From Planctomycetota bacterium (lineage in GTDB: Bacteria; Planctomycetota; Planctomycetia; Pirellulales; Pirellulaceae), in contig JAQBZB010000050.1 of the NCBI GenBank assembly GCA_027622275.1, positions 1 to 40,181 on the forward strand: a stretch of DNA of 40,181 nucleotides. Reading direction: 5' to 3'. Shown here in pieces: positions 1 through 40,181 of this stretch. The notes below the pieces were generated by a model. That model was not told the origin of the DNA and searched no databases. It saw only the letters and a list, made by a program, of their open reading frames with translations. Within the stretch, counting starts at the first letter, position 1. Each line of letters starts with the position of its first letter. The translations under genes were made by a program, and so were the position numbers.

Positions 1-103
1 TTGTGGCGGCTGGAAGCCACCACTACGTCCGATTGTTTCGCGAACTGAGTGGCATTGGGCTAGCGCCGTACCGCTCACGGCCATGCAACCAAGTAACCCA
101 AAC

Positions 104-1552
104 ATGAACAACACGAATACTCGACGCCAGTTTCTGGCCCGCAATGCGATGGGCGTGGGGAGCATGGCCTTGGCGTGGCTCCTCCAGCAAGAAAATCTGC
201 TGGCAACTCCCGCGACGATTCCGCAGGCTCAACAGACGTTCGACATGAAGCCCAAGTTGCCGCCACACGCCCCGCAAGCCGAGGCGATGGTGTCGCTGTT
301 CATGCATGGCGGTCCTGCTCACATGGATCTGCTTGATCCGAAGCCCGAGTTGACGAAATACAGCGGCACCGAGTATGCCGATGACGTTCAATTTAGCTTC
401 GTCAATCGTGCCAGCAAAACATTATTCGGCAGCCCGTGGCGGTTTCAAAAGCATGGCGAATGCGGAACCGAGGTCTCCGAACTGCTGCCGCACTTCGCGA
501 ACATTGTCGACGACGCCTGTGTGATCCGTTCGATGCACACGGGTCACAACGGGCACGAAGTCTCGATTCGCTATTGGCAGGGCGGAATCCCCGCGGTTCT
601 TGGACGCCCGACACTGGGGGCGTGGTTGACGTACGGACTTGGTTGCGAATCGCAAGACTTGCCGGCGTACATGGTACTGACCGATCCCGGCGGACATCCC
701 GTCGACGGCGTCAACAACTGGACGAACGGCTGGATGCCGCCGCTGTTTCAGGGAACGGTGCTGCGACCGACCGAGCCGCGGATCTTGAACCTGCAACCGC
801 CCACACACTTGAAGGGCGAAATGCAGCGCCAGAACCTCGCGTTTCTAGCGCAGCTGAATCAAGCTCATCTCGATCGTCATCCCGGCGAGAACGATCTGGA
901 GGCACGGATCGCCAGTTACGAACTCGCCGCGCGGATGCAAACCGCCGCGACGGAGGCTCTCGATATATCGGGCGAGACGGAAGCGACGCTGCGGCTGTAC
1001 GGCATCGATCAGGACGAGACGAAGGAATACGGCACACGCTGCTTGATCGCGCGACGCCTGGTCGAGCGCGGCGTCAGGTTCGTCCAGCTGTTTCTCGGCG
1101 GTCAGCCTTGGGACAACCACAGCAGCATCAAAACCAGCCTGGCCGCCGTCTGTAAGCGAACCGATCAGCCGGCCGCCGCCTTGGTCAAGGATCTCAAGCA
1201 GCGCGGCATGCTCGATTCGACGCTCGTTCACTGGGGAGGCGAGATCGGGCGGCTGCCGGTCACGGAGAATCATGGTGCCGCTGAGGCACAAGGCCGCGAC
1301 CACAACGGCCAAGGCTTTTCCTGTTGGCTCGCGGGGGGCGGTGTGAAGGGTGGCTTGACCTATGGCGAAACGGACGAGTTTGGGCATCGGGCGGCCGTCA
1401 ACAAGGTGACACCAAACGATCTGCAAGCCACTTTGCTCCATTTGTTCGGATTAGAACACGAGCAGCTCAGCTTCCGATACAACGGTCGCGAGCAGTCTTT
1501 GACGGACGGTCGCGAATGCCGCATCGTCCGCGAGATTCTGGTCAACGCGTAG
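104..1552 (+). CDS. DUF1501 family exported protein
   Basis: This is a member of the DUF1501 family, an alkaline-phosphatase/sulfatase-fold group that is greatly expanded in planctomycetes. The N-terminus has a twin-arginine motif (RRQFL) followed by a hydrophobic stretch (GVGSMALAWLL), so Tat export is likely. Family landmarks follow: SLFMHGGPAHMDLLDPK near residue 70, the conserved WDNH motif in the middle, and the C-terminal DHNGQGFSCWLAGGG and FGHRA motifs. The family is usually encoded after a DUF1549/DUF1553 (PSCyt) cytochrome-like gene, with which it is thought to work on extracellular polymers; that is family knowledge, since the upstream gene is outside the window. The frame is open from base 2. 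An ATG at 83 is also possible. I prefer 104 because its ATG overlaps a TGA (105-107) that closes another open frame entering from base 3. That upstream tail is too short to identify. Stop is TAG. Confidence 0.9.
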   Translation: MNNTNTRRQFLARNAMGVGSMALAWLLQQENLLATPATIPQAQQTFDMKPKLPPHAPQAEAMVSLFMHGGPAHMDLLDPKPELTKYSGTEYADDVQFSFVNRASKTLFGSPWRFQKHGECGTEVSELLPHFANIVDDACVIRSMHTGHNGHEVSIRYWQGGIPAVLGRPTLGAWLTYGLGCESQDLPAYMVLTDPGGHPVDGVNNWTNGWMPPLFQGTVLRPTEPRILNLQPPTHLKGEMQRQNLAFLAQLNQAHLDRHPGENDLEARIASYELAARMQTAATEALDISGETEATLRLYGIDQDETKEYGTRCLIARRLVERGVRFVQLFLGGQPWDNHSSIKTSLAAVCKRTDQPAAALVKDLKQRGMLDSTLVHWGGEIGRLPVTENHGAAEAQGRDHNGQGFSCWLAGGGVKGGLTYGETDEFGHRAAVNKVTPNDLQATLLHLFGLEHEQLSFRYNGREQSLTDGRECRIVREILVNA

Positions 1553-1756
1553 CGGCTCATTTCCAACGATCGCAATGTTGCCGAAATGCAACCGGATTGG
1601 TCGCTCGTGCGATCCGACCTCAAGTCGCTTTGTGAGCTATGTTTCACAAGAGGGCGTCTCATCTGCTCGCCCTTGTTGCGTCCTGCGTCAGTTGGTTCGC
1701 GATCAGCGATTCCGGGGCGCGTTGTCACTTCCGCCGCCGTACTCACGAGGTTCACG

Positions 1757-2782
1757 ATGAAGAAACTCATCACGACGTCCGCGTTGTTCTTGGCGCTTAG
1801 TCTTCCCGTTGCGGCTCAGGACGTAACGAATCCAACCTCTGAGCAGCTTGATCAGGCGATCGAGCAAATGCAAGAGATGGGATTCGATACCTCCACGCTT
1901 CCGAGCAAGCATGCGCTCAAGCAGATGCTCTCGGGAGAAAATGGCCATCGGCTACATGAAATGGCGAAGAAGATGCAGGAACAGCATCCCGAACAGTTCC
2001 AGCAAATGCAGGAGAAGATGCAACAACGATTCGACAAAAACGGCGACGGAACGCTTGACCCTCGCGAACGGGAACTCGCAAAACACGCATTTCAGCACCG
2101 ACAAAGTGATCGTCGCGGCGACAGTCAAGGTGACGCACCGCAGCCGGGCGACCGGGCGCTGGATCGCTTTGATCGCAACAACGACGGTCAGCTTGGTCCA
2201 CACGAGAAAGATGCGGCACACCATGCGCTCCATCACCGGCGGAGCAATTCGGATGCGGGGGAGTCAGCCGATCGTCCTTCAGCCCCAGATCGGGCACTCG
2301 ATCACTTCGATCGCAACGAAGACGGCCAACTTGGTCCGCGTGAACGCGACGCTGCGAATCACGCTCGGCGGCAGCAGCAGAGCAGCGATCAAAATGCGAT
2401 CCGACTGAAACGGGGGTCTGACGAACCGCAATCGCAGCGTCCGGCCGCGACGAATCGAGATAACTCGCGCCGCAACGGTACTCCACCGCAAGCCTCAAAC
2501 CGTGGCCCGCGGTCCGACGGCGCAGGCCCCAAGGGGTCGTCCCGGCCTGCTGGGCAACAAGGACAGCAGCCACGAGCGAACAACAACTCGCGTCCGCCAC
2601 AGAGTTCGGGTCAGCCGCAATTGCGACGAGCACCCAATTTGGATCGACCAGCGGGAAACCCGTCAGCGACTAATCGTGGCTCGCATTCCCCGGGAAGTGC
2701 CAATCGTGGCGGTCCGTCATCGGGTGGGTCGAATCGTGGCAGCGCATCGCGTGGCGAACCGGTGCCACGAGGCGGACGTTGA
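1757..2782 (+). CDS. Exported EF-hand protein with three calcium loops and a disordered tail
   Basis: The frame is open from 1586, but the ATG at 1757 starts a textbook Sec signal peptide (MKKLITTSALFLALSLPVAA, probable cleavage near residue 21), so I use that start. Residues 22-90 are Gln/Met/Glu-rich and probably helical. Three EF-hand loops follow at exact 46-residue spacing: D93-E104 (DKNGDGTLDPRE), D139-E150 (DRNNDGQLGPHE) and D185-E196 (DRNEDGQLGPRE). Each has Asp at positions 1 and 5, Asn at 3, Gly at 6, Leu at 8 and Glu at 12, so calcium binding is credible. Residues 205-341 are Pro/Ser/Gly/Asn/Arg-rich low complexity, probably disordered and cationic. Proteins of this design are common in planctomycete exported proteomes; the function is unknown. 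Confidence 0.85.
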   Translation: MKKLITTSALFLALSLPVAAQDVTNPTSEQLDQAIEQMQEMGFDTSTLPSKHALKQMLSGENGHRLHEMAKKMQEQHPEQFQQMQEKMQQRFDKNGDGTLDPRERELAKHAFQHRQSDRRGDSQGDAPQPGDRALDRFDRNNDGQLGPHEKDAAHHALHHRRSNSDAGESADRPSAPDRALDHFDRNEDGQLGPRERDAANHARRQQQSSDQNAIRLKRGSDEPQSQRPAATNRDNSRRNGTPPQASNRGPRSDGAGPKGSSRPAGQQGQQPRANNNSRPPQSSGQPQLRRAPNLDRPAGNPSATNRGSHSPGSANRGGPSSGGSNRGSASRGEPVPRGGR

Positions 2783-2796
2783 GAGAGGTAACTCGA

Positions 2797-4605
2797 TCAT
2801 CGAGGCAGCGTTAACTGAAACACGGCTCCCGCTTCGTCCGTCGGAAGCCATTCCAATTGACCGCCCAGATCGTGCGCCAGACGTCGACAAAGAGCAAGCC
2901 CCAGCCCGACGCCGGGTGCCGAGTGAGCTGCTTCGTCGGCCGACTTGGAGAAAGGCCGAAACAACGACTTCGCCTCGCGAGGCGAGATGCCGTAGCCGTG
3001 ATCGCGCACTCGAAACTGAATGCTGGCCGCGTTGGCACTGACATCAAGATGGATGCGACGATCGTTCGCGCGGGCGGCGTACTTGCAGGCATTGTCAACT
3101 AAGTTGAAGAGGATCTGTTCGGCCGCCGCGGGATCGGTCTTGAATGTAGTTTCGCGAACGTCGGTTGCGTCGATGACCAACTGCATTTCGGCTTGCCTGG
3201 CCCGATCCGCAAGTCGTTCGCCGACTCGTTCCAGCAATGCGTCGATCGACAGTTGCTCGCGGTTGTGACGCTGTGGTCCGCGTTCGAGCTTGGCGTAAGA
3301 CAAGACGTTCTCGACGAGATGCGACAGCCGATCCGCTTCGACTCGCAACGTATCGAGATAGGTTTGGCGTTTCGCCGGATCGGGCACCATGTCGTTAGCG
3401 AGCATCTCCGAGTACATCCGGAAGGTCGTCAAAGGAGTTCGCAACTCGTGAGTGACCGCCGAGACAAACGCCCCGCGCCGCTCGCTGAGCGTCAAGACTC
3501 CGTGCAGCAACACAGCGGCCGCAACGGCCGCGAGCAGGACACACGCCCACGCCATCGCCAGCGACACTTGCATCGCCGACCAAACGGAACCTTGCGGTTC
3601 AGGCAATCGGGCGACGAGTTGTACAGGAAGTGTGGCGAGCATTCGCCCGACTTGCGCCTGCGACGAGTCCAAGACAGGCTGGAGCGACACGCCGGGCAAG
3701 ACGTCGCGGACTTCTTCGATGAGGCTCGATCGGATCTTGCTCCAGTCGAGCCAACAGCCTTGGATGACGACCTTCTCGCCCACGTCAACGCGTCGGGCCA
3801 ACAGCAACTGATTGCCGATCCAAATCGGCTGACTGACGCCCTCGGTCACCGACTCGGAATCATTCAACGCTCGAAAAGCAGGCATTTGTTGGGCAACGGC
3901 TTCCTGGGCATACGATTTCACGGCGGCATCACGATTCAAGTAGTCGTTGCTGTCACTCGGTTTGCCGGTTTGCCGGCCTGGCTCACGCTCGATCGGTTGC
4001 CGTTGTTGTTGTTCTTGAGCAAGGCCGCCCGATTGCTTGAACTGCTCGATGTTGATGATCGAATTCTGCAACAGGCTCTGATTTCCAAACTCGTCACGAG
4101 AAAGCGATGACTCGAAGGGGAGCGATGAAACGAGCTTGTTGTAAGAAACCAGCGTTTGGAGACTGCCGAGCGCGGCCGTGCAAGCTGCCATCTCTTCCGG
4201 CGACGCACCGTTGTCGCAGAGCAAGCGATACGTTGACTCCGGGGGAGCTTGAGGGGACGACCAAACATCCCCCGGTTCGACTTGGTAGTTCACCAGCACG
4301 AACTCGGAACGATCCGTGAGCAGCGGCGACAGTTCCGGCTGGGCCTTGCCTTGCGCATCCGACGACGGCAGCAGCGAGGCGTAGACCGCATAAGGACGCG
4401 CCGCTTCGCGGGCCAAGTGCGGCATCAGCTTCACGTCCATCCGCCACAGCGCTCGCCCGATGGCCTCTTCCAAATCGGCTTGCCGGCGCGCGAGCGACTC
4501 CGCTCGATCGAGTTCGATCGCCTTGAGCGTCAGCCAGCCCATTGCCGTCAGCACGACGACGCACGCCGCGGCGTAGCAACTCCAGTACTGCCAAGGCCGT
4601 CTCAC
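2797..4605 (-). CDS. Membrane-bound sensor histidine kinase
   Basis: This 602-aa sensor kinase is the partner of the regulator just upstream. It has a first membrane helix at about residues 9-28, a periplasmic sensor region to about 345 without recognised family features, and a second membrane helix at about 348-372. The kinase core follows with no obvious HAMP domain between: H-box HELRTPLTTF with phospho-acceptor His386, N-box LVDNACKYA (Asn505), G1 box DHGYGI (about 535) and G2 box GVGLGLA (about 565). The start codon is GTG at 4605-4603, and it overlaps the TGA of the regulator gene (4604-4602), which implies translational coupling. The ligand cannot be read from the sequence. Confidence 0.93.
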   Translation of the reverse strand: MRRPWQYWSCYAAACVVVLTAMGWLTLKAIELDRAESLARRQADLEEAIGRALWRMDVKLMPHLAREAARPYAVYASLLPSSDAQGKAQPELSPLLTDRSEFVLVNYQVEPGDVWSSPQAPPESTYRLLCDNGASPEEMAACTAALGSLQTLVSYNKLVSSLPFESSLSRDEFGNQSLLQNSIINIEQFKQSGGLAQEQQQRQPIEREPGRQTGKPSDSNDYLNRDAAVKSYAQEAVAQQMPAFRALNDSESVTEGVSQPIWIGNQLLLARRVDVGEKVVIQGCWLDWSKIRSSLIEEVRDVLPGVSLQPVLDSSQAQVGRMLATLPVQLVARLPEPQGSVWSAMQVSLAMAWACVLLAAVAAAVLLHGVLTLSERRGAFVSAVTHELRTPLTTFRMYSEMLANDMVPDPAKRQTYLDTLRVEADRLSHLVENVLSYAKLERGPQRHNREQLSIDALLERVGERLADRARQAEMQLVIDATDVRETTFKTDPAAAEQILFNLVDNACKYAARANDRRIHLDVSANAASIQFRVRDHGYGISPREAKSLFRPFSKSADEAAHSAPGVGLGLALCRRLAHDLGGQLEWLPTDEAGAVFQLTLPR

Positions 4606-5354
4606 GATGCGTCACCTGCTGGGTTCGCGAACATGTAACCTTTGCCACGCACGGTCAGCACGATTTGCGGTTGCGAAGAGTCGTCGCGCAACTTCTCGCG
4701 TAGGCGAGCAATGTGCATGTCGATGGTTCGTGTCGCCAAGCCGCGAGGGCTGATGCGCCATACATTCGCGAGCAACTCGTCACGATCGATCGCCCGTCCC
4801 GCGTTGATCACCAGATAACGCAGCAACTCGACTTCGCGCTCGGACAACTCGCTGCGCCCGCCGTCGTCGTAGCGGACTTCGCGTCTGGCAAAGTCGGCGT
4901 GGCCGCCGGGAAACGTAGCGCGGTCCAAGTCGCTGGGACGTTCGGGGGTCCGGCGCAAGACGGCCTCGACACGAGCGAGCAGTTCCTTGACGCTGAATGG
5001 CTTCACGACGTAATCGTCGGCCCCCATCCGAAGTCCGCGCACGCGATCGTTCTCCTCGCCGCGAGCCGACAGAATGATCACCGGCACCGTCGGGCGGACG
5101 ACTCGCAACTCGCGAAGGATCTCCAAGCCACCTCGCTGCGGAAGTACAAGATCCAGCAGCAACAAGTCGTACGAACTGCGGACGGCGTGATCGAGTCCCG
5201 TCTCGCCATCGGCTGCTTCGATTACCCGATAGCCCGCAAACTCCAAGGCATCCACGATCCCGCGCCGGATGGCCGAGTCGTCTTCGATCGTCAAGATCTG
5301 GCGAAGTTGTGTCATCGGCTGCCGCAAGTGGCTTGGTTGGTGAACTCGTATCAT
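4602..5354 (-). CDS. OmpR/PhoB-family response regulator
   Basis: This is a DNA-binding response regulator. The receiver domain has the acidic pair in LTIEDD, phospho-acceptor Asp68 (LLLLDLVLP) and conserved Lys118 (VVKPF). A winged-helix output domain follows at about 150-245, with the typical LSEREVELLRYL, RTIDMHIARLREKL and VRGKGYMF segments. Two starts are possible. The ATG at 5354 has an AGGA about 9 nt upstream. An internal ATG at 5315 (MTQLRQILTIEDD) gives the usual family N-terminus but has no clear ribosome-binding site. I keep 5354 for that reason. The stop overlaps the start of the kinase gene, forming a two-gene operon read leftward from the 5355-5590 intergenic region. Confidence 0.93.
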   Translation of the reverse strand: MIRVHQPSHLRQPMTQLRQILTIEDDSAIRRGIVDALEFAGYRVIEAADGETGLDHAVRSSYDLLLLDLVLPQRGGLEILRELRVVRPTVPVIILSARGEENDRVRGLRMGADDYVVKPFSVKELLARVEAVLRRTPERPSDLDRATFPGGHADFARREVRYDDGGRSELSEREVELLRYLVINAGRAIDRDELLANVWRISPRGLATRTIDMHIARLREKLRDDSSQPQIVLTVRGKGYMFANPAGDAS

Positions 5355-5590
5355 TATTGTATATCCTGCTGAAACTGCTTGCCGAAGTGCGGCGATAGTC
5401 CGTCCCCGTCCATTCTAGTTCGAAGCGTCGCAACGGCGTGTAAAGCATTTGTAACGAACGCCTCGCGCGGATCGACGGCCAGCGTTTTCAGGACGATCTG
5501 CCGCAGGCCATCGACAATATGTGCGGTTGGCCGCTAGGATCGAACACTCACGCGAATTAATCACTTGGCCTCCACATAGTCGAATGACCG

Positions 5591-6817
5591 ATGCGTTTCG
5601 CTCTGATCGGATGCAACGACGACTCCCTGCGCATTGTCCGCGCAATCGCCGGTTCCGGCGTGCATTCGATTGCCTCGATCCACAACGCGGATGCGTTCCG
5701 CGAGCCGCTCGGCCGTCTCGCGCCGGCTGCCGTCTGGTCCGATAACTGGGAATCGCTATTAGTAGCTGAACAAGCCGATGCCGTCATTGTCACGTCGCAC
5801 GCTGACGCGATCGTCTTCGAGGACCAATGCCGCAAGCTCGTTCAAGCCAATGTCCCGATCATCGTCTCCCATCCGATCGGCGATTCGCTGTTCGCGTATG
5901 AACTGGAAATGATGCGAGAGGAAGCCCGGAGCATCATGCTGGCGTTTGCTCCGAGATTCGGTCATCCAGCGTTCGAGCGGCTCGCGCGGTTGATCGAGCA
6001 AGGAGAATCGTCCGATATTGGCATCGCCGAGCAGCTGGTCATCGAGAGGCAATTGCCGGCGCGGGATCGCGCAAGCGTGCTGCGTGTGCTCGCTCAAGAC
6101 ATCACCCTGCAACGTCAGTTGATCGGCCAGATCAGCAGCATCAACGCCATCGGCGCAGAAGCGGGTGATGCATCGCTGTCGAACTTGGCCGTCAACGTCA
6201 CCGGGACGAGCAACGTGATTGGACGCTGGTCCGTCGGCCCCGCGACCGATGATCGCACGTCGACCATCACACTGGTTGGGTCCCGCGGCACGGCGGTCGT
6301 CACCGCTTATGCTGCTGGCCGGCCGTGGTCGCTTCGCGTCGGCTCGCAACAGTCTGAATTCGAATCGCATGACGACGGCTCGGCGGCCATCGAGCGGTTG
6401 CAACGGGCGATCGCCAAGTCCGACTCGCCATCCGACTGGGAATCGCTGTGCCACGATCTTGACGCCACGGAACAGATCGAACGAAGTCTCCGCCGCCGGC
6501 GGACGATCGAGTTGCGGCGCGATGCTCAGAATGAAGAAGGAGCCTTCAAAGGCATCATGTCGGCCGGCGGCTGTCTCCTGCTCGTGCTGGCCTTGTTGTT
6601 TCTGATGGTCTTCGCGGTCGTCGAGGGATTCCGCATGCCCATGATCGATGCCGAGGCGGTGCGTGAGATGCGTGAGAGTGGCGAGGCGGTGCCGCGGATG
6701 CACGTGCTGCTGCGGCTGTGGCCCGTCTATCCGCTGGCCGCGTTTTTGCTGCTGCAATTTTTGTTGTTCGTCGCGAAGAAATCGAAGGTGGCGTCCGGCG
6801 ACACTCCACCCGACTAG
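5591..6817 (+). CDS. Gfo/Idh/MocA-like protein with two C-terminal membrane helices
   Basis: Residues 1-120 look like a Rossmann NAD(P)-binding domain of the Gfo/Idh/MocA family (MRFALIGCNDDSLRIVRAI, then AVIVTSHADA). Residues 120-300 resemble its C-terminal domain, including the TLVGSRGTAVV strand-turn. The usual EKP motif that carries the catalytic lysine is replaced by SHPIGDS, and the glycine-rich dinucleotide loop is degenerate, so enzyme activity is doubtful. The C-terminus has two hydrophobic segments (about 317-341 and 371-394) ending in a basic tail, so the soluble domain is anchored to the inner membrane. A regulatory or binding role seems more likely than catalysis (inference). Its TAG stop overlaps the stop of the convergent PHP gene in the palindrome CTAG at 6814-6817. 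Confidence 0.75.
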   Translation: MRFALIGCNDDSLRIVRAIAGSGVHSIASIHNADAFREPLGRLAPAAVWSDNWESLLVAEQADAVIVTSHADAIVFEDQCRKLVQANVPIIVSHPIGDSLFAYELEMMREEARSIMLAFAPRFGHPAFERLARLIEQGESSDIGIAEQLVIERQLPARDRASVLRVLAQDITLQRQLIGQISSINAIGAEAGDASLSNLAVNVTGTSNVIGRWSVGPATDDRTSTITLVGSRGTAVVTAYAAGRPWSLRVGSQQSEFESHDDGSAAIERLQRAIAKSDSPSDWESLCHDLDATEQIERSLRRRRTIELRRDAQNEEGAFKGIMSAGGCLLLVLALLFLMVFAVVEGFRMPMIDAEAVREMRESGEAVPRMHVLLRLWPVYPLAAFLLLQFLLFVAKKSKVASGDTPPD

Positions 6818-8115
6818 CGCGAATCCTGAACGTGCTGCTCCCAACCAACCGGTTGCGTCCAAGCTTGTTCCGTCTGGTCATCGAACGAAGGATTCCAGTG
6901 CTTCTTCGTCGAAGTCACGACCGTCCGCACGTATAGCTCTTCGCCGGTGAGCTGATAAGTCGCCGAAGTCCCTTTCACTTGGGCGAGAACTTTGCCTACG
7001 TCCGACGAATAAGTGCGGGTCGCGGTGATCTCCTTGCCGCCCTTGTCGACGATGGCTTGGCTTGCCTTGTCATAGTCGACCGGAGTCCCGATGAACTCGG
7101 TGACATAGTCGACACCCTCTTCACCCGCGATCGAAACCGAAAGCGATTGCGCCTGGCTGTCGAAGGCAACCGACTGGAGCGTCACGCCGCTCGATGCGTA
7201 AAAGTCGCCGGACTCGAGCGAGTGAATGATCGCTTCCGGAGTCAGCGCTTTCGCTTGCACCATGACCCAACCGCGACCGGGCGACGCACCGCGATTGCCG
7301 AAGTAGTTGTGCGAATCGTCCGTCGCCATCCCGTACAGCGGCGGATGGTTCATGTCGGCGATACGAATCGTGTTGGCGATGTCCCACATTCGTTCCAACC
7401 CAGCGTGCGTTTCGTCGCCGAGATGATGCACGTCGGGGTGTCCGTTGTAGACCTCGAAGAACTTCTCTTGCAAGACGGCGGCCATGTCCTCGGCGGTAAC
7501 GGCATAGCCAAAGTTCGGATGGTTGAGATGTGCGATGATTGGCTGTCCGGCACGCTCGCTTTGTTGCTAGACGGCGATCAGGTTGTTCGCAATCGTTTCG
7601 CGAACGCTTCCGCCTCCTTGCGGACGAATCAACTCGGCGATGTTGTTCGCGTTGACATGAATGGGCAGCGAGCCGAAGTGATCAGTAATCTCTTCCGCTT
7701 GGATCATCAGAAACTCGCCCGGCTTGTCGAACATTGGCCCGAACTCTTCGAGCGTTTTCAAGCGGATCTCCGTCTTGCCGTCCTTTTCACGAGTCTCGAC
7801 CCAATCGTCGCCGAACCTGGCGAGATAGCGTTTCAACCCATCGATGGCTCCCCGCTTGGGGCCAAGTTCCTCGCCAACCCACTTCTCGCCGCGACTCAGA
7901 ATGTTGTGATCCGACAGACTGAGGAAGTCGTAGCCCTGCTGGACATACCAGTCGACGATCATCTCCGGGAAATCATTTCCGTCGCTCCACAACGAGTGCG
8001 TGTGCAGATTGCCCTTGTACCAGTGACCTTCATCGGCCTGACACGATGTGCCCACGACGCACGCCGTGAAGCCACTCACGATGAACAAGACGACGGTAGT
8101 CAACATTCGCGGCAT
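6814..8115 (-). pseudogene. PHP-family metal-dependent phosphoesterase, interrupted by an in-frame TAG
   Basis: Read straight through, this is a 433-aa exported PHP-superfamily protein. It has a signal peptide (MLTTVVLFIVSGFTACVVG, ending at a Cys-containing segment), metal-binding motifs NLHTHSLWSDG and SLSDHN in the first part, AHLNHPNFG in the middle, and MATDDSHNY near the end. A single TAG at 7569-7567 splits it into 182 codons and a second half whose next internal ATG is at 7485. No frameshift is involved: codons 183-185 read TAG CAA CAA, so the simplest origin is CAG to TAG. The last metal ligands are lost from the first fragment, so neither piece should be active. The start at 8115 is supported by GGAG about 10 nt upstream and a TATAAT at 8161-8156. 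Sequencing error or readthrough remain possible. Confidence 0.82.
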
Positions 8116-8155
8116 GATGCGGAATCTCCTTTTGTGTTAATCAAAAGCGAGCCGC

Positions 8156-8161
8156 ATTATA
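8156..8161 (-). promoter_or_regulatory. Candidate -10 box of the PHP gene
   Basis: A perfect TATAAT on the minus strand lies about 41 bases before the PHP start codon. No good -35 is seen; the expected position runs into GC-rich sequence near the 8187-8240 palindrome. Confidence 0.45.
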
Positions 8162-8186
8162 GTCAGCCGTCGCCGCCGACGCACAT

Positions 8187-8240
8187 CGTAGGGTGGGCTG
8201 TGCCCACCAAGGCCGGACGGTGGGCACAGCCCACCCTACG
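8187..8240. repeat. Perfect 22-bp inverted repeat (GTAGGGTGGGC type)
   Basis: Arms 8187-8208 and 8219-8240 are perfect reverse complements around a 10-base loop. The arms carry GTAGGGTGGGC and its internal GTGGGC/GCCCAC symmetry. It lies 2 bases after the macroglobulin-fusion stop and before the PHP promoter, so it can fold in the 3' end of that mRNA. There is no T-run, so it is a dispersed palindrome that may stall or protect RNA rather than a classical terminator. Confidence 0.8.
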
Positions 8241-8242
8241 CG

Positions 8243-11200
8243 TTACCGCTCCTGTGAATCGATCAACAACTCACCGGACCCGAGCCGGTCCGCACCATGA
8301 GCTTCGACGATCGCGCGGAAACTCGACGGGCGCGGCGGCAGGTTGAAGTACACGGTCGCTTGACCTGATTCGTCGGCCATGAAGAGCGGGTGCCAGAAGA
8401 TCGTGCTCGAAGACTGGTCGGTCGCGGGAATGCTTGCTCGGGCATCATAGAACCACTTCGCGTACTCCCGCCGTAGAAAACCTCTCTCATTGACATCCGC
8501 AAAGGGCATGGGTTGCTCGGCGAGCGCGATGCGTCCTCCGCTCAATGCATCGGCCGTAGGCTGCGGCATCTTTGGGTTCGGGGCCGCCTCGGATCGGGGC
8601 TGTGCATCGGGAAGCGCCGCTTTCTTCTTCTCCATGTTCACCGACAACTCCGCGGCACCTTCGGGGACCGCGGTCTCAGCCTTTCCCCTCAGTTGTTCCC
8701 CCGGCGCAGCATCGCCAGGAGCCGGTTCGGGAGCAGCCTCGTATCGCGCGGAAGGTTTCGATGCGATCGGCTCGCCAGCCAGCGGCACATCGGGCAAAGT
8801 TGCCGCGTCGTCGGTCTGGAACATGAAGGTATCGGCCCGCTTGGAGTCTGCATTTTCGCTCAACATTTCCGCGTCTTGGGCAGCGATTGCTGTCTCGCTT
8901 TCGGCGAACGCGCCCGCCACTTCGCCATCCACTAGCGCGGCGTCGCTGACGGTTCGGTCGAGGCGAGACGATTTCATCGGCAGGCTGAGCGCACCAACCA
9001 ACAGAGACACAACAGCAACCGCGCCCGCGAAGATTCGCAGCGAACGATTGCTTGATACCCGACGCAAACTGGCGGCACCGACCAACACCAGCAGGACGAC
9101 GCTGGCGATGATAATCGATGACGCGAGAGACTTGCCGCCGGATGACGTGGCACTTGCCGATCGAGTTGAATGTCGAAGTACGCTTTGACGAATGTCGACC
9201 GTCGTTGCCGTGCTTATCGGAACCGCCGCCTCTTCGGCCCAAGCCACCGACCGATAACGCCAACTTGCGTCGTTTTCCTCGAACGGCAAACCGTTTCCTC
9301 CGCCGCCAAATCCTCCTCCGCCGCCGGCTTGCGCGAGCTGCGTCGCCGGAACTTGTGTGAAGCGACGCCAGCCTTGTGTTCCGAGCAACGAATCCAACGC
9401 GGCGACACTTTCCGAATCGTCCGACAAGTAGAAGTTTGCATCTTCCAACTGTTCGGGTGAATCAAGCTCTGTCAACAAATGAAAGTAGGTCGGCATGCGT
9501 ATCGATTTGTCGTCGGCGAGATTCAAGACGGCATCGTCAACGATCGCGATCCCCAGCACGGCCGGAACGGGAGCCTTGTTTTCGTCTCGCACGGCCAGAT
9601 CGAGTTGGACCGATTGTCCCGGTGCAAAGGTCTCCGCGTCGGGTGTGAGCCGCACATCAAGCCTTTGGCCGACGCGGCGATAGACCAGGCGTTCCGCGAC
9701 GGGTGTCGGCGGCGTGTGAGCGGCATCGAAAACCGTCAGCCGGATGACGCCTTGGGCCTGCCCAGGCAACGTAATCTCACCACGAAACGTAGCGAACCTA
9801 GTGTTATCCGTAGAATACCGGTCGTCATTAAGAGTCTGCTGTCCAATCATCGCGCCGCGACAATACGCGGCCACAATCAATGGTTCCACCGGATAAACCT
9901 GATGCACCGTGAACGCGATCGGGGCATTCGCGTTGAACACACCCGCACCTGTTTCGATCGTCGTGAAGCACACGGGCGAAGTCGTAGGAAGCGGGATCTC
10001 CTTGGTAACGCCGGCCGGTCTTTCGATGATTAAACGGTACGTTTCATTGAAAATGGGCGTCAACGAGAAGACGCCTCTTCCTTCGTGGGCGGTGATGACT
10101 TCCGTGATCTCTTGGTTGTTCGAATCGACGATCCGTCCCTCGATGTGAGCCGGCTTGCCGAGCGGGTCGCGACCATAGAAGTAGACGCGACTCGGCAGTT
10201 CCGCCGCGAGATCTCCTCCCTCGGGATAAAAGTCGACGTTGACTTTGCCGAGATTGATCGGGATCTCCTTGGTAATCGTCTCGGCGGGAGTATCCCCTTC
10301 CTGCACGGTCACGCTCACGCTTGCTTCACCGCGCTCGATCGATGCGGGCAGGACCAGCGAAAACCGCGAGTTGCCTCCGGCATCGGTTTTTGCCTCGGGA
10401 GCGGCGAGCGGTAGCCCGTCGAGCGTCGCTTGAACCTGAAGCGGCAGCTCCGCTAACGGTTCACCGGCGACACGCTTGACCGAAAAATCAACATCGACTT
10501 GATCGCCGCTGGTGTAACTGTCTTGAGCCAACTCCAACTTCTTGAGCAATCTCGGAGCGGCATAGCGGCGGACTTGAAAATCACGCCACTCGTCGCGGAA
10601 CAGATTGTCTGGATTGCTCACGATCAGCGTGTACGTCCCGTCCGGCAAGTCGCTTGGCAAAGCGAACGCACCGCTGCCGACACCATGCTCGGTCGCGACG
10701 AGGTTCGTCGCCCCCTCAATCTGCTCGTCACTGGAATTGACGATCTCAAACGAAGTGCTGAGTTCCCGTTCCGCCCGCAACCCAAAACGCGACAGGGTGA
10801 CCGAACGGTAGAAGAGGCGTTCGCCTGGTTGGTACAACGGGCGATCCATCCGCAGGTAAGTGGCGAACCGCTCGGGACTAGCTTCCAGTGCTCGAAGAAT
10901 CGGCGCGGGGGAATCATCCGCGGTCGCGACTTCCAAACGCGAGGCGTCGCGGGCCAGTGAGGCGTCAACTTCGAATCGAGCGACCCCTGATTGATCGGTC
11001 GAGGCCGAGTCTTGCCAGCTGACAACTCCGTTCGTATCGTAGACTCGATAGTTGAGCGTCGTCGAAACCGGCGTACCCGCTTGGTTCTCAACCTGAATCG
11101 AGAATGGACTACTTGCCTCGGCGTTCAGTCTGGAGGGGCCGGTCAACACGACTTGAAGCGGCGCGATCGTCGTCATGGCGACCGACGTCAGGTTGTTGTG

Positions 11201-11551
11201 GTTTGGCCGGGATGGCAACCACAACGACGACCCGACCAAGCAAATCAACGCACTCGCCGCGATGCCGAGGCACCAATTCGAAAGTTTGCGAGAAGCATGT
11301 GCAGGCCGAGTCTTCGAGCCCGGCTGTAGTTCGCCGCTCGCTGCTTCACCTCCGTCGGGACGAATCCACGCGACGGTCGGCATGTCGAAGCGGGCCGCCC
11401 GGCCAACGAGATCACACTGCAACTTGACCTTCGCATACGCGCGAGCCACGTCCGGATCGGAAGTGATCCGCTCGCACAAGGCGTTCGCCTCGTCCTCGTC
11501 CAAGAGGCCGTAAACGAATTCCATCAGTTGTTGTTGCAAGTCTTCGTTCAT
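8243..11551 (-). CDS. Anti-sigma/alpha-macroglobulin (MG2) membrane fusion protein
   Basis: This is a 1102-aa mosaic. Residues 1-60 (LMEFVYGLLDEDEANALCERI) resemble the helical sigma-binding head of RskA/ECF anti-sigma factors, without a zinc motif. A membrane helix follows at 91-112. Residues from about 130 to 700 are beta-rich macroglobulin domains, including an MG2-type segment with DRPLYQPGERLFYR near 235. A Gly-rich linker (GGGGFGGGGN) and two further hydrophobic segments (SLASSIIIASVVLLVLVGAA and an adjacent one) occur before a low-complexity stretch. The C-terminus has the start of an A2M domain (STIFWHPLFMADESGQATVYFNLP) and then ends. No thioester Cys-x-x-Gln motif or complement-like end is present. 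The ECF sigma gene lies upstream on the same strand. I infer a transmembrane signalling protein that senses envelope events and holds the sigma factor. Confidence 0.82.
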   Translation of the reverse strand: MNEDLQQQLMEFVYGLLDEDEANALCERITSDPDVARAYAKVKLQCDLVGRAARFDMPTVAWIRPDGGEAASGELQPGSKTRPAHASRKLSNWCLGIAASALICLVGSSLWLPSRPNHNNLTSVAMTTIAPLQVVLTGPSRLNAEASSPFSIQVENQAGTPVSTTLNYRVYDTNGVVSWQDSASTDQSGVARFEVDASLARDASRLEVATADDSPAPILRALEASPERFATYLRMDRPLYQPGERLFYRSVTLSRFGLRAERELSTSFEIVNSSDEQIEGATNLVATEHGVGSGAFALPSDLPDGTYTLIVSNPDNLFRDEWRDFQVRRYAAPRLLKKLELAQDSYTSGDQVDVDFSVKRVAGEPLAELPLQVQATLDGLPLAAPEAKTDAGGNSRFSLVLPASIERGEASVSVTVQEGDTPAETITKEIPINLGKVNVDFYPEGGDLAAELPSRVYFYGRDPLGKPAHIEGRIVDSNNQEITEVITAHEGRGVFSLTPIFNETYRLIIERPAGVTKEIPLPTTSPVCFTTIETGAGVFNANAPIAFTVHQVYPVEPLIVAAYCRGAMIGQQTLNDDRYSTDNTRFATFRGEITLPGQAQGVIRLTVFDAAHTPPTPVAERLVYRRVGQRLDVRLTPDAETFAPGQSVQLDLAVRDENKAPVPAVLGIAIVDDAVLNLADDKSIRMPTYFHLLTELDSPEQLEDANFYLSDDSESVAALDSLLGTQGWRRFTQVPATQLAQAGGGGGFGGGGNGLPFEENDASWRYRSVAWAEEAAVPISTATTVDIRQSVLRHSTRSASATSSGGKSLASSIIIASVVLLVLVGAASLRRVSSNRSLRIFAGAVAVVSLLVGALSLPMKSSRLDRTVSDAALVDGEVAGAFAESETAIAAQDAEMLSENADSKRADTFMFQTDDAATLPDVPLAGEPIASKPSARYEAAPEPAPGDAAPGEQLRGKAETAVPEGAAELSVNMEKKKAALPDAQPRSEAAPNPKMPQPTADALSGGRIALAEQPMPFADVNERGFLRREYAKWFYDARASIPATDQSSSTIFWHPLFMADESGQATVYFNLPPRPSSFRAIVEAHGADRLGSGELLIDSQER

Positions 11552-11947
11552 TGAAATCGGAAAGTGTCGAGTGGCTGGTGATTCCTCAGTTGAGTATCGA
11601 GCGGGTTTGGAACATCATGTTTCTGTCCCCAACGAGCTTGCCTCGTTGGAACAAAAGATTAGCGAGTTAGAAACGCTCGTGACGAATTTCGAGACTCCAA
11701 CGGGCTCGTCCCGTTTGGTGAATGAGATTCGGTGCAACCGCCGCGTCGGTTCACCGACGTGGCGTCGAAGAATCTGATTCACCCACGAGGCAAGCTCGTG
11801 GTGGTCTTGGGTCTTCATCGTCATTGTTCTAACCAGCTAATCTTTGGTTCCAACGGGGCCAGCCCGTTGGGGACCATGGAACATGCAAGACGACAGCTAT
11901 CTCACGGCCCATGCACAATGTCACGCGCCGTTCGACACTTCCTCTCC
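11552..11947. repeat. 396-base gap holding a cluster of five short hairpins
   Basis: There is no gene here. Five small palindromes are spaced through it: 11629-11649 (8-bp arms, loop CTTGC), 11697-11718 (one bulge), 11740-11763, 11783-11801 (loop GCAAG) and 11850-11870 (loop GCCAG). Most share the form CCAACGRG-loop-CYCGTTGG, and the fourth is nearly the reverse complement of the first. They lie in the transcribed gap between the ECF sigma gene and the macroglobulin fusion gene. Confidence 0.75.
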
Positions 11948-12490
11948 TTACTCTTCTTCCGCCAGGGCTGCTCGTAACTTCGTCAGTGCAAGTCGCATCC
12001 GAGTCTTCACCGTGCCGAGCGGAATGTCCGCGGCTTCGGCAATCTCCTCATACTTCAATTGGCCGTTCTGACGCAACAGGAACACTTCCTGCTCCTCGCC
12101 GCGCAGACCGCGAATCGCATCGCTCAGCCGCTGCAGCTGCTCGTTACGGGTCGCGATGGCCACCGGACCCGCATCCATACTTTCCACAATACTCTCGTCT
12201 TCGGGCAGTCCTTGTCGTTTGCGTCGCCACGCGGTCTGCCGCAGATCTCGCCCGGTATTCAGAGCGATGCGGAAGATCCAAGCCTTGAGGTTCTGTACCC
12301 CCGAGACTTGGTCCTTGTGGCGCCAACATTTGACAAACGTCTCCTGCAAGGCGTCGCGAGCGTCCTCGATGTTGCCGACCAGGTAATACAAGGTCCCCAG
12401 CAACTCGCTTTGGTATTGCGCGAAGGCATTCTCGAGCTTACCGCAATCGGTATCTCGTTGGGCCTTCGGCTGGCGAGCAACTTCGGTCAC
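11948..12490 (-). CDS. ECF RNA polymerase sigma factor
   Basis: This 180-aa sigma-70 family protein has only regions 2 and 4. Region 2 covers about residues 22-90 (YYLVGNIEDARDALQETFVKC and LKAWIFRIALNTGRD). Region 4 covers about 118-172 (LRGEEQEVFLLRQNGQLKYE, then IPLGTVKTRMRLALTKLR, the -35 recognition helix). A short acidic tail follows. The macroglobulin fusion with an anti-sigma-like N-terminus is the next gene on the same strand, so the two probably form a sigma/anti-sigma pair. The intervening hairpin cluster could set their relative expression. The start at 12490 gives a normal family N-terminus; no strong Shine-Dalgarno is seen. Confidence 0.92.
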   Translation of the reverse strand: MTEVARQPKAQRDTDCGKLENAFAQYQSELLGTLYYLVGNIEDARDALQETFVKCWRHKDQVSGVQNLKAWIFRIALNTGRDLRQTAWRRKRQGLPEDESIVESMDAGPVAIATRNEQLQRLSDAIRGLRGEEQEVFLLRQNGQLKYEEIAEAADIPLGTVKTRMRLALTKLRAALAEEE

Positions 12491-12814
12491 GAGGGACGCC
12501 TCTTCGCTGAATTAGACGAGCCGGTGAACCTGGCGGATTCACCTATCAGGAGTTTTTAGCAGAAAACCCCCTCATATTCAGCACTTAGGGCCGGCAAATC
12601 GGGTAGAAATGGGGGACGCGTCTACTCTAATAACGCCGATCTTGTCGTTTTGTTAGCCGCGAGAGGATAATAAGCGGCGAGAATTTCAGTTCGAAGCAGG
12701 TTCGTCAAGCAGAATGAAACGAATTGGAGGCGTTGTAGAGGTCAGGTGTCAGAGGTCAGAGGTCAGCTAATTCAGGCGGACCTCTGACCTCTGACCGCTG
12801 ACTTCTCACCAACC
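12491..12814. other. Divergent intergenic region between two ECF sigma genes
   Basis: The 324-base gap must hold promoters for both sigma genes. I see no confident -35/-10 pairs, and ECF promoters would not look like the housekeeping type. The right end holds the palindrome at 12748-12795. Confidence 0.5.
12748..12795. repeat. 17-bp inverted repeat built from GAGGTCA units, in a sigma-gene leader
   Basis: Arms 12748-12764 and 12779-12795 are perfect reverse complements (GTCAGAGGTCAGAGGTC type) around a 14-base loop. Each arm is itself a tandem of GAGGTCA. The structure ends 19 bases before the ATG of the second ECF sigma gene, so it would fold directly upstream of the ribosome-binding region. 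Confidence 0.75.
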
Positions 12815-13450
12815 ATGTGGCCAACTGAGGACAAGACCGAAGAGCTGTTGCTCGGTGCCAAAAACGGCGACGACGACGCTATCAATCGCCTGATCGATCG
12901 GCATCGCGGTGCGGTCTTGCGGATGGTCCAGCTGCGTCTGGACCAGAAGATTCGCCGCCGAGTGGCTGCCAGCGACGTCGTCCAGGACGTCATGATCGAC
13001 GCCAGCCGCCGGTTGCAAGAGTACATCGCCAACCCGGTCATGCCGTTTCATCTGTGGCTCCGGCACATCGCGAAAGACCGCATCATCGACGCGCATCGAC
13101 GTCATCGCGGCTCGCAAAAGCGCTCCGTCGACCGCGAACAGGGGTTGGCCGTTCCGGGAGCCGACGATCATTCCACAATGGACCTTGCCGCTCATCTGTG
13201 CGATGGCGAACTAACGCCCGCGGCTGCCGCGACGCAACGCGAGATGGCCCAACGCGTCGAAGCAGCCATCACCGAACTCGGCGAGCAAGACGGCGAGATC
13301 ATCATCATGCGGCATTACGAACAGCTCTCGAACCAGGAAGTCGCGCAGGCACTCGGGCTGAGCGAACCGGCGGCGAGCATGAGGTATCTTCGCGCCGTGA
13401 GGCGATTGCGCGAGATGCTGACCGGCGATCAAGGCGGTGCCGACGCATAA
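12815..13450 (+). CDS. ECF-like sigma factor of the planctomycete kinase-linked type
   Basis: This is a 211-aa sigma-70 family protein. Region 2 spans about residues 10-95 (LLLGAKNGDDDAINRLIDRH, RRRVAASDVVQDVMIDASRR, FHLWLRHIAKDRIIDAHRRH), a linker follows, and region 4 is at about 140-200 (LGEQDGEIIIMRHYEQLSNQ, then VAQALGLSEPAASMRYLRA). Planctomycetes often encode this type next to a Pkn2-like Ser/Thr kinase, and a kinase does follow on the same strand at 14415. A toxin-antitoxin pair on the other strand separates the two here. No clear ribosome-binding site is visible, and a hairpin repeat lies just upstream of the ATG. Confidence 0.9.
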   Translation: MWPTEDKTEELLLGAKNGDDDAINRLIDRHRGAVLRMVQLRLDQKIRRRVAASDVVQDVMIDASRRLQEYIANPVMPFHLWLRHIAKDRIIDAHRRHRGSQKRSVDREQGLAVPGADDHSTMDLAAHLCDGELTPAAAATQREMAQRVEAAITELGEQDGEIIIMRHYEQLSNQEVAQALGLSEPAASMRYLRAVRRLREMLTGDQGGADA

Positions 13451-13473
13451 CACGAAAACAACCGACGAGCCGT

Positions 13474-13992
13474 TTAATCTTGCTCTGCCGGAATCGACCC
13501 CAATGGCAAAAACATCGTTTTCGGAGCGGGTCGGTCTCCTAATTCTCCCTGGATCACTTGCAGACTCTCGAACCCAAACTGTTCGTAGAACGCAACGGCT
13601 TCAGGCTTCGCGTCCACAAGCACTCCGCAACATCCCGCAAGCTTTGACATTTCATGTGCGATGTGAAATGCCGCACGTAGTAGCCGTTTTCCAACCCCTT
13701 GCCCTTGCGCCGACTTGGCAACTCCTAAGCGGGCTATACGGAGAGCAGGCAAAGGATACTTTGGTAAACGCTTGCGTAAACGGTCAGGCAGATCTTCAAC
13801 GACGATTGATGTCGCTGCAACCGTCACGTATCCGAGGAGTTCGAGCTGCTCGACCGCAACGTAAGTGGTTCCGACATAATGACGAAACTGATTCTGCCCG
13901 GCATAGTTTTGAAAAAAACGATCGAGATCGACATTGCCGGAAGCGAATGCAGTACGGTCGTCCTCCGGTCGCAACCTGCGGACCTCAATCAT
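13474..13992 (-). CDS. GNAT-family acetyltransferase toxin (TacT/AtaT-like)
   Basis: This 172-aa protein matches the toxin branch of the GNAT acetyltransferases, which inactivate charged tRNAs by acetylating the amino acid. It has the typical N-terminal pattern VDLDRFFQNYAGQNQ, the YVAVEQLELLGYVTVA strand, LPKYPLPALRIARLGV, the acetyl-CoA loop QGQGVG (96-101) and the C-terminal VDAKPEAVAFYEQFGF with the conserved catalytic Tyr136. The start overlaps the last 8 bases of the RHH antitoxin gene, the usual order for these modules. The target tRNA cannot be predicted. Confidence 0.88.
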   Translation of the reverse strand: MIEVRRLRPEDDRTAFASGNVDLDRFFQNYAGQNQFRHYVGTTYVAVEQLELLGYVTVAATSIVVEDLPDRLRKRLPKYPLPALRIARLGVAKSAQGQGVGKRLLRAAFHIAHEMSKLAGCCGVLVDAKPEAVAFYEQFGFESLQVIQGELGDRPAPKTMFLPLGSIPAEQD

Positions 13993-14254
13993 CGAAGAGC
14001 GCCTTCATAGCGTCTGTCGGTGCCGAAGGTTTTTCGATCCGCTCCAGCAATCGCTGGCCTGCGTCCTTCGACAACTTCACCACGGGCGGGATCAAGATGT
14101 CCGCGGGCAATTCTTCCAAAAACCCAAGATGATGTAAGATCGCCGATTCAATGAGATGCGACTTCTTGACGCCGAACGCTTTTGTGTACGCCTCCATGCG
14201 TTCCTTTGTCTCGATCGAAATGTTCGCGGAGATTTGAGTCTTGGAAGCGGTCAT
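13985..14254 (-). CDS. Ribbon-helix-helix antitoxin of the GNAT toxin
   Basis: An 89-aa protein from the ATG at 14254 (the frame is open further upstream). Residues 5-45 look like a ribbon-helix-helix DNA-binding domain (TQISANISIETKERMEAYTK, AFGVKKSHLIESAILHHLG). The C-terminus (LSKDAGQRLLERIEKPSAPT, then DAMKALFDD) matches the toxin-neutralising tail of DUF1778/TacA antitoxins (LS...LL..P..P...L..L). It comes first in the operon and overlaps the toxin by 8 bases. Self-repression of the promoter between 14254 and 14414 is expected from the family. Confidence 0.85.
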   Translation of the reverse strand: MTASKTQISANISIETKERMEAYTKAFGVKKSHLIESAILHHLGFLEELPADILIPPVVKLSKDAGQRLLERIEKPSAPTDAMKALFDD

Positions 14255-14414
14255 CACTTGTCGTCCAAAAGCGTCTGAGAGCTGGCTTCGTGTAGCCTCT
14301 ACATTATTGTAGATTTTTCTACCTGAGAAACAAGCGAATGAAACTGAGTCTCTTGTGTGCAATGATCCGGCACATCGCAATTGCGAGCCAGTTCGTCGGT
14401 GTCAGGACGAATCC

Positions 14415-16061
14415 ATGAAGAACGAACCGAACACTGAACGCGACGAACGACTAGCGCTACTGTTGGCCGATCTAACGGATCTCGCGCACGACGGGCAACG
14501 TGTCGATATCGCTGCAGTTTGCCAGGAGTATCCTGATCTCGCCGACGAATTGCGCGAGCTGTGGGGCGCGGTGATGATAGCGGATGCGGCGGGAAGCAGT
14601 GATCTGCACGCGACGTTGTCGTCGGACTCGGCGCGCGACGCGCCGACCATGTCGTTCGAGCTGCCGTGTCGTTTTGGTGACTACGAATTGATCGAAGAGC
14701 TTGGCCGCGGCGGTATGGGGATCGTCTATCGCGCTCGACAGATCAGCTTGAATCGCGAACTTGCCGTGAAGATGATTCTGCAAGGCCAACTCGCTTCGCC
14801 GGCCGATCGTGAACGCTTTCAAGCCGAAGCGGAATCGGCGGCGCGGCTCGATCATCCCGGCATCGTTCCCGTTTATGAAGTTGGCGAGATCGATGGCCAG
14901 CCGTACTTCAGCATGAAATACGTTCGCGGCGAGACGCTGACGCAGCGGCTCACCGAAGGGCTCGTCTCGCCCAAGGAAGGCGCGAAAATCCTTGCCGCTG
15001 TCGCGCGTGCGATCCATTACGCGCATCGGCAAGGCGTGTTGCATCGCGACTTGAAGCCGTCCAATATCCTGATCGATGACGATGGCCAACCGCATGTGAG
15101 CGATTTTGGGTTGGCCAAACGCGTGCAAGAAGCCGAGAGCCTGACTCGAACCGGCGCGATCCTGGGCACACCGGCGTATATGGCACCCGAACAAGCAGCC
15201 GGAGCGCGCGGTGAGGTTGGTCCGGCGAGCGATGTCTTCAGCCTGGGCACAATCCTGTATCAGATGCTGACCGGCAAGCCACCGTTCCAAGCGGCTTCGC
15301 CCGTCGACACGATTCTCATGTTGCTCGAACAAGATGTCGTCCCGCCGCGCGTGGTCAACCCGCGCGTGGACCGCGACCTGGAGATGATCGCGTTGCGTTG
15401 CCTGCAAAAACCGATCGACCTTCGTTACGACAGCGCCAGCAGTTTGGCGGATGATCTGGAAGCGTATCTCAACGACGAGCCGATCTCCGCTCGCAGTGGA
15501 CGGTTTAGGCAAGTCCTCTCGCAGATGTTTCGCGAAACGCATCATTCGGTCGTGCTGGAAAACTGGGGCTTGCTGTGGATGTGGCACAGCCTGGCCTTAT
15601 TCAGTGCCAGCGCGCTGACCAATGTGTTGCAGTGGATGGACGTGGACCGGTGGATCTACATGGCGTTGTGGACGATGGGGATTTGGGTCTGGGCCGGCGT
15701 GTTCTGGTGGCTGCGAAGAAGAATGGGGCCGGTGACGTTTGTCGAGCGGCAGATCGCCCACGTGTGGGCAGCCAGCATGGCCGCGATCGCCGGGTTGTTC
15801 TTCGTCGAAATGTGGCTCGGGCTGCCGGCGCTGACACTGTCGCCGGTTTTGCCGCTGATCGCCGGGATGGTTTTCGTGATTAAAGCCGGCATCCTGAGCG
15901 GAACATTTTATCTGCAAGCGGTCGCCCTCTTCGCGACGTCGCCGCTGATGGCCTGGTTTCCCGAAGTCGGTCATCTGATTTTCGGGACCGTGTCCGCCGC
16001 CTGCTTCTTTTTTCCAGGGCTGAAGTACTACCGTCAACGCATCGCGGCCGAAGCGAACTGA
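14415..16061 (+). CDS. Pkn2-like Ser/Thr protein kinase with C-terminal membrane domain
   Basis: This 548-aa kinase starts at the ATG at 14415; the frame is open from 14355 but the first 20 codons look non-coding. Residues 10-60 match the short helical head found before planctomycete kinases (LADLTDLAHDGQRVDIAAVC, EYPDLADELRELW). The kinase domain has the G-loop GRGGMG (97-102), ATP-binding Lys119, catalytic HRDLKPSN (Asp212, Asn217), DFG (Asp230), and GTPAYMAPEQ. From about residue 395 there are six hydrophobic segments, a polytopic membrane domain instead of the usual WD40/TPR sensor. With the ECF sigma factor at 12815 it probably forms a kinase-linked sigma module. Confidence 0.93.
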   Translation: MKNEPNTERDERLALLLADLTDLAHDGQRVDIAAVCQEYPDLADELRELWGAVMIADAAGSSDLHATLSSDSARDAPTMSFELPCRFGDYELIEELGRGGMGIVYRARQISLNRELAVKMILQGQLASPADRERFQAEAESAARLDHPGIVPVYEVGEIDGQPYFSMKYVRGETLTQRLTEGLVSPKEGAKILAAVARAIHYAHRQGVLHRDLKPSNILIDDDGQPHVSDFGLAKRVQEAESLTRTGAILGTPAYMAPEQAAGARGEVGPASDVFSLGTILYQMLTGKPPFQAASPVDTILMLLEQDVVPPRVVNPRVDRDLEMIALRCLQKPIDLRYDSASSLADDLEAYLNDEPISARSGRFRQVLSQMFRETHHSVVLENWGLLWMWHSLALFSASALTNVLQWMDVDRWIYMALWTMGIWVWAGVFWWLRRRMGPVTFVERQIAHVWAASMAAIAGLFFVEMWLGLPALTLSPVLPLIAGMVFVIKAGILSGTFYLQAVALFATSPLMAWFPEVGHLIFGTVSAACFFFPGLKYYRQRIAAEAN

Positions 16062-16071
16062 GCAGCCAAGT

Positions 16072-16147
16072 AGGTCACGCTCGCCGAGCGTGACCTTGCC
16101 GCACTCAGGGGTTCCGCGTGACAGGTCACTTCCGGCGGAAGTGACCT
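16072..16147. repeat. Two adjacent hairpin repeats (AGGTCAC type) after the kinase
   Basis: Hairpin one has arms 16072-16083 and 16085-16096 with a minimal loop; hairpin two has 11-bp arms 16123-16133 and 16137-16147. Both start AGGTCAC and end GTGACCT, and the outer GTAGGTCAC/GTGACCTAC ends also pair. They follow the kinase stop by 11 bases and may cap its mRNA. There is no T-run. Confidence 0.75.
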
Positions 16148-16238
16148 ACTGGGACTTCCGGGCGTTTCGCGTTACATTGACAAGCAACTGGGAACTTCGA
16201 ACTCCAACTTGCATGATCCAACAGGAAAAGTAACTGCG

Positions 16239-16631
16239 ATGAGTGATGCAAAGGTGCGTGGCGTTGTCCACCTGATCGAAGAAACAAAAACGTACGGGCA
16301 GAATGGGTTTCGCAAACGGCTCGTTGTCCTGGAACAAGATAACGATCGGTTCACGAACTATATTCCTGTCGACTTCATCCAAGATGCGTGCGATTCGGTC
16401 GACGATCTGAACGTCGGCGACGAAGCCGAAATCACGTATCGCCTGAGCGGCCGGAAGTGGCAGCGCGACGCGGGTAGCGAAGTGAAGTTCTTCCTGAACG
16501 CCGAGGCGACCGCATTCAAGGTGCTGGGTGGCAACGCATCTTCCGCGCGGAATTCCAGTCCAGCGGACGACACCGATCCAAACGCCGGACTTGCGGAAGC
16601 CGCGTGTGGCGAAGAAGACATCCCGTTCTAG
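16239..16631 (+). CDS. DUF3127 family protein with SSB-like acidic tail
   Basis: A 130-aa protein matching DUF3127 (KVRGVVHLIEETKTYGQNGF, then RKRLVVLEQ, then the pattern YIPVDFIQDACDSVDDLNVG, DEAEITYRLSGRKW). The fold is probably a small OB-like barrel. The C-terminus is disordered and ends EEDIPF, very like the DDDIPF tip by which bacterial SSB recruits repair and replication proteins. I start at 16239 because AGGAAAAG lies about 9 bases upstream; an upstream in-frame ATG at 16209 lacks this. DNA binding is plausible but not shown by the sequence. Confidence 0.82.
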   Translation: MSDAKVRGVVHLIEETKTYGQNGFRKRLVVLEQDNDRFTNYIPVDFIQDACDSVDDLNVGDEAEITYRLSGRKWQRDAGSEVKFFLNAEATAFKVLGGNASSARNSSPADDTDPNAGLAEAACGEEDIPF

Positions 16632-16643
16632 TCCGGATTGTTC

Positions 16644-16716
16644 ATCAGCCGCTTGGCGATAGCCAGCGGTGTTCGCGAACATCGAGAGAACCGCACGCTA
16701 TCGCCTGGCGGCTGAT
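16644..16716. repeat. Dispersed palindrome, AATCAGCCG family, copy 1
   Basis: An imperfect inverted repeat beginning ATCAGCCGCTTGGCGATAGC and ending in its near reverse complement (GCTATCGCC...GGCTGAT). It lies 13 bases after the DUF3127 gene. A second member with the same ends is at 19781-19848, so this is a dispersed family. Confidence 0.75.
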
Positions 16717-16832
16717 TTGCGCGGTGTTTTGAGCAAGGTAGCCGTAACTCTTTTTACAAACGTATTCTTTCAGAATGCTGACCGGTCGATAAATAATCCG
16801 GGCTAGCCGGCCAGCCACCAATAGTGCCTCTT

Positions 16833-17085
16833 CTAACCCAGAGCCGGATGCTCGCGATGATTGTCCGTCGCTTGTTGATACGCCTTGGCGACCGCGAGTA
16901 GTTTCGTTTCGCCGAACAACCGCCCTGTAAACGTGATGGCGTTGGGAGTTCTCACGTCATCCTGTTGATCAAAGCCATCCGGCAACACCGCGGTGGGATG
17001 TCCGGTCAGATTCGTAATCGCCAAGTCGTCGCCGCCCACATAGCAATCGATGCCGGACGTAAAGGTGTCAGGAGCATATATTGAC
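16833..17085 (-). pseudogene. 3' remnant of an amidase gene (AMP-binding amidase signature family)
   Basis: The minus frame reads CYVGGDDLAITNLTGHPTAV, then LPDGF, ITFTGRLFGETKLLAVAKAY and ends QQATDNHREHPALG. These are the C-terminal signatures of planctomycete amidases of the GatA-like family (NLTGHP, TGRLFGE, A.A.Q). Only about 80 of roughly 500 residues remain. The frame closes at TAG 17105-17103, right where the RAYT relic begins, so the 5' part was lost or displaced by the neighbouring insertion. The catalytic Ser-Ser-Lys region is absent, so it is inactive. Confidence 0.75.
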
Positions 17086-17114
17086 GAATTTGCGCAAGGT
17101 GGCTAGGTACCGCG

Positions 17115-17571
17115 ATGCCGCGAACGAAACGAGTTGCTCCTGGTGGGATGGTGTTTCACGCCCTCAATCGAGGCGTCGGAAGAATGAAGATCTTCTCGAC
17201 CGACCGCGACTATCTGGCCTTCGAGGAAACGGTCGAAGAGTCGCTGCGGTTTTATCCACTGCGGATTCTGGGGTACTGCTGGCTGCCAATTTGTGCGAGG
17301 CGGCAGAAGCGTGGCGTGGGGCAGCTTATGGCGGCGCACGAACAACGTCCGCTCACCGTTGCTGAGCGACTGGCCGCTGCCAGAACCTCGCAATTGGCCC
17401 AGGCTGGTCAACTCGCCGCAAACGGAGGCGGAGTTGACCGCGATTCGGCGCAGCGTTCAGCGCGGCAGCCCGCTGGGCAGCGAAGCTTGGGTCCAATCCA
17501 CGGCTCACACGCTCGGTTTGACTTCGACACTCCGCTCGCGTGGACGACCGAAAGTCGAACCGGAAGAATAA
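17115..17571 (+). pseudogene. Decayed RAYT (REP-associated tyrosine transposase, Y1/IS200-like)
   Basis: The start reads MPRTKRVAPGGMVFHALNRG, then VGRMKIFSTDRDYLAFE and RFYPLRILGYCWLP, a close match to the N-terminus of planctomycete RAYT proteins. It then jumps at about 17287 to what should be the C-terminal quarter: NLCEAAEAWR in a second frame, then VAWGSLWRR, LLSDWPLPEP, QTEAELTAIRRSVQRGSPLG and RSRGRP in a third frame. The middle of the gene, with the His-x-His motif and the catalytic tyrosine, has been deleted, and at least one single-base shift follows. RAYTs mobilise or maintain REP palindromes in bacteria; this copy is dead. Confidence 0.82.
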
Positions 17572-17615
17572 ATCCGCAGCCATCGCCGGATCGCCGACAA
17601 ACTATATGCTATCGC

Positions 17616-17645
17616 GGTAGGGACCGCCGTTAGCGGCGGCCCCCC
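17616..17645 (-). ncRNA. Group II intron domain VI (branch-site hairpin)
   Basis: The minus strand folds as GGGGGGCCGCCG-CTAA-CGGCGGTCCC followed by TACC. The A of CCTACC is unpaired and lies 8 bases from the inferred 3' end, as expected for the branch-point adenosine. This is a structural reading only. Confidence 0.6.
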
Positions 17646-17650
17646 GCACA

Positions 17651-17683
17651 GATCCGTACGTGAAGGATTACCTCCTACGGCTC
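17651..17683 (-). ncRNA. Group II intron domain V
   Basis: Minus-strand sequence starts GAGCCGTAGGAGG, has a TAAT loop, and ends ACGTACGGATC. This gives the conserved two-stem hairpin with catalytic AGC triad in GAGC and the ACGTACGG partner strand. Length is 33 bases against the usual 34. Confidence 0.8.
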
Positions 17684-18313
17684 CTCCGTTAGGTCAAACG
17701 ATCTCAACACTTGGCGTTGATACCCGTCGTGATTGCCGGGCCGCTCCAATTGATGTTAGATCCAACACAGGGTTTGGAACATCGACGGCAGTTCGGCAAT
17801 GCTTCCCTTCGGTGACTTCCTTTCCTCGACGGATTCCGCCACTGCGGTCGCAGCTTTGTTCACCCGTGTCGACGGTACTACGAAGTCATCTGACGTCCCA
17901 GCAGCGTTCATGTCAGAAGTGCCCTCGGGGAGGTTCGCTGCCCGTTCCACACCGTAGCGAGGCGATATGGAAACCAAGGGGCTCTCCCGGTTCTCGCGCT
18001 TGGAATGTCAACACATGCACAGGTTCTCAGACTCCGCCGTGTCCGTCGATTCCTCACCAATATCGGAATCGTCGATGTTGCCTTCTCCGAGTCAGGACTA
18101 GATCGGCACACGGAAGTGATGCTTTCGGAGCCGGGTACCCTCTGGGTGGGCTGGCCTGCGTTTCCTCTTGCCGATGCCACACCCGCGACGTTACCATCGC
18201 CAGCGTACGGTTCGAGGCCAGAGTAACTGGCTAGGTCTTCTCTGTAGGACTCTTTCATTCCCAATTCCAAGCCGGTTTATCCCGGCGCTTTCCCTGACCC
18301 CTTTAGACCTCGG

Positions 18314-18595
18314 TCGATCGAGTGCCGCCCGGTTTTCTCCGGCCAAGAAGACTGCGTCGTGAAGCCGCCGGACCCAGGCGGGCAGATCGGCCTCGATCTG
18401 CTCGGCGCGGACGACGGCTCCGCCATCGGGCAGTTCCATGTACTCTTCCAGATACCAGCGCAGGTCGTAGTCGTCGTCGGTGAGGAATGGCTCGAACAGC
18501 ACCTCGACGCCGATGCTGTGGCCGTCGCCATCGGTCAGCGAGACGACGCAGCTGTTTTCGGCGGAGGGGGAAAAGAGGATGCGGATTTCCTGCAT
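18314..18595 (-). pseudogene. N-terminal fragment of a CHAT/TPR-type protein cut by the intron remnant
   Basis: The start MQEIRILFSPSAENSCVVSL is followed by DLRWYLEEYMELPDGGAVVR and LPAWVRRLHDAVF. The LRWYLEEY...A..IE..L..W...L.DAVF pattern is familiar from the region just before the TPR and CHAT domains of bacterial CHAT-protease proteins, which is why I assign it so. Coding homology ends at about residue 94 (ENRAALDR). The frame then runs on into intron sequence, to a stop at 18191. No 3' part of the host gene is found on the other side of the intron remnant. Confidence 0.6.
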
Positions 18596-18665
18596 GACAC
18601 CACAATATCACGGATAGATTGGCGTAGGAAACCCCGAACGTCAATCATGTAACTTTGCGCACAAT

Positions 18666-18717
18666 GTAGACGGCACACTCCGTGTGCGGAATTCGGCACA
18701 CGGAGTGTGCCGTCTAC
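18666..18717. repeat. CACACTCCGTGTGC-family inverted repeat, copy 1
   Basis: Arms 18666-18687 and 18696-18717 are perfect 22-bp reverse complements around the 8-base loop GGAATTCG. The element ends 44 bases before the ATG at 18761. A second copy, with the same loop, is at 27963-28014. Confidence 0.85.
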
Positions 18718-18760
18718 AATGTTGCGGATTCGGACCAGTTACTAGACCAGGGAGAAGTGC

Positions 18761-19387
18761 ATGACCACCTTCGAGCACGCGATGTTGGGGATCAACGGCG
18801 TGATCGCCGCTGGCTTGCATCGACGCTACGCATGGCGTGTCGCGGCATTGGCCGGTGTCGTGGCGGTCAGTCCCGATTGGGACGGGCTGACCATTCTTGG
18901 CGGCATGGAGCTGTTCGATCATGCACATCGAGCCTGGGGGCACAGCATCTTCACCTGCGTGGTACTCGGTTGTGTTCTCGCTGGTGTGGACTTCCGCTTC
19001 GATTTTGTCGGACAAGGCGAGCGGCTGCTCTGCCGAGTGCTTCGCATACCGTCGAAAGCACGCGCGACGCGACCGGATCGAAGCTGGAGACGTCTAGCGA
19101 TTTGGCTGACGGTCGCGATCGTGGCGGCAATGAGTCACCTCGCGGCCGATGTGGTCTATTCAGGGACAGCAGAACTCTCCGATTGGCATCTTCAATTGTG
19201 GTGGCCATTCTCGTCACGAGGATTTGTATTCCCGCTGGTCCGCTGGGGCGATGTTGGCGTGACCGTCATCTTCGTGATCAGCATGTTCGCCATGGTTCGC
19301 CGTCGCGAATGGATACAGCCGATTGCCCTCATCACGCTCACGCTGGTCGTGGTGTACATTGTGATTCGTGGAACATTGCTCTCGTGA
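18761..19387 (+). CDS. YdjM-like (DUF457) membrane-associated metal-dependent hydrolase
   Basis: This 208-aa protein has the DUF457/YdjM layout: TTFEHAMLGINGVIAAGL at the start, VAVSPDWDGL as the first acidic motif, and HRAWGHS, which corresponds to the family HR..THS metal-binding motif (the Thr is replaced by Gly). MSHLAADVV supplies another His/Asp motif. At least four hydrophobic helices are present. The ATG at 18761 has GGGAGAAG a few bases upstream. Members of the family are inner-membrane proteins of poorly defined function, one being LexA-regulated in E. coli. The DUF983 gene follows 28 bases downstream, suggesting one transcript. Confidence 0.8.
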   Translation: MTTFEHAMLGINGVIAAGLHRRYAWRVAALAGVVAVSPDWDGLTILGGMELFDHAHRAWGHSIFTCVVLGCVLAGVDFRFDFVGQGERLLCRVLRIPSKARATRPDRSWRRLAIWLTVAIVAAMSHLAADVVYSGTAELSDWHLQLWWPFSSRGFVFPLVRWGDVGVTVIFVISMFAMVRRREWIQPIALITLTLVVVYIVIRGTLLS

Positions 19388-19415
19388 ACTCGGCTCGGCC
19401 ACCAAGAACTCATCC

Positions 19416-19745
19416 ATGAAACTGCTCGCCATCCTCCACTTCCGCTGCCCGCGCTGCTTGAAAGGGCCGGTCTTTCGCACATTCTGGAGCCTGCATAAAG
19501 AGTGTCCCGAGTGCGGCCTCGCCTTCGAACGCGAGCCAGGATATTTTACGGGAGCCATGTACTTCAGCTATGGCATCGGCATCTTGATTGCAGGTCCGGT
19601 GTCGATCTACCTGTTTCTTCAGGGCTTTAGCGAGCCGGTCATTTTTGCGGTCGCCCTCGCCCAACTCGCGATCGTTTCGCCGCTGCTGTTTCGCTACTCG
19701 CGAGTCGCCTGGATGCACTTCGATCAACGCTGGGACCCGAGGTAG
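19416..19745 (+). CDS. DUF983 small membrane protein
   Basis: A 109-aa protein of the DUF983 family. It has two CxxC motifs (CPRCLKGPVF and CPECGLAFER) which probably bind zinc, and then GYFTGAMYFSYGIG followed by two membrane helices. The ATG at 19416 begins MKLLAILHFRCPRC, the usual family start; the frame is open from 19368 but that part overlaps the upstream gene. Function is unknown; it follows the DUF457 gene in an apparent operon. Confidence 0.85.
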   Translation: MKLLAILHFRCPRCLKGPVFRTFWSLHKECPECGLAFEREPGYFTGAMYFSYGIGILIAGPVSIYLFLQGFSEPVIFAVALAQLAIVSPLLFRYSRVAWMHFDQRWDPR

Positions 19746-19780
19746 TCGCATTGTCGCCTTTCGCGGAGCGGCTATGACAT

Positions 19781-19848
19781 AATCAGCCGCTGGGCGATAG
19801 CCCGCGATTTCCCCGCGAGAACCGGACGCTAGCGCGTACCGGCTGATT
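19781..19848. repeat. Dispersed palindrome, AATCAGCCG family, copy 2
   Basis: Begins AATCAGCCGCTGGGCGATAG and ends CCGGCTGATT, with the same ends as the element at 16644-16716. It sits in the narrow gap where the DUF983 gene (plus) and the Gfo/Idh/MocA gene (minus) converge, so it ends both transcripts. Confidence 0.75.
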
Positions 19849-21456
19849 TCACCCGGGAGCGAAAGGCGACCAGCAACGCGGCAACGGCAACTCGACGGCC
19901 GCTCCAATCGACGCGGACCGATAGGCTGCAAACAGAATCTCGGTCGCCGCAGCCGCCACATCGACCGACACTTCGCTCTGCTTTCCTTGCTCGATACAGT
20001 CCAGAAAATGTTTGGCATCGGTCGCCCAGAAGGAAGCGGTTGGCAAGACCCAACCATTCTTCGGCGCGGCCTTGTAGGGACTGTCCGGCCGCGGAGCCCA
20101 CATGCCCATCGGATCGTCCGGATCGCGCGGCGGCGGCGTCCAGGGAACGACATCCGCCCAGACCTCGACGCGCGGCCGATGAGCATCAACCGTCACGGAA
20201 CCTTTCGTTCCAATCAGGCAGACGCGATGCAAGCCCATGCCGGGATGCGATCGCCACCCCGCCCGGCCCGCGCTGATCGTGGCTGTCACGCCGCCATCGA
20301 ACTCCAGCAGCAGCTGGCCAAAATCTTCCATGTCGTGCGATTGATGCTCAGTAAAGAAGAAGTTGCCGGTGGTGCCATGAACACGCGTCACATTTTGGCG
20401 CAGCAGCCACAGCAGCATCGCGATCGGATAGACGCCGACGTTGGTTAGCTCTCGCTTGGCGTCGGGCAACTCGAAACGCGTTGGCGTCTCGTGTTCGACA
20501 CGAGGTCGCGACAGATCCGCGGTGCCGCCATGCCCCTTCGCGAAACAGACGTCACAGTGAACAGCCACAAGATCGCCAAGCTCGCCGGATTCGAGGACGG
20601 CTCGCACTCGCTGAGCCGGATCCCAATGAACTTGCGTGAACATGTGCGCGACGATACGGCTTTCGCGAACGGCCGCCACGATCGAATCCACGTCCTCGAC
20701 CGATCCCGCCAGCGGCTTGTCGAGATAGAGATGCTTTCCCGCCCGAGCAGCCTGGACGATGATGCGGCCGCGTCGATACGGTTCCGCGCAAATGCTGACG
20801 ATGTGGACATCGTGGCGGGCGAGTGCGTCGGTCAAACTCGGCAGCATCGGAATGCCGAGCCGAGCCGCAAGTCGCTGGTTCAACGCCCGGCGTACGTCCG
20901 GCACATCGTCTTCATCGACAACAGCGATCAACGTGCAGCGACCATCGGCGATCAACGCGTCGGCGTAACCTGGCTGATGCGTGTTGTCTCCTGAGACAAG
21001 CAAAAGCCCATAGGGTGGGCTCTCCCCTCCATACCTTAAGGGGTCGGGAGTCTTTTTCGGTGGAAAGTTTTCGCCAACATTGAGTCGTTCGTCCGAAAAA
21101 GACTCCCGACCCCCTCCCGCCTCCCATGAGAACATGCCTCGACTGCCGAACACGACTACTTCGACCAGCGGCTCGTCCGCGAGGCACACTCCCGCCGAAA
21201 CAATCGCCGAGCGTCCTTTTGTAGTCCGGACGAGTTGGCTGATCTGCCGCCTCTGATCACCGATCGCAAACGTGGTTATCGCCGTGTCGCCGAGCCAGGC
21301 GAGCGATCTGTCGACGAGCGACCTAGCAAGAGCGGAAAGCTCATGCGGAGCGTCTGCCAGATGAGCGATCAGACGAACCGCCGCCGGCTCGCCGATTTGA
21401 CCTGTCGCCAAAGCGCGTTCGATAGTTGGAAATGCCGATGTGTATTTCATGTTCAA
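19849..21456 (-). CDS. Gfo/Idh/MocA oxidoreductase with an extra N-terminal domain and an in-frame palindromic repeat
   Basis: This 535-aa protein has three parts. Residues 1-115 (AAVRLIAHLADAPHELSALA, VVVFGSRGMFSWEAGGG) resemble the second domain of a Gfo/Idh/MocA protein, without its Rossmann domain. Residues 116-148 (GRESFSDERLNVGENFPPKK, then TPDPLRYGGE) are encoded by a palindromic repeat. Residues 149-535 are a complete Gfo/Idh/MocA protein: an atypical dinucleotide region (GLLLVSGDNTH), the catalytic DKP motif in GKHLYLDKPLAG and a full second domain (NVGVYPIAMLLWLL). NAD(P)-dependent sugar or inositol oxidation is the family role. The substrate cannot be told. The simplest reading is a fusion at the repeat, or a split pair whose join was made in frame by it. 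Confidence 0.78.
   Translation of the reverse strand: MNMKYTSAFPTIERALATGQIGEPAAVRLIAHLADAPHELSALARSLVDRSLAWLGDTAITTFAIGDQRRQISQLVRTTKGRSAIVSAGVCLADEPLVEVVVFGSRGMFSWEAGGGRESFSDERLNVGENFPPKKTPDPLRYGGESPPYGLLLVSGDNTHQPGYADALIADGRCTLIAVVDEDDVPDVRRALNQRLAARLGIPMLPSLTDALARHDVHIVSICAEPYRRGRIIVQAARAGKHLYLDKPLAGSVEDVDSIVAAVRESRIVAHMFTQVHWDPAQRVRAVLESGELGDLVAVHCDVCFAKGHGGTADLSRPRVEHETPTRFELPDAKRELTNVGVYPIAMLLWLLRQNVTRVHGTTGNFFFTEHQSHDMEDFGQLLLEFDGGVTATISAGRAGWRSHPGMGLHRVCLIGTKGSVTVDAHRPRVEVWADVVPWTPPPRDPDDPMGMWAPRPDSPYKAAPKNGWVLPTASFWATDAKHFLDCIEQGKQSEVSVDVAAAATEILFAAYRSASIGAAVELPLPRCWSPFAPG
21040..21113. repeat. Palindromic repeat inside an open reading frame
   Basis: Arms 21040-21060 and 21093-21113 are perfect 21-bp reverse complements (GGGGTCGGGAGTC type, ending CTTTTTCGG) around a 32-base loop. 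The whole element lies within the Gfo/Idh/MocA gene and keeps the frame, adding about 25 residues. Confidence 0.85.
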
Positions 21457-21476
21457 TCGGAATCAGCCAACGGCTA

Positions 21477-21549
21477 GGCGAGCGGGGTACGGTAGTCCCC
21501 TGATGGGCCGGTGCAGACACCATCAGGGGACTAACGTCCCCCGCTCGCC
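21477..21549. repeat. Large 30-bp inverted repeat after the SigA-like gene
   Basis: Arms 21477-21506 and 21520-21549 match as reverse complements with two mismatches, around a 13-base loop. The arms contain AGTCCCCTGATGG. The element fills the gap between the sigma gene stop (21567) and the Gfo/Idh/MocA start (21456), both minus strand, so it could separate the two transcripts. No T-run follows. Confidence 0.8.
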
Positions 21550-21566
21550 ATGATTTTGCCAAACAC

Positions 21567-23105
21567 TTAGTCCATGAACTCGACAAGCTCTGCGCTGTGA
21601 CGTGGCATTTGCAGCATCCGCAGAGCCCGAGCTTCCAACTGCCGGATCCGTTCGCGCGTGACTTGGAAGACGCGCGCCACTTCTTCCAGCGTATAGTTGT
21701 AGCCGTCGCCGAGCCCGTATCGCATGTTGAGGATCTCGCGGTCGCGCCAGCTGAGGTTTTGCATGACGGCGTGCAGACGCGTGCGAAGCATTTTCAAACC
21801 AGTGTTCTCCGCGGCATCTTGCTCGCTCAAGTTCGGCAGCAAATCGCCAAATTCGGTGTCTTCGCCACGACCAAGCCGGACGTGCAAGCTGGTCGGAAAG
21901 CTGCTCATTTGCAACAGTTGTTGTGTCTCTTCGACCGGAAGCTCTGCGGCCTTGGCAAGTTCCTCGATCGTCGGCTCGCGGCCGAGGACGTGCGTCAGCG
22001 ACGCTTGCAGCTTGCGCACTTTGGTGACTTCGGCCGTCATGTGGACCGGAACGCGAATGGTGCGGCTGTGATCCGCAACGGCGCGCGTGATCGCTTGGCG
22101 AATCCACCACGTCGCGTAAGTACAGAACTTGAAACCGCGGCGATACTCGAACTTCTCGACCGCACGCATCAACCCGGCATTCCCCTCTTGAATCAGGTCG
22201 CTGAACGTCAGGCCTCGCTTACGATACTTCTTGGCAATCGAGACAACCAAGCGAAGATTCGCTGCGGAGAGCTGCTGCTTGGCGTCTTGGTGTTCACTCA
22301 GAAGCTCCTGCATTTGGCGGACTCGGTGGTGCAACCCGGCGGGCGTTTGTTGCACCGCACGAACCAATCGCTGATACTCGGCTGCCAGCGGCCGCCACTC
22401 GTCCGCCGGAATTTCGTCCCGTTCGCAGCGGGCAAGCTCTGCTTGCAAGTACTGAAGGCGCTGGTCGATCTTAACCACTTCGTCGTACAAATCGGTCAGA
22501 AACGGTAGCCGCAAACCAAGCTCTTCGACCAAGCGAACTGCTCGACGACGACGTCGGACGACTCGGCCGTAAGCCGCTTGCCGCGCCCGCTTGGCCCGCG
22601 ACTTGGACGTCACCACGGCGAACTCCGCTTGGTTCAATTCCAGCATCGCGTCGAGCGAGTTCAGGTTGTGGGGCAAGCGACCGAGAATATGGTCTTTCTC
22701 CAGCCGGTCGCTCACCGAAACTTGAACCGTGCGGTCGAACGCCAAATCGCCTGCATGGACCCGGTGCAGCAAACCTACCGCGGCACGCAAGACATAATCG
22801 CAGTCCAATAACATCCGGCGGAACCGCGTGCGTGTCGTTTCGACTCGCCGGGCAAGTGCGATTTCTTGTGGACGTGTTAACAGTGGAACTCGACCAATCT
22901 CAGAAAGATAAAGCCGAATCGGATCGTCGACCCAGGACGCATCCTCGTCGGGATCGCGGCGTTCGCGAGGCTTACGAGTTTCCTCGGCATCGCCATCCGC
23001 GGAACGAAAGACGTCCAGCTCAAAAGCTTCGTCAAATTCGGACGAAGCCGAGTTGAAGGATGTGTTGGTCGGGAAGGTGATCGAGTTGTAGGTTGCGGTA
23101 CTCAT
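21567..23105 (-). CDS. Group 1/2 (SigA/RpoD-like) RNA polymerase sigma factor
   Basis: This 512-aa sigma-70 protein has region 1.2 at about residues 60-90 ([20 protein letters not shown]), a long poorly conserved stretch, then region 2 ([37 protein letters not shown]), region 3 ([20 protein letters not shown]) and region 4 ([38 protein letters not shown]). There is no long region 1.1, and the spacer between 1.2 and 2 is basic. It is probably a group 2 or alternative primary-type sigma factor; planctomycetes carry several. It follows two response regulators on the same strand, 40 bases after the last one. Whether it is the housekeeping factor cannot be decided here. Confidence 0.9.
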
Positions 23106-23145
23106 GATTCTCGTCGTTCTTACTTAATGCTTCTAATAAACGCTA

Positions 23146-23646
23146 CTAGTATTGTAAAAGCTGCTCGCGAATCGTCGTCAACAGCTTTTTTGTGTCGTAC
23201 GGTTTCGGCAAAAAGTCGATCGCGCCCAATTCCTTGGCACGAACTCGCTCCCTTTGATCGGCGGAGGCCGAGACCACGATGACCGCAAGTCCGTGATCGT
23301 GCTCGGCGAGCCGCTCCAATAGTTCGAGCCCATCCATGCCAGGCATTCGCAGATCCAAGATAACACAACCGCGTCGATCGGGGTGAAAAACTTCCCAAAA
23401 GGCGTCGGCCGATTCGTAGGTTTCGACCCGGAACGTCTCTGCCATCAACAACAACTCCAACGACTCACGCATTTCAGCGTCATCATCGACGACAAATACC
23501 GTCGGGACACGGAAAGGGTCGACTGAGCTGTTGGGCTGCAACTGATTCAAGGTCGGGCGACTCGATTGACGGCACGGCCCGTGAGTCGGGGCGGGACGAA
23601 GCAACGTCGCAGGCGAACCGTTTGGCGAAGTCTTCGTCGTTGGCAT
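23146..23646 (-). CDS. Receiver-only response regulator
   Basis: A 166-aa protein. Residues 1-45 are a Pro/Ser/Asn-rich unstructured leader. Residues 48-166 are a FixJ-type receiver: VFVVDDD, phospho-acceptor Asp98 (CVILDLRMPGMDG), Ser/Thr switch VIVVSASAD and Lys148 (FLPKPYD). There is no output domain, so it should act by protein contact or as a phosphate sink. It lies between the LuxR-type regulator and the sigma factor, all on one strand. Confidence 0.9.
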   Translation of the reverse strand: MPTTKTSPNGSPATLLRPAPTHGPCRQSSRPTLNQLQPNSSVDPFRVPTVFVVDDDAEMRESLELLLMAETFRVETYESADAFWEVFHPDRRGCVILDLRMPGMDGLELLERLAEHDHGLAVIVVSASADQRERVRAKELGAIDFLPKPYDTKKLLTTIREQLLQY

Positions 23647-23855
23647 ATTCCGCGCGTCAAATGTTCAAAGGAAACGTCGAACTAAAGTTGTCGACTTAGG
23701 TTACGCCGATCTGCCACAATCTCAATTTGGCAAATCACCCGAGAACCTAGCCGTTGACTAGGTCACTACTCAGAAAGACACGAATTCTTTGCCTAAGTTC
23801 ACAGGCGACAGGATCTACGCGAGTGGCAGATGAAAGCTCACCAACCGGAGGTTTT

Positions 23856-23905
23856 GGGAGGGCGAAGCTCCCGCTGAGCCGGTTCGGCAGGAGCCTCACC
23901 CTCCC
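23856..23905. repeat. 50-bp imperfect palindrome between two response-regulator genes
   Basis: Positions 23856-23880 pair with 23881-23905 with no spacer, about 20 of 25 positions matching. Most mismatches are transitions that allow G-U pairs in RNA. The outer end is GGGAGGG/CCCTCCC. It lies 25 bases after the stop of the FixJ-type gene, in the 284-base gap before the receiver-only gene. Confidence 0.75.
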
Positions 23906-23930
23906 GGAATCTTTTGGACTGCCATTCGCC

Positions 23931-24548
23931 CTATTGCTCGCGGGGGCGGACGATTCGAGCCAGCTCGACCAACGAGTCGACTTGCATCTTCTCCAGCAAA
24001 TTGCGGCGATGAAAGTCGACGGTCTTGGTACTGAGACTCAAACGGTTGCCGATTTCCTTCGTATTGCCGCCGTCGAGCAACAAGTCCATGATCTCGTGTT
24101 CACGACGGGTGAGCGAATCGAGCAGGTTCTGCGTCAATCGGTCCGCCCGTTCGTCGCGGCGTCGCTGCTCGTCTTGCCGGAGTGCTTGTTGAACTCGTTC
24201 CAGGAGCTGCTGGGGGCTGTAGGGTTTTTGAATGAAATCAACCGCGCCGGCCCGCATCGCTTCCACCGCCATCGGGACTTCGGCATGCGCGGTGACAAGA
24301 ATAATGGGCAGCTTGATTTCTTGCTCGACCATCCATTTTTGTAGCTCCAGGCCACTCATTCCCGGCATCCGCACGTCGCTGACGAGGCATCCGCCACGCT
24401 GCGATTCGTAGTTCGCCATAAAGTCCTCGGCGGAAACAAACACCTCGGCGTTGAGCTTCACGGACTCAAGCAACAGCGAAACGGACTCCCGAAACTCGGG
24501 ATCGTCGTCGACGACGAAGACGGTCGATGGTGAAGTGGTCACGGGCAT
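23931..24548 (-). CDS. FixJ/NarL-type response regulator with LuxR HTH
   Basis: This 205-aa regulator has a receiver (VFVVDDD, Asp58 in CLVSDVRMPGMSG, Lys108 in FIQKPY) and a LuxR-type HTH at about 143-200 (LTRREHEIMDLLLDGGNTKE, IGNRLSLSTKTVDFHRRNLL, EKMQVDSLVELA). This FixJ layout is usual for regulators that pair with PAS-containing kinases. The PAS histidine kinase just upstream (24607-26151) is the obvious partner. The ORF is open from 24575; I prefer the ATG at 24548, which gives the normal N-terminus. Neither start has a clear ribosome-binding site. Confidence 0.9.
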   Translation of the reverse strand: MPVTTSPSTVFVVDDDPEFRESVSLLLESVKLNAEVFVSAEDFMANYESQRGGCLVSDVRMPGMSGLELQKWMVEQEIKLPIILVTAHAEVPMAVEAMRAGAVDFIQKPYSPQQLLERVQQALRQDEQRRRDERADRLTQNLLDSLTRREHEIMDLLLDGGNTKEIGNRLSLSTKTVDFHRRNLLEKMQVDSLVELARIVRPREQ

Positions 24549-24606
24549 CGGGTGGGGAATCCGAACGAGCATCACGGCTCACGAAGCGGGAATCTGGACT
24601 TGAGAA

Positions 24607-26151
24607 TCACTCCATCTTGCCATCATCGGCGTTGATTGGCAAATCGACTGTGACGACCGTCCCTTGTCCGGCTTCGCCAGCGATCTCGATTTTGCCGCCG
24701 TGACCTTGCACGATACCGTGCGCGATGCTCAGCCCAAGGCCCGTGCCGCCTTGCTTTTGTCGCGTCGAATAGAACGGGTCGAAGGCTCGCTGGCGCTGCT
24801 CGACGGTCATCCCCGGTCCGTCGTCTTCGACCGAAATCCGGACGCCATGCTTGGTCCGGGAAGTTCGAACGGTGACTTGGATCGGGCCGTCCGCCGACCG
24901 GCTGGCGTTGTCGATCAGATTCGTCAGGACTTGCTCGATCTCCAACTCGTTGATCCAAACTTCCGGCAAGTCCTCGGCCAATTGCAATTCGATCGTGGCA
25001 GTTTCACGTTCGGCATGTGGTAATGCCGAGACTCTGGCGTCGCGAACAACGGTGTTGATAGCAACCAGCGAACGCTCGGTCGGTTCCTGGCGTGAGAATT
25101 TCAAAACATTTTCGACAATCAGCCGACAGCGGTGAGCGGAACGAACGACGTTGTCGAGGCAGCGCTCCAACAGATGTTTGGCATCGGGATCGTCCTTGAA
25201 TCGCATGGCGGCTTCGGCGGCGTTCAGCGCGGCAGCGATCGGATTGTTGATTTCGTGTGCGATACCGGCCGCCATCGTGCCGATGGATGCCAGTCGTTCG
25301 GCTCGGCGCAGCGCCCCCTCCGTCTGTTTCTGTTCCGTGATATCCTGACCGACCGATTGCAGTTCGAGCAAAATGCCCCGTTCGTCAAAGATGCCTCGTT
25401 CCGTCCAGCGTTGCCACCGCGTCTCGCCGTCCGGGCCGACGTCTTTGTGTTCACCGCGAGCGACAGGATTGTCGACGGAGAGGGAAGCGATCCGGCTCTG
25501 TAACGCTTCGCGCTCCTCGTCACTGGACATCCAGGGGAACAGCGACTTGCCGATCAGCTCCTCGCGGGTCTTTTCAAAATAGCGACAGTACGCATCATTC
25601 ACGAACGTGTGAGTTCCATCCGGGAGCCAACGAACGATCAGCTCGGTTTGACCCTCCACGACGTTTCGATAACGCTCTTCGCTCGCTCGGAGTTGTGCGG
25701 TCCGGCGGGCAACGCGTTCCTCGAGTTCCGTGTTCAGCCGCCGGATTTCCAATTCGGCGCGTTTCCGCTCGACGCCGTATCGAATCGATCGGACCAGCAG
25801 CGAATCGCTGATCGCTTCATCCTTGATCAGGTAATCCTCGGCACCACTTCGGAGTGCTTCGAGTGCGACCTGCTCGTCGGTGACCCCCGTCAACACGATG
25901 ATCGGCAGGTCAGGCGCATCCGTGGCGAGACGCTCGAGTCCTTCGAGCCCATTGCAGTCCGACATCATCAGATCCAGGAGGACCACATCGAACTCGTGTT
26001 GCGAAAGCAGATGCACGGCGTCCCGCAGTTGCTCGGCGTGCTGAATGCGAAAGCGGGGCGACCGAACCGAGCCGAGCAACTTGGTGACCAGCATCGCATC
26101 GAGCGGGCTGTCCTCGACCAAGAGAACGTGAAAGGAGTCTCCGTCGCTCAC
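24607..26151 (-). CDS. Receiver-PAS histidine kinase (hybrid sensor)
   Basis: A 514-aa soluble kinase. Order: receiver (about 7-125; VLLVEDSPLDAM, Asp60 in FDVVLLDLMM), a coiled linker (about 130-165, RRLNTELEERVARRTAQL), a PAS domain (about 170-275; YRNVVEGQTELIVRWLPDGT, then SVGQDITEQK), and a kinase core: His299 (GIAHEINNPIAAA), Asn415 (LIDNAS), G1 DDGPGM, G2 GGTGLGLSIAHG. No membrane helix is present, so it senses an internal signal. The GTG start at 26151 is preferred: GGAG lies 8 bases upstream, 17 bases after the nadA stop. The upstream ATG at 26199 would overlap nadA by 32 bases. The next genes, the FixJ-type and receiver-only regulators, are likely outputs. Confidence 0.92.
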   Translation of the reverse strand: MSDGDSFHVLLVEDSPLDAMLVTKLLGSVRSPRFRIQHAEQLRDAVHLLSQHEFDVVLLDLMMSDCNGLEGLERLATDAPDLPIIVLTGVTDEQVALEALRSGAEDYLIKDEAISDSLLVRSIRYGVERKRAELEIRRLNTELEERVARRTAQLRASEERYRNVVEGQTELIVRWLPDGTHTFVNDAYCRYFEKTREELIGKSLFPWMSSDEEREALQSRIASLSVDNPVARGEHKDVGPDGETRWQRWTERGIFDERGILLELQSVGQDITEQKQTEGALRRAERLASIGTMAAGIAHEINNPIAAALNAAEAAMRFKDDPDAKHLLERCLDNVVRSAHRCRLIVENVLKFSRQEPTERSLVAINTVVRDARVSALPHAERETATIELQLAEDLPEVWINELEIEQVLTNLIDNASRSADGPIQVTVRTSRTKHGVRISVEDDGPGMTVEQRQRAFDPFYSTRQKQGGTGLGLSIAHGIVQGHGGKIEIAGEAGQGTVVTVDLPINADDGKME

Positions 26152-26167
26152 GATGCCCGCTCCGCGA

Positions 26168-27307
26168 TCATTTGACTTCCAACATCCGTTCGAGTGCAAT
26201 GAGCGACCACTTTGAAGTCTCCCGGTCGACGTCGATCACGTTGATCGGAGTGCCCGCCGCGAGGTTCTCCAAGCTCCAGCAAAGATGAGCCAGATCGATC
26301 CGGTACATCGTCGCACACATGCAGATGACGGGCGACAAGAAGTGAATCTCCTGCTCTGGATGCTCGGCTTTCAGCCGGTTCACCAGATGCAACTCCGTGC
26401 CGATCGCCCACTTGGTGCCCGCCGGCGCGGCTTCGACTTGTCTAATGATGTAGCCCGTCGAACCCGACAGATCGGCAATGTCATTCACTTCCCGCGGGCA
26501 TTCGGGATGCACGAGAATCTTGATGCCCGGAGTCTTCTCGCGCAATTGATGGACGTGCTCGGGGCGAAACATCTGGTGAACGCTGCAATGCCCTTGCCAG
26601 AGGATGACCTTGCTCGCTTCGAGCACCTGTTCGGTGTTGCCGCCAAAGTCATCATCGTGCGGATTCCAGACAGGCATCCGGTCGTTCGCGATGCCCATCT
26701 TGAGAGCCGTGTTGCGACCAAGGTGTTGGTCGGGAAAGAACAGCACTCGGCTCGTTCGCTGGAACGACCATTCGAGAACGGCGGCGGCGTTGCTCGATGT
26801 GCAGACGATGCCGCCATGTTTGCCACAGAACGCTTTTAAGCTGGCCGCGGAATTGATGTAAGTGACGGGCGTGATGTCGTCCGTGTCGATCACTTCGCCA
26901 AGGTCATCCCACGCCGCTTCAACTTGCTCGATCGCAGCCATGTCGGCCATCGAACAACCCGCTGCCATGTCCGGCAACACGACAGTGACTCGCTCGCCAG
27001 CTCGCTCCGTTAGTTTCTCAGGGCGATTCGCCAGGATGTCTGCGGTCTCGGCCATGAAGTGTACGCCGCAAAACGCGATGTAGCGACAATCGCTGCTCGA
27101 CGCCGCCATCTGACTCAACTGATAGCTGTCCCCCCGCAGATCGCTCAGCGCAATCACTTCATCTTGCTGATAGTGATGGCCCAGTATTAATAGCTTCGGT
27201 CCCAAAGATTCGCGGACGGCATTGATTCGCCGAGCGAGTTCGTCGTTTTCGAGCGACTTGTAAGGTGCCAACTCGTAGGTCGGCGTAGGATCGATTGCGA
27301 TGGACAT
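26168..27307 (-). CDS. nadA: Quinolinate synthase NadA
   Basis: This enzyme condenses iminoaspartate with dihydroxyacetone phosphate to make quinolinate, the second step of de novo NAD synthesis, using a [4Fe-4S] cluster. The 379-aa sequence has LLILGHHYQQDEVIALSDLR, FCGVHFMAETADILA, the cluster motif DMAAGCSMADM (Cys118), ICGK/CTSSNA in CGKHGGIVCTSSNAA, GHCSVHQMF (Cys241) and the C-terminal VICMCATM (Cys329/Cys331). These match the three cluster cysteines of NadA, though which of the last two is the ligand is uncertain. It is first in the minus-strand run that leads into the sensory genes. A TATAAT lies at 27359-27354. Confidence 0.95.
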   Translation of the reverse strand: MSIAIDPTPTYELAPYKSLENDELARRINAVRESLGPKLLILGHHYQQDEVIALSDLRGDSYQLSQMAASSSDCRYIAFCGVHFMAETADILANRPEKLTERAGERVTVVLPDMAAGCSMADMAAIEQVEAAWDDLGEVIDTDDITPVTYINSAASLKAFCGKHGGIVCTSSNAAAVLEWSFQRTSRVLFFPDQHLGRNTALKMGIANDRMPVWNPHDDDFGGNTEQVLEASKVILWQGHCSVHQMFRPEHVHQLREKTPGIKILVHPECPREVNDIADLSGSTGYIIRQVEAAPAGTKWAIGTELHLVNRLKAEHPEQEIHFLSPVICMCATMYRIDLAHLCWSLENLAAGTPINVIDVDRETSKWSLIALERMLEVK

Positions 27308-27353
27308 AGCATCTGAATTCGGTGAAATGACTCAGTTGTCTCGAACTGTCAGC

Positions 27354-27359
27354 ATTATA
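27354..27359 (-). promoter_or_regulatory. Candidate -10 box of nadA and the downstream sensory genes
   Basis: A perfect TATAAT on the minus strand, 46 bases before the nadA ATG. The -35 position reads TGTCGA with 17-base spacing, which is weak, so this may need an activator. Confidence 0.45.
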
Positions 27360-27497
27360 GACCGCTCGCGACGCCCTCGACAGTCTTGTGTTTTGCCTGC
27401 GTTTGAAGAGGTTAGGCAAAGTTTGCGGGCACCGCGACCGATAAGGGATGACGAGACAGTCACTTCGAAGTGTCCGTAGCTAGCACAATCACCCACC

Positions 27498-27956
27498 ATG
27501 GCCGACTTTACACCCGAAATCACGTCCGAGAACTTGTCCACGTCCGAAGCAGGTGGCGGGGAACTCGCGACGCCGCAGCCAACCGAGGGTGATCGGCCGG
27601 CTGCGTCGCAGCCCCCTGCAAAGTCCCGCATCCAGTACGCCGATATCGAGGACGGGATTCGCCAACTGCCGACCTATGCGAAAAGTCTGTTGAAAGTTCG
27701 CGTCCCGGTAACCGTGACTTTAGCTTCGGCCAAATATCCGGTGAGCCAGATCTTGGAACTCGGTCCCGGCTCGATCATCCAGTTCAACAAGCCGTGCGAG
27801 GATAACTTGACGTTGGAAGTGGGCGACCACTCGATCGCCAAGGGAGAAGCCGTCAAGGTCGGCGACAAGTTCGGCCTGTGGATTACTTCGATGACGATGC
27901 CGGACGAGCGCTTCTGGGTCATTCACGGTCGACGTAGCGGCGCTCGCGTCAAGTAG
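27498..27956 (+). CDS. FliN/SpoA-domain protein
   Basis: A 152-aa protein. Residues 1-50 are Pro/Glu/Ser-rich and disordered. Residues 62-140 are a SpoA (surface presentation of antigens/FliN) domain: SLLKVRVPVTVTLASAKYPV, SQILELGPGSIIQFNK, LTLEVGDHSIAKGEAVKVGD, KFGLWIT. FliN forms part of the flagellar C-ring. No other flagellar genes are near, and planctomycetes sometimes keep stand-alone FliN-like proteins, so a motor role is likely but unproved. The C-terminus ends in basic residues. Confidence 0.88.
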   Translation: MADFTPEITSENLSTSEAGGGELATPQPTEGDRPAASQPPAKSRIQYADIEDGIRQLPTYAKSLLKVRVPVTVTLASAKYPVSQILELGPGSIIQFNKPCEDNLTLEVGDHSIAKGEAVKVGDKFGLWITSMTMPDERFWVIHGRRSGARVK

Positions 27957-27962
27957 CACAAT

Positions 27963-28014
27963 GTAGACCGCACACTCCGTGTGCGGAATTCGGCACACGG
28001 AGTGTGCCCTCTAC
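27963..28014. repeat. CACACTCCGTGTGC-family inverted repeat, copy 2
   Basis: Same element as at 18666-18717, with the same GGAATTCG loop, but two adjacent stem positions have changed and no longer pair (C opposite C). It starts 7 bases after the FliN-like stop, and lies between convergent genes. Confidence 0.85.
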
Positions 28015-28036
28015 AATTCTGCGGTTACGAATCGCC

Positions 28037-28873
28037 CTACGGCAGCTTTTGAAGAAGCCGGCCGGCTCGCTCCCAGCCGTCGTCGCCGAGTTCGCTGATC
28101 GAGAGCCGCAGCTTGTCGCGGTTCTTTTCGATCTGGCGGTTCGCCTGGGCCACTAACTTGGGACGCCGCTCGTTGATTTCTTCTTGAAGCACATCGCGCA
28201 GACTTCGTCCCAACTGCTCGACACCCGGGCCCTGCAAGTTGCTGACGCGTTGCAGATCGAAGCTGACCAGCGTGAGATCGGCGGCCGTTATCTCAGGTTC
28301 GATGACGAGATCCGGAATGATCTGTTCGAAGTCGAGCTTCATACTTGCTTCGCAGGTCAGCCTTAGTCGCACGACAGCCTCCGCGTCGGTACTCAGGCTG
28401 ATCAGTTGGACTCCCCGCTCCCACTGCGACAGCCTCGCGAACAGCCCCAACTTTGCATCGATGGCAATCTCAAACGCAACGCTGCTTCCCTCCGCAGGCC
28501 GAACATTCTCGATCCGAAGATCAAACTGCTTCTCCGGGTCGATCAGCCACGCGCGATAGCGTTTCCACGTGCCATGATTCACATCGCGCCATCTCCGCTT
28601 CGTCTTCAGTCGCAATCCGTCCAACGAGACCCGCACCCCGTTCCACACGCGTGTCGTCCCGCCCCAATGCTTGGCGTTCTCGTAAGTCTCGGGGATCGCG
28701 GCGAGCGCGAGCTGTCGCAGCAGATCTTTCGAGCCGCCTTGATCGACCAACGCCACTACTTCCGCCGCTTCGGACACGGACAGCCGCGCATCCTGCTGCG
28801 CCCGTGCCTGCACGGCACTCAACAGCAGTAACGCAACGGCTCCGCCGACTGCTTTCGTGATCACCGCGCCCAT
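28037..28873 (-). CDS. Exported protein of unknown function
   Basis: A 278-aa protein with a clear signal peptide (MGAVITKAVGGAVALLLLSA, ending VQARAQ). The mature part is mixed alpha/beta with alternating strands (FDLRIENVRPAEGSSVAFEI, VQLISLSTDAEAVVRLRLTC) and a long basic C-terminal helix (about 235-262, DVLQEEINERRPKLVAQANR). I do not recognise the family; the repeated beta strands suggest a lipid-binding-like or SRPBCC-like barrel, but this is weak. Its 3' end faces the FliN-like gene across the palindrome at 27963-28014. Confidence 0.7.
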   Translation of the reverse strand: MGAVITKAVGGAVALLLLSAVQARAQQDARLSVSEAAEVVALVDQGGSKDLLRQLALAAIPETYENAKHWGGTTRVWNGVRVSLDGLRLKTKRRWRDVNHGTWKRYRAWLIDPEKQFDLRIENVRPAEGSSVAFEIAIDAKLGLFARLSQWERGVQLISLSTDAEAVVRLRLTCEASMKLDFEQIIPDLVIEPEITAADLTLVSFDLQRVSNLQGPGVEQLGRSLRDVLQEEINERRPKLVAQANRQIEKNRDKLRLSISELGDDGWERAGRLLQKLP

Positions 28874-29361
28874 GAATATTCCCCGTCTCCGCGATCGTTG
28901 ACTCTCGGAAGGGTATGCGGAAGCTGCCCGTCAGGGAAGTGGAATTGTCGCTGTTCGTCAGACTTGCGACCGCTATCGAACTATCTGGCCGAAGGATGCT
29001 ATCTACAGCGAATCGGCCTACTCCTCGTCGCAGGCTTCCAGCCTGTCCTGGCCCTGCGGCACCGCCGTCATGGGAATCGTCCGGTTGTAATCGCGCTGGA
29101 CTACTACAGGGTTTCGCCTTGGAGTCGCTCGATATGCAGGGCTTTTGTTTTATTCAATCTGTGGCGAGTGCGTCTGAGTAGCATGGCCTCGTAGGCCGTG
29201 TGTTTTCAGAATTTCCCAGGCCGACACGGCCTACGAGGCCATGCTACTTCTTACGCAATTTCAAACAAACATAAGCCCTGCGCTTGATTTGACTGCTGTT
29301 GGCGAGGTTCTGAAACACCTGATAGAATTGGAATTGCCGCATCTCGAAGAGGAGTTGATCC
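28874..29361. other. 488-base gap with a palindrome and a short coding relic
   Basis: No intact gene. It holds the inverted repeat at 29178-29247 and a stretch at 29048-29095 that on the minus strand reads RDYNRTIPMTAVPQGQ, similar to 30227-30274. GCAGGCTTCCAGCCTG at about 29030-29045 is another small palindrome. The promoter of the small gene pair at 29362 should lie at its right end. Confidence 0.5.
29178..29247. repeat. Perfect 24-bp inverted repeat (GTAGCATGGCC type)
   Basis: Arms 29178-29201 and 29224-29247 are perfect reverse complements around a 22-base loop. The arm also contains GGCCTCGTAGGCC, itself nearly symmetric. It lies upstream of the 71-aa gene. Confidence 0.8.
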
Positions 29362-29577
29362 ATGAAAGTTGTGATTCAGTTGACGAAGGACGAAGAAGCA
29401 AAGGCGCTGCCGATCCTCTTACGACATTCGCCGGGCACGGTTTTGCAGAACCGCACTTACGTCGTGAACACCGAGGCCGCCGCTGAGCTACGTCAGTCAG
29501 GCATTGAATTCACGGAACTTAGCCGCGAGTCGAACGCGCCGAGCCTGGAAGAAGCCGGTTCCGGTGAAAGAGTATGA
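29362..29577 (+). CDS. Small hypothetical protein, first of an overlapping pair
   Basis: A 71-aa acidic protein (MKVVIQLTKDEEAKALPILL, then RHSPGTVLQNRTYVV). GAGGAG lies 7 bases before the ATG, a strong ribosome-binding site. The N-terminal half is conserved-looking; the end from about residue 55 is low complexity. It overlaps the next gene by 14 bases. I do not recognise a family with a known function. The short length, order and overlap would fit a toxin-antitoxin or regulator-effector pair, but nothing in the sequence proves it. Confidence 0.6.
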   Translation: MKVVIQLTKDEEAKALPILLRHSPGTVLQNRTYVVNTEAAAELRQSGIEFTELSRESNAPSLEEAGSGERV

Positions 29578-29869
29578 CGTTTTTGTTCCGCTCTTCTACA
29601 ACGACGGCAAACCGGTAGAAGCGGAGAAGTTTCAGGAGCTGCAGGAGGTCCTGCTCGAACGGTTCGAGGGTCTGACGTTTTTCCCCCAGCCAAACAAGGG
29701 CTTTTGGAAGATGGCTGGCGTCACCTATCGCGACGAAATCGTCGTGTATCGCGTCATCACTTCATCCGAGGGAGCGCGGCACTTCCTGGAAGAGTTCAAG
29801 GAAGAGTTGAAATCGGCGTTGGATCAGGAGGAGATCCTGATCGTAGAGCGCGACGTCGACACGCTGTGA
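29564..29869 (+). CDS. Conserved hypothetical protein, second of the pair
   Basis: A 101-aa protein from the GTG at 29564; an open frame from ATG 29504 exists, but its first 20 codons overlap the gene before and look non-coding. The sequence is KEYDVFVPLFYNDGKPVEAE, then LLERFEGLTFFPQPNKGFWK, VTYRDEIVVYRVITSS and KSALDQEEILIVERDVDTL. The strand-helix-strand pattern with ILIVERDVDTL at the end suggests a small ferredoxin-like fold. I have a sense that this family recurs in many bacteria as a hypothetical protein, without known activity. It overlaps the 71-aa gene by 14 bases and is probably coupled to it. Confidence 0.65.
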   Translation: MKEYDVFVPLFYNDGKPVEAEKFQELQEVLLERFEGLTFFPQPNKGFWKMAGVTYRDEIVVYRVITSSEGARHFLEEFKEELKSALDQEEILIVERDVDTL

Positions 29870-30315
29870 ATCAGACTGACCCGTCCGGTCGCGTTAACGC
29901 AGCCACAAAAAACACAAGAAGCACAAGACTTCGCCACTACCGGGTTTTTCTTGCCGTGCCTTTTCGTGTTTCTCGTGGCGAAAACTTGTTCGCGGTCTTC
30001 AAAAACTCGGGCGCGTCGAGGCCGATCTTGGGCAAGTCGTTGATGTCGTGAGTGCTGCGGGTCCAGAGGAATGGGCCCGGCTTTCCATCAGTACGTGTGC
30101 CGGCGAGTTGGCCGGAGAGGTCCCAGAGGGTGGAGAGGTGTTGGAAGTAACCCATTCAATCGCAAATCGGAAATCAAAAAAATCGACAATCCCATTCGGT
30201 CACCACTCGCGGCACTCCCGACTGAACTGGCCCTGCAACACAAACGTCATGGGAAACTTCAGGTCGTAGCCTCGCTTAGCACTACGCTGACCTGCGAAGT
30301 GTACCAAGTTTGATA
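29870..30315. other. 446-base gap with coding relics and a palindromic stretch
   Basis: No intact gene. On the minus strand, 30155-29985 reads MGYFQHLSTLWDLSGQLAGT, then LWTRSTHDINDLPKIGLDAP, which looks like real coding sequence but has no match I know and is out of any full gene. At 30274-30206 the minus strand reads RGYDLKFPMTFVLQGQ and FSRECREW then a stop. A diffuse inverted repeat (CTTCGCCAC at 29930, GTGGCGAAAAC at about 29975) is also present. Together these look like decayed genes next to the TIR cassette. Confidence 0.45.
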
Positions 30316-31383
30316 TCACCTCGAACTCGAACGTGTCCGGCGCGCTAATTGCCACGTGTGATCAAACCATCGCACGAGTTCATCGACTGTAGACTCAGAC
30401 ACGCCTTCGTCAAAAGCGATGAGCGGCGTTTTTGCACCGAGAAAATCGACGGCGGTTACATCGGCATCGGGTAGTTTCTTTGTATGATCGCCAACGATGT
30501 ACAAACCAAACCACGCGCGACAGTCATCAACTAAGATCATCTTGAGACAGGGATCGAAAGGAAATTGACGTTCCTCTACTTCAATTGGGTAGTTTGGGAA
30601 GATGTCTCGGAAAGCGGCCACGCTTACTTCATCAGCATTGGTTCTCGCTGCCGTCCAGTAGGCTTTGTCCGATTTCTTTCTACTGTTCCAGATGTGAAAT
30701 GGCTTGCTCATATCGGGACGAAGAATTGACAATCCGATTTCGGACATGTCCGTCAGATTTTCCAAAAGCCCAAAGAGCGTAATCAATTCAGTGAGCGATG
30801 TTTGAAGAGTGTAACAACATACCTTTAAATGCACGCGTTCTTGATGTTTTACCCATTGGAAAATCCTCTCCGCAACACCGAGATTCTGATCACGCAATAA
30901 CGAACCAAGACCAACCTTCGCGGAATCCTCTGTCGATGCTGCTTGGCCAATCTTTTCGCAGATTTCCTTTAGAACGTCGTCTTCGCGGTTTCCTAATCGG
31001 GTCAGCGGCGTGCAAACGTCATGCGCGGCCTGAATCCTCGCCAGCGGAGTTGCCTCCCAAATGCTGTTGCGAACCAAAATCCAAAGAAGCTTAACTCCTC
31101 GCGTTTCCTCCGCCTGTAGCAAGTACGGAAGTTCTACTTCCGTGACAAAATCGGAGGCCAGGAAATCTGGGCTGACTAGCAATACAGCAACCTTCGCATT
31201 CCCTAATGCGGCTTCAATCTCTTCGCGCCAATCCTGGCCTGGTTTGATTTTTCGATCGTGCCAAACCTTCGTGGTTGTCGCGTGCAACAGAAGCGGTGCC
31301 ATCATGGTGAGGAGTTTTTCGAGCCAAGCTTCATCCTTATGGCTGTAGCTGATGAAAACCAATTCGCGCGTTCGATCGGCCAT
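30316..31383 (-). CDS. TIR-domain protein with a novel C-terminal domain
   Basis: A 355-aa protein. Residues 7-140 are a TIR_2-type TIR domain: VFISYSHKDEAWLEKL, then VWHDRKIKPGQDWREEIEAA, VAVLLVSPDFLASDFVTEVE. Glu82 or Glu84 is in the position of the NADase catalytic glutamate. Bacterial TIR domains of this class cleave NAD+ in antiphage systems. Residues 160-355 are unlike any family I can name: ICEKIGQAASTED, a helical part, then FDPCLKMILVDDCRAWFGLY and DELVRWFDHTWQLARR. That part may sense a partner or ligand. It is the second gene of an operon, 9 bases after the 317-aa gene. By eye the region is lower in GC than its flanks, so transfer is likely. Confidence 0.85.
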   Translation of the reverse strand: MADRTRELVFISYSHKDEAWLEKLLTMMAPLLLHATTTKVWHDRKIKPGQDWREEIEAALGNAKVAVLLVSPDFLASDFVTEVELPYLLQAEETRGVKLLWILVRNSIWEATPLARIQAAHDVCTPLTRLGNREDDVLKEICEKIGQAASTEDSAKVGLGSLLRDQNLGVAERIFQWVKHQERVHLKVCCYTLQTSLTELITLFGLLENLTDMSEIGLSILRPDMSKPFHIWNSRKKSDKAYWTAARTNADEVSVAAFRDIFPNYPIEVEERQFPFDPCLKMILVDDCRAWFGLYIVGDHTKKLPDADVTAVDFLGAKTPLIAFDEGVSESTVDELVRWFDHTWQLARRTRSSSR

Positions 31384-31392
31384 GAACTGCCC

Positions 31393-32331
31393 TCAAACAC
31401 CCAAGACACCACAGATGTTGTCAACGAAATCGAACTGCAAATCGCTGATTCTGTTGGCTGGGATCAAAGCGTGTGTTAGCAGGGGCGGGAATCGCAAGCC
31501 CGTTAGGACTTGCTTAACGGCATTCTTGTGTCGAGCCTTGTCGCGGTTCCAAAATGGCGTTTGGAGAAGCAACACGGACTCCATAGCTTGTTCTAGGACG
31601 GTGTTAGCATCGGATGTGTGGTCGGAAATGACCATGTCGAGCGCTGTGTCTGAAAGCTCTAACACGATGGCATGATCGATCGTCCGCGGTTGAGTCTCTC
31701 GATTATAGCACTGCAAGAATTCGGGTATTGGAATGACTCGGACAAGGGAATCCAATATCTCCCTACCCTCAGGAGACAGCCGCTTGCCAGGCGCATAATC
31801 TGCATCGACGCGACGAAATAAGTGGCGTGCGAGGTCCCAGATTCCCAGCAGTCTCTCACCAACGCATGTGCATGCGTGTAGACGTCCAGCTTGGCACCAA
31901 ACGTAGGCCCAATCACAGGCCACTAGGCTTGCAGTGTTGTTGGCGTCTCGGCGCAAGGCAATCTTGCCGGCGTTTAGAATCGCATCTCTCGAACTCCCAG
32001 AAAACTCCCAGCCCAGTTCCACGCCAAGACAACGAAGTAAAAGTGAAGTTCTGCCCACACCCTCTGGTCCGGCGCTTGACTTGCGTGAATGAAAGACCGC
32101 GACGTTCCCAGCGGGCGTTTCAAGCAAACCGCAAAGCGTGTCACAATACGGCGCGTCGGGCAGGCTCGCCACGGGTGCAAAGATATCCGAATGGGAACGA
32201 AGGAAGGCCGCTTCCCGGCCGAAAGCACTGCTGAATTCGGCGATATCTAGATAGCTGGTTAATTTGTTTTGAAGTCCGGCGCGGTGAGATGCTGCGATCG
32301 CAGTTATTGGGCTCGACGAATTCCTGTTCAT
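31393..32331 (-). CDS. Unknown protein, first gene of the TIR cassette
   Basis: The ATG at 32331 gives 312 aa (MNRNSSSPITAIAASHRAGL...); an upstream ATG at 32346 gives 317. I do not recognise a family. The visible parts are a soluble helical N-terminus (LQNKLTSYLDIAEFSSAFGR), a middle segment with several Cys and Trp (ACDWAYVWCQAGRLHACTCV), and a helical C-terminus (TVLEQAMESVLLLQTPFWNR, then ISDLQFDFVDNICGVLGV). There is no signal peptide and no membrane helix. It is read just before the TIR gene with a 9-base gap, so it should be a sensor, regulator or partner of that effector (inference). Base composition is like the TIR gene and unlike the housekeeping genes around. Confidence 0.7.
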   Translation of the reverse strand: MNRNSSSPITAIAASHRAGLQNKLTSYLDIAEFSSAFGREAAFLRSHSDIFAPVASLPDAPYCDTLCGLLETPAGNVAVFHSRKSSAGPEGVGRTSLLLRCLGVELGWEFSGSSRDAILNAGKIALRRDANNTASLVACDWAYVWCQAGRLHACTCVGERLLGIWDLARHLFRRVDADYAPGKRLSPEGREILDSLVRVIPIPEFLQCYNRETQPRTIDHAIVLELSDTALDMVISDHTSDANTVLEQAMESVLLLQTPFWNRDKARHKNAVKQVLTGLRFPPLLTHALIPANRISDLQFDFVDNICGVLGV

Positions 32332-32445
32332 ACGATTTCCGAACACTTTCGTAAGATCCTAACTTCGTTCAACATCGCGAAGCCTTCAAGTCCATCTGTG
32401 TCTTCTAGCTTATCGCACTGGCAGAGGTTGATACAGTTTCATTTT

Positions 32446-32647
32446 GTCACAATTCTCGGTTTCATGATCGAAATCGGCGAAACGAGTTCTCCGTTGGCTT
32501 TCATGGCGGCTCGTTCCTGGTTGAACTCCGGGCTGCGGTAGTAGCACTTACCGACCTGCGTGAAGTAGTTCTTGATTACCTCCTCAGTCATGCCCACGCC
32601 GTTGTCGGCCACGCGGAGCCACTGATGGCGGGTTTCCTCGTCGATAC
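32446..32647 (-). pseudogene. Fragment of an Hsp90-type (GHKL) ATPase gene
   Basis: The minus strand reads IDEETRHQWLRVADNGVGMT, then EEVIKNYFTQVGKCYYRSPE and FNQERAAMKANGELVSPIS, then IMKPRIVTK and a stop. DNGVGM is the ADP-binding motif of GHKL ATPases, and the next segment matches the HtpG-like proteins that follow it with (L)(K)IG.SYY.S.EF. Only about 65 codons remain; the N-box before it and all domains after it are missing. It is directly upstream of the TIR cassette, and similar ATPase genes are often found in defence islands, so it may be part of a once larger island. Confidence 0.7.
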
Positions 32648-32654
32648 CCTATCG

Positions 32655-32702
32655 CCGGGCTGCGCCCGGAAATCCTAATGACCGAGCACCAATGACCAAT
32701 GA
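32655..32702. repeat. Short palindrome and AATGACC tandem
   Basis: A 6-bp-arm palindrome CCGGGC-TGC-GCCCGG (32655-32669) is followed by loose AATGACC repeats (32678-32702). It marks the edge between the relic-rich stretch and pabA. It resembles palindrome-plus-tandem intergenic repeats, but I could not find a second copy here. Confidence 0.4.
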
Positions 32703-32794
32703 CAAGTCTGCCTCGCCCTTCAGCTCACCTTCAGCCGAAGTTCGCGCGGCTCCAGGCCATAGAGGCGCTGTCGTGACGTGGCTACAATGGAGGC

Positions 32795-33376
32795 ATGATT
32801 CTGCTTATCGATAATTACGACTCGTTTACGTATAACCTCGTCCAGCGGATTGGCGAGATCGATCCGGCGATTGAGATGGAAGTGCATCGCAACGACCAAA
32901 TCACGTTGGACGAGATCGCAGCCAAACAGCCCTCGCATCTGATCGTTTCGCCCGGTCCCTGCACGCCAGCGGAGGCTGGGATTTCTGTGGAGTGTGTCAA
33001 ACGATTCATGGGAAAAATGCCGCTGTTGGGCGTCTGTTTGGGACATCAATCGATCGGCCAGGCGACCGGGGCGACGATCGTGCGGGCCGAGCATCTCATG
33101 CATGGCAAGACCGACGAGATCCATCACGATAATCGAGGCATCTTCGCCGGACTGGACAATCCGTTCATCGCGACTCGTTATCACAGCCTGGTGATCAAGC
33201 CAGACACGTTGAGCGACGAGTTCGATGTTTCGGCTTGGGCGTTCGCTCCCGACGGCTCGCGCGAGATCATGGCGATTCGGCATAAGCGGTGGAAGCTGGA
33301 AGGCTGGCAGTTCCATCCTGAGAGTTTTTTAACGGAGCCGGGACACGAATTACTGCGGAGATTCTTGCAGCTGTGA
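32795..33376 (+). CDS. pabA: Anthranilate/aminodeoxychorismate synthase glutaminase subunit
   Basis: This class I glutamine amidotransferase (193 aa) supplies ammonia to TrpE or PabB. It has the start MILLIDNYDSFTYNLVQ, the oxyanion motif VSPGPCTP, the nucleophile motif GVCLGHQ (Cys81) and the FHPES motif (His174, Glu176), so the triad is complete. It may serve folate, tryptophan or both; bacteria with one copy often share it. The moeA gene overlaps its stop, forming an operon. No trpE or pabB is in the window, so the trpG/pabA choice is open. Confidence 0.9.
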   Translation: MILLIDNYDSFTYNLVQRIGEIDPAIEMEVHRNDQITLDEIAAKQPSHLIVSPGPCTPAEAGISVECVKRFMGKMPLLGVCLGHQSIGQATGATIVRAEHLMHGKTDEIHHDNRGIFAGLDNPFIATRYHSLVIKPDTLSDEFDVSAWAFAPDGSREIMAIRHKRWKLEGWQFHPESFLTEPGHELLRRFLQL

Positions 33377-34584
33377 TCAGCGTCGAAGAAGCTCTGCAGC
33401 GGATCAGCCAATACGCGAAGCCGCGTGCCGCACGCACGATCCGGGCGGCGGACTCGCTCGGGCAAGTCCTGGCAGCTGATATCCAAAGCGACATCGATTC
33501 GCCGCCGCACGACAAGGCGCTGATGGATGGCTATGCGGTCGTCGCCAGTGACGTCGTGGCCGGCGTCGAGTTGTTGGTCCTCGAAGAAGTGACCGCTGGC
33601 GACACGCCCACGAAGCCGGTCACATCAGCTACCGCAACTCGCATCATGACCGGCGCACCGATTCCCGACGGTGCCGATGCCGTCGTGATGATCGAACGAA
33701 CCGAGTTGGTTGGCGGCGACAAGGCGACGGTTCGCATCAATGCAGACAACGCGGATTCCGGCCAGAACATCATGCCGCGCGGCGAGTCGGTTCGATGTGG
33801 CGATGTCGTCTTGCGAGCGGGCAGAATGATTCGCCCGATCGAAATGGGCGTGCTTGCCGAGTGCGGCGCGACGGAGATCTCTGCTTACCCGCGGCCGAGC
33901 GTTGCGATTCTGTCCACCGGCAACGAACTCGTCTCTCCCGATACCCGACCGCAAGCCGGCCAGATTCGTAACAGCAACGGCCCGATGCTCGAAGCTCTTG
34001 TCCAGCGTACTGGCAGCAAGGCCGTGAACCTTGGTGTCGGGCGCGATGAACGCGACGAACTGAATCGGCTGGTGCGACGTGGGCTGGAGGAAGATGTACT
34101 CGTTCTGTCCGGTGGTGTCTCCGCAGGTGTCCTCGACTTGGTTCCAGAAGTTCTCGCCGCAAACAGTGTCGAGCAAGTCTTTCACAAAGTACACCTCAAG
34201 CCCGGCAAGCCCGTTTGGTTTGGGGTCAAACGGGATTCACGAGGTGATCGACTCGTCTTCGGTTTGCCCGGCAATCCGGTGAGCAGTCTCGTCTGCTTCG
34301 AGTTGTTTGTGCGTCCGGCCTTGGCGAGTCTCGCGGGACAAAACTTCGACAGCATCGAGCGAAGAACGGCCCGCTTAGCGACAAATCATTCTCGTCACAG
34401 CGACCGCCCAACCTACTTCCCGGCTCGCCTCTTTCAACGCGACGGCCAATTACAAGTCGAGCCGCTGGCCTGGAAAGGCTCCGCCGATCTGAGAACTCTC
34501 GCCGACGCCAACTGCCTCGCGCTCTTCCCGCCCAGCGATAGTGAATTCGTTGTGGGAGACGAGATTGAGGTATATGCGATTTAA
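33373..34584 (+). CDS. moeA: Molybdopterin molybdotransferase MoeA
   Basis: MoeA inserts molybdate into adenylated molybdopterin. This 403-aa protein has the N-terminal MoeA pattern (SVEEALQRISQYA, then PPHDKALMDGYAV), the barrel strand RIMTGAPIPDGADAVVMIE, and the MogA-like domain with ILSTGNELV, RNSNGPML and LSGGVSAGVLDLVPEVL, followed by VFHKVHLKPGKPVWFG and FGLPGNPVSSLVCFELF. The start is a GTG at 33373, overlapping the pabA TGA (GTGA), so translation is coupled. The product should act with a molybdoenzyme; a molybdopterin-domain protein is encoded near by on the other strand. Confidence 0.95.
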   Translation: MISVEEALQRISQYAKPRAARTIRAADSLGQVLAADIQSDIDSPPHDKALMDGYAVVASDVVAGVELLVLEEVTAGDTPTKPVTSATATRIMTGAPIPDGADAVVMIERTELVGGDKATVRINADNADSGQNIMPRGESVRCGDVVLRAGRMIRPIEMGVLAECGATEISAYPRPSVAILSTGNELVSPDTRPQAGQIRNSNGPMLEALVQRTGSKAVNLGVGRDERDELNRLVRRGLEEDVLVLSGGVSAGVLDLVPEVLAANSVEQVFHKVHLKPGKPVWFGVKRDSRGDRLVFGLPGNPVSSLVCFELFVRPALASLAGQNFDSIERRTARLATNHSRHSDRPTYFPARLFQRDGQLQVEPLAWKGSADLRTLADANCLALFPPSDSEFVVGDEIEVYAI

Positions 34585-34592
34585 GCAGTCAG

Positions 34593-35033
34593 CTAATCGA
34601 TGTCGAGCGTCAGTAACGCGATATCTGAAATGCCGACGTACGCTCCGCTGTCGAGTGCGGCGACGACTTTCTCGTAAAGGGCATCTGGGTTTGCTTTGAC
34701 GAGCATGCGATTCAGCGCCTTGTTGCTCCCTTCCTGCTCGCGGATGTGCCGGAGCGCCCGGATCAGATCGTGTTCGCTCGGTGCTTCTTGCTCCCAGTCG
34801 TCCGCAGTCACGTGAAACGTGTTGAACTCGTCGACTTCGACGACGATGTCGGCATCTGCGATCAAATCTGGTTCCGGCCCCGTTGGTTTCGGCACGACCA
34901 ATGACCGCTGCATCGTGAAGGAAGCCGTGACCACGAAGAAAATGAGCAGCAAGAAGGCAACATCGACCATCGGTGTCATATCGGATTCGGGTGCTGCGTT
35001 TGTTTTCTGATGCTGCAACAAGATCATCGCCAT
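34593..35033 (-). CDS. ExbD/TolR-type biopolymer transport protein
   Basis: A 146-aa protein with one N-terminal membrane helix (about 22-42; DMTPMVDVAFLLLIFFVVTA) carrying the conserved Asp that takes part in proton flow (TPMVDVAFLLLIFF), and a periplasmic domain (VVEVDEFNTFHVTADDWEQE to YVGISDIALLTLDID). It belongs to the ExbD/TolR family. The partner ExbB/TolQ gene is not in the window, so it is a lone member. Its start is 26 bases from the stop of the next gene upstream on the same strand, so they may share a transcript. Confidence 0.9.
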   Translation of the reverse strand: MAMILLQHQKTNAAPESDMTPMVDVAFLLLIFFVVTASFTMQRSLVVPKPTGPEPDLIADADIVVEVDEFNTFHVTADDWEQEAPSEHDLIRALRHIREQEGSNKALNRMLVKANPDALYEKVVAALDSGAYVGISDIALLTLDID

Positions 35034-35058
35034 CTCCTTGATTGGAATGGATCAGTGA

Positions 35059-35547
35059 CTAGGCGTTGTGTTCCTTCTCATGCAACTTGGCGTGTTCGTC
35101 GTCGTCGTCGGGACGGTTATCGAAGCCTCTTTCCGCCGTGAGTTCGATGTGATCGACGAATTTGACGTTGGCGCACTCGTCGATCTCGTCGGTGTGACAG
35201 GCGGCGTGATCCGGGATGTAAAAGCGGAACGGCCCACCAGCCTTGACGTCCAGTGGCTGGCCGTTCAGGCGATAGATCACGAAGGCTCGGTCACGAACTG
35301 GCGCGAGCGGAATGCTGGCGTGAAAGTTGTCAAGTGTGCCGTGCAGGCCGATGTATTTGGCGGAGTCCTTGGCTCCAACCAACTGTAGCAGGCCGGACAA
35401 CTTGACGGCGTCACCTTGGCGTTTGGGATCGAATTGGCTGACATCGGCGATCTGTTGCGAAGCGTTGATTGCGGCTAGATCGTCGAACGTTACTTCGCAA
35501 GACGTTTCGACCTCGCCGTCAATCCGCAACACATTCTCGTTGCTCAT
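35059..35547 (-). CDS. Molybdopterin-dependent oxidoreductase-domain (SUOX-fold) protein
   Basis: A 162-aa protein from the ATG at 35547 (frame open from 35589; AAGAGAA lies near this start). It resembles the oxidoreductase molybdopterin-binding fold: VTFDDLAAINASQQ, LSGLLQLVGAKDSAKYIGLHG, DRAFVIYRLNGQPLDVKAGG, FRFYIPDHAACHTDEIDECA, NVKFVDHIEL. The length is about a third to a half of the classic domain and no clear Mo-ligand Cys in its usual context is seen; the Cys in AACHTDEIDEC may bind a metal. It has no signal peptide. Its nearness to moeA makes a cofactor link plausible. Confidence 0.7.
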   Translation of the reverse strand: MSNENVLRIDGEVETSCEVTFDDLAAINASQQIADVSQFDPKRQGDAVKLSGLLQLVGAKDSAKYIGLHGTLDNFHASIPLAPVRDRAFVIYRLNGQPLDVKAGGPFRFYIPDHAACHTDEIDECANVKFVDHIELTAERGFDNRPDDDDEHAKLHEKEHNA

Positions 35548-35673
35548 TGGCTGGTTCTCTTGACTGGTTTTCACAACGCGTTCGGTCAACGAAAATGGGC
35601 GTTGCCGCTTTCACGCGACAACGCCCATTGTAACCAACAGAGGGTTGCTCGGGGCATCCGGCCCATCAATCCT

Positions 35674-38625
35674 TTACGAGCAACCCATACTGTTTCCACA
35701 GTTGTGGCAGAGGTAACAGTTACCATTGCGAACCGTAATCGAACCACAGTTATCGCAGCTCGGTGCGTCACTTTGGAAGCGAGCAAACTGCGAATCGCGG
35801 CTGGCCGGCTTCGCTTTGTGGTCCACCTTCATGGCAACGCCGGCGCGATCGAGTGAATCCAGGTCGATCGTCTGGCTACCGGCACTCGTCGCGTCGCCGT
35901 GCAGCAGCGGAGCGACTGCGGCATCATTGCCGTCGACGGGACTCTTGGCTTCGGCCTCGCGACCTTCTTTCTCCTTGCCGAGCGGAGACATGCCCTTGTT
36001 GGCTTCACGATATCCAGGCAGGAAGGTGATGCCGAGCCAGCGGAAGATGTAATCGACGACGCTCTTCGCGATACGAATATCGGGATTCGTCGTGTGTCCC
36101 ATTGGCTCGAAGCGGGTGTGAGAGAATTTGTTGACCAAGACCTCCAACGGCACACCATACTGTAAACTCAGCGAGACGGCCGTGCCGAAGGCATCCATGA
36201 TGCCGCCGATCGTACTCCCTTCTTTCGCTTGCGTGATGAAGACCTCGCCCGGCCGGCCATCTTCGTACAGACCCACCGTGATGTAGCCTTCATGGCCGGC
36301 GACGTTGAACTTGTGCGTGATGGACTGTCGCGTATCGGGCAGCCTCTCACGGCGAGGCCGAGCGGCTTGCTCTTCCTTGCTTTTCGCTTCGGCACCTTCA
36401 GACTTGGTCGACAATGGCTGACTGAGTTTCGAGCCGTCACGATAAATCGCCAACGCTTTCAGCCCCAGTTCCCAACCCCAGCGATACGCTTCCGCGATAT
36501 CTTCCGGGTTCGCGTTGGTGGGCATGTTGACCGTCTTCGAGATGGCTCCCGACAGGAACGGTTGAGCGGCGGCCATCATCCGCACGTGGGCACGCCAAGC
36601 GATGCTACGCACGCCGTTGGCAGGCTTGAACGCACAATCGAAGACCGCCAGATGCTCGTCCTTCAGCTCGGGGGCACCTTCGATCGTGTCGTTCTCGTCG
36701 ATGTACTTGATGATGTCCTGCACTTGCGGCTCGTCGTAGCCGACGTTCTTCAGGCCCAGCGGCACCGTCTTGTTGATGATCTTCAGCATTCCACCACCGG
36801 CCAACTGCTTGTATTTGACGAGAGCGATATCCGGCTCGATGCCGGTGGTATCGCAGTCCATCATGAAGCTGATTGTCCCGGTCGGTGCAAGGACCGTGGC
36901 TTGTGCGTTGCGGAAGCCGCGTTCGCGTCCGCTCGCCAAGACTTCATCCCACAATTCGCGAGCCGCGGCTTTCAGCTGACGCGGCCCGGCGTTGTTGATT
37001 TCTTCCACCGCACCGCGATGCATCTGCATCACGCGGAGGAAGGGCTCGCGATTGGTCGCATAGCCCTCGAACGGTCCGACCGCTGCGGCTAATTCCGTGC
37101 TCGTCAAATTCGCAGCACCGTGCAGGATCGCCGTGATCGAGCCACACAGCCCGTAAGCGGCGTCGGAGTCGTAAGGCAGGCCGTTCGACATGATCACGCT
37201 GCCGAGGTTTGAATAACCCAAGCCCAACGGTCGGTACAGATGGCTGTTCTCGGCAATCTGTGCCGTTGGATAGCTGGCGTGGTCGACCAGAATCTCTTGG
37301 GCGATGAAGTACAATCGGCAGGCCGCCGTGAATCGCTTCACGTCAAAATCGCCTTCCGCATCCACGAACTTCATCAAGTTGATGCTCGACAAGTTGCAAG
37401 CCGTATCGTCGAGGAACATGTACTCGCTGCACGGATTGCTGGCGTTGATCCGGCCCGAGTTCGGACAGGTGTGCCAACGATTGATCGTGGTGTCGTACTG
37501 GACACCCGGATCGCCACAGTGCCAAGCGCATTCTGCCATGCGGTCCAACAACCACTTGGCTTCATACTCCGGACCTGCGTCCGTGCCTGTGACCATGCGA
37601 GTGGACCACTTGCCGCCTTTTTCGGCGGTCTGCATGAACTCGTCGGTCACACGAACGGAAAGGTTGGCGTTTTGGAAGAGGATCGAGCTATAAGCTTCGC
37701 CATTGAAGTTCGCCTCGTACTTGCCGCTAGCGATCAGCGTGTGAGCCTTCTGCTCTTCCTTCCACTTACACTCGATGAACTCCAGAATGTCGGGATGCCA
37801 AATCTTTAGCGACTGCATCTTCGCAGCACGACGAGTTTTGCCGCCGGACTTCACGACGGCGGCTATTTGATCGTAGACACGCATGAACGACAGCGGCCCG
37901 GACGGGCGACCGCCGCCCGATAGCCGTTCGCGATGCGAACGAATCGTTGACAGGTCAGTCCCGGTTCCCGATCCGAACTTGAACAACATCGCCTCGCTGG
38001 TCGCCAGACGCATGATCGCTTCCATATTGTCGCCAACGCTTTGGATGAAGCACGCGGAACCCTGTGGGAACTCGTAGGGATTCTCGGGCATCACGACCGT
38101 GCAGGTCTCGGGATCCCAACGCCAGTTGCACTTGTCGCCAGAGACGCCGTACTGGTGATAGAGTCCAACATTGAACCAAACGGGCGAGTTAAACGCTCCG
38201 TGCTGGTGCAAGCAGAGCCAAGTCAAATCGCGGTAGAATCGCTCGGCATCGTCGGCAGACGCGAAATAGCCGTCGCTCAGTCCCCAGTCCGTGATCGTGC
38301 GTGTGACTCGATGAATCAGCTGACGGACGCTCTTTTCGCGTTCCGGTGTGTTGATCTCGCCGTAGAAGTACTTGCTGACGACGACGTTCGTCGCCAGTTG
38401 GCTCCAACTCGCGGGGATTTCGCAATCCTTCTGCTCGAACAGCAATCCGCCGCTTTCGTCTTTGATCTGGGCACTTCGCAACTCCCATTCGACCGTGTCG
38501 AATGGGTCCGCAACTGTCTCTGGACAAAACTGTGCCTCGATTTTTATCTTCTTCGTGTTGCTGCCGTTATGGTTGCTGGCCAAAGAATTCATTTCTCGCG
38601 ATCCGTTCGCAGTAACCGTTGCCAT
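35674..38625 (-). CDS. nrdJ: Adenosylcobalamin-dependent (class II) ribonucleotide reductase
   Basis: This 983-aa enzyme makes deoxyribonucleotides with a B12-generated radical. Landmarks: FDTVEWELRSAQIKDESGG near the start, FGSGTGTDLSTIRSHRERLSG, KSGGKTRRAAKMQ, NPCSEYMFLDDTACNLSSIN with the active-site Asn/Cys/Glu, ATVLAPTGTISFMMDCDTTG with the nucleotide loop, and a C-terminal CDNCGSITV...CYLCHNCG tail that re-reduces the active site. No NrdB-like partner is needed or seen. AGGAGG sits 9 bases before the ATG at 38625. It is transcribed alone, from a promoter at about 38674-38700. Confidence 0.96.
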   Translation of the reverse strand: MATVTANGSREMNSLASNHNGSNTKKIKIEAQFCPETVADPFDTVEWELRSAQIKDESGGLLFEQKDCEIPASWSQLATNVVVSKYFYGEINTPEREKSVRQLIHRVTRTITDWGLSDGYFASADDAERFYRDLTWLCLHQHGAFNSPVWFNVGLYHQYGVSGDKCNWRWDPETCTVVMPENPYEFPQGSACFIQSVGDNMEAIMRLATSEAMLFKFGSGTGTDLSTIRSHRERLSGGGRPSGPLSFMRVYDQIAAVVKSGGKTRRAAKMQSLKIWHPDILEFIECKWKEEQKAHTLIASGKYEANFNGEAYSSILFQNANLSVRVTDEFMQTAEKGGKWSTRMVTGTDAGPEYEAKWLLDRMAECAWHCGDPGVQYDTTINRWHTCPNSGRINASNPCSEYMFLDDTACNLSSINLMKFVDAEGDFDVKRFTAACRLYFIAQEILVDHASYPTAQIAENSHLYRPLGLGYSNLGSVIMSNGLPYDSDAAYGLCGSITAILHGAANLTSTELAAAVGPFEGYATNREPFLRVMQMHRGAVEEINNAGPRQLKAAARELWDEVLASGRERGFRNAQATVLAPTGTISFMMDCDTTGIEPDIALVKYKQLAGGGMLKIINKTVPLGLKNVGYDEPQVQDIIKYIDENDTIEGAPELKDEHLAVFDCAFKPANGVRSIAWRAHVRMMAAAQPFLSGAISKTVNMPTNANPEDIAEAYRWGWELGLKALAIYRDGSKLSQPLSTKSEGAEAKSKEEQAARPRRERLPDTRQSITHKFNVAGHEGYITVGLYEDGRPGEVFITQAKEGSTIGGIMDAFGTAVSLSLQYGVPLEVLVNKFSHTRFEPMGHTTNPDIRIAKSVVDYIFRWLGITFLPGYREANKGMSPLGKEKEGREAEAKSPVDGNDAAVAPLLHGDATSAGSQTIDLDSLDRAGVAMKVDHKAKPASRDSQFARFQSDAPSCDNCGSITVRNGNCYLCHNCGNSMGCS

Positions 38626-38673
38626 CCTGTGCTACCTCCTGAAGGTTCGGCCGATGAAAATCCGTAAGGATTC

Positions 38674-38695
38674 AGTATAGTGTACAAATATACAC
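38674..38695 (-). promoter_or_regulatory. nrdJ promoter with palindromic operator candidate
   Basis: The minus strand has TATACT at 38679-38674 as a -10. Directly upstream, 38695-38680 is GTGTATATTTGTACAC, an inverted repeat (GTGTA/TACAC) that fills the -35 to -10 spacer, a usual place for a repressor site. The halves face the opposite way to an NrdR box (ACAC...GTGT), so I do not name the regulator. Confidence 0.4.
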
Positions 38696-39076
38696 AAAAA
38701 TGCGATCGACCATTCATTGGTCGAAACTGTGGGAGAAACACAGAATCGGTGGCTGAAACGCCGAGACACAGGTCCTCCCTAACCCAATATGTTGTATCTG
38801 GCACTCATGCAGCCACAACATTTGGCGTGAGGGACGAGTTTACACATTTGGATTCGGTCGTCAATCACTTTCGAATCAGACACGTTAGGTGCTTCGCCAC
38901 CAACGAGTTGCGGCTCAAACAGCCATTTCGTCTCACTTCGCGAATGGAAGCATCATGAAGACATAACACTATATTTTTCAGCAGGTTACAGAAATACTCA
39001 ACTGTTGATCGTCGCACCGAACACACAAAAACATTTTTAAAAAACTAATCGCTTTACATGCAACCACGCAAAACAT

Positions 39077-39100
39077 AAGGCCACAGCAAGCTGTGGCCTT
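39077..39100 (-). terminator. Probable intrinsic terminator of rplU
   Basis: A perfect 10-bp stem (AAGGCCACAG/CTGTGGCCTT) with a CAAG (minus strand CTTG) loop. On the minus strand it is followed by ATGTTTTGC, a short T-run. It lies 35 bases after the rplU stop. Confidence 0.65.
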
Positions 39101-39134
39101 CCCAATTTCTTCTTCGCAGAACGCACGCCGGTGC

Positions 39135-39449
39135 CTACGCGCCCTCGATTTTGCCGATTCGAACGCGGGTATACATTTGGCGATGGCCAGTCTTACGACG
39201 TGAATTCTTGCGACGGCGAAACTTCTGGACGACTAGTTTCTCGCCTTGCTGAACGCCGAGAACCTCAGCCGTCACGCTGGCACCGTCCACAACTGGCGAT
39301 CCCAGCTTCAATCCACCTTCGCCGGAAACAGCGAGAACGCGGTCGAATTTGAGTTCGTCGCCTCTCGCGACCTCACGAAAATCGACGTTTAACTCCTGAC
39401 CTTCTTCGACCTTAAACTGTTTTCCGCTGTCCGAAATGATTGCATACAT
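39135..39449 (-). CDS. rplU: 50S ribosomal protein L21
   Basis: This 104-aa protein is ribosomal protein L21, which binds 23S rRNA. It has MYAIISDSGKQFKVEEGQEL, VARGDELKFDRVL, GASVTAEVLGVQQGEKLVVQ and the basic end KFRRRKNSRRKTGHRQMYTR, VRIGKIEGA. The ATG at 39449 gives the usual family start; a GTG at 39461 adds four residues and is less likely. In most bacteria rpmA (L27) follows directly; here there is no rpmA in the next 500 bases. Confidence 0.95.
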   Translation of the reverse strand: MYAIISDSGKQFKVEEGQELNVDFREVARGDELKFDRVLAVSGEGGLKLGSPVVDGASVTAEVLGVQQGEKLVVQKFRRRKNSRRKTGHRQMYTRVRIGKIEGA

Positions 39450-39821
39450 AACGCTGCTCACGCCTGATTAGAACGAGCTTGAATTGGTGAAGCGGCGATT
39501 TTAGTAGACAATTCCCCGATCGTCGAGGCCCAACGGCGCGAGATATCCACGATATTAAGCCAATACCGTACGCCTGAACGAATGCGTCGCTTCGACGTCG
39601 GACGTCGAACCAAGCAGATCCGGACCAACGCAAAACGCCAAAGAATATACAAAGTTTTCGCTTGGAGTTCCACGACTTGCCGATTATCCTAGTGCTGTAG
39701 TATTATTTGTAGGCAAGGGGTGCGCTCCGGCGGGTTCTGCTCTCGTCGTGGTGCAATGTGGCCAGTTGATCTTGGTATCGCGCCGGATCAAGGAACAAGA
39801 AGCAGGCAGGAGGATTCGAGA
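39450..39821. other. Divergent intergenic region between rplU and the last gene
   Basis: This region of about 370 bases should hold the rplU promoter on the minus strand and the start of the last gene on the plus strand. Only the ribosome-binding site AGGAGG at 39808-39813 is clear. I see no gene. Confidence 0.5.
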
Positions 39822-40181
39822 ATGACAGTCCAGAGGCCTTTTTGTTTGGCGGTTGTTGCATCGCTCGCGGTGCTAACAGCCATACCCACCCTTGTGCTGG
39901 CCGAGAAACGAACTCGGGAGTCGGCCGTTGCGGAAGAGATCCGAAAGGTCGGATTATTCGAAGCGATGGACAAAGGCGACATCGAGGTTCGTTTCATTCC
40001 CAAAGATGCGACCGAAGCGAACGTGCTGATCGAGAACAAGACCGACAAACCATTGGCGATCAAATTCCCTGAAGTCTTTGCCGGCGTGCCTGTCTTGGCG
40101 CAGTTCGGCGGCGGTGGTGGCGGCTTTGGCGGTGGTGGCGGCTTTGGCGGTGGTGGCGGCCAGCAGGGCGGCGGCCAGGGC
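39822..40181 (+). CDS. Exported glycine-rich protein, cut by the window end
   Basis: The ATG at 39822 has a perfect AGGAGG 8 bases upstream. The frame is open to the last base (120 codons), so the gene continues outside. Residues 1-27 are a signal peptide (MTVQRPFCLAVVASLAVLTA, then IPTLVLAEK). Residues 28-90 form a small alpha/beta part (VAEEIRKVGLFEAMDKGDIE, VRFIPKDATEANVLIENKTD), and from about residue 95 it becomes FGGGGGGFGGGGGFGGGG and GGGQQGGGQG. Such glycine-rich exported proteins are common in planctomycetes; the function is unknown. Confidence 0.85.
   Translation, partial: MTVQRPFCLAVVASLAVLTAIPTLVLAEKRTRESAVAEEIRKVGLFEAMDKGDIEVRFIPKDATEANVLIENKTDKPLAIKFPEVFAGVPVLAQFGGGGGGFGGGGGFGGGGGQQGGGQG

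Follow-up and report, generated by a model that had tools for sequence, protein, structure and literature searches.

Introduction

REPINs consist of two inverted invariant ends and a less conserved spacer, fold into a hairpin, measure about 70 bp and are linked to RAYTs (Bertels and Rainey 2011, PMC3116915). In TIRYT/TIRtron systems, Y1 genes are flanked by inverted repeats starting with GGGG, some of which belong to dispersed families and also occur as dimers (Di Nocera et al. 2013, PMC3733652; PMC6006769), and the arrangement of a Y1 gene flanked by repeats has been named REPtron or TIRtron (PMC3733652). The same paper describes REPs of the GTAG and CGTC classes lying wholly inside unrelated ORFs, where they contribute 20–30 residues when dimeric, and names planctomycetes as well, with R. 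baltica having many tyrosine transposases and flanking repeats. Further small repeats overlap coding regions: Rickettsia palindromic elements of about 150 bp are translated in frame in unrelated genes (PMC10969869), and in Coxiella, QMITE1 overlaps annotated ORFs while QMITE2 contains a GTAG REP (PMC5896051). Translated in-frame palindromes are thus already known in other bacteria, and the planctomycete case described in this study is a new example.

A perfect hairpin inside an oxidoreductase gene

The window, i.e., the whole stretch of 40,181 nucleotides of planctomycete DNA analysed here, harbors a gene for a two-part oxidoreductase that is interrupted by a palindrome without losing its reading frame. 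In the following, G000 denotes the genome of the window itself, G001 and G002 are congeners, and G011 is a more distant relative. The features are:

19849–21456, minus strand: host gene, two-part oxidoreductase, 535 aa, TTG start
21115–21456, minus strand: N-terminal part, about residues 1–114, conserved in relatives, with weak similarity to the Gfo/Idh/MocA C-terminal domain
21022–21114, minus strand: linker, mostly element, delimited by ortholog alignment
19876–21021, minus strand: Gfo/Idh/MocA oxidoreductase part, about residues 146–527
21038–21115, no strand: element plus the adjoining outer base, on either side an A (reading inward) that stands two positions outside GGGG and is nearly constant in the family
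21040–21060, plus strand: arm 1, 21 nt, GGGGTCGGGAGTCTTTTTCGG
21061–21092, no strand: loop, 32 nt, differing from copy to copy
21093–21113, minus strand: arm 2, exact reverse complement of arm 1

As stated in the initial annotation, a 21-bp inverted repeat lies in an open gene: positions 21040–21060 and 21093–21113 are exactly complementary, and the frame of 535 residues is intact. Longer arms of 26 nt (21040–21065 and 21088–21113) are 92% complementary, with the 21 nt fully so. Searching the window for the arm with up to three mismatches returned just the two arms themselves, and 100 dinucleotide shuffles gave none. RNA folding of positions 21034–21119 resulted in −46.8 kcal/mol compared to a shuffle mean of −26.2 (z −5.8), a value equalled by none of 200 shuffles. 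Within the single open frame 19849–21456 on the minus strand, the hairpin covers about residues 115–139 and would be translated into about 25 residues with the core GRESFSDERLNVGENFPPKKTPDP. Rfam at gathering thresholds revealed no match at the position of the palindrome.

The suggestion that all six frames can be open applied to the arm, but 10,922 of 20,000 arm shuffles were open as well, and it did not extend to whole copies, which had on average 4.0–4.5 of six frames open, with all six open in only 5 of 78 copies, all of them from G011. Loops of G001 displayed 4.2 open frames compared to 3.5 in shuffled loops, a weak test of stop depletion, as the copies share ancestry.

Two other structured stretches were seen in the window. 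Just upstream of the host gene and before a sigma factor gene, a larger palindrome (21477–21549) has 30-nt arms, 93% complementary, and a 13-nt loop; a 19-base piece of it occurred at no other place, as the six of 362 loci matching it all cover the same site. Furthermore, Rfam identified a group II intron (D1-D4-6, 141.7 bits) at 18022–18253 on the minus strand.

Distribution and anatomy of the repeat family

Judged from similarity at the DNA level, the palindrome is a member of a dispersed and probably mobile family of elements of about 74 bp in planctomycete genomes. A DNA search of its own genome returned similar stretches on five other contigs with identities of 72–79%, and in addition one 31-base piece with 90%. 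A covariance model based on six copies from this genome, including that of the window, and the G001 copy identified nine copies in G000 (17 matches over both strands), so that the repeat indeed occurs elsewhere in the genome. The model matched in 13 of 60 genomes, G000 included, with at least 80 matches in G001 and at least 80 in G011, 51 over both strands in G029 and two weaker ones in G002, perhaps one copy seen on both strands. The exact 17-mer TCGGGAGTCKTTTTCGG, of which an intact copy carries two, was counted 6 times in G000, 60 in G001, 0 in G002, 390 in G011 and 4 in G018, and the reversed control gave 0 in all five genomes. An exact scan of named genomes resulted in at least 120 stretches, and the titles among the matches listed were planctomycete with the exception of "bacterium isolate RI_301".

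Of the 83 copies listed, 78 had a core (GGGG to CCCC) of 73–75 nt, and the other five were excluded as shortened, degenerate, cut off or too close to a contig end. The family shares the arms of the window copy, with G011 having G at the fourteenth base and a correspondingly changed partner, and the loops of 31–33 nt are highly variable among G000 and G001 copies. The A two bases outside GGGG was found on the left in 37 of 38 and on the right in 32 of 38 copies of G000 and G001, and in 31 and 37 of 40 copies of G011, respectively. Most of the 40 G011 copies (L074, L094, L137–L174) have very similar loops in either orientation, which looks like a recent burst.

Among the titles listed for planctomycete palindromes, RAYTs, REPINs or TIRYTs, none reports this family, which the supplements of PMC3733652 may list, and a literature search with four versions of the arm sequence retrieved one unrelated diagnostic paper.

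Copies in frame inside other genes

To locate copies relative to genes, 43 were inspected (34 from G001, nine from G000). Six of them lie in frame and open inside recognisable genes, namely the window gene and five others in G000 and G001. The first of these is the ortholog of the window gene in G001, in which just the four conserved residues WDAG precede the element at the contig start. In-frame copies with Pfam domains on both sides were identified in the glycerate kinase genes of G000 and G001, the copy being absent in seven other genomes, in the squalene-hopene cyclase gene of G001, which has no insert in G000, G002 and G009, and in a gene of G001 for a PSCyt2/PSD1 protein. In all three genes subjected to alignment, the insertion site is a variable loop or linker.

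Pfam was used on ten through-ORFs of G000 and G001 because codon-bias scoring did not distinguish well enough between genic and intergenic copies. Among the remaining ones, copies in two kinases lie outside the kinase domain, a further copy lies ahead of a tRNA synthetase domain, whose translation may begin at a later start codon, and three further through-ORFs of G000/G001 have no Pfam domain. Likewise, Pfam revealed no domain in ten additional through-ORFs (nine from G011, one from G000). The premise that palindromes rarely enter genes without breaking them is weakened by the five further in-frame copies and by the intragenic REPs already in print (PMC3733652).

Association with Y1 transposase genes

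As a candidate mover, we considered Y1 transposases, for which 21 matches were found in G000 and 77 across six genomes; 45 of the 77 Y1_Tnp matches were scanned as loci with the covariance model. Two of these 45 loci, L317 in G029 and L329 in G056, contain related Y1 transposase genes with the same or similar repeats around them, the model matching on both sides of each gene. The arms of the hairpins on both sides of the L317 gene are identical to the window arm over their first 17 bases, and the L329 hairpins are relatives of that in the window with differing middles. Within G000, none of the 21 Y1 loci had a model match, and no Y1 gene was flanked by the exact arm.

Eighteen of the 45 loci, mostly the closest relatives of L317, were additionally inspected for inverted repeats across the gene, which were present at 12; six had none, one of these having its gene at a contig end. 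GGGGTC or GGGGAC occurred on at least one side at L059 and L063 (G000), L327 and L331 (G001), L324 (G002) and L335 (G011). In G056, a further Y1 gene (L326) has two successive hairpins on one side, with arms beginning with CAAAAGGGGACATT, a further end variant.

The proteins of L317, L329, L331 and L327 matched Pfam Y1_Tnp above cut-off and the NCBIfam model for REP-associated tyrosine transposases at E values of 3e-12 to 9e-21, in each case short of the curated cut-off. They share the HUH motif in the form HWH or HYH, and from the class 2 signature, read by eye, we take the Y of the YVERN motif to be the catalytic tyrosine. None of the four revealed a second Pfam domain, such as the C-terminal helix-turn-helix of subclass 2.1, at E 1 or better, and a PDB sequence search with the L317 transposase gave nothing at E 0.001. 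Two G001 arms 1 kb apart (C976) were considered as the ends of a transposase-bearing unit and rejected, as the ORFs between them show no visible transposase motif; the contig ends in an arm.

Retention of the arms at sites shared by two genomes

Three of the nine G000 copies have a corresponding site in G001: those in the window gene and the glycerate kinase gene, and an intergenic one (L097/L133), which in both genomes has one and the same gene following at a distance of about 100 bp. For the window gene, the arms of both genomes differ in 3 of 42 bases and the loops in 12 of 32, and none of 355 arm-shaped windows in the oxidoreductase part was equally similar. The arms of L097/L133 likewise differ in 3 of 42 bases, with loops hardly alike. 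The G000 glycerate kinase copy is shortened, its arms contain CAGG/CCTG, and partial tandem units precede it. At this locus (L100, 1501–1549 and flank), the shortened element with partial tandem copies of GGGGTCAGGAGTC is in frame. The comparison covered 47 G001 loci and is biased towards conserved copies, as searches find those with good arms. The window loop resembles its G001 counterpart most (score 9, compared to 6 for the next best), which may hint at common descent at corresponding sites, although higher scores of 12 and 11 were obtained for two G000–G001 loop pairs from non-corresponding sites.

An old insertion decaying neutrally would not have kept its arms so intact, since they differ in only three of 42 bases while synonymous sites of the gene have almost reached saturation (dS about 1.4). 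During replication, one arm may be corrected by the other. We tentatively consider that the elements might be kept or restored in place, even in a coding linker, by site-specific re-insertion, by such arm-to-arm correction or by selection on the hairpin, a possibility to which we give less than even weight. Selection on structure in G001 is disfavoured because base pairs are lost through the three changes, and the fold of its hairpin is weaker, at −32.2 kcal/mol.

The same data bear on the idea that a function in mRNA or DNA maintains the hairpin, e.g., slowing ribosomes between the domains or, where intergenic, ending transcription. The very stable fold of the window copy, the similarity of its arms to those in G001, unmatched by the 355 comparison windows, and the equally well kept arms of the intergenic pair are in line with it. 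Such a function is nevertheless unlikely in our view: the G001 differences weaken the structure that would be selected, 15 of the 17 genomes carrying the gene have no such element, and eight other linkers in the ortholog alignment contain short inverted pairs at most.

Flanking sequences

An ordinary MITE, bounded by terminal inverted repeats and mobilised by a DDE transposase, would likewise have inverted ends, small size and dispersed copies. We therefore looked at target-site duplication, the criterion for this type, and no consistent signal was found in 78 copies, with most settings near chance. Isolated flank excesses over shuffles were present: in G000/G001, k=3 at offset 0 reached z 2.7 (other settings z −1.2 to 1.9), and in G011, z was 3.6 for k=4 at offset 4, 3.2 for k=5 at offset 2 and 2.7 for k=4 at offset 0. 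Deficits in G011 were equally strong (z −2.3 to −3.1), as expected if flanks are linked to orientation. Together with the fact that the same arm flanks a Y1 gene, this makes a DDE-type MITE an explanation that we regard as slightly less likely again than a conserved hairpin function.

Host gene, linker and age of the fusion

In the host protein, Gfo/Idh/MocA Pfam models matched residues 189–523. The N-terminal part, conserved in relatives over residues 1–112, matched GFO_IDH_MocA_C3 at E 0.041 (0.12 in L028), both below cut-off, and this weak resemblance to the Gfo/Idh/MocA C-terminal domain means that the gene may have arisen long ago by partial duplication. Compared with G001, the oxidoreductase part is under strong purifying selection (dN/dS 0.083, dS about 1.4, 379 codons). 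For the window protein, a single-sequence structure prediction was unusable (mean pLDDT 35).

Searching 241 genomes of the family with a threshold of E 1e-80 or better resulted in an ortholog set of 18 loci from 17 genomes, and the element is present in the orthologs of two of these genomes only, G000 and G001. The N-terminal part was aligned in the same ORF at 12 loci including the window (L355 partially, at the locus edge); the G001 contig begins too late to show it, and five loci could not be scored with the motif used, two of which align over 11–523 and 4–522 without a stop. In a comparison of nine sequences, orthologs lacking the DNA repeat did not share its residues.

All 11 relatives with an alignable N-terminal part carry both parts in one ORF without the element, and because of this the fusion is, by these alignments, older than the element. 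The initial annotation had raised the possibility that the palindrome joined a small upstream gene to a complete oxidoreductase gene, and its position at the join of both parts would suit this. With one ORF in all 11 relatives, where two separate genes were to be looked for, a fusion driven by the element is ruled out for the species compared and, as an explanation, highly improbable. Similarly, the linker measures 33 residues in the window with the element and 34 in G002 without it, and ranges from 26 to 128 across 12 orthologs. As far as the alignment tells, the element occupies the linker and does not extend it beyond its usual length. Thus, of the proposed addition of about 25 residues at the domain join, the encoded residues and the position stand, but a lengthening of the linker does not.

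Ribosomes could also skip the insert, or it could be excised from the RNA, and it would then be absent from the protein. Bypass elements feature a strong hairpin within a gene, which the intragenic palindrome resembles. This, too, is very doubtful, since all six copies in recognisable genes are in frame and open, although this is a weak argument. Least probable of all is that the assembly wrongly bridged the gene at a repeat. In line with such an artefact, several G001 contigs break off inside a copy or close to one, and that of the ortholog starts 14 bases before its element. However, both sides in the window match single-gene orthologs in order and frame, and on the G001 contig, which was assembled separately, the element lies equally far from the conserved Trp codon.

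The linker of G002 contains a palindrome of its own, an 11-of-12 inverted pair, which was rejected as a repeat family because its left arm GTAGGGTGGGCC occurs twice in G002 compared to once for the reversed control. In G000, inverted pairs of GTAGGGTGGGCC of about 70–90 bases were seen at G000:C276:16428-16515 and G000:C305:7454-7536, which suggests another small hairpin family.

Relation to described repeat systems

The planctomycete elements share with the TIRYT/TIR systems dispersed families and Y1 genes flanked by inverted repeats starting with GGGG, and the associated transposases (L317, L329, L331, L327) carry an HUH motif and a presumed catalytic tyrosine. The glycerate kinase copy of G000, GGGGTCAG, fits the end GGGGWSAS, whereas the window arm, GGGGTCGG, departs from this published end at the seventh base (PMC3733652). 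In that account, the intragenic repeats counted belong to the GTAG and CGTC classes and are not TIRs; these are thus a different repeat class, and the richest species named are O. terrae and R. conorii.

With REPINs, the family has in common conserved inverted ends, a less conserved spacer, the hairpin fold and the size. Differences are the lack of a GTAG (or GTGG) foot tag in the consensus and flank counts, and the presence of planctomycete copies also in genes, REPINs being described as extragenic (PMC3116915). A repeat flanking a RAYT-type gene is seen in G029, with 17 arm bases on both sides, but at none of the 21 Y1 loci of G000.

Likeness to the protein-coding palindromes of Rickettsia, as proposed initially, is borne out in effect, a repeated palindrome lying in frame in coding, conserved genes, on the planctomycete side as read from sequence alone. 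The Rickettsia elements belong to another phylum, measure about 150 bp and are named without a transposase in the description used here (PMC10969869), and the two are likened by description rather than by sequence. Coxiella QMITE1 and QMITE2 are likewise small repeats but have 150–400 bp and direct repeats at their ends (PMC5896051).

Most likely origin and significance

Altogether, we consider it quite probable that the palindrome is a non-autonomous REPIN or TIR-hairpin element that was moved by a Y1 transposase, landed in frame and has been tolerated as a translated linker. Such an element would have two conserved ends in inverted orientation, each about 21 nt long, that enclose a variable spacer of about 32 nt. 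A Y1 (HUH) transposase of the RAYT/TIRYT type would most likely have moved it in the form of single-stranded DNA. One copy would have inserted in frame into the variable linker of a gene already holding both parts and be read as about 25 residues without a function of their own, tolerated because the linker is conserved in neither length nor sequence. That a Y1 enzyme moved the window copy is suggested by the repeats around the related genes in G029 and G056; since no G000 Y1 gene was found flanked by the exact arm, a cognate enzyme within G000 itself is something we infer. Besides this result for G000 and the NCBIfam scores below cut-off, two observations speak against this origin: empty sites are not cleanly reconstructable, as the linkers themselves vary, and the arms at shared sites are far more intact than would be allowed if an old insertion had decayed neutrally.

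The retention of arms at orthologous sites is a testable puzzle on the persistence of such repeats. The natural insertions in two well-studied enzymes, hopanoid cyclase and glycerate kinase, offer tests of how mobile DNA is absorbed as protein linkers. With our analysis, a repeat family of the Planctomycetota joins the protein-coding palindromes, and a Y1 transposase is linked to it as a candidate mover.
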